Assembly: GCA_004764695.1 (NCBI GenBank)
Contig: SMSO01000014.1
Span: 3,175,148-3,239,147, forward strand
DNA length: 64,000 nt
Direction: 5' to 3'
Source of the DNA: Schizochytrium sp. TIO01
Lineage: Eukaryota; Sar; Bigyra; Thraustochytrida; Thraustochytriidae
Position numbers and translations under genes: made by a program. The first letter of the stretch is position 1, and every line of letters starts with the position of its first letter. The notes under the pieces are model-generated. The model saw nothing but the letters and a program-made list of their open reading frames with translations. It searched no databases and was not told the DNA's origin. This document shows, piece after piece, positions 1-64,000 of the stretch.

Positions 1-1514
1 CGCACGTCCCTTCAAATGGGGACCCTATTACTTTCAAGCAAGAAGTGAAAATTTAAAACCATGGCAGGAAGTTTTGTTGTTTGTATATATAATATCTGTT
101 GAAAAGGGCTCTTCTTTATTCGTTGAATTTGTCTATAAGCTAGATTTCATTGGACGGGCAATTAAGCCCCCCAAATACCTGTAGCGTTATGCATGACAAC
201 ATAGAATTACTTGTATGATAAAATGAGGAACGACGAATTACACAGTTCAATTAGGGACACAACGTGAAGTACATGAGATTCAACTCACAGATCAAGAGGC
301 TACCTTTCTGTGTAATCCGCACAGAAATGGCGACTCGAGAAATTATTAGAACGATAACTAGAGCCCTTGATATATTGATACAATTCCTGAAAGACGAAAG
401 TGTGGTTAAGCGATGAACTCGATCAACCAGATACCTTGCGTAGAACCAAGCGGCCACGTGTGAAGGTTTATATAGCTCTTCTAAAAGAGAAATATGAATC
501 GAATCTATGGTTGAAACTTGCCTCCTTATCATTCAGGACAATTAAGTGTACCTAAAGTATCGTGAATCCGCTCGGGCTAAAAAAGTAAACAGATCCTATA
601 TTTAGAAACTTCAGCCATCTCAAGTATTGACAAAGCTCTCAAGTATTCATTCAAAGTACGACTCTTAGCTGGGGGAAGATGTTCTGAGTTTGTATACGGC
701 GTCTATGCACTTGAGTTACGGCTGTGCATGCTTTCAATTAATACCAAGTATTTATTACGCATCATCTACCAAACATTTATGTGAAGGAAAAAAATAAACT
801 AGAAATATAAAGATCTTTTGAAGGTTTTTTCATTCAAGGTTTGTAACAGATCTGGATCTTTCTGTTGGAAAACAGAAAAGATACCCTGAATAATATCTCT
901 TGTGCTTAATTGTATCCAAACTAATGCAGAAAGATAAACGTGCATAATTTTGACTCTCAAGAAGAAGTAATTCATAAAGCGCTCGAGATTTGATAACTAT
1001 AACTAAGCTCTTCACCCGAATTTTAACTAAAGTCCAAGAATAGGTGTATACAAAGGAAAAGCAATATGTGCGTTCTTATTCACTGAGATTCCAAATCAAA
1101 CAATGTCTCTCAGCATTCTGATGGTAGAGTGGCATCATAGTTTTATCGTCTCGATAACATTTCTTCTCTAAGATAGTTAACCAAAAGGTGGAGACAGTAC
1201 GTTTTCGATCCCTACTATAGAATTGGTTGCCCTATATCTAGGGAAACTTGAACGGCTTGATTATGCAAAAGCCGTTCATAGAAATATAAACAAAGGGTAG
1301 GGTTCTATTTTGAGACAGAAAAGGAAATAGCGTTGATACTTAAAAATTGATATAATGAAATCGGGGTAAAGGTTGATCTATGGCAGAGGATGTTGTGTTG
1401 AGAAAAGTAAAGTATGTTATGCAGGTTTGACTTGTCAAATGTCACAGTGAGACTAACATGCGAGGTATTTACGCGTGTGCAGTCTTGCGGAAGCGCTCAA
1501 AGCCCATCTTAGTG
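1..1514. other. Gene-free AT-rich stretch
   Basis: No frame here has recognisable protein motifs and the open frames are short and overlap on both strands. There is no clear repeat array or RNA gene. The last 50 or so bases are the 3' flank of the minus-strand sugar porter gene. Confidence 0.6.
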
Positions 1515-3209
1515 TCAGCAGAACGGCAAGGTGATAATCTGGCCAGACTGCTTCAAGTTGCGAGCAAAGTATTCGCGCATGGTGCCATGGCCCTTGGCGT
1601 CGTTGCCACCACGCTCGTAAGCAAAAACCTTACGGAGGTCCTCCATGGAGAGTCCCTTGGTCTCCGGCTGAAGAAGGGTAACAGTGGGCACAGTCACAGC
1701 CAAGTTAAGACCGACGCAAATGAACATCATAGCCTGAAGACTGGTAGCACTGTACATGGCAAGGTAGCCAACATCACCAAGGACGATGTTGGTGAAAATG
1801 TTGGAACTTACAGAGACGGCCATACCGACACCACGGAGGCGAAGAGGGTAAGCTTCGGATGGAACAACCCATCCAAGAGGGCCGAGGGTGCATGCGAAGA
1901 CGACCTGGAAGAGGAAGACCATAGCAACACAGAAGAATTGGACAGAGCGAGTCTGGTCATCAGCCTCGTCGGTGTTAACGTTGACGCCAGTGCCGACGAT
2001 GACAATTCCAATAAGAAAGAAGGCGACGACGGTGAAGAAGGTGCCCCAGATGGTAAGGAATTTACGACCCATACGATCAATAAGCGGGAGAGCAATGAAG
2101 GTTGCGAGCACGTTGATGGCCTTGAGCGCAAGATCATAGGTGAAAGGGTCGAGACTGAGGGAGTTGAAAAGAGTGGTGGCGTAGGACATGAAGAAGTTGA
2201 CTCCGGTAACGTTCTGGGAGAAGGCAACTCCGGCACCGCAGAGGAATGACGGGAGGTTCTCACGCTGGAAGAGCTCCCCAAAGGAGCCCTGGCCAACCTG
2301 CTCCTCGGTCTCAACCTCATTGCGAATCTGAGCCATCTCGTAGCTGACAGCCTTATCGGCATTCTCAGAACCATGGGCGAGTCTCTGGAGGGCATCCTCG
2401 GCCTCAGGAGCGCGACCCATCTTGATGAGCCAACGAGGGGACTCCGGGAGCACAGTCACAGTAAGAAGGATGATGAGAGCACAAGGAATGCACTGAAGTG
2501 CAATACCAAGACGCCAGCCCCAAACGACCTCTTCCATACGCTCGTTGAAGATAGCCATGACAAAGATACCGATGGTGATAGCGAGCTGGAAGAATGTGAT
2601 GGACTTACCACGCCACTGAGCAGGAGCAAGCTCGGCAGTGTACACGGGAGCCATGGTGAGAATGAAACCGTTGCCAATACCACCAATAGCGCGACCAATG
2701 ATAATGCTCTCCCAGGCAAAGCTCTGCTTCACGAGACCGGCAAGGGCCTGCCAGAGGGATCCAAGAAGGAAGATAGTTGCAGCAATGATAATCACAGGCT
2801 TACGGCCGAGACGGTCGGTAATGTAGCCTGCAAAGGGAGCACCAACGAGGGTTGCAATGTGGAAAATGTAGGTGAATTGGGCAATCTGGTTGGTGGTCTC
2901 CTCGGAATCCTTTTGACCGGATTCAAGAACAGGGATTCCCATTTCCTGGCGGAAGTACTTGTTGGACATGGTGGCCGCGGTACCGATATCGAGACCGAAG
3001 ATAAGACCACCAAGGATAGCGGCGAGGAGAATCAGCATGGTGAAAGCATTGAGCTGGCGCTGAGGAAGGTCCTCAATCGTGGTTTCACCATCATTTAAGT
3101 TGGCGCCGCTGACATCAGCAGGGCTGACGGAGTCCTTAGCCTTGGTGGTTGTGTGCTGGGCACTCATGGTCGTGGTGTCCATGGAGATGTTCTCATCTTG
3201 ACTAAGCAT
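1515..3209 (-). CDS. MFS sugar porter (hexose transporter-like)
   Basis: A 564-residue member of the major facilitator superfamily, sugar porter family, predicted to carry hexose or a related sugar across the plasma membrane by proton symport or facilitated diffusion. The hallmarks appear in order: GLDIG in TM1 (about 72-76), DRLGRKP after TM2 (132-138), GRAIGGIGNG (172-181), the RG and QL pair near 200-209, PESPRW (255-260), a QNVTGVNFF variant of the QQxTGxN substrate motif (332-340), DRMGRK after TM8 (378-383), PSEAYPLRLRG (450-460) and PETKGL (515-520). About 12 membrane segments fit the length. The frame is open further upstream, but only non-ATG codons precede the ATG at 3209, which has A at -3; a second ATG lies at 3182. 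The N-terminal 50 residues are Ser/Thr-rich and probably cytosolic. The antisense strand is also open for long stretches, a by-product of strong codon bias. Substrate cannot be assigned from sequence. Confidence 0.93.
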   Translation of the reverse strand: MLSQDENISMDTTTMSAQHTTTKAKDSVSPADVSGANLNDGETTIEDLPQRQLNAFTMLILLAAILGGLIFGLDIGTAATMSNKYFRQEMGIPVLESGQKDSEETTNQIAQFTYIFHIATLVGAPFAGYITDRLGRKPVIIIAATIFLLGSLWQALAGLVKQSFAWESIIIGRAIGGIGNGFILTMAPVYTAELAPAQWRGKSITFFQLAITIGIFVMAIFNERMEEVVWGWRLGIALQCIPCALIILLTVTVLPESPRWLIKMGRAPEAEDALQRLAHGSENADKAVSYEMAQIRNEVETEEQVGQGSFGELFQRENLPSFLCGAGVAFSQNVTGVNFFMSYATTLFNSLSLDPFTYDLALKAINVLATFIALPLIDRMGRKFLTIWGTFFTVVAFFLIGIVIVGTGVNVNTDEADDQTRSVQFFCVAMVFLFQVVFACTLGPLGWVVPSEAYPLRLRGVGMAVSVSSNIFTNIVLGDVGYLAMYSATSLQAMMFICVGLNLAVTVPTVTLLQPETKGLSMEDLRKVFAYERGGNDAKGHGTMREYFARNLKQSGQIITLPFC

Positions 3210-5300
3210 ATTGGCTTCTTGCTTTTCTTGCGGCGCGAGGCCTAATAAAATATATAAATTAAAGTTAGAACTCAAAAGCAATAGCTGGCGGTCGAAGCGC
3301 GATTTGGCCTCGATCGTCTTGAGCTTGGCGTTTTGGGTTTGCTGGCTTGGCCAAGCGAGTTTGGGATTTGCTTTCCAAGTGAAGCAGACAATTTATGCCA
3401 CTCAACTCTTGTTTCTGGTTTCTGTCAGTGTAGCCTTGTCTATTGCCTATGAGTGGCGTTTAAGGTTTTACAGGGAGGGGAGACGACTTTTTGCCCAGTG
3501 TGTCCGGAGGACCAAAAGTGAAATATAAAGTGCCAAAAACATACTGCATGAAGGGACTCGGAAGCAACTGTTCCTCTCATTTTTAAATTTTCTTTAAATA
3601 TTTAAAATAAAGTACACTCTAAAAAAATACTTTTAATTTTTTAATTGAAAAGGGTCCTGGAGGAAAACTCTCTCTATAACATTATCTAATCTAAAACACT
3701 AACAATATCACTTCCGAAAGACTTCATTTTTTTAAAAAGATGATCTATAAATTCAATGAAAATGAGGATCTACTTTGGAGGATATGGTGAGTCTAAGTTT
3801 GAGGGAGCAGCAGTTAAGACATGCTCCAATCTAGCAGTAGAGAGATCAATAATGCACATTGTTAGTCATTTCCATCCCCGGCTTTGGCTACCTGCTCATC
3901 ATTCTACTACTTTTAGCTAGAATACTCGGAGATACCCGGATCAAAGATCATTTGAACAAACTAACTTTCACTACTTGCATCGGTTTAATTAATAGTCACC
4001 TCTAAGCTACTCTGCAGTGTCTATGTTTACTTGTGTCTCCTCGGCTAACGAGCGACTGCTGAGCTGGAAATGCATGTGCCGCATGGAGAGTCCCGAACTC
4101 AGTGGCCGACAGAGGCCACCTTTCAGTCTTGAAAACATCTCAAACATCCACAAATAGTTTTTCTTCTTTTTCTTCTTTATTTTACAAGAAGATCATTTTT
4201 TAAAATAAATGTTTTCATTTAAAAAAACACATGCAAACGCCCTCTTAAAGTGAGTGCCATCCATTTGAAGCTTGTTCATCCTCCAGGCCTGGTCTCTCGA
4301 CCCAAGTGAACAAGTGAAAGGGTTTGCGCAGTAAGCCAAAACGAAATCCGCATTTTTAGCCGCGTGACCACCTCATAACTGCGTATGCACTGTAGCACCT
4401 AAGTTCTCGAGAGACGAATGGTAGTGAATTCTTAGATCGGGCACACTGAATTGACTATTTCTGGCTCTTGGTCACTGCGCTCCGGTGTGCCTTCGCGAGG
4501 CGAGCAGGAGCAGACCGGACCACGCGACTGAGGCACAATTGTTGAGCTGCCGTTAGCAATCATTTATCAAAGCAGCTGAAGCTTCGAGACGCGTGCCCGA
4601 GCTCCTGTGCAGACCTGGCCACGAGTTTGCATCGAATTAGGTATCAACTCTCAGCCTGACCTGCACTCGGGGAGTAGTTGATTTTCTTTTATCAGGTATT
4701 TTAAATTATCATAAACATAAACATATACCTATTACTCGACCCATTCAATTTAGTTAGCCCCACAGACGCAATCTCTTTTTTTTTTTACATTATTGGAAAA
4801 TTATGTCTACGTACAACTATAAAGAAACGTACGTAAAGTGCGCGATTGCGATTGAAAGAAAAAGGCGATCAAGAGCGACTTCATAAAACTTTTGTTCAAC
4901 TGCATGGCATGGTGGCATGCTTGATAGCATCGTGCACTTTCTCGAAGCTGACCATCGAGAGTATTGTAATCCATGGCGTGACTACAGCAATGGCATGATG
5001 ATGAAGGCTGTAAGCACGCGGTGTTATACAAGCTAGCTGACAGATACTTTCACGTCGATTACAATAGCCAGCAATGGAGCTCTTAATGAAAAATGCCTGT
5101 TCGAGGACTTAATGCAATTTCGCGCAAAAGGAAGTTGCGCATTACGACTTGGAAGTGCGAGCGTTTTTAAATACGAAAAAACGCAGCAAATAGCTATTAC
5201 TTGTAGTGCCTCGCTATCATGTCTAAGTAGTCAAATTAACATAGCACGCTTTTAATTTTAATTATTTTTTAATTATTATTATTTTTTATTTCAATGCAAG
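3210..5300. other. Intergenic; upstream region of the sugar porter, AT-rich blocks
   Basis: Just upstream of the sugar porter start, an AT run at 3243-3260 reads TTTATATATTTT on the minus strand and could be a TATA-like element, but this is weak. AT-rich blocks lie at about 3583-3650, 4155-4230 and 5247-5300, with a GC-richer piece near 4450-4680. No coding frame is convincing. Confidence 0.5.
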
Positions 5301-7500
5301 TTCATTACGATTTGAATTATAAAAGGAATGAAAGGCAAGGAAACTTGGAAAGAAGGCACGTGCTCGGGGCCTTTAGCAGTTGCCCGCTTGGTTTTGAATA
5401 ACATAGCTTGAACCCGTGGAATGACAATTATTGAAAAGGCCACAGCTAAAATCTCAGCAAATAGAACGTGCATTTGCTGCTATAGTTGAGGCTGGCGTAA
5501 ATATTCGAATTACGAGAGTCATAGACGAAGTTTGATAGGGCTGAAGTTGAGACCAAAAGCTAGTAAAGATCTGAATCAGTCAAATAAAGCTTGAGTATTT
5601 AAACTGTTTTCGACATGAAGTAAATATATTAATCATGGTATTTATTATGCTTATTAACCATTTGAATGGGGCATACTAGGTGTCATGAAGAGATATTCCG
5701 ATCGAGAAACACTTACGATGGGGGATTTTAACTTTCTGCAAAGCGTATGCCGAAGCTTCATGAGAAAGTTAAAATGACTCTCAAATACGCAATGAGATGA
5801 AAATGATGGGCTCGGATAAGCCATTAATGCTTGACTTAATAGTTTATGGCTTTACTGAAAACTAGTCCACACTGCAAATCGGAGAAGCGCGTTGGGGAAT
5901 CTATTTTAAGATCAACTTTAGCTTTCCTAATACACTATGGATCTGCGACAAAGGCATTTGCAATCATCAAAGGTTTGTACGATCCAACGCTTGCAAAGTA
6001 GCATATATATACAGCTGTTGTAGTGGCCAAATTAACGATGTAGAATTCTGGGTCAGACTCTGATGAATAGCAAGGTCGCACTTTTCTAAGGAGATAACCA
6101 GAATTTGGAAATCATACGATCTAACTATCACTTGACTGGGGAGCAGGAATAACATAATTGAAAACTTCAAACTTCATGTTTAGAGTTCAGCAGAGAAACA
6201 CCAAAGAGACAGTTGTAATGATCGTGAACGTTGCACTTGTACTTTTTGATAATCCTCCCGATATATTGCAAGTTAATTGTCCCAAGAAATATATAAATTA
6301 AAAGTGTTCGTTCGAGACACTTATATAATCAAGTTTGGTTCTTTTCACGATATATCGGGCAATTGTTTGCACTGCATGGGCACGAGACCCAGGTCTAGTG
6401 GCAGCCGTCCTAGAAATATTTGGATAACTTATGTGATAAACTCTTCAACAAAGCCTTTCTCGTTATTCGGCGACGCAAGATACCGATCAAAGATTGTGTC
6501 CAAAGGGGTGGTTGCCCAGTTCCGCATTCTCCGTACCTTTGCGCATCTTGGCCCATAGCCAAAGCTTTAAGGGAAAAAAAAAAAAAAAACTGAAGAGGAC
6601 AGCACGCTTGAAGGTGTAAGCATGAATCCCTCTGTGCTTACGCGCAATCTGGAGCTACTTTTATCCTATGGTGTGCACTGTATCTGTATTCACATTATCT
6701 ATTTATTGAGGGAGCGAGCGAGCTGGAGCCTAAGGTTTCATCTTGCGAGCCCGATTCAGCCAACAAGGTTGATGCACGGGACCGGGGAACATGGCGCAGC
6801 CAATTGATTTGCCCACGGTTTCGATCCTTTCGCAATTCTGTTCTGAGTTTTCGAGACGCGGTATCTGCCCACAGATTCTTGCGGAGGCGAATACGGCTGC
6901 TGCAAAAAATACCCCGACACTGTCTCGAAAATAGGCCGTGGAGCGATCCTTCGTTTTCTGGCAAGAAAAATGCTATTATTGAGGTTTCTCTTTATTCGAG
7001 GCCATCTACTTTTTTTAAATATAAATAATCAGTTCTTAATGATTACAGATACTCCTCAAAATCGACACCTACAATGGCCGCCCTAGAACCATTTTTTTAC
7101 TACGTCATGAATTCTCAGGTTAACATTTTCTTTGATAAGCGCCGCAAGACCAAAAGCCAAAGCACTGTCTGATATCGCCAACCGGTGATAATTTGCACTG
7201 CAAAGCTCTTTTATAAACCTACTGGCGTACCCCCCGTGGTCCAGCTCTTGCCTACCGTAGCGGGGGTACTGAGGATGCCTTATGCAGAGTTTTCACTTTT
7301 CCTTGTCTATCCCAATCGTCAGCCCACTTTTTTGTTTCAATTGTATTTTTCATAGAGAAAATTAAAATAAACACGTTAACTTAAGTGGAAAATACTAGGG
7401 AAAGAAAGTGTCTTATCACATCTGCTAAACAAATAGGCGATTTCTTACCAGGGATTATTAGTTTTAAAAAATAAGCAAAAGCGGAACTCTGCACTATTAT
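5301..7500. other. Intergenic, no gene seen
   Basis: Short random-looking frames only. A 17-base poly-A run lies near 6573-6590. An 8-bp perfect inverted repeat, GTACCCCC at 7227-7234 and GGGGGTAC at 7262-7269, is separated by 27 bases and could form a hairpin. Confidence 0.45.
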
Positions 7501-8825
7501 TTTTTCTTGTTAAAATTCCTTTGACCAGGAAGAGAAAAAAAAGTTGGTTGAGAAGGCTCTGTTTCCCGTTCTTAACAGCAGTCCCGCCGACCATTCGCCG
7601 AGCAAGGTCCGAAAGCTGCTCCTGCTGCGGCTCGGGCTCGTGAACCGCATTGCGTGTTTGATGGCCGGCCGGCCTTAGACCCATCTGATCTGCGAGGCTC
7701 CCAAGAAGAAGAAGAACAAGAACCAGAAGAAGTTAACTAACTAACTAACCAACCCCGGAGGAGGCGCTGAATCGCTCTGGGCGCTTGGCTCCTGCTTGGT
7801 TCAGACGGCTTAGGATGCGTTTGGGAGCTGATTCGGCCAGCGTCCATGCACGCCCGCAAAACTCGAAGAAGCGTCTCGCAGGGCGAGCTTGCTTTGATCT
7901 ACTCTCGTGCTTCAGGCGCAGCGGAGAGAGCTCTCGCTCGAAGCTTGCTTGCTTGCGCAAGGCGAAGGGCACACCGCGCATTGAAGAAGGCGCCGCCAGA
8001 GAGAGAGAGAGAGAGAGAGAGAAAGGGCCATGAGAAATTTGGCGCACCACCGTTCACGGCATGGGAAGAATTTGGGTTTTAGAGAGAAGCCTTTAAAAGC
8101 GGATTGATTGGAGAACTCAACATGGAGATTAGCGAGGAAGCTCAATGAAAATCGTCGCCGGAGAACTAACTGGCATTGCGTGCGGCGGCATGGCAGCCCG
8201 CTGCCGGTGCCTCGGATCCACGCGTGTGATGGCTGGGCGTGTGGCGCCCGTGCATTTATTTGGCCTGGGAGCAGAGGCGGGGATGGGTGGCTCAAGGTCT
8301 TGGGAAAACCCGCCAGGAGCTGTGGCGAAGAATGCGAAGGGTGGCAGACAGAGTTGTCGTACGCTGTCGTTGTCGAGTAGGTGGATAAATGGTCCCCCTT
8401 CACTGTTTGCCTGAGGTTTCTGAAGTCTATAGCGCAAGTCGCTTTCTGCAACGCAGTATGGACCACGATGACCTCTGGGCGTGGGAATCTTCGACATCTT
8501 GAAGCTTAATGTGCGGCATGGATTGTAAGATATGACTGCGGCTGCTGCACAAAGCGCGACATGATTCCGAAGTCGAGCTCGAAGTTGCCATGCAGCAGCA
8601 GTAGCAGTCCAGAGTTGCAGATGATAGATACTGTGCAAGAAAGGAAGCAAACAAGTTAGCCGACCCGAAAGAAAACCCCCGAATCTGCAGGCCGATCGTG
8701 GTCCATCTACCATTCGCATACACCATGTTTTGCAGATACCCTGACACCCAAGTTCATGTGCCATGAAGGGGAAAGTAAAGGCAATCAATCCCTCGCATCA
8801 AATTGCAAGTTGTCTTTCTGTAAAA
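7501..8825. other. GC-richer intergenic island, no gene recognised
   Basis: This island has overlapping frames of 80-220 codons on both strands, none with a recognisable domain and several depending on low-complexity translation of an AG repeat (7998-8022). A TAAC tetranucleotide run lies at about 7733-7751. I see no protein or RNA gene; an unrecognised noncoding transcript is possible. Confidence 0.45.
7998..8022. repeat. (AG)n microsatellite
   Basis: An uninterrupted run of about 12 AG units followed by an A-rich base or two. It creates Arg-Glu or Ser-Leu repeats in shadow frames. Confidence 0.95.
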
Positions 8826-11800
8826 CAGAAAAAGTAAAACGTGTTTTTATTTTATTATTTATTATTTTATTTTTAAACTTGTTTGTCATATGATAATCAT
8901 TAAAGGTAATGGTCAACTAACTAATTTAGTATAGATAACAGCTTCTTCTCTTTTTCTTTTTTCAAGTGTTTTGAATTTTATTTTATGTATTTAGGTATTT
9001 ATGCATACATTTTTATTATAATACATAATTTTTTTAAATGCAAAATTGATAGTAGAAAAGAGCAATAGGAAATAACACGAGTGGCACATGCACAGTCGTT
9101 TGAATAGAGCAGTTTGCTTGCATTACACTCAAAGGAGCTATCCAACAACATGTCTGTAAGCTTGAAGAAGATATAGCATCTCTGAGGGCTTGGAGCGCCC
9201 AGACCCAACAAGCGAGTTCTGCCACAGACTCAGCATGAGCTCCAATTCTTCGATGATGAAATATGTGCGACGAGTAACTGGAAACAATGCGTTTCCAGAC
9301 ACCCTCGCATAAATAAGAAAGGAAAACCTCAGCTCGTTTGGGGTTGCTTCATTCCAGCAGTTGGAAGCGTAATCATAACTTGAATTCTTCTTAATTTTAC
9401 TTCGTATTGACGAGCATGTTGATTGCGACGAAGTTGCAATGAGCGTGATATAGGTAACATAAGTGTTTTCGAATTCAAATTCTGTTGTGAACGACCACTT
9501 ACTTGGTCTTCCTTTCTTCTGACTTCGCAGAAAGATAAACTCCTTGTTACTTCTTCTTTATAAGCATCATTGGTATTTTGAAGACTTCCTTGTTTACAAT
9601 GATGTTTCCTATTATTTTAATTTATCTTTAAAAAGATAAGTTTTTATTGTAATTATTTAATTTAAGAATGAAGAAAAGAAGAATGAAGAAACGTTTAGTT
9701 CCCAAGCCGGTCTCAATTGTTTGCTCTGCTGTTGCGTGCTCGAACTCCACTTATTCTTACATGATACTGCTTCTTATCCAAAGGGTGGCAATCGCGTGAG
9801 CGACTTTTACTGTCGTTGGCACTGTTGTTGGCCAAACTTTAGTTTATATCGCAACATTATCGCACGTTTTGCTCAAACATAATACCTAGTCAAGGCCTCT
9901 TATTACATGCTTGGCTCCAATTTAATATCTTGCCGGGACTCCTTCTTATCTCTGTTCGTTCAAAACCTGGGTAAGAATGCTTTCCAGTAATCAGGCCCCG
10001 GCATCAGAAAGATTGCGGAGTTGTTGTTGCCACCGTTACCCAGATAATGATGGTCTCATCTTGCTTGCATAGAAAAGCTCGCAAGGATATAACACCTGCC
10101 ACCATCAGAAGACTTGGCCACCTCAGCGACTGTGTGTCGCGCGCCGAAACGACCGTTTGCCTCGGGATGGGCTCTTTCACCAGCCAAAAAGCCTTCGATG
10201 GGGAAGAGTCTTCTGCAATATGCAGATTGTTCATTGCAGATCCGAAGTGGGATCCTGCTTCTTCTATCGCACTAGAGAATTCGGCGCAACAAAAATGTTC
10301 CGCGTTTCTTTTAACCCATCTTTGCAAGCACACAAACAACTTCTTGATGACTCATTAGTTCGCAAGAAAAACAGCACGATCGATCCAGACACCATACTGA
10401 CCAAAAGTGACGTACGCTACCCCAGCCAGGCGTTTCCTCTGTCGTGCAGGCAACTTCAAACGTTGTTGTTCTTTTAGTTTTTATGTTTTTCACTCGACTC
10501 TTCTATAGTTCAAGTGATAATCAAAAGGTCTCTCTCAAACATTAAAACTTTCCTTTCTTCCTTATTTTGAGGTAGAGAAAAATACGCCCGTCCTTTTCTT
10601 CAACACTGATATTCAAAGTTTGATTGATTAGGTTTATGATTACGGTTCTATTTTTAATTAATACTAGTACTAATAATAATAATGATAAAACACTAGCCTG
10701 GCTCGCAGCTGCCTTCTTTTCGAGTTCCTTTCGTTTTCTTTCTTGAAACTGGAGAGCAGCCAGAGCTGCTTTTTGCTTCTTGATCGCAGCCAATCTGCGA
10801 CTGAAGATCGCTCATCGATATCCAAAGAATCGGCAGAGTAAAGCCGCATATTGAACTAACGCACCGGATTAAACAGTTCCGGGGGAGCTGCTGTCTCTTA
10901 AAAGAAAGCGGTATGTCTCCTTCCAAGATTATGGGAAGCTGTGGTCACGAGAAAAGCTGGCTGAGAGACCCACAGACACGGAGCCTTTTCGGGCTTGCTT
11001 TCCCGGCGAGTTTCCAGGGATAGTACTTTTTAGGTACCTAGGTGCTGAGTGACTGATAAGAAGAAGAGCTTCTTCAATACCAAGGTAAGTACGTACAACA
11101 TAATGCCTTCTAGTTTTAGTTTGAGGAGGACTCAATCGCTAAGAATTATGTCCTCGCTTTATTTATTTCATCATCATGGGGCAAATGGAATGGAATGGAA
11201 AGGAAGAGAGAATAGTGCCACGCTTCGAAGAAGCTGAGAAGTTGCGAGGCTGGCAAAAATTGCGAGCGAGGGAGCAGTGGTATTGGTTGCGATTTTCAAG
11301 CGATTTCATGAGTGTGATTTATGCCAGATTGAGAGACTTGCGCTTTGTAAGCAAGCTAGTAAATTACGGTTGCAGTATACGCAGCTTGGAATGATGATTA
11401 AAGATGTTTGGAAACAGCAGACGCAACTAGTTGGTCTTGTCTTTAGGAAGAACACGGCACGAGCACAGCAGCACATTGAAGAGGCGACTCGCAACAGGAA
11501 GTTGTGGCAAAATCCCCCCCTTTGCTTATTTCCATTGAAGAGGGAGAGAAGAAGGCTTAACATAAATTTGCCCAAGCTTGAAGAACACCTCTGATGACTT
11601 GAACAATATTAAAAAAATATCAAATTCTTCATAGAAGCCAGCGTGTCATCAAATGCGGAACATATTACAATACTAGAACATGGATGTAAAAAGAGAAAAG
11701 TGAAATCATTGATTTCATTTGAACCAGCCATGTTCCAAGGACATTCTTGAAATTTTAAGAAATTGGAGTCATCCGACCAACTCTCGGAAGAGCTATTTGC

Positions 11801-14800
11801 AAAGTGCTGGTCGCTGCTCGACCGATTTCATACAAACTTTTGTAAAGCCACGCTACAAATAACTCTCGAGATAGTTCTATTTCAGCTCGCTTGCATTTTT
11901 TTTAAAATAGCTTCAAAAATGTACATGCAAATGTTACACACAGAAAAGGTCACTGCGTGCAGCCATGATTTGAGCGATGAACTAACTGTATTTTCCTTGC
12001 CAGCTTAGTTGTCTTGGGAACCAAGTTATACCGACTTGAAGACTCCAGTACTTTTTAGATGCCACTATATTAATAAAACATCATTTAGTCCCTATCTGTA
12101 TCAAAATGATGTCTGGACCAATGTTAACGAAGACAAACTTCTTCTCAAGAAAATTGAAAATCATATTACATATTCAATAGGATATGCAATGTCTCAAGTG
12201 AGAGGTTCCGGCAGAGCAAACCTCGACGTAGAAAACAAATAGATAATTTCATACAGCACATGAAAACGCACTAATAACAATCAATCAACTCTAGAAATGA
12301 GAAGGGGCCGCAAATCTACTTTGCTGGCTCTGCAGGTTTCTGAATGGTATTTCGACTCTTCAACTAATTTTCTTTAGAACTATTTAGAATATTATTAGCG
12401 GCGAGTTCGTAAGAGAATTGACCGTCTTCGCCGACAAGCGCCCGTGCTAAATTCCGAAAAAAGTTTTTTTACTCTTCAATTTTCTCAGATTTGAAAGACA
12501 AATACAAAAAAACTTGCACCAAACAGAAGGTGCTTTACAACAAATAATGTTCTACTTTCGAACTAGCATTTGGAGTGGACATGTTTTATTAAGTTGACCT
12601 TTCAGACTTGAAACTTCGACCCAATTACTCTTTTTAAAAAAGCCTGCTTGAAGTACGTTTCCCTCTTCCAATTTCTTTGCAACTGAAAAGGAAGGGCACT
12701 CCCAATCGACACGCATCGTTTTAAAACACGTTCAATGAATGACAAATCAGCACGCAGAAATGCCATTACCTTTTGGTATCGATGTTTTGGACAACGCCAC
12801 ACTTCAAGCCAGTTGCATACATGTTGTTACGATAGTTTCCACCTTGGTGCCCACTCCGATGCATGCAAGAGAGGACTGGACGGGTCTACATTTCTTCGCG
12901 CATGCCATGGGACACGAGAAAACCTATTTCTACCGACTCTGATTATCACTGCTCGTCCAAAATAACAGAAGCCTACTCAAATCATATTCGACTGAAGACC
13001 AACACCTTCAACTGCCGTTGTGTACGCCGAGACAGTTTGAGTTATGCTCTTACCGTATGGCAGAAAATGAGCGATCTAATTATTGCTTTAAAGTAACACC
13101 GTAGACTTCAAGCTGGTTTGTACCATAGAGTCCTGGGGACATAATAAGTACCTAGAGCAAAATCTCAACCTTACCTTGAAGTCTCACTTGTCTAATTGCC
13201 AATTCAGCCTTAAAACCGAAGCTTGCTTTGCATCAACTGTCTTTTCAGCTTTTAGAAGCAATTCGTGTGATACAATCAAGTTTCTCAGTATCAAGCTCTT
13301 CGTGCAAAGAGCTGGATTAGCTGTATTCTGTGTAGTATCACACACTAAAAGCAGGAGCAAGCTAAATTAAGCAGTTAGTATTGAAGTAGATGTATAGCCA
13401 AATGGTTAGAATTTCACCCCATCTGAATTTCTGCAGCTAGTGGTAGATTTAGATCATGCATATCGTCTTTAGCATCAGATGAACCAATCAAGCAAGAGCA
13501 CCGAGTTGAAGCTAGTCTGATGTCCTTAACATACGCATACACAATAGACGGCTTTTGAAGAAATAAATTCACATTGTTGGTGTTAGCCTATGAGTAGTCA
13601 TATTACAGCGAAAGCCGTTCAAAGTTCATTTGAAACTTTCTTAATGCAAGGGTATGAAGAAATAATTTAGCCAAGGCGATGCTCAAAAGAGAAAATTATG
13701 AAAGAAATTGTCACAAACGGTGGTTGCCTAATATATAACCTCCAATGTGCTGGTTTCTCGATCAGGAATTTGTTACTCACTCTACTTGTTAAGCAAGAAA
13801 TGTAGAAAGCCATATTCATCAATTGAGATTCAGCAAGATATAGAAATGAAGCATATGCGGCTAGGGAAGTCAAAATACGAGTCTATAAACAAAGATAACG
13901 GTGAAAGTTTCAAGACTGATTGAGTCATTGAACAGTAACTCCAGAAAGTGCCCTAGAGTATAACTTCAAAATTTCCATTAGTTGAATACTATTGCTTTAT
14001 TAGACGTGGAGCATGGATCTAACGCGTGAAAATTGATTAGGTTAACCAGGCCACTTCGTCATACCCTAGTTAAAGCCCCGATATGATATGATCATGACTG
14101 GGCCGCTCTATTTTTTCTTGGGGCAAGTTAGCTAGATATAACTTATGATTGTTCGAAATCGTCTTACATGTTATCGAAAAATGGGCGTGCCTTACTCAAT
14201 GTTGAAGTGTGGGCAATGCTAACCAGCATAATATAGAAGTGAACACCAAATGTATTATTTGTTGACCTTTCTCGGGTTATTTCCGAAATATCTCCAAACC
14301 TGCCCGTGCCGTTAAATTCCTTCCATTTCCCCGTAGCGCTTTAGCAACTACGCTTCGAAGATTTTTTGGGCTGATGCTTCTGTCCAAAACTAGGAGCCCA
14401 AATTATTGCAAATTTTGCTACTCTAAAATTTTTGGAGTGGTCTATTCGAGGAAAGCAGTCAGTCAGGTAAGATAACGCTATTTTTGCGAAGTAGGCCTTT
14501 ATTAATGATCATTACGGAATCTAGTACGGCTGGTTCAAGAATTCCAACATGCTTGAATTATCAGCAGGGCACCATGTTAGATGGTGTAGACATTAATATT
14601 CCATATGACCTCAGCAACACAGATAGGAGAACAGTAGTATAAAATTCTGTCCAGTGCTAAGCATAATATGTCTTAGAATTCCTACCAAACATTAGTTCCT
14701 GCATTTACTTTGAAAGTAAACCTGGCACCAGTAAGACCACATGTAAGATTAATACTCATATGCATTGGCCCAATAGATAGAGACTAGAGTTCTCTTTTCT

Positions 14801-15222
14801 GTTACGGATGGGATCTGCACTTTACAAACCAAAAGTTGCGATCTAATTTTCGAAATTCAAACACAAGTATTGCTGATCAATTTTGAAAAATTCGAATCTT
14901 CAAATTGCCTCTGATTATTATGAGAAAAAAGGAAAGTCGTAGATTGAATTGATGAACGAACAGATTGCAAAACAACGCACCTAAAGTAGTAAAATAACCA
15001 ATCTATAATATTTCGATTGAGAGAAATTGACTTTGAAAGATATCGAATTATAAGAACACATTTGATTAGTTTCTAACACAGGAATTTCGAGGTGCAGGGA
15101 ATGTTCGAAGTACACAAGATGAATGAATCTTTCGAGACACATTGTGAGACAAATACAGCAGAATGGTAAGTAGTTTCAATACCAAAGAACTACATCAGAT
15201 GACACACTAGAGACCTTTAACT
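8826..15222. other. Long gene-free stretch, mostly AT-rich
   Basis: AT-rich blocks occur at 8826-8890, 8945-9060 and 9600-9690. A moderately GC-rich patch at 10,020-10,480 is open on both strands with no recognisable product. Two segments look faintly coding: a minus-strand Lys/Ala/Glu-rich frame near 10,680-10,830 and a plus-strand frame at 11,238-11,594; neither matches a family I know. From 11.6 to 15.2 kb nothing stands out, and the last few hundred bases are the 3' flank of the acyltransferase gene. Confidence 0.5.
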
Positions 15223-17091
15223 TCAAAGATAAGGTTCGTCATCGATTCTTAATGAAATGAGTGACTTGGACTTTCCAAGACTTTCGCCTGAGATTGTTGG
15301 CTCCAGATCGCCAGACTCAAGCAGTTTCAGGGTATTCAAAGAACGGCGCTTCTGAACCTCATCAGAAGAAATAATACGATTGTTAGCCCAATCTGGAATT
15401 TCATGAATGTGGTCCTCCACATAAGTTTGCACACGCAACACAAGACGCTTGCGGTCTTGACGGAGCATCTCTGATGGGTTGCTGTGGCGGGGTTTGCACG
15501 TAGACCGGATAGCAAAAATGTAACTAGGAACATGGCGTAAGCGACGGACGAGGGTCTCACTCATCACGACGCTGATGTAAAACGTATAAATGGGGAAAAA
15601 TACCAAAAAGAAGATTGGAATCAGCCACCATGCATTGCTAGCAAGAAAGTCATACCAAGCATTGTCGTCCGTATTCTTGTATGGCCAGAGGAAAAACAGC
15701 AAAATCAGCCCAACAACCGTGTACAGCACGAGTAAAGAGGGGATAAGAATTGTGCTTTGAATAACCTTTTGTGAAGCTACAACGTCACGTGCTGCAATTT
15801 TTACGGAAGATCCAGCCAAAGCCTTTGCCATCTCGCGCTTCACTACGCACTTGATTCGAAGCGGGATAGGAGAGGCAAGAATAAGTCCAGGTAATATAAG
15901 GGGTAGAATAAAAACCAGCATCAAAAAGGTCACCATCAATTCATACCATGCGCGGAGTAAAGTTACGCAGCTGCCCAACGGTGGAAGTTCGGCGACTTGC
16001 TTATCATCTAAGCCTTGTGCGTAGGCAAACTTATTGTAAAGGTAAATATCGCGAAGGATGGTTTTGAAAGCTGGATCGGATTTCCAAGTCGAGTAAGCAG
16101 CTGAGAATCGAGTGCTTAGGTTGACGTACTCCTCACTCGAGAGCTTAATATTGTTTTGATACATTCGACGGGCAATGCGTAGAGCTGTAAGCTCTTTGTA
16201 AGTGGGTGCACGAATTAGAACGCTTTCTAAGGTTTCATTGACTTTCGCAAGTAGAGCATTTCCGGCTGCAATTTTATCTCCGTGAATATACTCTTCCACA
16301 AGATCATCGTCAACATCGATTGGCTGAGAAACATCGACAAAACAGTTGCTCCGAAATACATGGCCTCCTAGGTAGTTGATTCCAGTTGCCACGATTCTGA
16401 CAGGAATACCGTGAGCACGGGCTCCTAAAGCCATTACAGCAACACCTGCTTTGAGGGGCAGTAGATCTGTATTATCGTGGGAGCCACCTTCCGGGAAAAT
16501 CCCGATTGCGCCGCCTTCCTGGAGCTTGTCGAAGACCTTTTGAAAAAGTTCACGTTGAGGAATCTTGGGGATAACCTTAAAAGACATTCTGCCAGTAAAA
16601 TGTTCAATATGCAAGGGGTTTTCTTCATTTGGCGGTTTAAATGTGAGCTCGTCATCAGACTCCACGGTTGCGACAACAACTTGGCCAACACCCTTGATAG
16701 CAACACTGCATCCTGGCTGTGCGCAGTCGTCAAGGAGGCTACCATGTTCTGTGTAAATTTTGCATGCGTCCAAGTCAATACGTACAATACTTCCTTGTGC
16801 GACCGTGGCGCGATCTTGTGGACGGACAACAGGAACCACATGTAACGCGCGAGCAGCCTGTCCGACGACAGGTTTGTGTAGAGAAGTCTCTGCCATAATG
16901 AAGGACAGCTTTCGCTGAGCTGTTTTCATCATTACCATGGCGTCGACAAATTGATTCATATGATTGCCAACAACGATGATGGGACCCTCCTGTGGCATGT
17001 TCTCGGAGTTCACAATTTCAACACCGTTGGAAAAGAAAATTTTCAGCACCATCATCATCAAATTTCTCACAAAGTAATAGAGGCACGACAT
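15223..17091 (-). CDS. Glycerol-3-phosphate / DHAP acyltransferase, Gpt2/Sct1-like
   Basis: A 622-residue membrane acyltransferase of the PlsC/LPLAT superfamily, closest in layout to the fungal Gpt2/Sct1 type that acylates glycerol-3-phosphate or dihydroxyacetone phosphate at the ER as the first step of glycerolipid synthesis. Motif I is GNHMNQFVD (42-50; catalytic His44, Asp50), with the NQFVD spacing typical of Gpt2/Sct1. Motif III is IFPEGGSHD (198-206). A region between motifs I and III (about 100-165) is enlarged, as in that family. Hydrophobic segments lie near 386-408, 446-470 and 488-510. The C-terminal tail is Ser-rich and charged. The ATG at 17091 has A at -3 and is followed by an aromatic/Met-rich hydrophobic N-terminus. 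It stands alone with large spacers on both sides. Exact acceptor substrate is inferred, not shown. Confidence 0.88.
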   Translation of the reverse strand: MSCLYYFVRNLMMMVLKIFFSNGVEIVNSENMPQEGPIIVVGNHMNQFVDAMVMMKTAQRKLSFIMAETSLHKPVVGQAARALHVVPVVRPQDRATVAQGSIVRIDLDACKIYTEHGSLLDDCAQPGCSVAIKGVGQVVVATVESDDELTFKPPNEENPLHIEHFTGRMSFKVIPKIPQRELFQKVFDKLQEGGAIGIFPEGGSHDNTDLLPLKAGVAVMALGARAHGIPVRIVATGINYLGGHVFRSNCFVDVSQPIDVDDDLVEEYIHGDKIAAGNALLAKVNETLESVLIRAPTYKELTALRIARRMYQNNIKLSSEEYVNLSTRFSAAYSTWKSDPAFKTILRDIYLYNKFAYAQGLDDKQVAELPPLGSCVTLLRAWYELMVTFLMLVFILPLILPGLILASPIPLRIKCVVKREMAKALAGSSVKIAARDVVASQKVIQSTILIPSLLVLYTVVGLILLFFLWPYKNTDDNAWYDFLASNAWWLIPIFFLVFFPIYTFYISVVMSETLVRRLRHVPSYIFAIRSTCKPRHSNPSEMLRQDRKRLVLRVQTYVEDHIHEIPDWANNRIISSDEVQKRRSLNTLKLLESGDLEPTISGESLGKSKSLISLRIDDEPYL

Positions 17092-19981
17092 TTTGGATTG
17101 TTCTTGATGCTGTTTCTCACCTAATAATCAATCGTCAATCCACTGCAAAAAAGAACTTAGTACGGGATAATAAATTTCCTTCTTCCCTCTGCTGCAACCT
17201 GGCCCGAGTTCTAGTTGATTCTTTAGCAACCAGATATCATATATAAATCTTCTTTACGATACCGGAAACCAAATAGGGATCTTCTCTGCAATGCTACTAG
17301 CTTTCCCTTGGATTGATCAACACTCTCCAGTGCAGCTAGAAAAGCAAACCGGGCTAACTTTGTTCTGGCTTCCCAAACTAGAAATGACACGAGCCAGCAA
17401 TCTAGTTACCTGGGTCCACTTAAGTCAAGACGAAGGCCTCAGGCAAGCCTTCGAAAATACAACCACCCCTATTCTTATCCCAGGCAAAGGGTTTTGGTAA
17501 CCCTCTCGTGCGGCCGCTTCTGGACCGCCTTGAGTTTCTTGACTGCTCGCCGGTCTGGCTGCTGCATTCACTGCCTTCTATACAAGCTACTACACGCGCG
17601 CTCAGGAAGGGGCCTAAGAAATGGCTAAAATGTGCTTATTGTTTTACATAACTACTCTTAACAGTGTGTGCGCGCGTGCACCACGTGCTATGACTAAGGT
17701 GTAGGTCGAGGAGTACTATATTATTTAATCATACTTCAAAAAGCACAGTAATCCAAGCGCTAAGAAACTGCTCAAGATAAGCGTAGCAGTAAAAAGTTGA
17801 GCAAGGGTGATACGTGCACTTCATTGTCACTATCTTGGAAATTGTTATTGCAGCGAAGCGAGGAAGTGGCAATGGTACCTACCTTCCATGGTAGTATACT
17901 GTTGCTGCTATTCTACCTGAAAATTGGCGTGGCTGCAAGGAAATTTTGGCAGTTCAGTATGGAAATGGACAAGGTCCTAACTTGAACGAGTAAGAAACTT
18001 GGATAACGCCTGCTTTGCAGTGAGACAAGCGCCAAAATAGAAGGAGGTTCTGAGGGGTCTTTGTAGTCCCTACCTAGTGCCCATGGTAGTAGTCTGCGTT
18101 CACGACAGAAATTTAAGAATGAAACCTTAACAGGCATAGGGCTGTGCTGTATCAACTTATTGGGAAGAATGGCGAAAATCATAAAACGAAGAAAGATGTG
18201 GCTTCTGAGTGGAGAATTAAAAGCAGCCGGACTCGTAGGAGTGCAGACAGTTCGGGTAGAGCATAAGAGACTAAGGAAACATGGCTACAGGCTGCGATGA
18301 CATCGTAAAGAGTTTATGTGAAATTCGAAGTTTGCATCAGGCAGAAACTTGATCGGTAAGCGTTGCAATATCCAGGCGCTCGAGAGTGTGAAAGGTGAAG
18401 ACCGGTGAATCGCTTGCATCTGTGAAATCGGAGCGCAGTTGAATTGCAACTTGTAAAGACTGCAAATCCGTGGCTGGCGTCAAGCCTGGCGTGTTTCGCA
18501 ATGCTCTGATTATACTTTCTCAAAACACAATAACAAATCGTTGTTGGAGGAGTACAGTACCACCGCTCAAGGTTTATCCAAAGATGACGTACTAGCAAAG
18601 GATGCTGTAAAAATAGCAAATTTGTTATTGCTATGTTGTAGGTAGGAGGGTCCTACTATCAGGATTTCACCAAGGGTTCGCTTGATGACTGCTGCATGTC
18701 CCTCTTTATTTCGAACCAGAGGTACGTACAAAAGTGGGGCCGCCTAGGAACTGAAAGACGAAAGACATCAGTCTAGCAGCCTGCTACTTGTGAGTCACGC
18801 ATTTCATAGGTTACCTGGTACTATGTAGTAGTCCCTACTAGACATCCGTGAGCAGGATTTTGCATCCGGGCAGAATTTCTGCATGATAGTACCAACTCAT
18901 TTAGAAAGATGCGTGGAAGGAATGAGTTTTATTTTGTTTTGTTTTGTTTTGTCACTTGCTATGAGCAATATGCTCGAGCTTGCTCATACAAAAAGATTTA
19001 AAGGAGTGTTGTTGTCACATTTCTGCAACAACTTCTTGTCAAGGCACAAATAGTGTACGTTTACTTTTGACTCTTGTCTTTGTGTCCATGCGTTACCGAT
19101 GTTACTCTTTCCCCTGCAGCGGCGCTCGTTCACCAAAGATGAAACCAAGGTAGCATTTACAATCAATCGTCCAAGTTTAACCAGATATGCAAAGCCGTCA
19201 GGTACATATAGCGGACAGGTTTATAAATAAAATGTACTAAGCTTGATTCTGAAAAGAAGAAAAAAGAACTACAAGTTTCGATTGAATTTAGGCACATCCA
19301 AGTACAGCATCCAACGAAGTGAAGCCATGACCATGATTCAGATTGTAATTGCTAATTTTTAGCATGCAATGCTCGCAAGTTAACCAACGCGAGCGAATAT
19401 TTCGAACTAAATTGTAAATCCTCATCAATCGTCTGGGCAAGGTAGTTCCAGAAGAAGAAATAGAGATAGAAGTGAATCACTTGTTACGAAGGCTATGCAT
19501 TTGAAGAATATAGTTGATGGTGATTTGTTTAAAATAAATGAATGGATTACATGTGTGTGTGGTTTTATTTGGGGTGCAGAGACCAAACTCGTTGCACCAC
19601 TCGCTATTTTTACGTTGGGGGATGAATTGTGTCATTCGATTAGATATTTGGATTCATAGTCATCCATGGGTGCGATGAATTATTGTATTACGTTGTCGAG
19701 ATGATGAACATCTGGACTTTGGGGTATTGCATTTTAAGTCAAACATATGCAATGGACAAGTTATCTGCGAACGTGGCATGGTCGCTGCGTCGTAGAAGAA
19801 CTGCAACATCTACGAAAACGGGTCTTTTAAATGACAGAACCGACTATATACAGGAGTAAGTAAGTGTGGGCAGAATTGCATGCATGTATGCTTGGATCGA
19901 TGCAAATGATACTGGACAGAGATGCAACCAAAGGCAAGAAGAAGTATCCTGCTGGTTGTACTATCGGCCTTGAGTGCTTGT
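17092..19981. other. Intergenic, no gene seen
   Basis: No frame longer than about 100 codons and none with recognisable motifs. A short (TTTTG)4 run lies at 18,932-18,951. The region holds the promoter side of the acyltransferase gene (around 17.1-17.3 kb) and the 3' flank of the RING-CH gene (19.5-19.98 kb). Confidence 0.5.
18932..18951. repeat. (TTTTG)n microsatellite
   Basis: Four perfect TTTTG units in gene-free sequence. Confidence 0.85.
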
Positions 19982-21244
19982 CTAAAAAAGCACATCAGGA
20001 GCGGTGGCATGGGGAGCAGAGATAGTCCAGAGCCCTTCGCGGACCTCTCGCTCTAGCTGCCCAGGGTTCCAAGTTGTCATTCCCATGATGACTTTAAGCC
20101 GAGTGTCGCGGAGCTGAGCCGCAGTAAAATTCTCCTCGAAATGCCTAAGTGTTGCATAATGACCGACGCAAAAGCCACCAATGTATGAGTTGGAACCCGG
20201 GATATCATCAAGCTGGTGAATAATAGTAACCGTGGTGTTCGTAAGCGAACCTCCTCGACCAAGCCAGACCCCGGACTCAACAACAGCCCGGCTCATCTGT
20301 CGTGCACAGACAATAGCCGATCCTTGAAGTCTCTCATTCAGGATCACTCCGCTTGCACCAAGGCGCTGATCAAAGTGTTCCACCAGCATCATCCTGCCTG
20401 CAAACTGCGGATTCGCATCCGATGCCTGCAAGAGACACCCGGATTGTATCACTGAGTTGGCAGGGCTTGCTGCCGGCGCAAAGATGATTGCCCTCGCTTC
20501 ATCATCATACGCGACCCCAGGACCTACGTCCACCGCTTCAGGTGCGAGATCCGCTCGAGGAGCTAAAATTTCGGCACCAACGCGAGCAGGTTGCGCCCTC
20601 TCGCGGTCCGCGTTATGCCTACGTGTTCTGCGGTGAGGCATTCCGTGGTAGTAATTAAAATCTGGTGGAAGACGCGGAACCGCTGGCGGAGGCCTTGGCG
20701 GTGGCTGAGTTTCCTGCGAGAACATGCGCCTTACGAAGCTGATAACGGTGGCGAAGACGAGCGACGCGAAGATAATCTGCAGAAGCAGAAGCACCGGGAC
20801 TGTGAAGAGTGCGGGCCCGATGATAAGAATTGGTCTCGAGGTCTTGATCCAGTTCCACGCCGACACGATAAGGGATTCTCTGGGCGGTGGTAGGCTGTAA
20901 CTAGCCTGGCAAACGGAGCATACTGAGGCCTTACGGTGGCTCTTGTTTCGAACACAAGCACCCTGCCACGCACGGAGGCATGCCACATGGACCCAGCGCT
21001 GCGTTCCTTTGCACTGGCATGGGGAGATCCACGCAGAACCTTCGAGGCAGGGTTTCGCGAGATCATCGCGGAGATGATTCGAAAGCCAAATCTTCAGTCG
21101 CGTCCACTGCGAGCCGTAGCTTTCATCACCGCCACACGCAGAAGAATCCAGGCAGATGCGGCATTGGCGAGGGTCGCAGTCATCCTGATCAGACGAGCAG
21201 GTGCCAGCCACGGCAGCCTCATGAGCCGTCTTAGGCGTCGCCAT
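19982..21244 (-). CDS. RING-CH (MARCH-type) membrane protein fused to AlgH/DUF179 domain
   Basis: A 420-residue protein with two unrelated domains. The N-terminal half is a RING-CH finger with ligands Cys28, Cys31, Cys76, Cys78, His86, Cys89, Cys109 and Cys112, exactly the C4HC3 spacing of MARCH-type E3 ubiquitin ligases (CxC, seven residues, HxxC), with a long first loop. A strongly hydrophobic stretch at about 138-171 makes one or two membrane helices, as in MARCH proteins. A Pro/Arg-rich linker (180-250) follows. Residues 262-410 match the AlgH/YqgE (DUF179, UPF0301) family: GCLLQAS near 269, MLVEH, GASGVILNE (296-304), a GG pair near 331, and the terminal MTTWNPGQLEREVREGLW block (389-406). 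AlgH is known from bacteria and plant/algal plastids; its biochemical role is unsettled. ATG at 21244 has A at -3 and G at +4. Probably a membrane-bound ubiquitin ligase; the AlgH role is unknown. Confidence 0.88.
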   Translation of the reverse strand: MATPKTAHEAAVAGTCSSDQDDCDPRQCRICLDSSACGGDESYGSQWTRLKIWLSNHLRDDLAKPCLEGSAWISPCQCKGTQRWVHVACLRAWQGACVRNKSHRKASVCSVCQASYSLPPPRESLIVSAWNWIKTSRPILIIGPALFTVPVLLLLQIIFASLVFATVISFVRRMFSQETQPPPRPPPAVPRLPPDFNYYHGMPHRRTRRHNADRERAQPARVGAEILAPRADLAPEAVDVGPGVAYDDEARAIIFAPAASPANSVIQSGCLLQASDANPQFAGRMMLVEHFDQRLGASGVILNERLQGSAIVCARQMSRAVVESGVWLGRGGSLTNTTVTIIHQLDDIPGSNSYIGGFCVGHYATLRHFEENFTAAQLRDTRLKVIMGMTTWNPGQLEREVREGLWTISAPHATAPDVLF

Positions 21245-21691
21245 GATGGTCTAGTACCTGCTAGACTTGAAAACCAACGGAGCAACCAGACGCAGTTCTG
21301 CGGCACAGATATGAACACTCAGACGCCCTGCCGGGATAGGGTCCGCCCCGGTGCTGGGCACGAGCGAGCGGGAGCGTGGAATCCGTCTCGATTCCGGATT
21401 TGAATTGCTTTCAAGTGAGCCTTTGAGATCACTAGGTACCTAGCTACTAAGTGTTCTGATTTGAATCGATTGACTCGAATGAATGATGATTGTTTTGATT
21501 CGAGAGAAACATATGGTAGAAAAGAAAACTCCTCTTTCTTTGCTTCTTTTCTCTTTCTTCTCTCTTTCTTTTCCCTTCCTTTAATCTATTACTGACTAGC
21601 TTAGGAGGAGCTCAGGGACTGCTAGAGTTAGAGCTGGGAAACCGCGCAGCCATCATCAGCTCTTCGATGCACAATAACAGTCAGCAATCAG

Positions 21692-21724
<33 letters not shown>
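21692..21724. repeat. (CAAT)n microsatellite
   Basis: About eight units of CAAT (equivalent to TTGA/ATTG on the other strand). The same unit recurs at 36.8, 61.1, 62.1-62.5 and 63.9 kb. Confidence 0.95.
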
Positions 21725-22249
21725 GGGTCCCTTTTGCGCGAGTGCAGTAGGCTTGTACACCCAGAATACCCACCCCTGCACGCCTTCAGAGCTTTTGCGC
21801 AGCAAGTCCCATTCATTCAAGCTCCTCCAAGTAAAAACCACATGACGGAGATGATTCATCTGTGATCGACGCCGGATTGACTGACTGACTGACGATCGAT
21901 CTTAAAGTAGAATTTATTGTACCCAGTGCCCGGTCTTGTGCTATTCGCGCCACCCCGACTTGCTGAGGTCTCTTTCGAGGCGCGAGTCCTACACGCGAGT
22001 AACGGACTGGTACGGACGCGGAGGAGGCTTTGTCACGACGCCTGCTTGAGCGACAGGTGAGAGCTGTCACCGTTAGTCAGACAGAGGAAAGAAAGCAGTC
22101 ATAGGTACGAATGTACGTACCCATCAATTCAATCAATCACTCTTCAGAGTAACTGCGCTCGCTGCGATGAAATTCTGATGATTCCTATGGAAAGGAAGAA
22201 GGAAAATGAGAAAATGAGAAAATGAGGAGAAAGTTTGTGCTTAAGTTAG

Positions 22250-22273
22250 CCTAGCTTAGCTTAGCTTAGCTTA
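22250..22273. repeat. (TTAGC)n short tandem repeat
   Basis: Roughly five TTAGC/CTTAG units in a row. It resembles a degenerate telomere-like unit, but it is short and internal. Confidence 0.8.
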
Positions 22274-22302
22274 ACCATACAACCAATCATCACTCAGGCA
22301 GT

Positions 22303-22346
22303 GAAAGAAAGAAAGAAAGAAAGAAAAAAAGAAAAAGAAAGAAAGA
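22303..22346. repeat. (GAAA)n purine tract
   Basis: A run of GAAA units with a few extra A residues; polypurine on the plus strand. Confidence 0.9.
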
Positions 22347-23999
22347 TTTCTATGAGCAATACGGAATGTCCAAAGGATCAGCGAATGAACCGTGAAATGG
22401 CGGCGCGAGAAGCCCTCTTTAGGCTGCTAGTGAGGGAAATCAGGCTCGGAGAGGGGTCATGAAGATCGAAAGCAGAGAGAAAGACTCGAGCGAGCTTTGC
22501 CTTTCGCCTTAATGGCCACAGCATCATATGCACGCACTTGCTTATCTTAGTTTCAATTGTAAGTAAGAAAGACCTTGCGAGATCAGGTTGAAAACAGTCA
22601 TGCCTTCTGTGCAGGCAGGTCTTAGCGATTGGGCTAAGAGTGCCATAGCGGGTCTGTTCGTTTGAGCGCCTCTTTTCAAGCTCTGCAGTCATGGTGTAAT
22701 CCATGTATCTATGAAAGCAGTTCTTGCGAACAACCTCAATCGGCGCTGCTGAGACTGTGGCTTCTCATAGGTTTCCACCGGCACCTTTCACGGCGGACGC
22801 GGCTCTGCAGAGAACCGGCGAGGGTGGCCTAGGCTTTGGATGTATCATGAAGTGGAAATGAAATGAAACACAGCTCCACAATTACAAACTTTTGGACCTC
22901 TGACTCTGACTAGCAGCTTCACACCTAGGCGCTACGCTAGGACCTCCCTAGCAGCAGGCAGGTAGCACCTACCTAGTACCTGCCTAGCGTCCGACCATTG
23001 TTTTCTCAATTCAGGTACTAGTCACTCTTGCTTTCCACCCTAAGGACCTCCTATGCTAAACACTAGGCATGCATGCGCCGGCGAGGCGATCAAAACATAG
23101 AACTCAATGAATGCAATCCGGAATAGATGTAGAGACCCAGATCAATGACCAGCACTGCAAAGATGGGAAAGCAGGCGGGGCGAGTGACGAAAGACAGGCC
23201 CTTGGAGGGAGGGGCTGGAGGGGCTCTGAGCTGCAGGCAGCCGGCTTCTGGCCGCCTTTCCGGCTTGGAATTCGAAGAGGGTGTGTCTGTTGTTGTAAAT
23301 CACTGTTTCCGCGACCCTGCGCAAGGGCAGACATACCGGTTCCCAATTGGCACTGGCGGAAAAGACGCACCGCAAGTAAACTATATACACAGTGATCCCA
23401 GTTTGTTCCACTTGTAGAGGGTTTGCTCAAAGTAGAGTATAGCCTCTATACTCTGCTTTCGCAAGTGTACTTTGCTTGCGGAACCACACCGTCTCTCCCG
23501 CCCCGGGTCTTGTAAATGGCCGTGGTAGTATCTCTCTTTTTGCTTTATTGTTCTCTAGAAAATTAAGTTATTTTAGTTTCTTTTCTTTTCTTTGCTTTTC
23601 TTTGCTTTTCTTTCTTTGCTTTTCTCCCTCGAAACTTTTTTTTTTTTTGGCTTCTATGTGGCGGATAATATCAACCTTGGGGTTGATGGGATCGAGCCCA
23701 GTGAGACCATGGATCTGGGAGGAAACTTTCAAGTTCGAGTTCGAGTTCAAGTTCAAGGTCAAGTCTCAAGATGATGATAGGCTGAGCCTGGGCTTGATTA
23801 ACTTCAAGACCGGGTGCTAGCCAATCAATCGCCACTTCAATCTGGGACCAATAACGAGAATTGCCGGCTTTGGTTTGAAGTTCTCGGCCTACCAGGTCGA
23901 ATTGAAGGCGTTTTATGTGGTGTATATTCTGTTGGGCTTTTTCTCATTCGCTCGTTTTGCCTGGGTCTTTTGTTTGTTCATGAATGGATGAATGAACTT

Positions 24000-24037
24000 G
24001 ACTCACTCACTCACTCAATCAATCAATCGATCGATCG
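24000..24037. repeat. Compound (ACTC)n(AATC)n(GATC)n repeat
   Basis: Three tetranucleotide units that differ by one base follow one another without a break, suggesting stepwise mutation and expansion of one array. Confidence 0.9.
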
Positions 24038-24236
24038 CCGTTGTTGCTAGGATCGCGAGTCATGCGTCGGCAATGAATAACTTGACCTTGTTGTTTATAC
24101 AACAATCCATGGTTTTGTTCATGAATAAACCATGATTGGATAATTCGGCGGTTCGTGGGCCCATTCACTCATTTGCCCTCGCAGATCATGCATAACCGGT
24201 GGACGTCGATACCTTCGCCGGTGATGCCCATACTTT

Positions 24237-24269
24237 GCATGCATGCATGCATGCATGCATGCATGCATG
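24237..24269. repeat. (GCAT)8 self-complementary microsatellite
   Basis: Eight GCAT units. The unit is palindromic and alternates purine and pyrimidine, so the tract can form a cruciform or Z-type helix. Confidence 0.95.
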
Positions 24270-24891
24270 TCTTGAGTCTTTCTACTTCTCCGCAGGCCCT
24301 CTCCACCAACCAACCAGCCAACCAACACGTCTTTAGCTCAAGCTCTTCCTTCTTCAACAACCCATGAAGAAGTAAGTCAGTCTTCAACCCCAATAACAGC
24401 AACGACAACTCCAACTCGAACGACTCCTGCAATAGATAGATAGTGCAGCGCCTATCACCATTGGACAGAAGATTGGGCTCGAAGAAAGAAAGACAGACAG
24501 AGAGAGAGAGCCTCAGAGAGAGCCACAGAGAGAGGGATGAAGAGAGAGGGAGGGAGAGGGAGAGGAAGAAGCTGCTGCGACTGAAGCTGAAGCGTGCGAG
24601 AGGAGATCGGGCGCCGCGCAAGGAAGGACATACTGCGTGGCATTCGCCTCGAGAAGTTCCTGCCTCGCCGCCTTTCCTCCAAATCGCAGTTCTTGCGGAA
24701 GAACCCCACCCCGCCGCTATCATCCGCACCCCCCCTTCTCGTCTACGCTGCAATGGAAAGTTACTCGTGCGGATGATAAGGGAAACAAGGATGCAAACAC
24801 AACACTGACTCAAGCAAGGGCTCGTAAGAGTGCTCGTAGTACTTCAATCAAAGCCCTATAAGGCCGGATAGGTGTAAGCGGTAGGATAGCG

Positions 24892-24928
24892 TCATTTTCA
24901 TTTTCATTTTCATTTTCATTTTTTTTTG
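24892..24928. repeat. (TTTTCA)n repeat ending in a T run
   Basis: Five units of ATTTTC ending in a run of nine or ten T residues, at the left edge of an AT-rich block. Confidence 0.85.
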
Positions 24929-25253
24929 TTTAGTATTTTTACGTAATTAGGCCAATACGATATGTCTTATATAACTCCTTTTTCTCTCTCTGTTGGTCAA
25001 AAGTTCTATGAGTAAGATCTGTGAAGAATAAGCGCGAATAAATAAATGGCGAGTTTGAGGTTGAGGTTGGCTTCGAGACACGAGAACTTCATCTGCGCAG
25101 AGAGCAAAGACCCGTCATCGATGCGTACCTAATGCGGGAAAGACCGCAAGTTCGCGAGGGAGGGAGGGCGACGATGATGGTGATTAGGTCGCCAACACCG
25201 GCGCCTGAGGTGGTTCAGCAAGGCGCTGAAGAAGGCCTCCTTCAAGTACTGGT

Positions 25254-25302
25254 ACAAGAACAAGAACAAGAACAAGAACAAGAACAAGAACAAGAACAAG
25301 AA
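25254..25302. repeat. (ACAAGA)n hexanucleotide repeat
   Basis: About eight hexamer units of AACAAG. In the plus frame it would encode Glu-Gln repeats, but no gene is recognised around it. Confidence 0.9.
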
Positions 25303-28300
25303 GCTGAAGAACTACGGCAGCTACCAGTTAGGTAGGCGCGCAGTAGTACCTAGCCAGCCAGCAGGTACGAGGTTTTCATAGGATACTAAGGGGGTGGTTT
25401 TTGAATGAGAGCGGCGCGTATGATACCAGACTCGGAGTCGACCGCAGACCTTCAGAAGTTTGAATTCTCTTGCGATGGATCTGATGGATCTGAAGGATCT
25501 GTTCACCGATTGAGACTTGACTCCATTTGTTTGTTGATCTGCGCGGCAACCAATTCGAAAAAGATGAGGAGGTCATGGAGCGAGAAGCGAAGCAGACCGC
25601 GCAGGCTGCAAGGCTGGGGAGAGAGGAAGCGACGCTGAGTGACCGCAGCAAACTTTGTGGAAGGCCGCGGGGCTTGCTTGCAGGTGGACCCGGAGAACTT
25701 GGCGCGTTTCCCACGACGGAAGCTTAGTTAGACTCGGCTGTCTTCACGTCTAAGGCGCAGCAGGATGCTGACGAAGAGGCAAGGAAAACAAACTTGAAGA
25801 TACCTGCGACAGAATGGAGGAGCGTGTGTCACACGAGAGGCAGAGGAGCGTCCAATTGCAAGAAAGCGCATGGGCCGCACAGAAGACAACCAATCCTCCG
25901 TTTGAACCCAAGGGTCTCCTGCCCTCCATCAATAAGTTGTACTCTGGTGGAGCATTCAAGATGATAAATGTCGTGCATGGTGCGAGTGCGAGAGCGGACC
26001 ACTCGTTGGCTCTTCGTCATCTTGCAAAATTTGCAACGAGCTTCTCTCATTCGGTCAAATTATCATCCACAAGCTCATATCATGAACCAGACCAGCAGTT
26101 TCACAAACAGCCGGAGACAGAGTCCGCACTAGGCTCCAAGCAATCTTACTCAGGCAAGCTCAACGCAGTTGAGCATGCCAATTGAGCTTGCCTGAAGGAG
26201 GATTACCAACTCATTCCCCCAGCATACACTACACTCTGCATTACTTCGTCACTTCATCACTTCATTCACCAGCATGTGTGGATAGCTCGTTCGCCTCGTC
26301 AACCTCCGTCGCCTCGACAGGGCACCAGAGCGGCGCTAGCTGTATTCTTCAAGTTGGCACAATGTTGTGCAATTCATGCAGTTTGATTTTCACCGAGCTC
26401 GGGCAGCTCAGTCTCGTGAGCCTGAGAGAGGCACAGACCTTTGAAAGCACAGTGGTGGCCTGCTGTGGTTTGTTTCTAACGGTTGAGAACGCGCTCTTGC
26501 CTCGGCTGTTTCTTGGGAGTTGCTCTTAATACCAGTGCTAGAACTTGGATGTAGCTGACGCAAATGTACCAAAGCCTGAAGAGCCTCCCTGCGGAAGCCC
26601 AAGCTCGACCCGTGAGATCTCTTTCTTGTACAATCATGCATTGTAATGTACCTGGGTTGTTCCATCATGAGCGTGATGGGCTTTCTTATTCGGCGGACTT
26701 GCGTTCCAGAGAGAAGTGGCGGAAATACAAGACCGGAGGAAGAAATTCTCTTTGTTTTCAAGAAATGTCTTTCAAGTTTTTTATAATATTAAAAAATAAA
26801 ATACTACTACTAGTAAGTTTTTCTGCTAGAGTAGCACATAGGACCAAGTGATCGTCGAACACTATGAACAAGCAAGGTACCCAGCTAGATACCTCTAGCT
26901 AGGCATGTAGGACATGGTTTGCCCGCCTCTCGCCGTCGTTATCAACTTGTTGGAGGTGCGACTAAAGAAAGAACTAAAAGACAGTACTGTTATTAGGTAG
27001 GATACATCTATATGATTATACGTGACCTTCAATTCAATTGCTTAGGGTCGAATGGGAGATTTGGCAGGACAAATAAGTAAAGCGTGGGAATCTTTGTTGA
27101 GGTTTTAGGCTACCTCGTAAATGGCGAAATTGACATTGTTGAATCGATGCGCTCGATTCTACGAAAATCAAATTTGCGAATTTTAATGTCATACTCAGAA
27201 TATATTTCATATAACATTGATAGAGTGGAGATGGGGAAGTCTGGTCGCAAATATCAATCACCTAAGTCCCCTTTTCCCTGTTATCTTTTCCCTTTTTATT
27301 TTTAAAGTTTCAACTGATTTTTCTCTAGAACGCGAGATTCTCTCAAATACGTATCAAGTAGCAAGCCTTTTCGAAAACCAAACTGAACAAGATAGTGAGT
27401 GACCTAGGAAGTAATGTCTCGCGAGAGTATAATACACAGGCAATAGTGGCAAATATGGAAATCAATCAATATTGAAGAGTCGTTGAGTCTGTAAGCTATA
27501 GTCACATTGGTTAGCTATCTAAGCGAAAAATTGCCGAATATACAAAACAGTACTCTTTCATACTCAAGCTTTAGCAGAGCAATCTAGCAAAACTTATTGC
27601 AAATTTGCGAAACAAAATCAAACGAGTTTGCTCGGAGACAGAATATATTAGACCTTTTAGGGTGAGAGATATCTCACCTCAACACAGATGAATGAAATTT
27701 AAAAAATTAATAAAGTCACACTTGTAGTTTTAAAATCACGTTAGATTTGATCAGTCTTTTGTAGACCTTGGCGCTTTCAACGCGCTTGCCTTATCAAGCA
27801 TTAATACAGGTTTTGCCATTCAAAGTCTTTTAGAGGACGCATCTAAACCTGCAGTCAGTTATAGATTCTTCGTTCTCTCGAGGCTGCCTTTGATTTCTCT
27901 GATTGGAACTCGGACCCCTCTGGCTTAAAATGGTTTGCGAAGAACCCTGGCAAAGTTTTCTCAACATGATTATTCCCTTCATCGTCTCAGCAGGGATGTG
28001 CAGTACATACCGATACGATGAATTGCGCGTAATCTTTGCAGCTAGCTTCAATATAACTTCATGTAAAAGTGAAAGTTTTTCAATGAGGATGACACCTTAT
28101 CTAGAGTATTACCCAATAGTTTATGCATCTCTAGAGTCGTGATTTATCTTGAACAATACATTGTACATGGCATTCTAGACGAATTATGTATAATTTCAAG
28201 ATTTTGGGAAACTTTGAATTTGTCATTAAATAATTATGATAGCCTTTCAATGTCATGCAAGTTACTCCAATAGTACTGGAGTGAAGCTGTTCACAGTCAT

Positions 28301-29248
28301 GTGGGGAGATCCCAGGAAGCAATTGGCTAAACCTAGCAGCATGTTATAATCATGGTCTCATCTATTCTACATCTTTTGTTAGATTTCTTTAGAAAAAACA
28401 CACTGTGTGAACAAAATTCAACTTTGCTAAGACAAATTTGTGTTAGGATTTCACGGCCAGAGTATTTGACAGCTTGTTAATACTTTTGTCGAAATTAAAT
28501 GAACAGGTGCTGTAGGTTTGATTCTGAATCCTGTCATATAGCTCGGTGGACTATCAGAGAGTGTTGTCGGCGCTTTGAACTAATCACTTTATGGGCGAGT
28601 AAACAAAAGCACGAGAAATTTCGTCAGGCACACTTTGATGATGTAGATAGATAGATGCTATGAATCCTTTGTATTCAATCTCGACAAAGATATCGAGTAG
28701 AATGCGCACTTTATCCTTAAAGCATACATTCTGTGAACAATCGAAGACCATTCATACTTCTACCACTATACTGATGACACTGCGGCGACATTTTAGTATA
28801 CTCCAAACTTTCGTTTGGCTTGGCTAAAGAGATGAAAGCAAAGCTGTATTCGATTGACTAACAATTGATATCGCTAAATAGTAAATGTTGTTTTCTAAAC
28901 CCACAAGAGCTTAAAGAATCAAAATATCCTTTTTAGAATTATGTAGAATGTATTCGTTGCGATATACACTTAGTCCAATGCACAAAAAAAAGCATGTATC
29001 ATGGCTTCTAATTCATTAAAGGCCTCGAAATATAAGTATGCATGGAAATATCAAACGTAGATAAGCCAGTCTTGTATATGTGTGCTCTAACACAGTTGAA
29101 TTTGCAAGATTTGGACTTATGTTATACACAACATTAAACACAAACTCTATGAGGCAAGCTTGTCATACAAATTAGCACAATACTTAGCGACAAACGCAGA
29201 ACATGTGATTACCAAAAGCAGTAGCAGCAAAGTGGTCGCTGCTCTATA

Positions 29249-30220
29249 TTACGAAAGAAATAGTGAAGAAATAGAGTCAAGTTCACGTCGTAAAGCCTCG
29301 ACCTGAGCTTCGAGATCTGCTCTGTTTACAAGCAATTCATCACGCTGAGTACTAACACTCTTCACCTGGAATTTGAGTGATGATATTGTGTCACGACTTG
29401 AAGAAAGCTCAACTTCGATCTCTTGTTTGCGTTTGAATGCAGAATCTGCCCGCGCTTGTGAGGATGCGATGGCCTTCTCCGCTTTTTCAGCGCGAGCTTC
29501 AGCTGCAAGTTGTAATTCTTTTGCAACCTTCGCCAGTGTCTGTGCCTCTTGACATTGAGATCGTAATGATGCCTGCAATGATTGCTCTTCGCGGAGTTTT
29601 GCTTTTGCTGACTCTGCGCTGGCCAGTGCTTTGTTTGCAGTCCTCTCCAGCTCTGCAACGTGCTCTTTATTTCGAATAGCTTGCATGGCGGCATTCTTCT
29701 CAAACTCTAAGTCCTCGATCCGTTTAGCCTCTTGCTCTAATGTCACACGTAACTCTCGATCTTGGCGGTTGAGTTTAGCAATAAGATCCTCAAGTTGTTT
29801 AGTGTTTGATCGACTCGACTCAAGGTTTTCTTCGAGGTCTGCAACTACACCTTGTAGACGCATACGTTGTTGCTTTTCTCTGCGTACCTCTTCCTCCGCA
29901 TTCTCTAGCTTGTTCTTCATCTCTCTTACAGCTTCGACGATGCTCTTCCCAGACCCTAGCGCAGGAACATACGATGCGTTGATTCCATGTCCTCTATTAA
30001 CTGTGGCCGAAACGTGACTGCTTGCAGAACTCCTTGATCGTGATCGGGATTGATGAGAAGGAGAAAACCCCGATGCAGACTTCTGTTCAACATCACTCTG
30101 TATTGATGATCTTCGAGACCCAGGACTTTTCGTGGGATTCGAATAGCCTGCAGATGCTGCAGATTTACTTGTCATATAGTTACCGACATTTTTATGTGCG
30201 CGGACTCGTGGACTCGACAT
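29249..30220 (-). CDS. Coiled-coil protein of unknown function
   Basis: A 323-residue protein with a disordered Ser/Arg-rich head (residues 1-90, including several SRS and RS dipeptides) and a continuous Glu/Lys/Leu/Ala-rich coiled coil from about 92 to 318. No catalytic or membrane motif is visible. Long coiled coils with a basic Ser-rich head are common in cytoskeletal, basal-body and centrosomal proteins, but the composition alone does not identify a family. ATG at 30220 has G at -3. The gene stands alone, with about 8 kb of spacer on each side. Coding nature is supported by the uninterrupted heptad pattern and by the absence of comparable frames in the surrounding AT-rich DNA. Confidence 0.75.
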   Translation of the reverse strand: MSSPRVRAHKNVGNYMTSKSAASAGYSNPTKSPGSRRSSIQSDVEQKSASGFSPSHQSRSRSRSSASSHVSATVNRGHGINASYVPALGSGKSIVEAVREMKNKLENAEEEVRREKQQRMRLQGVVADLEENLESSRSNTKQLEDLIAKLNRQDRELRVTLEQEAKRIEDLEFEKNAAMQAIRNKEHVAELERTANKALASAESAKAKLREEQSLQASLRSQCQEAQTLAKVAKELQLAAEARAEKAEKAIASSQARADSAFKRKQEIEVELSSSRDTISSLKFQVKSVSTQRDELLVNRADLEAQVEALRRELDSISSLFLS

Positions 30221-33200
30221 TGCCTTGCACGAGACAATCTATCCCAATAAAATTGTGTCTTGATATTTTCAATCACCAATGAAAGCTTGACCTAGATTTA
30301 AACTTTTCAAATGTGTGATCAGTTTACGTGGTAAATTCCTCCAAAAATCGATGGATAGATTCTTCAAGCAAGCAATAAAAGTATTCTCATGGATTACGAG
30401 AAAGCCACTGGAGACATGTATTATCAACTTTGATATTTCAGGACAAATAATGGCGCTTTCCGACAAAGGACAAGATGCCTGTTTATCCAAGAAGGCGGAT
30501 ATGTCCCACTTCAAACCACAATATTTCTATTTGCTACAGATACCACACTGCACTGCAGTGCTTGTGTCCACGTTTTGCTCCTTTGCAGCCTGGCTTGGAT
30601 CTTGCGACCTCCTTCGCTTGCTCTAGAAAATGCTTTCACGCATGCATTCTAAATCCACAAATGCTAGAATCAATTAGGAAGGTCACCTGATCACCTGGGT
30701 GAGTTCTTCAATTCAATAGTATTTCCAAAACAGAGATTTAAAAGGAAGAGAATGACAACGTTCTAATGCTCATTTTGTGCACAATCTCGCATTATCAACA
30801 GGCATAGCGCTCACTTCTTCTATCTATCACTACTACTTCCTAGCTCTACTTCATAAAAGTTTCCGTTGACATAATAAGTCTGTTTACACCCCCCTGCTGT
30901 CTTCTTGGACGTACTATAATTAGAACATTGGAATTGGGAGGGGTATACACTAGACAAGATGAGTAAAACGGAATTCCCGATAGTTTTTTTTTAAAAAGAT
31001 GTTAAATTAACGGGAAATACCGACATTACATTTCACTTTTTAATTTAATTTAATTAAAAATAAAAAGCTAAGCGACGAAGGTTTAAACCACATATAATTG
31101 AAATCGTACGAAAAGCTGAGTGGTACGACCTCCCTAGTGCTAGACGTCCTTCTTTCGAATGGATGGAGGTGAAAATCTAGAAGCAAATAGCCAAAATGCT
31201 TAGGCACGCTTCAAGTTTATGAAAAGCAGGATAACTCTTTCAAGCTTTGCGAAGACAAGTTTGGACTAGAATGTAGCTTGAACTTCAAAGTAGCGCGACG
31301 GCACCCATAACATTCCCGGCTAAATTTCCATAAAGCCGACAATTTACTTTTCGCTGCTCAGCTCAGGCTTGCCCTTGTGTTGTTGTTCGTATAGGTACTC
31401 AGTTATCCGCAACTTCACAATTGAAGGCTGCAACTCGTGTCAAATAATAAAATAAATAAATAGAGACACACTTACTGATGCTCTCATTTGTAGACGAGAT
31501 GAGGTAAAAGGCATGCCTACCAGTAGCATAATCATCCGAAGTTGTCTAACTTGTGAAGGTCTTCTCACTAATGACAGTATAACATTTCCAGAGTCCGACT
31601 TATTTTAGGGCTTTTAGGTTCTCTCCATGTAAGTGTCAACTCTCGTCTCAGCCACTAGGGTAGTAAGCACATAGTACTCCAAATTAGTGGCAGGAGCTGT
31701 AATTTGGCCATTCATTGGCCCAAATCACCGCAAAGTTGAAGCCTTTGAACAACTAAGATGTGAGCGACGGCCTGTTGAGATAGACGCCGGAAATGTCAAG
31801 TTCAAATATTTGTAACAGAGACATCACCCAGCGGATTCATTTTAAAGGCAACCTGAGGAAGAACAAAGGGGCCAGCCAGCGTCCATTGCCGTATGCTCTT
31901 GGTGGGCTGAATACGTCGATAGGACGGAAGCTTGCGAGAATGACGCCTCCGCACTTAGTCTGAAGTGAAGACTTTTTGGCAAGCAACAATCTAGTTGTAC
32001 TAGGCGCTGGAGCTCTTATGTGACGAATCATGGTTCCCAAATTCGTAAAGGCCCTTTGCGACCGAGTTTGTCTTAATCGCCTGCGCGTGGTAAACTGCAT
32101 CCGCGAACCTCTCTGGTACTAGTTGATCCCTGTGAGGCTCTGTCTATAAACTCTAAACTCAATTACAGCCTGCAAAGCTACCTGGGTAGCTAGCTAGCTA
32201 GCTAGATAATAGGTGCAAGTAGCAATTCTACCTGAAGTTGCAGTTGTTCTCATGGAATTTATCAGTCGTTTGCTTCCACAAGTTTGGTTGAATGGTTTGA
32301 GGCCACCCTACCGTTGGCTCCCTCAATGCAAAGCTTGCTTTGCATCAATCAACAATCTATAGCCAAGCACCTGGACTGAAGAAACTCTGTAAACCTGTGA
32401 TTCAGACTTACCAGCGATCCTTCATGGAGAGCGCCCTCCGATGAGTTCACAATCACAGCAGTTATGGTGAGACGAATCGCTTCCAGCACCACCTTCGGTA
32501 GCAAGCAGACTTAGGACTCTCAACTCAACCTTCTTCATCTAACTTTACTTTCGATGCAAATCATGCAATATGTCAACCACGCGAGGCTTTCTTTGAAGTA
32601 GCATGATGATGTTCGAAGTCGTCATCGTCTTCCAGTTCTGCGGTGCCTTGGCACGCTTTTCTTTTTGATGAGTGACCGCTCGGCTGAATTCTATCGTGGT
32701 GCATTTTCGTAGCTGTCCTGCAGCCATCCTTCTTTGTAGCAAAGCCGCCTTCGTGGCAGAGAAACGTAGGCGCCTATGGTCTTAAAGTGCCTCTTCTTCT
32801 GTCTTTCAATGAATGCTCTTCGCAGCCTTCTGCACTTACGGCATCATCAAGCGAGCACTAGGTACAAACTGCTAACGAAATACGTTCTCGAGTCCGTCTT
32901 GGTAGAGAGATTGTAGTATGGTTTATGTTTTCTCCCACGACAGATCAACAGTGCCACGGGTGGCTACCTGGCCATCGATTGCTGTGGCCTTTTGCATCGT
33001 GTCCTTCCCCACAATAAGACTACCTCTGCACACACCCTAGGTCCCTCCCTTCCTGGCGATTTGAAGAAGATTTGCCAACTGGCTGGGTTTATGGCATGCT
33101 GATGATGCGAGGCCGATTGACTGCGACGGCGAGTTGGCTGAGTCAGCGATGAGCGGATTTGCATGGCACGATGATAATGAGGAGGAGGAGGGAGGATCAG

Positions 33201-34687
33201 GAGGAGCAGCGCCGCAGATTCTACCATCTCGTGTCGGCGATTCAGCCCTTCACTCCGGAAAAAGAAATCTAAGAAGCGCTTACTTCTATACGTATTGTAT
33301 AATGACTGCTACCTCCTGCATTAAAAAGATAAAAATAGGAATAAGATATCAAACTTTGCTTGCACCATACGGATTTCTATGCATGCTTTGAAGTCCTATA
33401 CTTTTACTGAGACTGAACTAGACTAACTGCATTTATGGTATCTTGTATCGACCAATACGCACAGCCCTCTCTAGTCTATAGAGCAGCAGCAAGAACTTCA
33501 CAACTGCAATATAAAACTATACCTAATATTGCTAACTCAAGGCAACAAAAAGAAAAGAAAAATTCTCAACTATGCGGTAACTAATAACAAATTAAAAAAC
33601 TAAATAAATAAAATAATAATAGTTTTTAATAAAAATAAAAATAATAACAATGAAACTTTGAGAGTAACTCAAAAAAGTATAATTATTTTTTAAAACTAAA
33701 AAAATCGTTAGCTTTTATCCCTTTTTTGCTTCTTAAGAATTAAAATTAAAAAAATGAAGAAAACAAACAAAGTAAAAGCTCCAACACAATTTATAAAGGC
33801 TGCGTCCAAGAGTGGCCTTGCAGCCCACTTAGCAACGGAGCAATGGATTGTATGCTACACTAATATCCACACGACTCTATGCATAGCTTAAACAAACTGG
33901 CCCAGCGCCCCGCCATCATCTCATTCTACTCGCCTTTCCTTCGCTGCCCGAACCTGACATCCCTCCCTCATAAAGCAACTTCTCTATTGTTAATCAAGTC
34001 TTAGAAATCCTGTGACGCCATTGGGGGTTGTACCTTGCAGCCGCGTTCGTTTTCGTTTCACAGTTAAACTCCCCTCTTGTCCCCCCTGAACTTGCAGCAT
34101 GCATACTTCCCTTCAACCACTTTTGGGAGTTTGGGGAATAATGTAGAAGTATCTGCATTGAAAAGAGTGCTATAAGGCAGTATTCCCTCAGAGGAGAATC
34201 TTCCAGTTCGGCAGAGGAGACACTTTCTCTCATTCTCACCTCCACACCTTGAAAATCAGACCACTAAATAGCGGTCGGTTGGAGGGAAACAGACCTTTCG
34301 CTATCGGCGTTGACCTCGAGAACCTCACGCGCTCCAGCGACGCCGCTTCGCTCGCTGAGGCTTCGTCGTCGTTCGCTGGGACCTTTCGCTGAGGCTGCGC
34401 CTTGCGATTGGGCCCAGGTCACTCTAATGAAGTCTGCCTGGGCTGGCTGGCTGGTCCCGGTTTGCGCTGGCTAACGGCGGCTGCCGTGGAGGAAGTAGTG
34501 GGTACTTAATTGTTTGTTTGTTGCCTTTGTGTAGCTATAGAATTGAGGAGTTCGACGCATTGTCCTTTTCTCCGCTGCCGCTTTGATTTCTTCCCATTTC
34601 CGACATCAGATCAGCGGCAGAAAGCGCCATCACTTTAGAACTTCTCTCTGTTTCCGCTGTGGCCTCAAAGCTTTTGCGAGCGAGCTG

Positions 34688-34725
34688 CTCTACTCTACTC
34701 TACTCTACTCTACTCTACTCTACTC
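34688..34725. repeat. (CTCTA)n pentanucleotide repeat
   Basis: Seven to eight perfect CTCTA units in a GC-richer island. Confidence 0.92.
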
Positions 34726-37224
34726 CAGAGAGCGGCCGGAGGACCTTAAGGCAGACGCGAGTCCAACTTGAAAATCAAAGCGCAATGGTGCTGGCCAGAT
34801 TTGGAAACCACGAACCTCGTCACAATGGTCATTTCGAGTTGCTTGCCCGAAGTGGTGACGATGATGCACGTAGATAGAGGGACCTTTATCGAGACCTACT
34901 CGTGTGACGAGTTGTAGATCGCGAGGCTGAAGATTGCTTCGCGCATGTTCTCCACGGATGCAGAAGCGAAGTGAGTTCTGTTTTGGCGTGGTTATAAGTA
35001 CGCTGGTTGTGCTATGGTCGATTTCTGTGGTGGATCTTGAGAGCGATGAAGGTGGCAATTGATGAGAATGGTAGCGCGGAGGCAGACTCTCGCTTGCGTT
35101 TTGCTGTAGAGCCAACCCTCTTGAATGGATTCTGAGCTAGTTAGGATGCTGTGCTTTGGAGCCGTCAGCCCAGGAGAAGAATGAGCAAAGCATAGTGCTC
35201 CAGCTAAAGCGGCATCCATGATTTGATTTTACCCAAGCGTTTGCAGCGGCGGTGCACGCTACCCTTGAGCCCGTTGCTGGTGGCAAACGTGCCTGCCTCA
35301 GGCCCACACGAAGGCAAACCTTTTCAAGATGACCAAGAGTAGTAGTAAGCTGCAAGCGAGCAAGCAGAGATTTATTCATACTGGGCCCGACGTGGGCAGG
35401 ATAGCGGCGTCCTTGCTGTCGGCATTCTGCGAAGTGGATAGATGCGAAAGAAATCGCCACTTGTTCTGTGGTTGCTTCTTCATTGCTACTGCCATTCTAT
35501 TCTCTCTGCTTGGATAAGGTTTATTTTTCAACCACGCTAAACAACAAAGTCAACTTTGAAATGAAAGGTGTTTTTTAAAAACGTTTTAAAATATTTGTTG
35601 ATCTTGTTTTATTTTACTTTATAAATTTTATAATAAAATAACATAAATGATTGATATAGATATAGTAGCAGATGGAGCAGGAGCAAGGAGTGTGCGAGAT
35701 TTTATGATGTCTTCCTACACCAAAGTCCGCGGCGACGGACTTAACGCGAGCCGAGTGGAAAAGGCCTCTGCCGGCGCTCCATTTGATCCAGCGAGGACGA
35801 TCCCGAACAGTCTCACTCAGCTTTGCTTAGTCCGTGGCTGCTGTGCCTTCGCTTTCACAGCCACTGCCTTCGATTGCTCTTGCTTTGTCTAGGAAAGAGC
35901 TGCTATCAGTAAGGTGGGTACGTGCACTTTGGGTCCGTCTCAGCGAAACCCACTTTTGACCTTCCAGTTGCTTTCATTTATATGTATATGATAGTGGTGG
36001 TTAGTGATTGCTTTGGACCCCACGTTCTGAATAGTATATCTCTCTTAGAAAAATAGAAAAGAAAAGCTTTATCTTCTCTTGTCATCGCTACTTCGAGATT
36101 AGTTTTGTTCTTCTTTCTCTGTTTAAAAGAAATGCTATACTAATAACAATCAATGGTCGTTTAGATCAATTGTAAATGTGCAGGACAGGTGAAGAGACAC
36201 ATTCTTTGTGTCATTCATGGCGAATTATATTTATACAATACTGTCGTAAATGATAGGAAGGGGCGGTAATGGTTTGGGGTATTCATTCTTATGCTAGAAG
36301 GAAGTGCCTAGTGGTCATTTCTTTTTGGATTCTGGCGAATTCACCCGTTCAATCTTGATTTTCTCACATGATGATCAAATCTCATGATGATTGATCATCA
36401 TCGTCGATTATTCGGCATCGTCACATATTTGATTTACAGTTCCTCTTCTCAGGCTGTCTACGTTTCCCGTCCTTCTGGCTTGCTTTGTATTCCTCCTTAT
36501 ACATAATTAATCTTCGCTTGATTTCCGCATGTTGGTACCCATAGTTTATGTATTTATTGATATTGATTGCTATTAGTACAGAGGCCTATAAATTAATGTT
36601 TTGGCCTTCATTTTAGACTGATCGTATCAATAGCAGGAAAACTTTCACGACAATTGAGACGATGCAAAGGAAGGCGGATCAAAGCGATGCGAAGGAAGGC
36701 GAGCTGGTCGCTCTCTGGCCTCTCGAGCCGCCAGCGAACCAATTCGATAGACTCGATTGTTCAAATCGAGGCCAACTGATTGATTGATTAATTGAACAAT
36801 TGATTGGATCGATTAACTGATGGATGGAGGGCCAAGGAAAAGTGAATGAGTGAGTGAACGAATGACTTCATTCGTCTTCTTTTTTTCTTGTTTCTCGTTT
36901 TATTTACAATAATACTTACTCTGTTTAAAAAAGTTGTTCTCTAAGTTAGTCATCTTTCATTAATTTTTTTTGCAATGTTCTTGCGGTTTGAAAGGCGCCC
37001 CGCTTGCGTAGACGCAGATGGCGCTTCTTTATTACACGACCGGGTATCACTTGGTCCCCTGAATGGGCTTTTTATATGAATCTGCAACACGTGCGATACG
37101 CGTGGTTTTATGTTATGGATATCAACTTTTCTTGCTGCCATTTTCGTTAGTTTTTCCTTTTAAGCAAGTAAACAAAATACAGCCAAAAGCAATAGTCAGT
37201 TCCCATATCATAAATGGTTTAGTG

Positions 37225-37287
37225 GGAGGAGAGAGAAAGAAAGAAAAGAAAAGAAAAGAAAAGAAAGAAAAGAAAGAAAAGTGGGGG
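37225..37287. repeat. Polypurine GA/GAAA tract
   Basis: About 60 bases of almost pure purine (GAAAG and GAAA units) on the plus strand, capable of forming a triplex-type structure. Confidence 0.88.
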
Positions 37288-37885
37288 AAACCTGAGACTA
37301 TTTAAGTACTTCCTACTGCCTCGTGAGCGGAGCCGCCGACGCCTTCGCTCGATTTGCGCGGAAGCCTAAAGGACAGCGGCGCGAAGAGCAGCGATCCGCT
37401 CTGCGGAGCGGCCGTAAGGAACGCAGTATCCGCACTCGAAAGGGCTCCGTCTCTGGAGGAGAGGGGCCTGTGGCCTCGCTCATCAGCTCGCTCAGGCCAC
37501 CACACGAAATAAGAAAAAAAGGCAAAATACTCTGCGACAGAACCATTTATTTATTTGTTTGTTCTTTTGTTTAGTTATTGGTTATTTCTTTCACGGAGAG
37601 AAAAAGAAAGGAACGAAATAGGCAAATAATAGAGGGCGCTAAGGCGTGAACAGGAGTAATGGTAGAGGGGCGAAAGTAATTAATTGATAAAATACTACCA
37701 GGACTTTAAACTTTTTTGTGCTCTGATGAATAACTGACCAATGTTTATTCTGTTTGTTTTTGTAAGAGATTATTTGTTACTATTGCGGTACTAGGTAGGA
37801 TGTAGTAGGTGTTAGGAGAATAAATGAGAATAAATGCTGATTAAAAGGGAATGAAATAGAGTCATTGAGCAGAGAAATTGAAAAC

Positions 37886-37934
37886 ATGGAACGTGAGAGC
37901 AAAGTCATAGCTCGCTGCGTCTTCGTCGCCTCTT

Positions 37935-37965
<31 letters not shown>

Positions 37966-38038
37966 AAGCAGCAGCCGCCTGCGGCGCCAGCGTGCCGTTG
38001 TGCCTGAGCTAGCGTTTTGGCTCGGCCTCTTCCGCTGA
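37886..38038 (+). CDS. Upstream ORF (50 codons) ahead of the bHLH gene
   Basis: A 50-codon frame starting at an ATG in strong context (A at -3, G at +4) and ending 72 bases before the bHLH start. It encodes a charged start, ten consecutive alanines from a GCC repeat (37,937-37,966), then an Arg-rich piece and a hydrophobic end. If the transcript begins upstream of 37,886, ribosomes would meet this frame first, so it could repress or condition translation of the main frame. The peptide itself has no known function. It may equally be unexpressed if transcription starts downstream. Confidence 0.35.
37936..37966. repeat. (CCG)n trinucleotide repeat
   Basis: About ten GCC/CCG units, inside the upstream frame of the bHLH gene and probably in its 5' leader. 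Confidence 0.95.
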
Positions 38039-38110
38039 CGCAGTCAAAACTTCCGCGTTCACGTCAGTCTAGTTCATCATTATTGCTGAGGCCGACTAAT
38101 CTCACTTACC

Positions 38111-39826
38111 ATGGATCCTCTCGACTTCGGCGAGCTCGAGGACCTCGACAAGCTCCTGATGCAGGAGGGCGCAGCTGTGTCATCCTCTTCATCCTCTCAC
38201 GCTGCGGAGGCACAGCGTGCCTGGAGGCCGCGTGGGGCCTCGTTCATGTCTGTGGGTTCACACGCTGCGCCACTCCTGGGCTCGCATGCTGGTGCTTATG
38301 ATGGTCAGATGCACTCGGGCCAGGGCCACCTGCAACACATGCAGCACCAACAACACATGCAACAGCAGCACATGCAGCACATGCAGCATCTTCAGGCCCA
38401 GGCGTACGGAAACGCTGCCCATCTTCACCATAATCTTCAACAAAATCTTCAACAAAATCAACATAGCCACGGCAACAATCCGCTTGCGCTCGACTACCAG
38501 ATTGAGTCCGAGGACAGCGACGATGGACTTCTTCGCATGACTGCTGTATCGTCTAAAAACGGAAATGCATCGGCCCTAAGAACCCCGGGGGCTTCAAGCT
38601 TTGCAATGCCAATCTCTCCGGCCTTCCACCCAGGAGCGCAATCCCCTCTGCCACCATCTCTTTCGATGCATTCTTTGCACTCGCAGACGTCTTCAAGGAT
38701 TAATGTAGGCTCTGCAAACATCCTCAACAGCAGCGCCAAATCATCTGCTACTGACTCTAATACTGAGAATGCCAAGAAATCCAACTCGGATGCGGCGAAA
38801 CGGACTGCTAGCACAGCCAGTTCTGAAGATAAAAGCATGGGTCAGGACAACGAAGACGATGACGACGACGATGCTAACAACGGAGGTGGCGCCAAAGATG
38901 GCGACAAGAATGGCAAGAGGACCGGCAAGTTTGACCGCATCCGGAAGAGTTTCAGGGAGAAACAGCGCCGTGCAGAGCACAGCGAGATCTTTACGTCTCT
39001 TGCTCGCACGCTCGGTATGAACCCAAGGCAGCAGCGTGGAGAACTCCTCCAAGCTGCTGTAAACGCACTGAACTCCTTGACGGAGGAAAACCGTATGCTG
39101 AGATCGCACATGGTCATGATGCAGGCGCGGGCGGTAGCTACCATCGAAAGCTTCACGGGAATGCCGAGCATGTATGGACATCCTGGCATGGGATCTCCTG
39201 CGGCAGCAGCGGCAGCTGCTATGTGCGGAGGACCTGGAATGCCGGGTATGGGCATGCCAGGGATGATGCCCCCAGGTTTCTTCCCAGGAGCTCCCTACGG
39301 ACAACCGCACATGGGTCAGCACGGCTTTGGCAACCCGGGCCAGCAGGGCATTAACGTGAATAAGCAACACATGCAGCAAGCTGCCAATATGAATAGTGGA
39401 AACAACAATGACTCCACAGAGCAGGTGCAGAAACGCCGCAGATTGAGCAGTGACGGCTGCTCACCTGGCGCATGTGGTACTCTCAAGCCAACTCAGACAA
39501 ACTGCCAGCAACAGCAGCAGCAAAACTCTGACCAAGCTGGGGAAATGCAACAGACGCAAGAATTTCAAAAGGCTAAATCACTTGCGCCTCGGGAATCAAA
39601 TTCTATGGGCTCACTGGTGCCACCGATGCACATGATGGCTGCTATGATGGAGCAGGAGGACAATCAGAGACAGATCAATCACACAAGCAATTTCGATACG
39701 GACGAATCGAAATCAACAAATCAAACACACGAAAGTCGCTGCCCCCCTCCTCTCTCATCGCCAAATACGTCAATGTACGAAAACGATTCAAACAGCAATA
39801 TCATCACGCATTCGCATTGCGCGTAA
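38111..39826 (+). CDS. bHLH transcription factor with Gln/His/Met-rich regions
   Basis: A 571-residue nuclear protein with one basic helix-loop-helix domain at about 274-332. The basic region reads RKSFREKQRR (278-287); Lys279, Glu283, Arg286 and Arg287 sit at the E-box-contact positions, so binding to a CANNTG site is expected. Helix 1 runs to about Leu301, a short loop contains MNPRQQ, and helix 2 (310-333) has the usual Leu/Ala heptads. An acidic cluster (248-254) precedes the domain. The rest is low-complexity: an acidic N-terminus (1-20), a Gln/His/Met-rich tract (66-118), an Ala run (364-370), a Met/Pro/Gly-rich part (374-395) and a basic KRRR motif (441-444) that may be a nuclear signal. 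The ATG has A at -3. It is convergent with the EHD-like gene. Targets are unknown. Confidence 0.87.
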   Translation: MDPLDFGELEDLDKLLMQEGAAVSSSSSSHAAEAQRAWRPRGASFMSVGSHAAPLLGSHAGAYDGQMHSGQGHLQHMQHQQHMQQQHMQHMQHLQAQAYGNAAHLHHNLQQNLQQNQHSHGNNPLALDYQIESEDSDDGLLRMTAVSSKNGNASALRTPGASSFAMPISPAFHPGAQSPLPPSLSMHSLHSQTSSRINVGSANILNSSAKSSATDSNTENAKKSNSDAAKRTASTASSEDKSMGQDNEDDDDDDANNGGGAKDGDKNGKRTGKFDRIRKSFREKQRRAEHSEIFTSLARTLGMNPRQQRGELLQAAVNALNSLTEENRMLRSHMVMMQARAVATIESFTGMPSMYGHPGMGSPAAAAAAAMCGGPGMPGMGMPGMMPPGFFPGAPYGQPHMGQHGFGNPGQQGINVNKQHMQQAANMNSGNNNDSTEQVQKRRRLSSDGCSPGACGTLKPTQTNCQQQQQQNSDQAGEMQQTQEFQKAKSLAPRESNSMGSLVPPMHMMAAMMEQEDNQRQINHTSNFDTDESKSTNQTHESRCPPPLSSPNTSMYENDSNSNIITHSHCA

Positions 39827-41159
39827 CCTAGCTGTACTGTCTTCTCGTTTACATGTAGGTCAGCCCGCTGGCCAGCTAGCCAGTAAGCCAGCTAGGCTCC
39901 TTCTATATTTGATAGCTTTGATTGCACCGCGAGATTGCTTGGGGTGGGCACTTCCGTTTGTCTGCCTTGTAGGCGATATTCATTCCATCTATCACACTCC
40001 TTCTGTCTCGGGTGTGCTCGCTGTGTTTTTCTTACTTTTCATTTCTTCTCTTTTTCTACCTACGACGTCATCGCCAGTGCTCTCAATAAAACACCCTTGC
40101 GCTACTTCAATTGCGCTCCAAACTTGTTCTTTCGCTCACATTGTGGTCGTCTTTTGGCGAGCTCGGTCATCTTGGGAACAACTAGATTCGTTATCACCAG
40201 AAATTTGTGAACGAACACTTGTCTGCGTGTTGAACAAATGAATCTATGTGGGAGTGTTTCGCATCACTAATTTCCTTGAGATTTTGCTGCCTGGTATATA
40301 AGAACGTAGTCAAGTCTCATTGTATTTCTCTCTTTTAAAACTACAATACGCTAAGTAAAGGACTAGCCAACTTTGTCCTTTGTTATATCTCCTGTTAGTT
40401 TCTTTTCCCTCCTTTCCTTGTTGTTTGTTCGAAGAGTCGCCTTGGTTGTGTTTTTTGCAGATCCATCCATCTAAAGCCGTCACTTCGATTCACGAGTTGT
40501 TTGCAAATGTTGCGGACCTCACCTTTTCCAACCACGCAACTGCGATATTTAACTTCATGAGTATTAATTATTGTTGATATTGAAAATAACAATTGAATAT
40601 GCAGACCTACCTAACGTATACAGTAAAATTTCTGAACGTCAAATTTCCATCTGTGCTTTTCTCACATGCTGCCCTAATGCTAAAGACCTCTGACTTGAGT
40701 CCCCACATTATAAGTTCTCTTTATACTTAAGACTACTCCTATCAATCCTTTTTTTTTTTAATTGAGAAAGAAAACGTTGTAGACTGAGTATATCAGTCAT
40801 CAGCTGCAAGCTGTGCCCCAGTCTTACGAGGTGTACTTGCTTTACTACTACTTCGTTATTTTCAAAATAATATTGTTTTTTTTTAATGAATTCTTTGGTT
40901 ACGGCAGGATATGAATATGAAGGAGTCAGACGCAAGCAGCCGCTGTCATGTCAATAGCCGCCGCGTGCAGCCTTACTTTGTTGGTTGTCTAAACTAGGCA
41001 AATTTGAATATATGTCTGTAGCTATAGCTTTTCAATAAAGTGAGAACTGCTTGTTGTGATTTGTGATTTGTGTTGGTTTTGGTTTTGGTTTTGAGAGTTG
41101 TCTTTCTAAGTTGAGAGCAAATAGTAATAACCCGGTGGATCATTCATCCGCAATCCTGA
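39827..41159. other. Convergent intergenic region between bHLH and EHD-like genes
   Basis: This holds the two 3' flanks. CTAG-rich words (39,830-39,900) follow the bHLH stop. A GGTTTT triple repeat lies at 41,075-41,093, close to the EHD-like stop codon. No coding frame is convincing. Confidence 0.5.
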
Positions 41160-42776
41160 CTACTTTTTCGAGGCACCGATGGCAGGCTGCGCCTCACGGC
41201 GCAACTCAGGAACCTTACTATCAACGATTTCATCGATGGAACGAAGGGCACGGGGAGTAACACGGGGTAAGTTTGCCACACCAAGAGTCTGCAAAGCAGA
41301 CTTGAGATGAGGACGTACACGAATCCACAAGCTCTCCACAAACTGATCGCGATCGGCCAGCTCCTTCACATACATGCGACGAAAGAGCTCGTCAAGGAAG
41401 GTATCCTCAACCATACGAGCCGCCTTCTGCTGCAAAATGTGGTTGCCCCAGAGGTAAACACCAGCTGCACCAGCAAGACTAGACGCAGAGAGGGTCAACG
41501 AGAAACCCCAGATGCTGGGCGCAAGGTAAATCGCTGCCAAAGACACCATGTTGCCACCCAGGCCAACACCGATCGAAGTCAACGTGCTCTTGCGCTTTTC
41601 AGCCTGATACTCAACTCTGATCATCTCGAGTACCTCCATGTGCATTCGCAAGAGGCGAGCAGAGTCATAAAGGTGAGTAATCATGTTGTCAATACGACGA
41701 TCCGGGGCACGCATGACCTCATCAATGACGTCCTGGCGCGTGGACTCGAGGTCTTGAAGGGAGTTCCTCCAGCTCATTTCCGGGTTGACCACATTGAACT
41801 CAATCTGCTCACGATGCTGGTCCTGAAACTTGAGCGTCTTGCCTGCATTGCCCTTGTCGGATGTCACCGGTGTGTACATGGTGTAGATTCGCGGCAAGTC
41901 CTTACGGGGAATAACCTTGGACAGGTTCCAGCAGAGCGAACCATACGCACGTGCGAAGTCATGGATTTTCTTGAACTGGTCCACCTTGTTCAAAACAATG
42001 TGGAGCTTGTGGTCCATTCCAGCAAGAGAGTTTGTCAGTACAGAGAGTGTTTCACCCGTGGTACCAGGCTTATCCGGGTCAAAGAAGAGCAAAATGACAT
42101 CTGCACGCTCCGCAAACCAGCGCGTGGTGCCCTCAAAGTCGTATCCGCGATCACTGCGAATTTTATCTGGCGAAGAGTAAGACACGCTGTCCACAGCGCT
42201 ATCGATCATTCCTGGACTGTCCACAAGCATAAGGTCGTCAATGCGAAGGTCCGAGCGGATCTTGAGGTGCGTGTGGTGAATCAAATTTGGGCCAAATGTA
42301 CGCAAACCTGCAAAACCCATGTCTGGACTTCCGACAAGCGTAGGTCCATCTTGATCCATATCCTCCCTGCCAGGTACAATAATTGTAAATCCATCATCTG
42401 TCGGTGCCACGCCAGTGTTCTGCACGCGCCGCTCAAGCACATGGTTGATGAAGCTCGACTTTCCTGAGGAGTGGTTGCCCAAGAGGAAGACAAAAGGCAG
42501 TGGCGTGCGAGCCATATTGGTCTCAAGAGGGCCATTGAATTGGTCGTTGAGCGGGGCCAAGATGCCCTTCACGATTTCGTCAGACTTGCGGTTCACATGC
42601 GCGGTGAGACCACTCTTTCCGCCTCCTGTGCCCACCTGGAGCCCATTCTGCGCTTCAGCCTCATCACTTGATGACGAAGAGGGCCACAAGCGGTAGCCGC
42701 GCAGCTGCTGCGCTAAAGGAGACGCGCGGAGCAGAAGGCCGCGAGAAAGTGCCAGGCCACGACGGTCGATAATCAT
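41160..42776 (-). CDS. EHD-like dynamin-superfamily GTPase, probably mitochondrial
   Basis: A 538-residue GTPase. G1 is GNHSSGKSS (100-108), the G2 threonine is in APTDDGF (124-130), G3 is DSPG (186-189) and G4 is NKVD (263-266). The RGYDF...WFAERAD block (210-226), followed by ILLFFDPDKPG and later RAYGSLCWNLSKVI, is the signature of Eps15-homology-domain (EHD) proteins, which bind and tubulate membranes. It differs from EHDs in three ways: no EH domain at the C-terminus; an N-terminus (1-30) rich in Arg, Leu and Ser with almost no acidic residues, like a mitochondrial presequence; and a hydrophobic region at about 403-445 able to span or insert into a membrane. The chosen ATG at 42776 is the first in frame; upstream codons are non-ATG. 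A role in inner or outer mitochondrial membrane remodelling is inferred. Confidence 0.85.
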   Translation of the reverse strand: MIIDRRGLALSRGLLLRASPLAQQLRGYRLWPSSSSSDEAEAQNGLQVGTGGGKSGLTAHVNRKSDEIVKGILAPLNDQFNGPLETNMARTPLPFVFLLGNHSSGKSSFINHVLERRVQNTGVAPTDDGFTIIVPGREDMDQDGPTLVGSPDMGFAGLRTFGPNLIHHTHLKIRSDLRIDDLMLVDSPGMIDSAVDSVSYSSPDKIRSDRGYDFEGTTRWFAERADVILLFFDPDKPGTTGETLSVLTNSLAGMDHKLHIVLNKVDQFKKIHDFARAYGSLCWNLSKVIPRKDLPRIYTMYTPVTSDKGNAGKTLKFQDQHREQIEFNVVNPEMSWRNSLQDLESTRQDVIDEVMRAPDRRIDNMITHLYDSARLLRMHMEVLEMIRVEYQAEKRKSTLTSIGVGLGGNMVSLAAIYLAPSIWGFSLTLSASSLAGAAGVYLWGNHILQQKAARMVEDTFLDELFRRMYVKELADRDQFVESLWIRVRPHLKSALQTLGVANLPRVTPRALRSIDEIVDSKVPELRREAQPAIGASKK

Positions 42777-43593
42777 CGTGCTCGAGCGCACGCGTGGCGA
42801 GCGGGAGCCGAGAGTTTGGCTGTTTGATTGTTTGCTTTTTTCATTGCATTGCTTGCGTCAGATGATAGAGGAAGGCCTCTTGTCCTCAATTCAAGTGAAA
42901 TAATTTCTTACCTGTTGATTGTGACACAGAAAGTAGAGTATAGCTTTTATATTTTTTATAACCTATTGTAGGAAATTGGCCAAAAGAGATGATTTTAATG
43001 ACTAAGATTTTTGTCTCCACCGCAGATTCAGATAGAGGCTTACAAGAGCTAATAACGTTTACAGTAGGAATAAGGGTAATATCTTGTCGATAATGGAGGG
43101 AGGACATTAATGTTGCCACCAAATACAGATTGTAAAATAGCAAGCTTCTGTGCGTGGGGTGTAAAATCTGGTCTAGGACAAGAAAGAGTGAGATTTATAA
43201 AGAAAAAAAAAAAACTTGCGGAAATGGTCTGAGACTGAAGCTGGAAAAGAGAGAATGTGTAAACTGGAACAAGTACTTGGAGAAAGAATTATACGATGGA
43301 AAGTTACCAAACAGGATTTAAAAACAGTGGTTGGAGTTGAGGAACTTTCCTTGCAAGATGAGGGCAGAAAAAAAGTGGAACCTGAACTCATTACTCCATC
43401 AAAATTAGAATATCAGTTGTTTCACTCACTTTGTGCGCATAGATAAATACTGTGCTCGTTCTATATTACAGCCCTGCGGCTCCTAAAACTCATGTAGTAA
43501 AACCAAGCTTAACCAATCTAGCCGCACAATAAAAATAGTTTAGAGATATTTAAACGTATATCCACTGCACATGAATGCTTACTTCAGCTGTTT
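42777..43593. other. Intergenic between EHD-like and NAGLU genes
   Basis: Promoter side of the EHD-like gene and 3' flank of NAGLU. A purine-rich plus-strand frame at 43,201-43,446 encodes about 80 Lys/Glu-rich residues; its start codon is not ATG and the first ATG is at 43,255. It could be chance in a purine-rich stretch. I do not call it a gene. Confidence 0.4.
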
Positions 43594-46131
43594 TTACTTC
43601 AGTTGTTCAGGCTTTCCATGAGATTCCATATCAGACACATCTTGTAACACCGAGAGCAAATAACCCGAACTCCAAGGGGTGTTCGGCGGCTCGTGAGAGT
43701 AGCGTGCAGGGGGTTTCCCACTAGCAATGTACTCGTCTTCAATCTCTTGAAAACGATCGAAAGCAGCCTTTGACGGCTGGCCGTCTCTCAGAACCATCTT
43801 GATCCAAACCCTCCACCTAGGAAAGTGAATACCTTGTGCTGAGTCGCCTGTCAGTCGTGAGGCATAGGAATCTAGAGCCATTGTATGTTCTGACCAGCGA
43901 GTATAAAGCTCTCGTAAATCACGAAGCTCTCCCGGTCCTGCTACACTTGGGTCTACACTATCAGCACTGTTTTGCCACATCCAGTGCGAATTTAATAATA
44001 CCTGCATGTGATCAAGAATCTGGTCTAAATTCTCAGCAAGAACTAGCATATCATCGTGATCCGATTCATGATAAAAGCCACGACGAAAAATTCGCTCAAT
44101 TCTTGAGGTTGTCACCAGCGCTTTATCACACAGTACCTGACGCCCAAAGTCAATTAAATCATAGTGCAAAACTCCTCGCGCAGCGCTTCCAGGAAGCGAA
44201 TGCAGAGCACCTCGAGCCAGCATAGTTGCGCATCTCTGAAACTTGGCTGGTGCATAGCCAATATCAGTAGGTTGGAACATGCGATGACGCACATGCATTC
44301 GTGGAGGTAAACTTAAGATGCACTTGGTGTTTCCCCAGCCTACAAGGTCTTTCGGACGACTGTAGACTGTCATGAAAGCACAGGTCCAAGCCTCCATAAG
44401 CGATTCTTGGCCCTGGGTAGATTCCGTGCCCAAGCGATAACGAGCCCGTGCCCAGGAGCGTACCCAAGTTTCTACTGACACGGCTTCGTTATGTTCCCAT
44501 GCTAGATCAAGTACATGATGGTAAACAATTTCATTTTGCTCAATTCCTTCCATGGCAAGGCCAAGACCTTGTACTTTGCCTTCTTGAATAGCGAGGTTGA
44601 TGGATTCCTTTACGTGGCGCATTTCCCCGGCAAGGCCACGATTTCCACCAAAATTATGGAGGTAGGTCCACACCAGCCTTGCGTCTTCGAGCACAGGAGC
44701 AAGGCGTTTCCATTGAGGACGTTTCTCGCCATGAAGGTCAAGATATAAAACTCGATCACGAGGGACTGCATCAAGAAACTCCTTAGCTTTCTCTAGAGGC
44801 CAGTCCGCACCGCCATGCGCAAGGAACCACATTTGAACAACAAATATAGCTGTCGGGTCGAGGCGGTGTACAGGATCAAAAACAGCATGGAAGGCTGTTC
44901 CAACAGCCATTCCCGGCTCCATTTCATTATATAAATCGCAAGAATAGTATCGCGTTGGGATGCGGGCAAGCTCCGCCTCGAACTCCCGAAGTTGAACATC
45001 AAGAAAACGAGCGGAGAGTTCTGACGCAAGCGGGTCTTCTGGATGCAGTCGAGCTAAGTTAGTGTATCGTGGGTGGTGAAAGCCTGACCACGAAGAACCC
45101 TGTTCAGTTACTGCAAGTTCTGCAACCTGCTGAGGAACATAAAGATTGAAAGCAGGTAGGATTGGAGAGATCCCTAGATCGCCCATTCGCCAAAGAATTT
45201 TGTGTTGCAGTTTCAAATGAGCCTGCATAAGCTCGCTCATCATTGGTGTTCCAACTCGTTGAATATTACCCATACGTTGCCAAGATAAGTACATAGATCC
45301 CGTAAAGAATGCCTCTCGATCAAAAGTCCCAGGGGAGAGCAACTTGGTATAAACACGGTCCCAAAGTGCTTCTTGTCCGGAATGAGCGAGGGCCAAATTA
45401 ACTCCATGCAAAGCCATCCAGTCAAGCTCATCTTCCCAGCGTGCCCAGCCCCAAGTGGCCATGCTATAACTCCAAGTGACCTGGTTGAGATAATAACGAT
45501 GATTTACACGAGCTTTAAAACGACCTTTTCTCAACTTTACATTGTGCAAGCATGAGAACCCTTGCGGAAACGTCTCCTTGCGAGATGCCCAAGACAAGAG
45601 ATCGATGCCACAATCATTACGATACAGGTCCCCGAGGCCATACGATAGCGCACTCAAGCTACTTCCACGGATGTGAATATGGTTTGACTTTCTGGCAAAC
45701 TCATACCAGTCCAATTTGTCTTGTTGATGGCTTTTGTATGCATCAAGGAGTTCAAATTGTACCTTACCAATGTCCAACTCGGGTAGCCTACGTTGAGCAA
45801 GATCATACAGTCCTTGAACATCATTAATATGTTGTCCACTTTGCACCCCCCTATAATGAGAAATTAAACTCTCAAAAGATGGTACCCAGCGATCTGATTG
45901 TACCCACAACTTTGACGACTTTGTAATTGGTAAGTCTGCAGAATCGGTTGCCATCCGAAATAGAGATCTTGCACAAAGCAAGATTGATGCTAGCAAAAGA
46001 ATTAAATATAAGCCTTTTCTTGCAGACCATTCACAATGTTTACGCCGGGCACACTCCCGAAGGATTTGTTTCACATTTCGATCAACGGTGACAACAGCTC
46101 TTCGATACGAAAGCAGTAGCTTCTTTTTCAT
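43594..46131 (-). CDS. Alpha-N-acetylglucosaminidase (NAGLU family, GH89)
   Basis: An 845-residue glycoside hydrolase of family GH89. In animals NAGLU removes terminal alpha-N-acetylglucosamine from heparan sulfate in lysosomes. The conserved core is clear: NQVTWSYSMATWGWARWEDELDWMALHGVNLALAHSGQE starts at 216 (split here only for length in my description), FFTGSMYLSWQRMGN (275-289), ISPILPAF (321-328), the YNEMEP block with Glu403 and the MEGIEQNE block with Glu528. These correspond to the two catalytic glutamates of human NAGLU. The N-terminus has a positive cytosolic head (1-39) and one hydrophobic helix (40-57), so the protein looks like a type II membrane protein rather than a secreted one. 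There is no NxS/T sequon anywhere. ATG at 46131. Natural substrate in this organism is unknown. Confidence 0.92.
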   Translation of the reverse strand: MKKKLLLSYRRAVVTVDRNVKQILRECARRKHCEWSARKGLYLILLLASILLCARSLFRMATDSADLPITKSSKLWVQSDRWVPSFESLISHYRGVQSGQHINDVQGLYDLAQRRLPELDIGKVQFELLDAYKSHQQDKLDWYEFARKSNHIHIRGSSLSALSYGLGDLYRNDCGIDLLSWASRKETFPQGFSCLHNVKLRKGRFKARVNHRYYLNQVTWSYSMATWGWARWEDELDWMALHGVNLALAHSGQEALWDRVYTKLLSPGTFDREAFFTGSMYLSWQRMGNIQRVGTPMMSELMQAHLKLQHKILWRMGDLGISPILPAFNLYVPQQVAELAVTEQGSSWSGFHHPRYTNLARLHPEDPLASELSARFLDVQLREFEAELARIPTRYYSCDLYNEMEPGMAVGTAFHAVFDPVHRLDPTAIFVVQMWFLAHGGADWPLEKAKEFLDAVPRDRVLYLDLHGEKRPQWKRLAPVLEDARLVWTYLHNFGGNRGLAGEMRHVKESINLAIQEGKVQGLGLAMEGIEQNEIVYHHVLDLAWEHNEAVSVETWVRSWARARYRLGTESTQGQESLMEAWTCAFMTVYSRPKDLVGWGNTKCILSLPPRMHVRHRMFQPTDIGYAPAKFQRCATMLARGALHSLPGSAARGVLHYDLIDFGRQVLCDKALVTTSRIERIFRRGFYHESDHDDMLVLAENLDQILDHMQVLLNSHWMWQNSADSVDPSVAGPGELRDLRELYTRWSEHTMALDSYASRLTGDSAQGIHFPRWRVWIKMVLRDGQPSKAAFDRFQEIEDEYIASGKPPARYSHEPPNTPWSSGYLLSVLQDVSDMESHGKPEQLK

Positions 46132-46598
46132 ATTCAGATGTTTTGTTCTTAATACCCGCTCTTACTAAATTTAATCCTTTCAAACAAAGTTTCTTTGTGA
46201 TTAATTTAACAAATTGAAGCTCGGAACGTATTATTACACAACGTGCTCCCCTTACCCACTCTTTGATACGCGTGGGTACTCTTCAACTGTTTTTCCACTT
46301 CGAAATCGCAGCGGAATCTTCGCTTGTTTGTCTGGGTGAAGTATTTGTGCACAAACCTGTCCTGCTCTCCACTGAAAGTCTTACTAAAGGCAGCACGACC
46401 CAAGCGCTCCTCAGTCAGAAGAGTGGACTTTGCCAGCGCTCGGGTCAGCCAGACCGTACGCTGCGAGGGTGTTTACAAATCTTGGTTCCAAGCTCTAGCA
46501 CAATGCTCTATAAGTGGTCTAAAACTATAAAAAAAGCATTCTTCTCAAGTTTTATACACACACAATAAAAAAAGGTCTATTTAAAGGAAAGAAAGGGT
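46132..46598. other. Intergenic upstream of NAGLU
   Basis: Probable promoter and 5' leader of NAGLU, which is transcribed leftwards. No clear TATA box and no coding frame of note. Confidence 0.4.
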
Positions 46599-46607
46599 AA
46601 AAAAAAA
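46599..46607 (-). terminator. RNA polymerase III T-run terminator for tRNA-Ser
   Basis: Nine A residues on the plus strand give T9 on the transcribed minus strand, 13 bases after the end of the tRNA gene. This is the normal position and form of a polymerase III terminator. Confidence 0.8.
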
Positions 46608-46620
46608 CATTGGTGGTTTT

Positions 46621-46735
46621 CGAGATGAGCAGGGTTCGAACCTGCGCGGCCGAAGCCATTGGATTACCGGTAGTCCTATTCCCTAAAGAATGGCTACTTC
46701 AAGTCCAACCCGTTAGACCACTCCGGCATCATCCC
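46621..46735 (-). tRNA. tRNA-Ser(UGA) with a 33-nt intron
   Basis: Read on the minus strand from 46735. The acceptor GGGATGA pairs with TCATCTC (one G-T wobble) and the discriminator is G, as expected for serine. The D-arm is closed by CCG/CGG. The anticodon stem is TTGGA/TCCAA and the spliced loop is CTTGAAA, with anticodon TGA at 46,699-46,701. A class II variable arm (GGCTTCGGCC) and a perfect five-pair T-stem (GCAGG/CCTGC) follow. The intron sits at 46,665-46,697, after position 37, the canonical eukaryotic site; the spliced length is 82. The intron folds on itself: GTAG, CC and ATTC pair with GAAT, GG and CTAC with two bulged A residues. CCA is not encoded. Confidence 0.95.
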
Positions 46736-48030
46736 AATGCGAAGATGCTATCGAAGAGTGAAACCAGGTTAATAAACCACAAAATTCGAGAAGCTGTCAA
46801 AAGCTAAAGCTCTGTTAGAGTATTTCAAAAGGATTGGGTTGGTGGCGCTGTTAGGTAAGACAGCAGACTGATAGGAACGAGGGAAGGCCTTGAGTTTTGT
46901 TACTTTAAAGTAAGCGCCGGCCTCGAACTACTGACACAGTTAAAGCACAGACTTCTTTTGGACTTGGCATCCTAAATATAACAGTACGTTTTGCGAGTTA
47001 TTTTGGCTAAACGATTCTAAGAGCGTTTGCTCCTCTATGCTGCGGTGCAGCAATCTTCTATGTCTTTGATGGTATAGTTTGGAAGATTTTGCGAGACAAG
47101 CTTCACGAACTACAAATGAGAATGGTCGAGTCGCAATCTAAATTCCTTTCTCCATTCTGCATATAATGAGCGCTTTAGACTTGGGTTTTAATTGTGAAGA
47201 GTGTTTGTAGGGAAGACCCTCAGCTCCTACAACGTGTTTTAGAAATTGCTTTCCAAAAGAGGGTTTAGATTTTGCAATTGTCCTTAATTTACTTTGTTAC
47301 TCTACTCTGACTACATTGAAAATGGCTGCTAAGTACTTTTATGATCTAAGCTAACGGAGGGGGTGTGGTTCTAGGAGTTTATCAAAGTCCTTTCATATTG
47401 TTGATGACTTCTTCGAACCAAGGATGGATGTAACTTCGAGGAGTTAACAAAATTAGTCGCACTAATTTGTCTAATAGAAGAAGTGTATCTTCGGGAAACA
47501 AGGGGCAATATATAGAGTCTATACCATTCCTGCTTTAACTGTGCTAAAGAAGATACTTATCAATTGAATATTGTGTGTGAGAGTCTTTATTCAAACTAGA
47601 GTTTGTTTTGCCAACTTCAAATATCATATAATATTCAATGCTATGCAATCATCGAAGCCACTCTAAAAATGTTCTTCTGCAGATGACTTGTTCATTGAAA
47701 TAAAATTTATTGCTAAGAGTTTGTACGTGTAAAGAGCATGCATAGTGAGACTTCAAGATTCATCTTAGCCCAAACCAACAAAGTATGCGTGTTAAATTTC
47801 GCGATGGACATCGCATGTCCTTATATTATAATTAGAAGAGCATCCCAGTTCATAAATTCTTTAGATATTTATTACAGAACGAACTTCAATGAGAAGAATG
47901 TTGTGGTTCATGAGCTCGCTCCTTTTTCTTTTGTTGGTAAATGAAATTTTTTGTGAGCGTGGGAGATCTCTGGATTTCTTTTTTTTATTATGTACTGAAA
48001 GCACGACGAAGCTGAAATAAACGAATAAAC
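46736..48030. other. Intergenic, no gene seen
   Basis: AT-rich region between the tRNA promoter side and the 3' end of the deubiquitinase gene. Only short frames are present. A sequence at 46,917-46,960 looks loosely tRNA-like but does not fold. Confidence 0.5.
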
Positions 48031-51000
48031 TTATAAGGGAGGGAGACTTGGCCCGAGTGCAGAAGATCTGCGCTCTGGAATGTGTGATCGACGCCGACTG
48101 ACCGTAGTGTCTTGCTCTTGTCTATTATCGCGAAGTACACGAGCTGAGTGCTTGAATGAATTCGCTGTTGATGAACTTCGAGGGCTTGCTACTGAGGTTG
48201 GAGTAGAATGACCCTTCGAAGTAGAAGATTGCAAAGATGCAAGCCGAGGAATTCGCGATTTTGGAGCCACTTCCAAGGGGTCTCGAGGAATTGTGGCCTG
48301 CGGACGACTAGCCAAAGGTTCAAGAGCTTTAGGGCGTACCAATTTAGAGGATTGTGTACGGTTTTTTCGACTGTGACCATCACTTAGATAAGTGCGTACG
48401 CGAGATCGGGATGGAGAGGACTGGGCACGTGCCGGTTTACCTCTCGGAGCTGCACCACTCGTGTCAAGCAAGGTATTCTTCGATTGAAGAGGAACATTAT
48501 TGCCAGAGTCATGATGGGACTCAGTATTGCTTGCAGCGCTAGCTGTATGATTTTCCGAAGGTTGCACTTGTTCATCTCCACCCATGTGTAATAGTTGTAA
48601 ACGGAAGTCACGCGTTGCGATCTTTTCCTTTCGACGAGATTTTTTGTCTTCTGGGCAAAGATTGTCTGTATCCAAAGGTTCACTAATATGAGAGCTAGGC
48701 GTGCATTTGTCTTTAGTTTCTTCAAGATGATCTTCTTTCTCCGCTGTTTCTTCTGGTGAAGGGACTGTAGTGTTTGAGCTGACAGCGGGAGGGGCATTTT
48801 CTTTTTGGGCATCATTGGTGATAACCCGAGGTCTCTGTTTGTTACTATTTGACGACGCACTTTTCTGCAACATGCTTTGTATTCGAATACGCTCGCGCGG
48901 GACTTCCTCAAGGCGGTCACCATCATCGAAATCAATAGTGTAAAGGTCTAAGGATGATGAATAAGAAAAAATGGTGCCAGGAAAGAACCGTTTCCAATGC
49001 GCCGCTTTCGCAAGTACCTTTGCTCCACAAGGAAATGGCTCCTCTATCGCATGCGTAACCCCGGCGGCTTTCTCTAAATCCTCATCATTTGCGCTGTGGG
49101 ACGTTCCTGCTGGAGGTGCATATGGAGAGTCTTGAGAATTGTTGGCCTCGGCATCCGAAGCGTCGTCCTCCCGCCCGGCAAGCTCGGCATCGAGCTCTGC
49201 TCTCCAAGATTCTGACCAGTCCTCCTTTTGCGCTAGAAACTCTTCTTGGTAAGATATGCGCTCTTTACGCGGGGGAAGACTCGCGAGATCTAAGGAAGGA
49301 ACTCGCTGAAGAGTAGCTTTTGAGCCGCTCTGCGATAGCTCTCGACACCGTTCGTTGTAATTTTCGATGCCATCACTATCAATTGTCCATGTTGATTGTT
49401 GATTTGGCTTGACTTTACATAAGGCTGTGTTCGTGGTATTTCCATCCACAAGGCTATCGGAATCGTTTACTTCAGCTTCGTCAATACCCTGGATAACATC
49501 AGGTCCCGACTGTGCGTTTCGACGGCTGCTCGGAAACTCGGTGTCCTCATCTAGGTTGACCTTCTCCGCCTCTGGAAAGACGGTGCCTTGGCCCGCTTCA
49601 TGGGAAGCCAGTTCGCGCATCTGAGAACTAGGAAAATCCTTAGATTTCCCGTGATTATTCGAAGAAGTAGCAGATTGCGAATGTGCTACGTTTGCCTCGC
49701 CCGTTTTGTAAACAAGCGCATGCTCATCATATTCGAAAAAGACGCCTTTGCCATCCACAAGTCGGCGTATCGGTCTTCCATCATTCAGTTCTTCCCCCTC
49801 ATCTCCACGAGGGCTTCGTTCAAACAATTGCAAGTTTTCAGAAGATTCAAGACCAAGCTCCTGGGAGATTGCTGATCGCACATCTTGAACAAACGCCCTC
49901 TCTGGGACAAATACGCGAAACGCCACCTCTGTAGAGTCTCGTTTGAAAACGCGCATAAGTACTGAGCCTGGAGGGATTGGCTTGCCTTTCCCAAGATGAA
50001 TAACACTATGATCACAGAAACCAGCAGCCTCCAAGGTCACAGACGTATCTTTGATTTGCGGACCCTTTGCTGAACCCCGAATATGGAAAGCATCTATGTC
50101 AAGTTCTTCTTTGTCTTCGAGAGCACGAAGAAGTCTTTCCTTCACCTCAAGCAAGGAAAGGTCGCGCTGAATACGGATAGAGTGATTATATTGGACAGGT
50201 TCCCCACGCGCATTTAACCTTGGATCATTAAAAGTGATTTCCATGAAACTCATTGCTTCAGTGTAGGCCTCTACCAGCGCATTTGCGTCCAATACGGTGG
50301 ACCTGGTGATGAGGATTCCATCACCATGGCGAAACAATTCAGAAATAGAGAACTCATTAACATCCTTCAAAACCTCGATAGTCGCGCTATCCTTCACGTC
50401 TCTGTGCCTCTGAGAGAGTATGGATTTAGCTCGAAGCAGCTCAAGCTCATTAGTAGGTATACCAAGCTTACACGCAATGAATTGGCGAGCTTCTCGAATG
50501 CTAGCTGCATGAGGCAAAATTACAGGGAGAAAGCTTGTCTGAAAGTTGAAAGCAGAGTCCGTTGCGTCTACAGTACTACCAGTCCACGAAGCTCGGAGTG
50601 GCAAGGGTTCGCATACGGCTTCGTTCCAAGCAAATAAGCAAACTTGTACAACGTCTTCCTGAGCTTCTCTGCTGACCTCAGCATGCCAAGAAGAAGACTC
50701 GAGCCACGGAGGACAGAACTCCAAGAGTAGCGTGGCTTGTCCAACAAATCCGAGCGTTTCTAATGATCGATCTTCGGATACGTCGATGGCACTGCCAATG
50801 CGATTCATATTTTCCCTGACACGACGAAGTCTACAACGAATGAGTGGAATATTCTCTTTTACAGCATGGGGTACAAGTTGACGATACGCAAGGTTTTTTA
50901 CATCAGCCGGAGTGGCTTTCCGAGAATGAACGGTAATGGTCGTAGACTCAGGCATGCTAGGGAAGAGCTCATGCTGGGAGTTAAGAGCCGGGCCTGCAAC

Positions 51001-52464
51001 CACACGAATTCGAACGAGTTGGCGGTCCATAGTTCGTACCTGACGTAAAAAGCTTCTGTATTCGTTGCGCTCTTGTACCCATTCAATAAGATCCTCTTTT
51101 GGAATCAATGATTTTGCATATCGATCTGCTTGACTTGCAGAAGTATAGAAAAGCATATATGCACCACCCTCAGCTAAACACCCACCTTTGTGACACATAC
51201 GCATGACTTGCTCCTCGTCAAGTTCTGTGACGGTTGTATCATTAAACTCATGCCAGATACTCTCTCCTGTGCGAACGATCGCGTAGTAATGCCCTGAATT
51301 TGCACTACCTTGATGAACAATAATTGCGGAAAGTTTGTATTGGGTAGGTGAGGCATCTTCGTTATCATCGTCTAGGCCAATATTTGACTGGGCTGGGTCC
51401 TGTCGTATGTTTTGGCACGCCATTAAATCCTCATCAAGAGAGTCAGAAATAGAGTCTTCCACATTGCTTGCACCCGGGTTTTCATCGTCGCTATTTCTTT
51501 CAGAGCATTCAGTGGTTTGTTTGTAGTTGTCAAGGCCAACAAGGTGCGCAACATCCAAATGCAAGGGAATTTCCACAGTATCATCTATTTTGTTGCGCCG
51601 ACCTGTTTCCCAATCAAAGTCAAAGCGCTTTAAATGTAAGACAAGTGTGGAAGGTAGTGTAACAAGGCGATGACCCTTGACAGCATCTGCTTTGGCATTA
51701 CAGTGTTCACAAAAATACTGATTGTCTCCGTCCAGGCGCTCAACCTCAACAAATGTGTGAAGAGCATCTTTCACATTGACAACATCTTGGACTACTAAGC
51801 TAAGATCCTGGAATTCCTCACGGCGTGCACGTCGATGTGAGCATTGTAAACAGGTGATATAATCCACGAGAGACCCTTTAAATGAGTTAACAAAACTTTT
51901 ACCGTCTTTGAATTGTTCAAGGGAGTCAAACAGAACACGAGCCAGTTCTTGCACATCTTGCTGCTCGAAGGCATCCGCATCGCTCCATCCAAAACTTTTC
52001 GTGAGTGCTGTGGTACTCACAGCAGCTTCCTCAGCAAGTTGTAGTCTTGCAAAAAGCTGTTGTAGCTGCAGCGGTATGCATTTTTCAGGATCTGACACAT
52101 CATCGGGAGTGGGCGTCCAGTCATACACCTTCTCGCGGAACGCCCTAGTATAAAATAGCGTTTGCAGTAGAGAATTAAGATAACATGTCGCACCCTGGTT
52201 ATGAAGTCCAATTATTTCAGTAGATAGCCGATCGCAAGGGTCGAGCGCAAATCTCCCTTCTTTGCTGAGAAACATTTCCAGTAATTGCTTGTTCTGTTCA
52301 TGCTTGCTAAAGTCGTAGTCCTCTGCAAAACCAAGGCCATTGTCGTTTTCTAAGTCTGCGCTATCAAAGGAAGACGATGCTGAGAGATCAGTCCGCGAGG
52401 AATCTTGACCACTTTCGTCTGATCTAGACGAAAGTTTTCCCGTGGGTTTTCCAAGCCTGGGCAT
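48031..52464 (-). CDS. Ubiquitin carboxyl-terminal hydrolase, USP47/USP40-like
   Basis: A 1,477-residue cysteine protease of peptidase family C19 that removes ubiquitin from proteins. The Cys box is GLHNQGATCYLNSLLQTLF (86-104; Cys94), the His box is SANSGHYYAIVR (387-398; His392), with Asn408/Asp409 after it. A zinc site is formed by Cys205, Cys208, Cys252 and Cys255. The order and wording (QQDVQEL, QYFCEHC, LHLKRFDFDWETG) are those of USP47, with an acidic insert (about 320-372) before the His box, also as in USP47. Ubiquitin-like segments follow between about 500 and 1000. At about 1140-1193 there is a Tudor-like stretch ending in YTIDFDDGD. The tail (1300-1477) is Ser/Arg/Pro-rich with two SxIP motifs (1403-1406, 1460-1463). 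The first in-frame ATG at 52464 is chosen; the open frame upstream begins with a non-ATG codon. Probably cytosolic or nuclear. Confidence 0.92.
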   Translation of the reverse strand: MPRLGKPTGKLSSRSDESGQDSSRTDLSASSSFDSADLENDNGLGFAEDYDFSKHEQNKQLLEMFLSKEGRFALDPCDRLSTEIIGLHNQGATCYLNSLLQTLFYTRAFREKVYDWTPTPDDVSDPEKCIPLQLQQLFARLQLAEEAAVSTTALTKSFGWSDADAFEQQDVQELARVLFDSLEQFKDGKSFVNSFKGSLVDYITCLQCSHRRARREEFQDLSLVVQDVVNVKDALHTFVEVERLDGDNQYFCEHCNAKADAVKGHRLVTLPSTLVLHLKRFDFDWETGRRNKIDDTVEIPLHLDVAHLVGLDNYKQTTECSERNSDDENPGASNVEDSISDSLDEDLMACQNIRQDPAQSNIGLDDDNEDASPTQYKLSAIIVHQGSANSGHYYAIVRTGESIWHEFNDTTVTELDEEQVMRMCHKGGCLAEGGAYMLFYTSASQADRYAKSLIPKEDLIEWVQERNEYRSFLRQVRTMDRQLVRIRVVAGPALNSQHELFPSMPESTTITVHSRKATPADVKNLAYRQLVPHAVKENIPLIRCRLRRVRENMNRIGSAIDVSEDRSLETLGFVGQATLLLEFCPPWLESSSWHAEVSREAQEDVVQVCLFAWNEAVCEPLPLRASWTGSTVDATDSAFNFQTSFLPVILPHAASIREARQFIACKLGIPTNELELLRAKSILSQRHRDVKDSATIEVLKDVNEFSISELFRHGDGILITRSTVLDANALVEAYTEAMSFMEITFNDPRLNARGEPVQYNHSIRIQRDLSLLEVKERLLRALEDKEELDIDAFHIRGSAKGPQIKDTSVTLEAAGFCDHSVIHLGKGKPIPPGSVLMRVFKRDSTEVAFRVFVPERAFVQDVRSAISQELGLESSENLQLFERSPRGDEGEELNDGRPIRRLVDGKGVFFEYDEHALVYKTGEANVAHSQSATSSNNHGKSKDFPSSQMRELASHEAGQGTVFPEAEKVNLDEDTEFPSSRRNAQSGPDVIQGIDEAEVNDSDSLVDGNTTNTALCKVKPNQQSTWTIDSDGIENYNERCRELSQSGSKATLQRVPSLDLASLPPRKERISYQEEFLAQKEDWSESWRAELDAELAGREDDASDAEANNSQDSPYAPPAGTSHSANDEDLEKAAGVTHAIEEPFPCGAKVLAKAAHWKRFFPGTIFSYSSSLDLYTIDFDDGDRLEEVPRERIRIQSMLQKSASSNSNKQRPRVITNDAQKENAPPAVSSNTTVPSPEETAEKEDHLEETKDKCTPSSHISEPLDTDNLCPEDKKSRRKEKIATRDFRLQLLHMGGDEQVQPSENHTASAASNTESHHDSGNNVPLQSKNTLLDTSGAAPRGKPARAQSSPSRSRVRTYLSDGHSRKNRTQSSKLVRPKALEPLASRPQATIPRDPLEVAPKSRIPRLASLQSSTSKGHSTPTSVASPRSSSTANSFKHSARVLRDNRQEQDTTVSRRRSHIPERRSSALGPSLPPL

Positions 52465-54093
52465 TCTGAATCTCGTCGTTAAAGGAATCGGGCTGGATTC
52501 GAACAGCAAGAGAACTTTGCTGTGGCTCTGCTCTGGTAGGAAAGTCAATGGGCTTTCTAAACTTGCGCTCCACCAAAGTCTTTGAAATTTGAGTTAATAA
52601 TGTTGAATACCTCAGCTGTGCCGGGTTATTCTTGGCTGCTATTATAGCGCAACCCAGAGCTCTGTGGTTCAATCGCTTCGCAAGTCCTCCCCGAGGAATA
52701 CGCTGTTGTCGAACGAAGACCCCAAACCCACTTGCGGTCTTGTTACTCTTGCTGGCTGATACAGCGTCTTCGATGGAACTACTTTTCCTAATATGCTTTA
52801 GATTGCAAAGTTCATGTATTGACTTACTTGATCTAGGTAGGAAGAATAGCCTCAGCTTATTATTATTAGCAACAAGTGTTACAGCCCAATTGGACTTGGC
52901 TGTGCTCTGATGCTTTCTTTTACAGTATGCGACCGTTCAATGACAGTTACAGTATCTTGCATTGTAAGCGGGGCTGCCTTTTTGCCAATTCTTTCGGGGG
53001 TTCATAAAATACAAAGTTCTCAAAAGTACGCACTACAACAGCATAGCACCACAAGAGTGTTGCATCGAGGAGCATGATTCCAGCTTTAGGGAACAGGTAA
53101 TTCGGGGATAACGTCCCTCCTTGGTTTGCGTCGGTGCCCCCCCTAGCACCTCAGAATGATTGTTCGTGCTCCGTTTTTTTAGCCATCGTTCAATTCCACA
53201 ATAGGACTGACTACGCTAGTAATAGCACTTACAAAAATAATGTACATTTTTAATGTTTCTCTTTTAAATCAATAGAATTTTACCGTTCAGTAAAAGAAAC
53301 TCTTCTTTGGACCGTTACGAATTCTTCTCAACCAGGTAGGTAGGCCCAAAGAGGTCCTCTTCTACCGTCCAGCCCGGTTGTTTGAGTTGAGTACTCCTGT
53401 CCAGACTACGCATGAGTATTATTTCTATGAAAAAAGGGACTTGGACTTCTGCTCATAGGAGTGAATCCCAAAATAGAGGGCGGAATTAATTAGAAGGCTT
53501 TGAAAGTGCATTTACATGGTAATCTGTTTTCCCCGCCTGAAGTACATTATAAAACCGTGTATGTAGACATCGTAGAAATTATTACAGTAGATTACTTTGG
53601 AAGTGCAGACAACGCAAGGCCAAAACAGTAGTGCTGCGTAAAGCTGCTGGGACAACGCGGCAACTTGGGGCACAAGGCAAGCAACACACTCGTGCAATTA
53701 TCTTGCTTGGGCAGCAGAGGTCGTCCAACTAAGACAGGCTGCGCTAAACGCCTTGCTGGGGAATAATTGGAGTATAGATTGACAACTTAACCCGCCTGTG
53801 GAGGGAGGATAGAGCGCATTGACAGTGCGTCAGGGATCTGAATAACATAGGTTATAAACGCCCCGTCTTGCGAATACATTGGCACCTGGCTTGGGTCTGA
53901 TCAAGCAAGCGCCAATCAAACACGTTATCCCAGGGTATGTCAGTGATAAATTGACGAAGGGTATCAATCTTGGGGGCCCAGCGCGTGGGATCTTGGTGCT
54001 AGTCTGCTCGAAAAGAGGTTTCAAGGGCCGGCAAACGCTCAAAAGACTTTCAGCCGTGTTCACGCGCATTTAGAATCACCAAAATAATTGGAG
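52465..54093. other. Divergent promoter region between USP and MBL/CNB genes
   Basis: The only divergent gene pair in the right half shares this 1.6-kb spacer, so both promoters must lie here. No convincing frame and no obvious TATA box. The rightmost 300 bases are GC-richer than the middle. Confidence 0.45.
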
Positions 54094-57048
54094 ATGGGTG
54101 CGGGGGCGTCAGCGGGACCTAATAGCCCTGACAATCTAACAGAGCCAGAATCGGTGCTTGCATTGACGCGTCTAGGAACTCGACAAGGGGATCATCATTG
54201 TGGCGACGGCTATTACATCGAGGCTCCAAAATGTATCGATGAAGGTTTGCATGTGGAGGTTTCAAAGTTCGATGCCGCTGTCGTTGCTTTACCACGGGGC
54301 GGCGTTCTTGTCAACTATGGCAAGGGCACAATTCAATTTGGCCTACCGCCAGAAACTATTAAAGACTCCCTGATGTGGGGCTTAAACGTACCGACGACAT
54401 TTGTTATTCTGGGAGAAGAAATGTTCGATCGGCAGCTAGGAATCAACATTGCCGAATTCGAATTTCCAGCATATTTTAACTTTTTTGTATTCAACAAACG
54501 AGTCACACTAATTACAACCCAAAACGTGGAGAACCGTGTCAGGAGAATATTTCAAGAGACACTGCTCGGGCCTAAGCCAAAGAGTTATGACCTAAGTCAA
54601 GATTTTGCAAGTGATTTACCAGGTGGAGATCTGAACAAGAATAATCAAGCTACCCATTGGCCAAATTTCACGTTAGAAGGTTTGGCACTTGACAAACAGA
54701 GAGAAACAATCACCGTGGATGCTCTTCTCAATTTTGAAAATATAGATAAACGGTACAGTGCTTTCAACGGAGGTGGGGGCACAGGGTTGCACGACACTGG
54801 AAGCGCCACGGGACTAGTAAAGACTGCTCGCATTCCTCGCTTGAACGATCTGGGGAAGGTGATGTTAGATGAAGAGAGCAACACCTATGTAAAGTATAAT
54901 CCAATGCTACGTAAGTATGTTGTGCGCGAAGGGAAGCGCACAATTGCACAAGTAGACCATAATTTCCTAAAGCCGAGAATCAAGGCACAACGAAGTATTC
55001 AGCACGAGCCGTTTGATGTTCCTCTCTTTGGAGTGACGATGCTTGGCGCATCCCATGGATTTGACCCCAAGGGCACAACTACTGGATTCGTAGTTTGGGT
55101 GAATCGTCGAGGCATTATGGTAGACCCCCCTCCGGATAGCGCAGAGGTACTACGGGATCTTGCAATTTCCTCTCGCTTGATTGATGGAATGATTTTAACC
55201 CACTGTCATGCAGATCATGACGCAGGAGCATTTCAAAAAATTCTACACGAAACATCGATCAAAATATACACGACACAGACAATCATGGACTCTTTCATTC
55301 GCAAATACTCTGCAATTTCCAATTTGGACGCAAACTTTTTGCGCGGCTTGTTTGTTTTTGAGCGCGTGAAGATAGGCGAAACCAAGATCATTCACAATGC
55401 AGAATGGAGTTTTCATTATAGTTTGCATGTAATCCCAACGATAGGTTTTGAGGTAAAGTTCATGGGGGAGGGTCTCGTGTACTCAGGGGATACTTGCACG
55501 AATTTTCGATTATTCGAAAAGATGCGCAAGGAGAAAAAAATCGGGATTGGCCGGTATGAGGATTTGGTTAAGCACTCACCTGTATCACGGCAACGGCCAG
55601 CACGCAAGCTAGCTGATGGAAGCGTGATTCCAGCATATAGACCGTTCATTTTACATGAGGCAGGAGTTCCACCAATTCATACCCCGTTGGAAACCTTGGC
55701 TAGACTATCTTCGGAAGTGAGAGATCGCCTCTTCGTGGTGCATGTTGATGAGAAGCAGTTGAATGAAGGAAAGTTTGCTAAAAAACTTCGAACAATCCCT
55801 CAATGGTCGACTTTGCGCATTGATGTAGCATCTTATGTACCAGAGTCAGATGAAACAACAAATTCACTGGCAGCTCTGTTAAGCACTGTTTCTTCTTTCC
55901 GAATGATACGAACAGCGGCAAATCTTAGTGCCTTACTAGAAATCTGTCGAGTTAATTTCTACAATAAAGGCACAGTCATATTGAAAACAGGCGAAACGTG
56001 GAACCGTGCGTATATTGTGCGTGCTGGTGTGGCATTAGAGCTTGCATCCCATGATGGAAGGTCTGTATCAATGGCAGAGGCTTCTGTTACACGCACTTCG
56101 ATGGAAACTGGAAACTATGATTCACGGAGGAAGATGATAGAATCATCCTCCAAGAAAATAGGTTTGGCTGGTGACAAAATCATAGAAGAAGTTAACGCGG
56201 AAGATGGGGATGAGGAACCAAACACCACTTTGGAGACGGGATCGATGAAGCGTCAAGACAGCAGCATTGCACGCAACAATGATACTCGAAGTGTCAGCGA
56301 TTCCAACGTAGGCAATTTGGTTCCCTCGAATGGGAGGTCTCACGATGCGCATCGTGCTGCTACACACAAACCTACAAAGTATATTGTTGGCGATATGTTT
56401 GGTGAACAAAGCGTGCTTGTCGAAAAGAAGCAGGATGGAGACAATTTGAAGCGATTCGACATGATGCGAAAAGTGCAACACGATATAGTAGCTTTAACTG
56501 ATTTATATACTGTAGAGCTGCCTCGTGAGGAACTCTTGCCTTTTTTTGAGACATCAGAAATCGGACAAACAATTCTCGAAAGCCTAAACACAGTTGCACG
56601 TTTCCGGGCTATGGAAACATGGGCGCTTCTGCGCCTAAACAATACATTGGAGAAATCCTTGAACCGTGTGCAACAGCAGGAGTTTCAAAAGCTTCTCTCA
56701 GCTCCGAGAAAATTATCTCGTTATGAGGTCATATTCTCTGGTGGGATTCGTCAGGAGTTCATGTATCTGGTCTCATCAGGTATTATTAACCTATTTTGTA
56801 AAATTGACTCTGAGAATGTTGAATCAGGTCTTAACACGAGCCGTGAGGAAGTAGATAACATGGATTTTCATCCCGGCGCATTGATTGGTGATGTGAATCG
56901 TCTCACTGAGAACTCCGTTGCACATCATGTCTTAACAGCAAAGACAACTGCTATTGTATATGAGATTCCACGTATGTCCATGGTTAATTTTTTAAATCGC
57001 TTCCCAGGCGTCAAGCTTCAATGCATCGATCGTAAGTACATTGTGTGA
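54094..57048 (+). CDS. Metallo-beta-lactamase fold protein with two cyclic-nucleotide-binding domains (GbpA/GbpB-type phosphodiesterase candidate)
   Basis: A 984-residue protein. Residues 1-300 form an N-terminal region with no family I recognise. A metallo-beta-lactamase fold domain (about 312-580) follows, with the metal motif THCHADHD (369-376; His370, His372, Asp374, His375), His445, Asp466 in YSGDT, and His529/His550. Two cyclic-nucleotide-binding (CNB) folds come next: one at about 604-820, split by a Ser/Thr/acidic insert (651-758), and one at about 835-980. MBL plus two CNB domains in this order is the architecture of Dictyostelium GbpA/GbpB, cyclic-nucleotide-activated phosphodiesterases, so hydrolysis of cAMP or cGMP is a reasonable inference. 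The first ATG (54094, two codons inside the open frame) gives MGAGAS, a classical N-myristoylation start. Both CNB cassettes lack the usual Arg. Divergent from the deubiquitinase gene. Confidence 0.87.
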   Translation: MGAGASAGPNSPDNLTEPESVLALTRLGTRQGDHHCGDGYYIEAPKCIDEGLHVEVSKFDAAVVALPRGGVLVNYGKGTIQFGLPPETIKDSLMWGLNVPTTFVILGEEMFDRQLGINIAEFEFPAYFNFFVFNKRVTLITTQNVENRVRRIFQETLLGPKPKSYDLSQDFASDLPGGDLNKNNQATHWPNFTLEGLALDKQRETITVDALLNFENIDKRYSAFNGGGGTGLHDTGSATGLVKTARIPRLNDLGKVMLDEESNTYVKYNPMLRKYVVREGKRTIAQVDHNFLKPRIKAQRSIQHEPFDVPLFGVTMLGASHGFDPKGTTTGFVVWVNRRGIMVDPPPDSAEVLRDLAISSRLIDGMILTHCHADHDAGAFQKILHETSIKIYTTQTIMDSFIRKYSAISNLDANFLRGLFVFERVKIGETKIIHNAEWSFHYSLHVIPTIGFEVKFMGEGLVYSGDTCTNFRLFEKMRKEKKIGIGRYEDLVKHSPVSRQRPARKLADGSVIPAYRPFILHEAGVPPIHTPLETLARLSSEVRDRLFVVHVDEKQLNEGKFAKKLRTIPQWSTLRIDVASYVPESDETTNSLAALLSTVSSFRMIRTAANLSALLEICRVNFYNKGTVILKTGETWNRAYIVRAGVALELASHDGRSVSMAEASVTRTSMETGNYDSRRKMIESSSKKIGLAGDKIIEEVNAEDGDEEPNTTLETGSMKRQDSSIARNNDTRSVSDSNVGNLVPSNGRSHDAHRAATHKPTKYIVGDMFGEQSVLVEKKQDGDNLKRFDMMRKVQHDIVALTDLYTVELPREELLPFFETSEIGQTILESLNTVARFRAMETWALLRLNNTLEKSLNRVQQQEFQKLLSAPRKLSRYEVIFSGGIRQEFMYLVSSGIINLFCKIDSENVESGLNTSREEVDNMDFHPGALIGDVNRLTENSVAHHVLTAKTTAIVYEIPRMSMVNFLNRFPGVKLQCIDRKYIV

Positions 57049-59890
57049 AATCCTGCCGCTAGAAGAACTATTGCAATAATCATATGTTTAAAGCTACGTG
57101 AATCAACACGAAAGGTTTCACATTTTGTTGTCAGTCTCAAGATTTAGTAACATAAATTGTTTACCCATGCTCATCATCTTGAATTATATGCATGCCCTAA
57201 ACACAACATTATAGCACATTTTCGAATTCGTAGTATAAGAGTGAAGTATCTCATAGTAAAGCTTCAAAGAATTGACAAACAGGCATGGTCTACTATGGGG
57301 TATTCGGCTGACTGTGGTTGATTGGAGCCAACCCAACCCACTTACTTCAATGAAGAAAATAAAATGATAACTCTTTATTTTTGAGCATCAAGGAAATCAT
57401 CTGATAATGATCACAATAAGTCTAAAACATTAAAATTTAGAAAAGGTCCCAAACCACGCATATATATTTGTTGGGGACTGCCTTTAGAACCTACCCACTA
57501 ATACCATTACTATGGGTCCAAAGCTTCAGTCCTTTCATCAAACCTCTGTATAGTTTGCAAAGAACCATAAAGAAAGCAAGAGTTTAGCGATAAGCTAGGC
57601 ATAGTTTCTCATGGTAAAACTAATGGCAAATGAACGATTGCTATCCGAGATACCATTCTGCTAGGGAGAAATAGATCAAAGATCCGCGCAAATGACTTCA
57701 AGCATTAAAAGAGCGCAACGCATAAAAGCTCAGCGTTAAAGAGCGTAGTTCTGCCTTGGTCAAGATGTTGATGTTTGGTTTAAAGCTTTTAACACTTTCC
57801 GCAGTGTGCTAACACTTACTATTTGCTTATATTAGAAAAACACCGAAGGTCTGTTCGCGTGAAAAAATCAAGTGTTCAGCCGCAATCACTAACACATGTT
57901 TTAGAGAAAGGGATATTGCAGACAGCCGCGTTCGAACAAAGTGATTGCAGAGAGGAAGTTTCTTTGCGTCCCCAAACGCAGATATTCTCCGACTACAAAG
58001 TATAGAAAGTTCGTTTGTCAGGCCATGAAGTGCTTCTATTAGAGTTAGAGCAGAAGAGGTATTGCAGAAGACCTGGTCTCTCCGCAAATACAGCAACTCT
58101 CTCGATGGCGGTTCTAATTGAGCGTTTGCACGAGGCTCCTCCTCCTTGAGCTGATCGTGCTAAATTGTCTATCAAAGCATTTTTCGTAGTACAAGTGGTA
58201 TCACCTTTGTCGCCTCGAAAGCTAGCAAGTGCTTCAGATTAACATATTTGACTGTGTCGTTTCTCCTCTACCACCTCCCACGCGTCGGCAAGGACTGAAG
58301 TCAACTCTTTTCTATTCCTATTCTTCAAGTTCAACTTGGTCTAGAGTCTCCCTAGCCTCAGCCCAATCTTGCTTCATTAAGTTTCACTACTACTATAACC
58401 AACTCACTCATGCAATCATCTGCCCCCGTGCAGTGAGAAGGTGTCCTTGCCTCGCTTCTTTATAGTGAATGAATGGTATATCGATCTCGAGACACCGCCA
58501 TGTTCCTCGCTTTCACGAACCTGACTACGGGGTTCTTATGCTGCCCATAAGGGGAGACAAGCAGAGCACGAACTCGAAAAGAAAACTCTGTATCTCTTTA
58601 ACACACACTCCCCCTAGTACTCTAATTAATTTCTATTGAGTGTTGATGTCTTCTTGTGTCTTCTTAGTACTTGCTACAGCAGTACTATCGGGTTCACTTC
58701 TTCACTTTTTCGTTCTCTCCTGTTGGCGAATAGCGGGAAAGACACTCTGACAGTGATGGGAAGATGAGGGTCTTTTCAGTTCTGCTTTGCGGCACTTACG
58801 TGGAGAGTTTAGCTCTTACTAGGTCAGATGTGATAACTCATCGGAACAGCCTCGCTACAGTGTCAGCGGGCTCATCCCCATAGTAAGGCCCTCATTTGAT
58901 GCATGGGCTATCAACTGGGCAAGTTCTTTATTTGTTTGCGTTAGCATCTACTTTGATAAGGTGTGACTGACTAGTACAAGGTTCAAGTTGAAGACTTGGC
59001 AAGGATTGCCAGCTAGGCGGTTGCCGTTCAGGTTGTGGTAACCTAGCTAGGAACCTACATTCTTTTAACTCTAAAGCTAGATGCTAAATTGATGATGATG
59101 GCGTCTTACGATACTCGGTGTAGGATGAGCGGCGGGGAGCCTCGCCGTGAATTCGAAGAGACTCAGTATAGCGAAGCTCCGAAGAAGTATTTGAAGTACT
59201 GTGAGTAGCACCGGTATGCCTTAAAAAGTCCTTCGCGATTCATGAGCTCTGCCTCATCAACCGCTGCAGTTTGCACGCAAACGAAGTGCCGCAGTGGCAC
59301 TTGAAAACCTCAACGCCTGTCTTTTGCAGAAGATTGTCCTGCCTTTCAAAGTTCTTATTTATCGATATTAATGTTATAATTACACTTAATTATTAAAAAA
59401 ATAAAAATAAAAAAAATAATAACAATTATTAACGCTTTAGTAATAAGAATAAAACATAAAATTACCAAGGTTGTTGAAAACCAAAAATAAACAGGAAATG
59501 GCTCAGTTCAGGAAAAACACACCACCACGATTGCTGCCGCGAGAGTACTTCTACAATCGTCGCAATTCACATCAAAGATAGTGTGGTCACACGACTGCCC
59601 TTTCTTATCTCTACTGCTCTGCTGTTTCGTAAAGCTGGCTGATTTTTTGCGCTCGAAGCTTCGCAGCGCTTCAAGAATGTTGATTTCCAATCACGATGGT
59701 GGTGCCAAGGGTGCTACAACCTGACTCAGTGGGATGAGGTGGTCGTGATGGTAGGCTTTGGCAGCCGCGGCGGTGCCAATTTGCTTTGCTAGTTGGAACG
59801 AGGCAGAGTCCGGCCCAGGCATGGGAGCGTGCAACGCTTTGTTGCTGACTAGGCATGCTCATTTCAGTATCAGCCATCCATTGGCGTCCA

Positions 59891-59930
59891 TTTGATTTGA
59901 TTTGATTTGATTTATTTATTTATTTATTTT
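59891..59930. repeat. (TTTGA)n(TTTA)n compound repeat
   Basis: Four TTTGA units change into about five TTTA units without interruption. Confidence 0.9.
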
Positions 59931-60178
59931 AGAATCAAACAAACCGATGGCCCTCCTGGCCTTTCATCGCGGCCATCATGGACAACCTTCACCTTGGCAA
60001 GCAACTGTGTGCGGGCAGGCACAGCGGTCTCGCCAAGTTTTAAGTTTTTCAATCTACAGCTTTTCAGAAAAGCCACCTCTTCTCGTGCCAGCGAGCGTAC
60101 TTCGAGCTTTCACCAAGTACCTAGGTGGGCACATCGGTTCCTAAGTTATCTCTCATGAATCACCGCCATCTTCACGAT

Positions 60179-60199
60179 GCCTGCCTGCCTGCCTGCCTG
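60179..60199. repeat. (GCCT)n microsatellite
   Basis: Five GCCT units; a shorter GCCT run recurs at about 61,020-61,035. Confidence 0.88.
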
Positions 60200-61136
60200 T
60201 CCAAGTTGAAGGATATGCTTCCTCAGCCCGTCGTTTCAGGCTGGCCGCTCTGCTACCGTTTCCCCTAGCTGCGCCCCAGTCCCGCTGCTCCTACTAGGGG
60301 TAGGTTTTCGCTATTCGTGGCGAGGAGGAGCTGTGTTTGTGAATCTTCAGCGCTGCCTCAAAGAATGAATGAATCATGAGTAACCGCAGCCAACAAAGAA
60401 GAAGGTACATTGAGTTGCTAGCGCTATGAGTCGGCTAGGCGGCAGCTAGGCAGGGCGCTCCTCGCAGCTCTTGGCTACCTACTCCTAGCTTAGCAGGGCC
60501 TACTGCGGGTAGCTACGGTGCCGGGAGCCGCCCCAAGCCAAGCATAGGACAATTTTCCGGCAAGCAAGCACAAGCTGCGATAGTTCTGCTGGCAACGCCG
60601 CCGGGGGTGTTCTTCGCGTGGCACTCTCGAGGCGTGCGTGCGTTGGCGCTGAGACTGGGCGGCGTCTTCCTTCTTCTTCGCCGTGGTGTCCTTGCGCTGA
60701 CCGTGACTTTTCACGGTCAGCCCTCGCGAAGGAAACAGCAAACTTGGCTGGCTGGCCCTCAAGTTTGCGATACCGACCGGGTTCTTTCACAGGAGCAGCG
60801 GACCTAGGCTCTGCTTAGGCGTTACGGTAGCGGCGCGCCGGCACAGTTCGCCTTGGTGCTGCTAGTGCTATGCGGAGCGTCAAGATTTCAAAGTCTCTGC
60901 TTGGCTTTTGCAATCATGAGGAAGGAACCTACTGCTTCCATCGTGCAGGAACGGAAAGCACATCTGAATGCGAAATCATACTCGGGATGCTTGCTTGCTG
61001 CAGGCCGTCTATGTCTGGTTTGCCTGCCTGCCTGCCCTCCCCTTGAAATCGTAAGTTATCGTAACAGATGCGTCCTGGTGAGGCAATCATAATGCACCTC
61101 GTTTATCGCCAGCCTTCAATTATGTTACTAAGATCT

Positions 61137-61163
61137 TGATTGATTGATTGATTGATTGATTGA
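61137..61163. repeat. (TTGA)n microsatellite
   Basis: About six and a half TTGA units, the same unit as the large satellite 1 kb downstream. Confidence 0.93.
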
Positions 61164-61740
61164 CCTATCTTTCACTCAACCAGCAACTCCAACCTCTTCA
61201 TAGGAGACATGTGTATCACACTCACTACCTGCTGTCATTGCCCTTCTGATTTTCTGATCGAAAGAAAGGAATACATTGTATTGGTATGAAGGGCATTCTT
61301 CTTCTTTTTCCGGTTCAACAAAAAAGCAAAACACCAATCTAGAATCTTTCTTTTACTTTTTTCTTTTACTTTTTTCTTTTATTTTTAAATATTAACAAAA
61401 TGAATAAAAATAAAATGAATAAATAATATTTTCATAAAGAGAGGGACACTAAAACTTTATATATATAAAAAAGAGTAAATAAATAAAATATAACATAATG
61501 TTAAATTGAAGTACAAAAAATAAAATAAACTAAAACTAAAAATAAAATCTCACGGAAAGAGAAAAGAGTGGTCGCTCAATTGCATAGGCACGCGATACAT
61601 AGCGAGCCGGCCAGCGCTCGCTCGTTCGCTCGCTCGCTTATTTGCTTGGAGTTACACATCTGCAATGATACTGCTGTTTTGGACAGTTGGACTCGCTGTT
61701 TGTCCGCTCACGAGCATACTCAGCGCTCCATCCTCTCGCA

Positions 61741-61767
61741 CGTTCGTTCGTTCGTTCGTTCGTTCGT
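61741..61767. repeat. (TTCG)n microsatellite
   Basis: Six to seven TTCG units; a related TTCG/CTCG mixture lies at 61,616-61,640. Confidence 0.92.
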
Positions 61768-62113
61768 CAACAGAGCGGGGCTCGACTGTCTGCGGTACGT
61801 TGGTCCTCCCTCCGCAGAGCGAGTGCGAGTTTCGAGCTTGACGGCGAATTCGATCTCCTTCAGCAGTCTCCCAGCAGCAAGCAGGCAGGTTCTTCTCCCT
61901 CCCAATCTTCTTCGAGCTTGATGATGGATGCTCTCGCGAAAGAGCTCTTGGCATCACGACCATCGCGTTGCGCTGCGAACCTCGACTCGACTCGACCCGA
62001 CTCGACTCACCCACGCACGAGTGCCGAAGCTCTAAGAATTCGCGCGGTGCTTCCCTGTTATCCATCCACCAAAGCTGTTATTGGATATAACAGCGTGGCA
62101 TTTCGGCGATCAC

Positions 62114-62476
62114 ATTGATTGATTGATTGATTGATTGATTGATCGATTCGGCGATCACATTGATTGATTGATCGATTGATTGATCGATTGATTGATCGAT
62201 TGATTGATCGATTGATTGAGATTGATTGATTGAGATTGATTGATTGATCGATTGATTGAGATTGATTGATTGATCGATTGATTGAGATTGATTGATTGAT
62301 TGATTGATTGATCGATCGATTGATTGATTGATTGATTGATCGATTGATTGAGATTGATTGATTGATCGATTGATTGAGATTGAGATTGATTGATTGATTG
62401 ATCGATCGATCGATCGATTGATTGATCGATTGATTGAGATTGATTGATTGATCAATTTATTGAGATTGATTGATTG
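62114..62476. repeat. TTGA/GATC satellite array of about 360 bp
   Basis: Almost pure ATTGATTG sequence interrupted at intervals by GATCGATT and GAGATTG, giving 10- and 12-base subunits. A unique flanking word beginning TTCGGCGATCACATTG occurs twice at a distance of 45 bases (62,102 and 62,147), which shows segmental duplication at the left edge. The minus strand is open through the array and would encode Ser-Ile-Asn-Gln repeats, which I treat as an artefact. Confidence 0.93.
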
Positions 62477-62733
62477 CTTCATTCGTCGCTCTAAATGCGC
62501 TCGCTCACCGGGCTCCTCAAGAACTGCCGGCTCGAGCTGGCGCCGACTTGTCAGTCTGTCGCCTGCTCGCAGGCGAGGGTGTAGGAGGAGAGCGTGCCGC
62601 TCCAATTGGCTCCCTGCTGCCGCCTCCCACGCCGCGAGCTTACAGCTTAGGTCTTGCTTGAACTCGCTCGCTCGATCGTTCGCTGCCAGAAATGCGAACT
62701 TGAAACTTGAAGTTGAAGAGGTAAGAGATTCAT

Positions 62734-62734
<1 letters not shown>

Positions 62735-62768
<34 letters not shown>
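62735..62768. repeat. (GTAA)n microsatellite
   Basis: Eight to nine AAGT/GTAA units. Confidence 0.93.
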
Positions 62769-62875
62769 CTAAGGCTGTCGCTTATTACGTGCATCTTACA
62801 AGCACGCAGTAAATGTGGCAGAACGAAGGCAAACAACGACTCCTCGCTGTCAGTCAGGAGATTGTGGCGTTTACC

Positions 62876-62902
62876 ACTCACTCACTCACTCACTCACTCA
62901 CT
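62876..62902. repeat. (CACT)n microsatellite
   Basis: Six to seven ACTC/CACT units. Confidence 0.93.
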
Positions 62903-63896
62903 ACCCGTTCCAGCGCCTAAATCCAAGTGCCGCTCCGCTGCTGGAGAAATAAACAAAATAAACTGGTCTGTCTTTCCAGGACACGACGGCAACTTGATGA
63001 AGACTGTAAGTCCAAGCGAAGAAATCAACCCTCGAAAGTCAAAATGCCATTGTGAAGTCTTGCCGAGCACCACCGTTCCATTTCCTCTTTATCTACCTAC
63101 CTCAAGTCGTTGGGTTTTCAAGATTTGCAGGTGAAAAAACATTAAAATAAAATTTTAAAATAATACATTGATACATATATTAATCCTTATATATTTTAAA
63201 AAAGAAGGAATGAATAAAAAGAATGAAGAGTATTCTAAAAAAGTTAAAATTGTTTTTATTTTGAACATTGTTTTTAATTTAAAAAGAAGTAAAATGGATG
63301 CTCTTCTGGTTCCTTCTTATAGCATTTAGTGAGCGCCTTGTGCAAGTTTAATAAATAAAAAACGTTTTTGAAAGCAACTTATTATTATAAATTTCTGTTT
63401 CTTGATTACACAATAGTGAAGACATGTCTTGTCTCCTCTGCGCGATTACTGCAGTCAGTTGGCACATGACGCCAACTAGAAAAAGAGGTTTGCGCGAAAG
63501 AAAAGGCGTCGCACATCAAGCACGACTGCAGCAGTAAGCATGGCGCTAACACCCATATACCCCTTACACTAAGAGAGAAAAGAAGTCTGCGTGGGGGCCG
63601 TTGGAAGTACGCAAGTTGACACTTTGCTTTGTTTTCCTTCACGCGTAACCACCATGAGCTCGTACTGTGGCGCACACTATGGATAACACGAAGGAACGGA
63701 TAGCTAGCTAGCTTCTCGCTGCTTCTTTTTCTCACTTGCCGCTGGCCTTGTGTTGGAAGGGAGAGAACCACAAAGGAGTTTGAAGGCTGATTTCTGAGGG
63801 GTTTTAGGAAAAGGGCGCCCAACTTTGAATGAACTTCGGACAGAGCTCGTCTTGCTTGGCCTCTTCTGGCTCGCTCGAGACCTCGATTTGCATGCT

Positions 63897-63930
63897 TTGA
63901 TTGACTGATTGATTGATTGATTAATTAATT
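63897..63930. repeat. (TTGA)n / ATTA repeat
   Basis: Imperfect ATTG units passing into TTAATTAATT; another copy of the recurring TTGA unit. Confidence 0.85.
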
Positions 63931-64000
63931 CGCCGGAAGCAAAGCTTGCATTTGCCAGAAAGACCGGCAAGAAGGTAGCAGCAGCCAGCTGGTTCTCAAG

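Follow-up and report, generated by a model that had tools for sequence, protein, structure and literature searches.

RING domains act as binders of E2 enzymes, and the account given in PMC4021871 counts 11 human RING-CH proteins, all of them MARCH proteins and all membrane-bound except two (PMC4021871). A comparable arrangement is that of the PA-TM-RING ligases, such as GRAIL and RNF13, in which a membrane segment links a RING ligase to a distinct domain for recognition; in the case of GRAIL, the PA domain aids substrate binding (PMC4021871). PMC8047169 describes the bacterial protein AlgH, which belongs to the AlgH/YqgE (DUF179) family, as a regulator whose function is unknown.

In bacteria, the stand-alone form of AlgH is the norm, because 130 of the 139 DUF179 matches obtained in one bacterial phylum lie in open frames shorter than 300 aa; these matches come from 139 of 150 genomes, one each, and the domain was also detected in 5 of 14 control genomes. 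Among eukaryotic DUF179 proteins, Arabidopsis DUF179-2 carries PDI/thioredoxin domains as its partner domains, whereas the partner in the protein described here is a RING. According to PMC8889267, DUF179-2 (AT3G19780) is predicted to be secreted, is no ClpC1 interactor and perhaps resides outside the plastid, and the PDI and thioredoxin superfamilies are among the families of proteins named in a figure legend of that paper. The same source presents DUF179-1 and DUF179-3 as proteins of the stroma that interact with ClpC1 (trap enrichments of 1.3- and 4.6-fold, respectively) and assigns DUF179-3 to a coexpression module in which genes for ubiquitin and autophagy are abundant; its authors consider that trapped proteins of unknown function may include Clp adaptors or anti-adaptors (PMC8889267).

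In the 64-kb window (the whole stretch of DNA analysed here, with a GC content of ~45%), both families meet in a single gene of 420 aa on the minus strand (19982..21244), in which a RING-CH finger is followed by a hydrophobic segment, a linker and an AlgH/DUF179 domain. The fusion reported by the initial annotation is real: the 420 codons form one uninterrupted frame with both Pfam domains inside it, and the stop-to-stop frame (19982..21250, minus strand) leaves 2 codons between the upstream stop and the ATG. By a simple single-base estimate, an open run of 420 codons would arise by chance at the local base composition with p ~1e-7. A codon-usage score trained on seven long window frames ranked the annotated frame highest of six over the whole ORF (z 5.7) and over the linker (residues 176-261, z 2.6 against stop-free shuffles); the signal was weak over the RING (z 1.6) and the hydrophobic segment (z 0.8), another frame scoring higher in each. 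In comparison with the PA-TM-RING ligases, the RING type and the recognition domain of this protein are unrelated and the domain order is reversed.

Several other frames of the window were also scanned. The nearest is an acyltransferase-family gene (PF01553, 1e-18; 15223-17091, minus strand), which lies downstream of the fusion on the same strand. A frame of 1520 aa (48031-52593, minus strand) encodes a ubiquitin carboxyl-terminal hydrolase (UCH, 9.1e-55), and its presence ~27 kb from the RING-CH gene is probably a coincidence. On the plus strand, a 986-aa frame (54088-57048) combines a domain of the metallo-beta-lactamase type with a cyclic-nucleotide-binding domain at its C-terminus, and a 578-aa frame (38090-39826) is rich in runs of Gln, His, Met and Asn and has no Pfam match at E 0.001.

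The RING-CH (C4HC3) finger occupies residues 28-112 (20909..21163, minus strand), as delimited by the Pfam match and the spacing of the ligands. All eight ligands are present in RING-CH order (C28, C31, C76, C78, H86, C89, C109 and C112, with gaps of 2/44/1/7/2/19/2), and the RINGv match (PF12906, residues 67-111, E 3.6e-6, 27.4 bits) exceeds its cut-off of 21.6; the RING-CH call of the initial annotation was correct. The match is confined to positions 10-47 of the 47-position model, and this late entry into the model is probably due to the length of the first loop. In a phmmer search of solved structures, the N-terminal half returned weak but correctly placed matches to the RING-CH structure 2d8s (E 0.026) and to 2m6m of Doa10 (E 0.039). 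The protein has the same C4HC3 ligand order as the MARCH and other RING-CH membrane E3 ligases and, like them, a hydrophobic segment after the finger, but differs from MARCH ligases in its first loop of 44 residues, in the sequence QRWVHxxCLRxWQ, in a PPP motif that follows the final two cysteines, and in its C-terminal AlgH domain; its ligase activity is predicted.

The membrane helix claimed after the finger corresponds to a hydrophobic segment of 34 aa (residues 138-171; 20732..20833, minus strand), a putative membrane anchor that reaches Kyte-Doolittle values of up to 2.55 per 19 residues and coincides largely with a helix predicted by AlphaFold2. The full-length AlphaFold2 model is poor (mean pLDDT 42.6, 15 alignment rows, neither domain confident), and an unbroken helix at residues 145-179 is its sole long stretch with pLDDT >70. 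The segment is followed by a linker rich in Pro, Ala and Arg (residues 175-262; 20459..20722, minus strand), recognized by its composition (16 P, 16 A and 11 R of 88 residues) and its codon usage.

The AlgH/YqgE (DUF179) domain comprises residues 268-420 (19985..20443, minus strand) and includes the motif G-x3-W-x2-GQLExE...W, as defined by Pfam, hhalign and alignment. The Pfam match (PF02622, E 9.6e-11, 42.3 bits against a cut-off of 27) covers residues 278-410, inside the C-terminal region (262-410) to which the domain had been assigned from the start. Alignment by hhalign to a profile of 13 bacterial AlgH proteins covered residues 277-408 (E 4.6e-6, probability 86.5%), a phmmer search of solved structures with the C-terminal half returned the UPF0301 protein 2do8 (E 0.02, weak but correctly placed), and a profile built from the window domain and 19 bacterial rows matched 8 distinct solved sequences, including 2mui (AlgH) and 2do8. 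The 19 bacterial rows agree completely at 29 columns. At 16 of these the window protein has the same residue, among them GA.G...N, the GG pair and W..GQLE.E, where 2000 letter shuffles kept 1.7 on average and 10 at most; the other 13 columns are lost, 3 of them in a missing tail. Identity to the bacterial rows is 17-25%, and in its sequence the AlgH part appears clearly related to bacterial AlgH but diverged. The domain shares the conserved core and the GQLE motif with bacterial AlgH/YqgE proteins (DUF179, PF02622; solved as 2mui, 2do8, 2gzo and others), but unlike them it is incomplete, ending at 'LF' without the last ~30 residues, and sits inside a larger eukaryotic protein. The best score against the NCBIfam YqgE/AlgH equivalogs was 28.6 bits, the cut-off being 254; by the NCBIfam rule, the sequence classifies as a DUF179 domain and not as a YqgE equivalog.

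A search of the whole genome (64.06 Mb, 37 contigs) located DUF179 at 4 places with E <= 0.001, 3 of them above the cut-off, and RINGv at 12 places, all above the cut-off as matched; one of the latter, scanned as a whole protein, fell below the cut-off and fitted another RING family better. A second RINGv+DUF179 gene was found at G000:C31:3324772-3327015 (L007:2773-5016), where one frame of 747 aa holds both domains above their cut-offs (RINGv 1.3e-8, DUF179 7.2e-7), so that a RING-CH finger shares the frame at two of the four DUF179 places. Its DUF179 match has 29.8 bits against a cut-off of 27 and spans model positions 80-141 of 157 only, and hhalign assigned it a probability of 28.9% over 39 columns. 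The AlgH half of this second protein seems to be split by an inserted stretch ahead of the conserved GYAGW motif. The other two DUF179 places have no RING: P0003 (DUF179 3e-12) and P0004 (9.4e-5, under the cut-off). A chance frame or a single assembly slip was considered for the window gene and rejected as very unlikely, given this second locus with the same domain pair and the codon usage of the linker.

The same genome also contains an unusual protein in which a RING-CH finger is followed by an FHA domain (L010:1562-3409, in the region of G000:C31:7656978; FHA 5.7e-9, RINGv 1.1e-8). This is a further case of a RING-CH finger joined to a globular domain, although it differs from the window protein in having FHA in place of AlgH, and its RING is not followed by a strong hydrophobic stretch.

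Both RING-CH/AlgH fusions carry the sequence QR[WY]VHxxCLRxWQ and a PPP motif, and in a comparison of 10 RING rows, which did not include the FHA fusion because the pattern used to collect the rows missed it (its motif, read separately, differs), the QR and WQ pairs occurred in the two fusions only (2 of 10). The RING tree of the same rows joined the two fusions at 97/93, with long branches, and still at 74/91 when the 12-residue tail holding the PPP motif was removed. With the window protein as the genome query, the second fusion was the first of three matches (1.5e-5); with the second fusion as the query, another RING-CH locus was best and the window RING ranked third of four other loci. The RING-less P0003 (8e-9) resembles the window protein's AlgH half more closely than the second fusion does (E 3.2), and a poorly resolved AlgH tree with very long branches grouped the window protein, the second fusion and P0003 at 73/75; that tree did not reject a single clade of both fusions (p-AU 0.629). 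A common origin of the two is at most suggested, and one fusion event with a later duplication would be a plausible history.

Relatives of the fusion were sought in further collections. None was found in viral contigs with the proteins P0001 and P0002, the RING alignment or the RING DNA motif as queries, none in the phage collection searched, and none in prokaryote genomes by the RING motif search. A search with the AlgH alignment gave no relative in the viral contigs either; of the 151 candidate stretches that it yielded in prokaryote genomes, 109 were confirmed as bacterial AlgH genes, as expected, and 80 were kept. The collections being prokaryotic, viral and phage, these blanks say little about the spread of the fusion among protists. 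RING-CH/DUF179 pairs may occur in other protists. No paper combining RING-CH with DUF179 was found in the literature searched. The parts are known families, and the combination is provisionally new, as judged from that literature.

PfaD-type PUFA synthases are known from thraustochytrids, and PfaD-family PUFA synthase domains were found in two frames of the genome with E ~1e-201, two more matches being weak and under the cut-off; among the bacterial controls, 3 of 14 matched the family, 1 of them above the cut-off. The two copies of near-equal score, at G000:C4:589107 and G000:C30:1474872, are either true duplicates or two haplotypes. No chlorophyll a/b-binding (light-harvesting) protein was found in the genome. 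A plastid function of the AlgH domain is unlikely because this absence and the PfaD-type synthase point to a non-photosynthetic thraustochytrid, and the link to plastids drawn in the initial annotation probably does not apply here.

The best explanation, to which we assign a probability of about 60%, is a genuine two-domain protein, namely an E3 ubiquitin ligase of the RING-CH type that is anchored in a membrane and uses its C-terminal AlgH domain for recognition. We infer the ligase activity, the recognition role, the membrane association and the topology as parts of this explanation. The organelle membrane and the ligand sensing by AlgH put forward in the initial annotation are likewise proposals. 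The N-terminal RING-CH finger would bind E2~ubiquitin in the cytosol, the 34-residue hydrophobic segment would hold the protein in an endomembrane, and the flexible linker would carry the AlgH domain, which would dock a substrate or a small ligand and thereby decide what gets ubiquitinated.

The side of the membrane on which the AlgH domain lies is a question within this explanation, as a stretch of 34 residues is compatible with either one helix or a hairpin. In a single-pass form, the RING would be cytosolic and the AlgH domain lumenal, resembling a PA-TM-RING ligase in reversed order, with AlgH sensing cargo and the RING marking across the membrane. The continuous, confident helix at residues 145-179 favours a single pass and hence an AlgH domain opposite the RING. 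The RING-less P0003 and P0004 start with hydrophobic, anchor-like stretches which, if they are anchors, would place their DUF179 domains in the lumen; the predicted secretion of Arabidopsis DUF179-2 (PMC8889267) and the help that the PA domain gives GRAIL in substrate binding (PMC4021871) are also consistent with this form. However, the hydrophobic segment is directly followed by a strongly basic stretch (12 K/R and 5 D/E in 60 residues), which would be unusual on the lumenal side, some basic residues also precede the segment (3 K/R and 1 D/E in 30 residues), and the second fusion has no comparable segment (best 19-residue mean 1.15), so that both of its domains should share a compartment. The single-pass form, while compatible with the best explanation, is accordingly held at somewhat below even odds, and because of the flanking basic residues and the second fusion without such a segment we lean slightly towards an AlgH domain on the cytosolic side.

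An alternative to AlgH as the recognition part is that the fusion is real but the AlgH domain is no receptor, regulating the ligase or tying it to another complex, while substrates are reached through the membrane segment in the manner of MARCH ligases. This agrees with the other RING-CH frames read, 8 of 10 of which have a hydrophobic stretch after the RING (19-residue mean 1.7 to 2.9) without AlgH, the exceptions being the second AlgH fusion and the FHA fusion, and with the lack of a settled AlgH function in PMC8047169. The second fusion, however, keeps its DUF179 match without the hydrophobic stretch, which makes AlgH, and not the membrane segment, the shared element, and we regard a non-receptor role as credible but unlikely. 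It is highly improbable that two adjacent genes merely appear fused through an unseen intron, a frame accident or an assembly error: the linker is of low complexity and an in-frame Met at residue 202 could start an AlgH-only product, but the second locus has the same pair in one frame, the codon usage of the linker fits the frame, and AATAAA is absent from the ORF on the minus strand and hence from between the halves, occurring first at 19569, ~410 bases past the stop.

The recognition reading can be extended to AlgH in general, which would then act in regulated protein destruction as a recognition module, choosing clients for proteolysis or quality control. This wider proposal is quite unlikely as it stands. 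In its favour, AlgH is joined to a RING-CH ligase twice in one genome, and the Arabidopsis protein DUF179-2 carries domains of the PDI/thioredoxin type. The association of two plastid Arabidopsis DUF179 proteins with the unfoldase ClpC1, including the protein in the ubiquitin/autophagy module, points the same way; against it, the same paper gives DUF179-2 as no ClpC1 interactor and DUF179-1 as just 1.3-fold in the trap (PMC8889267). If true, client recognition would provide a role that can be tested for the AlgH/YqgE proteins of bacteria. AlgH/YqgE is widespread among bacteria and its function is unsettled; two natural fusions to RING-CH within a single genome connect the domain with protein turnover, and they open a tractable route to that function, in which the partners of the AlgH half may be compared with what the ligase marks.
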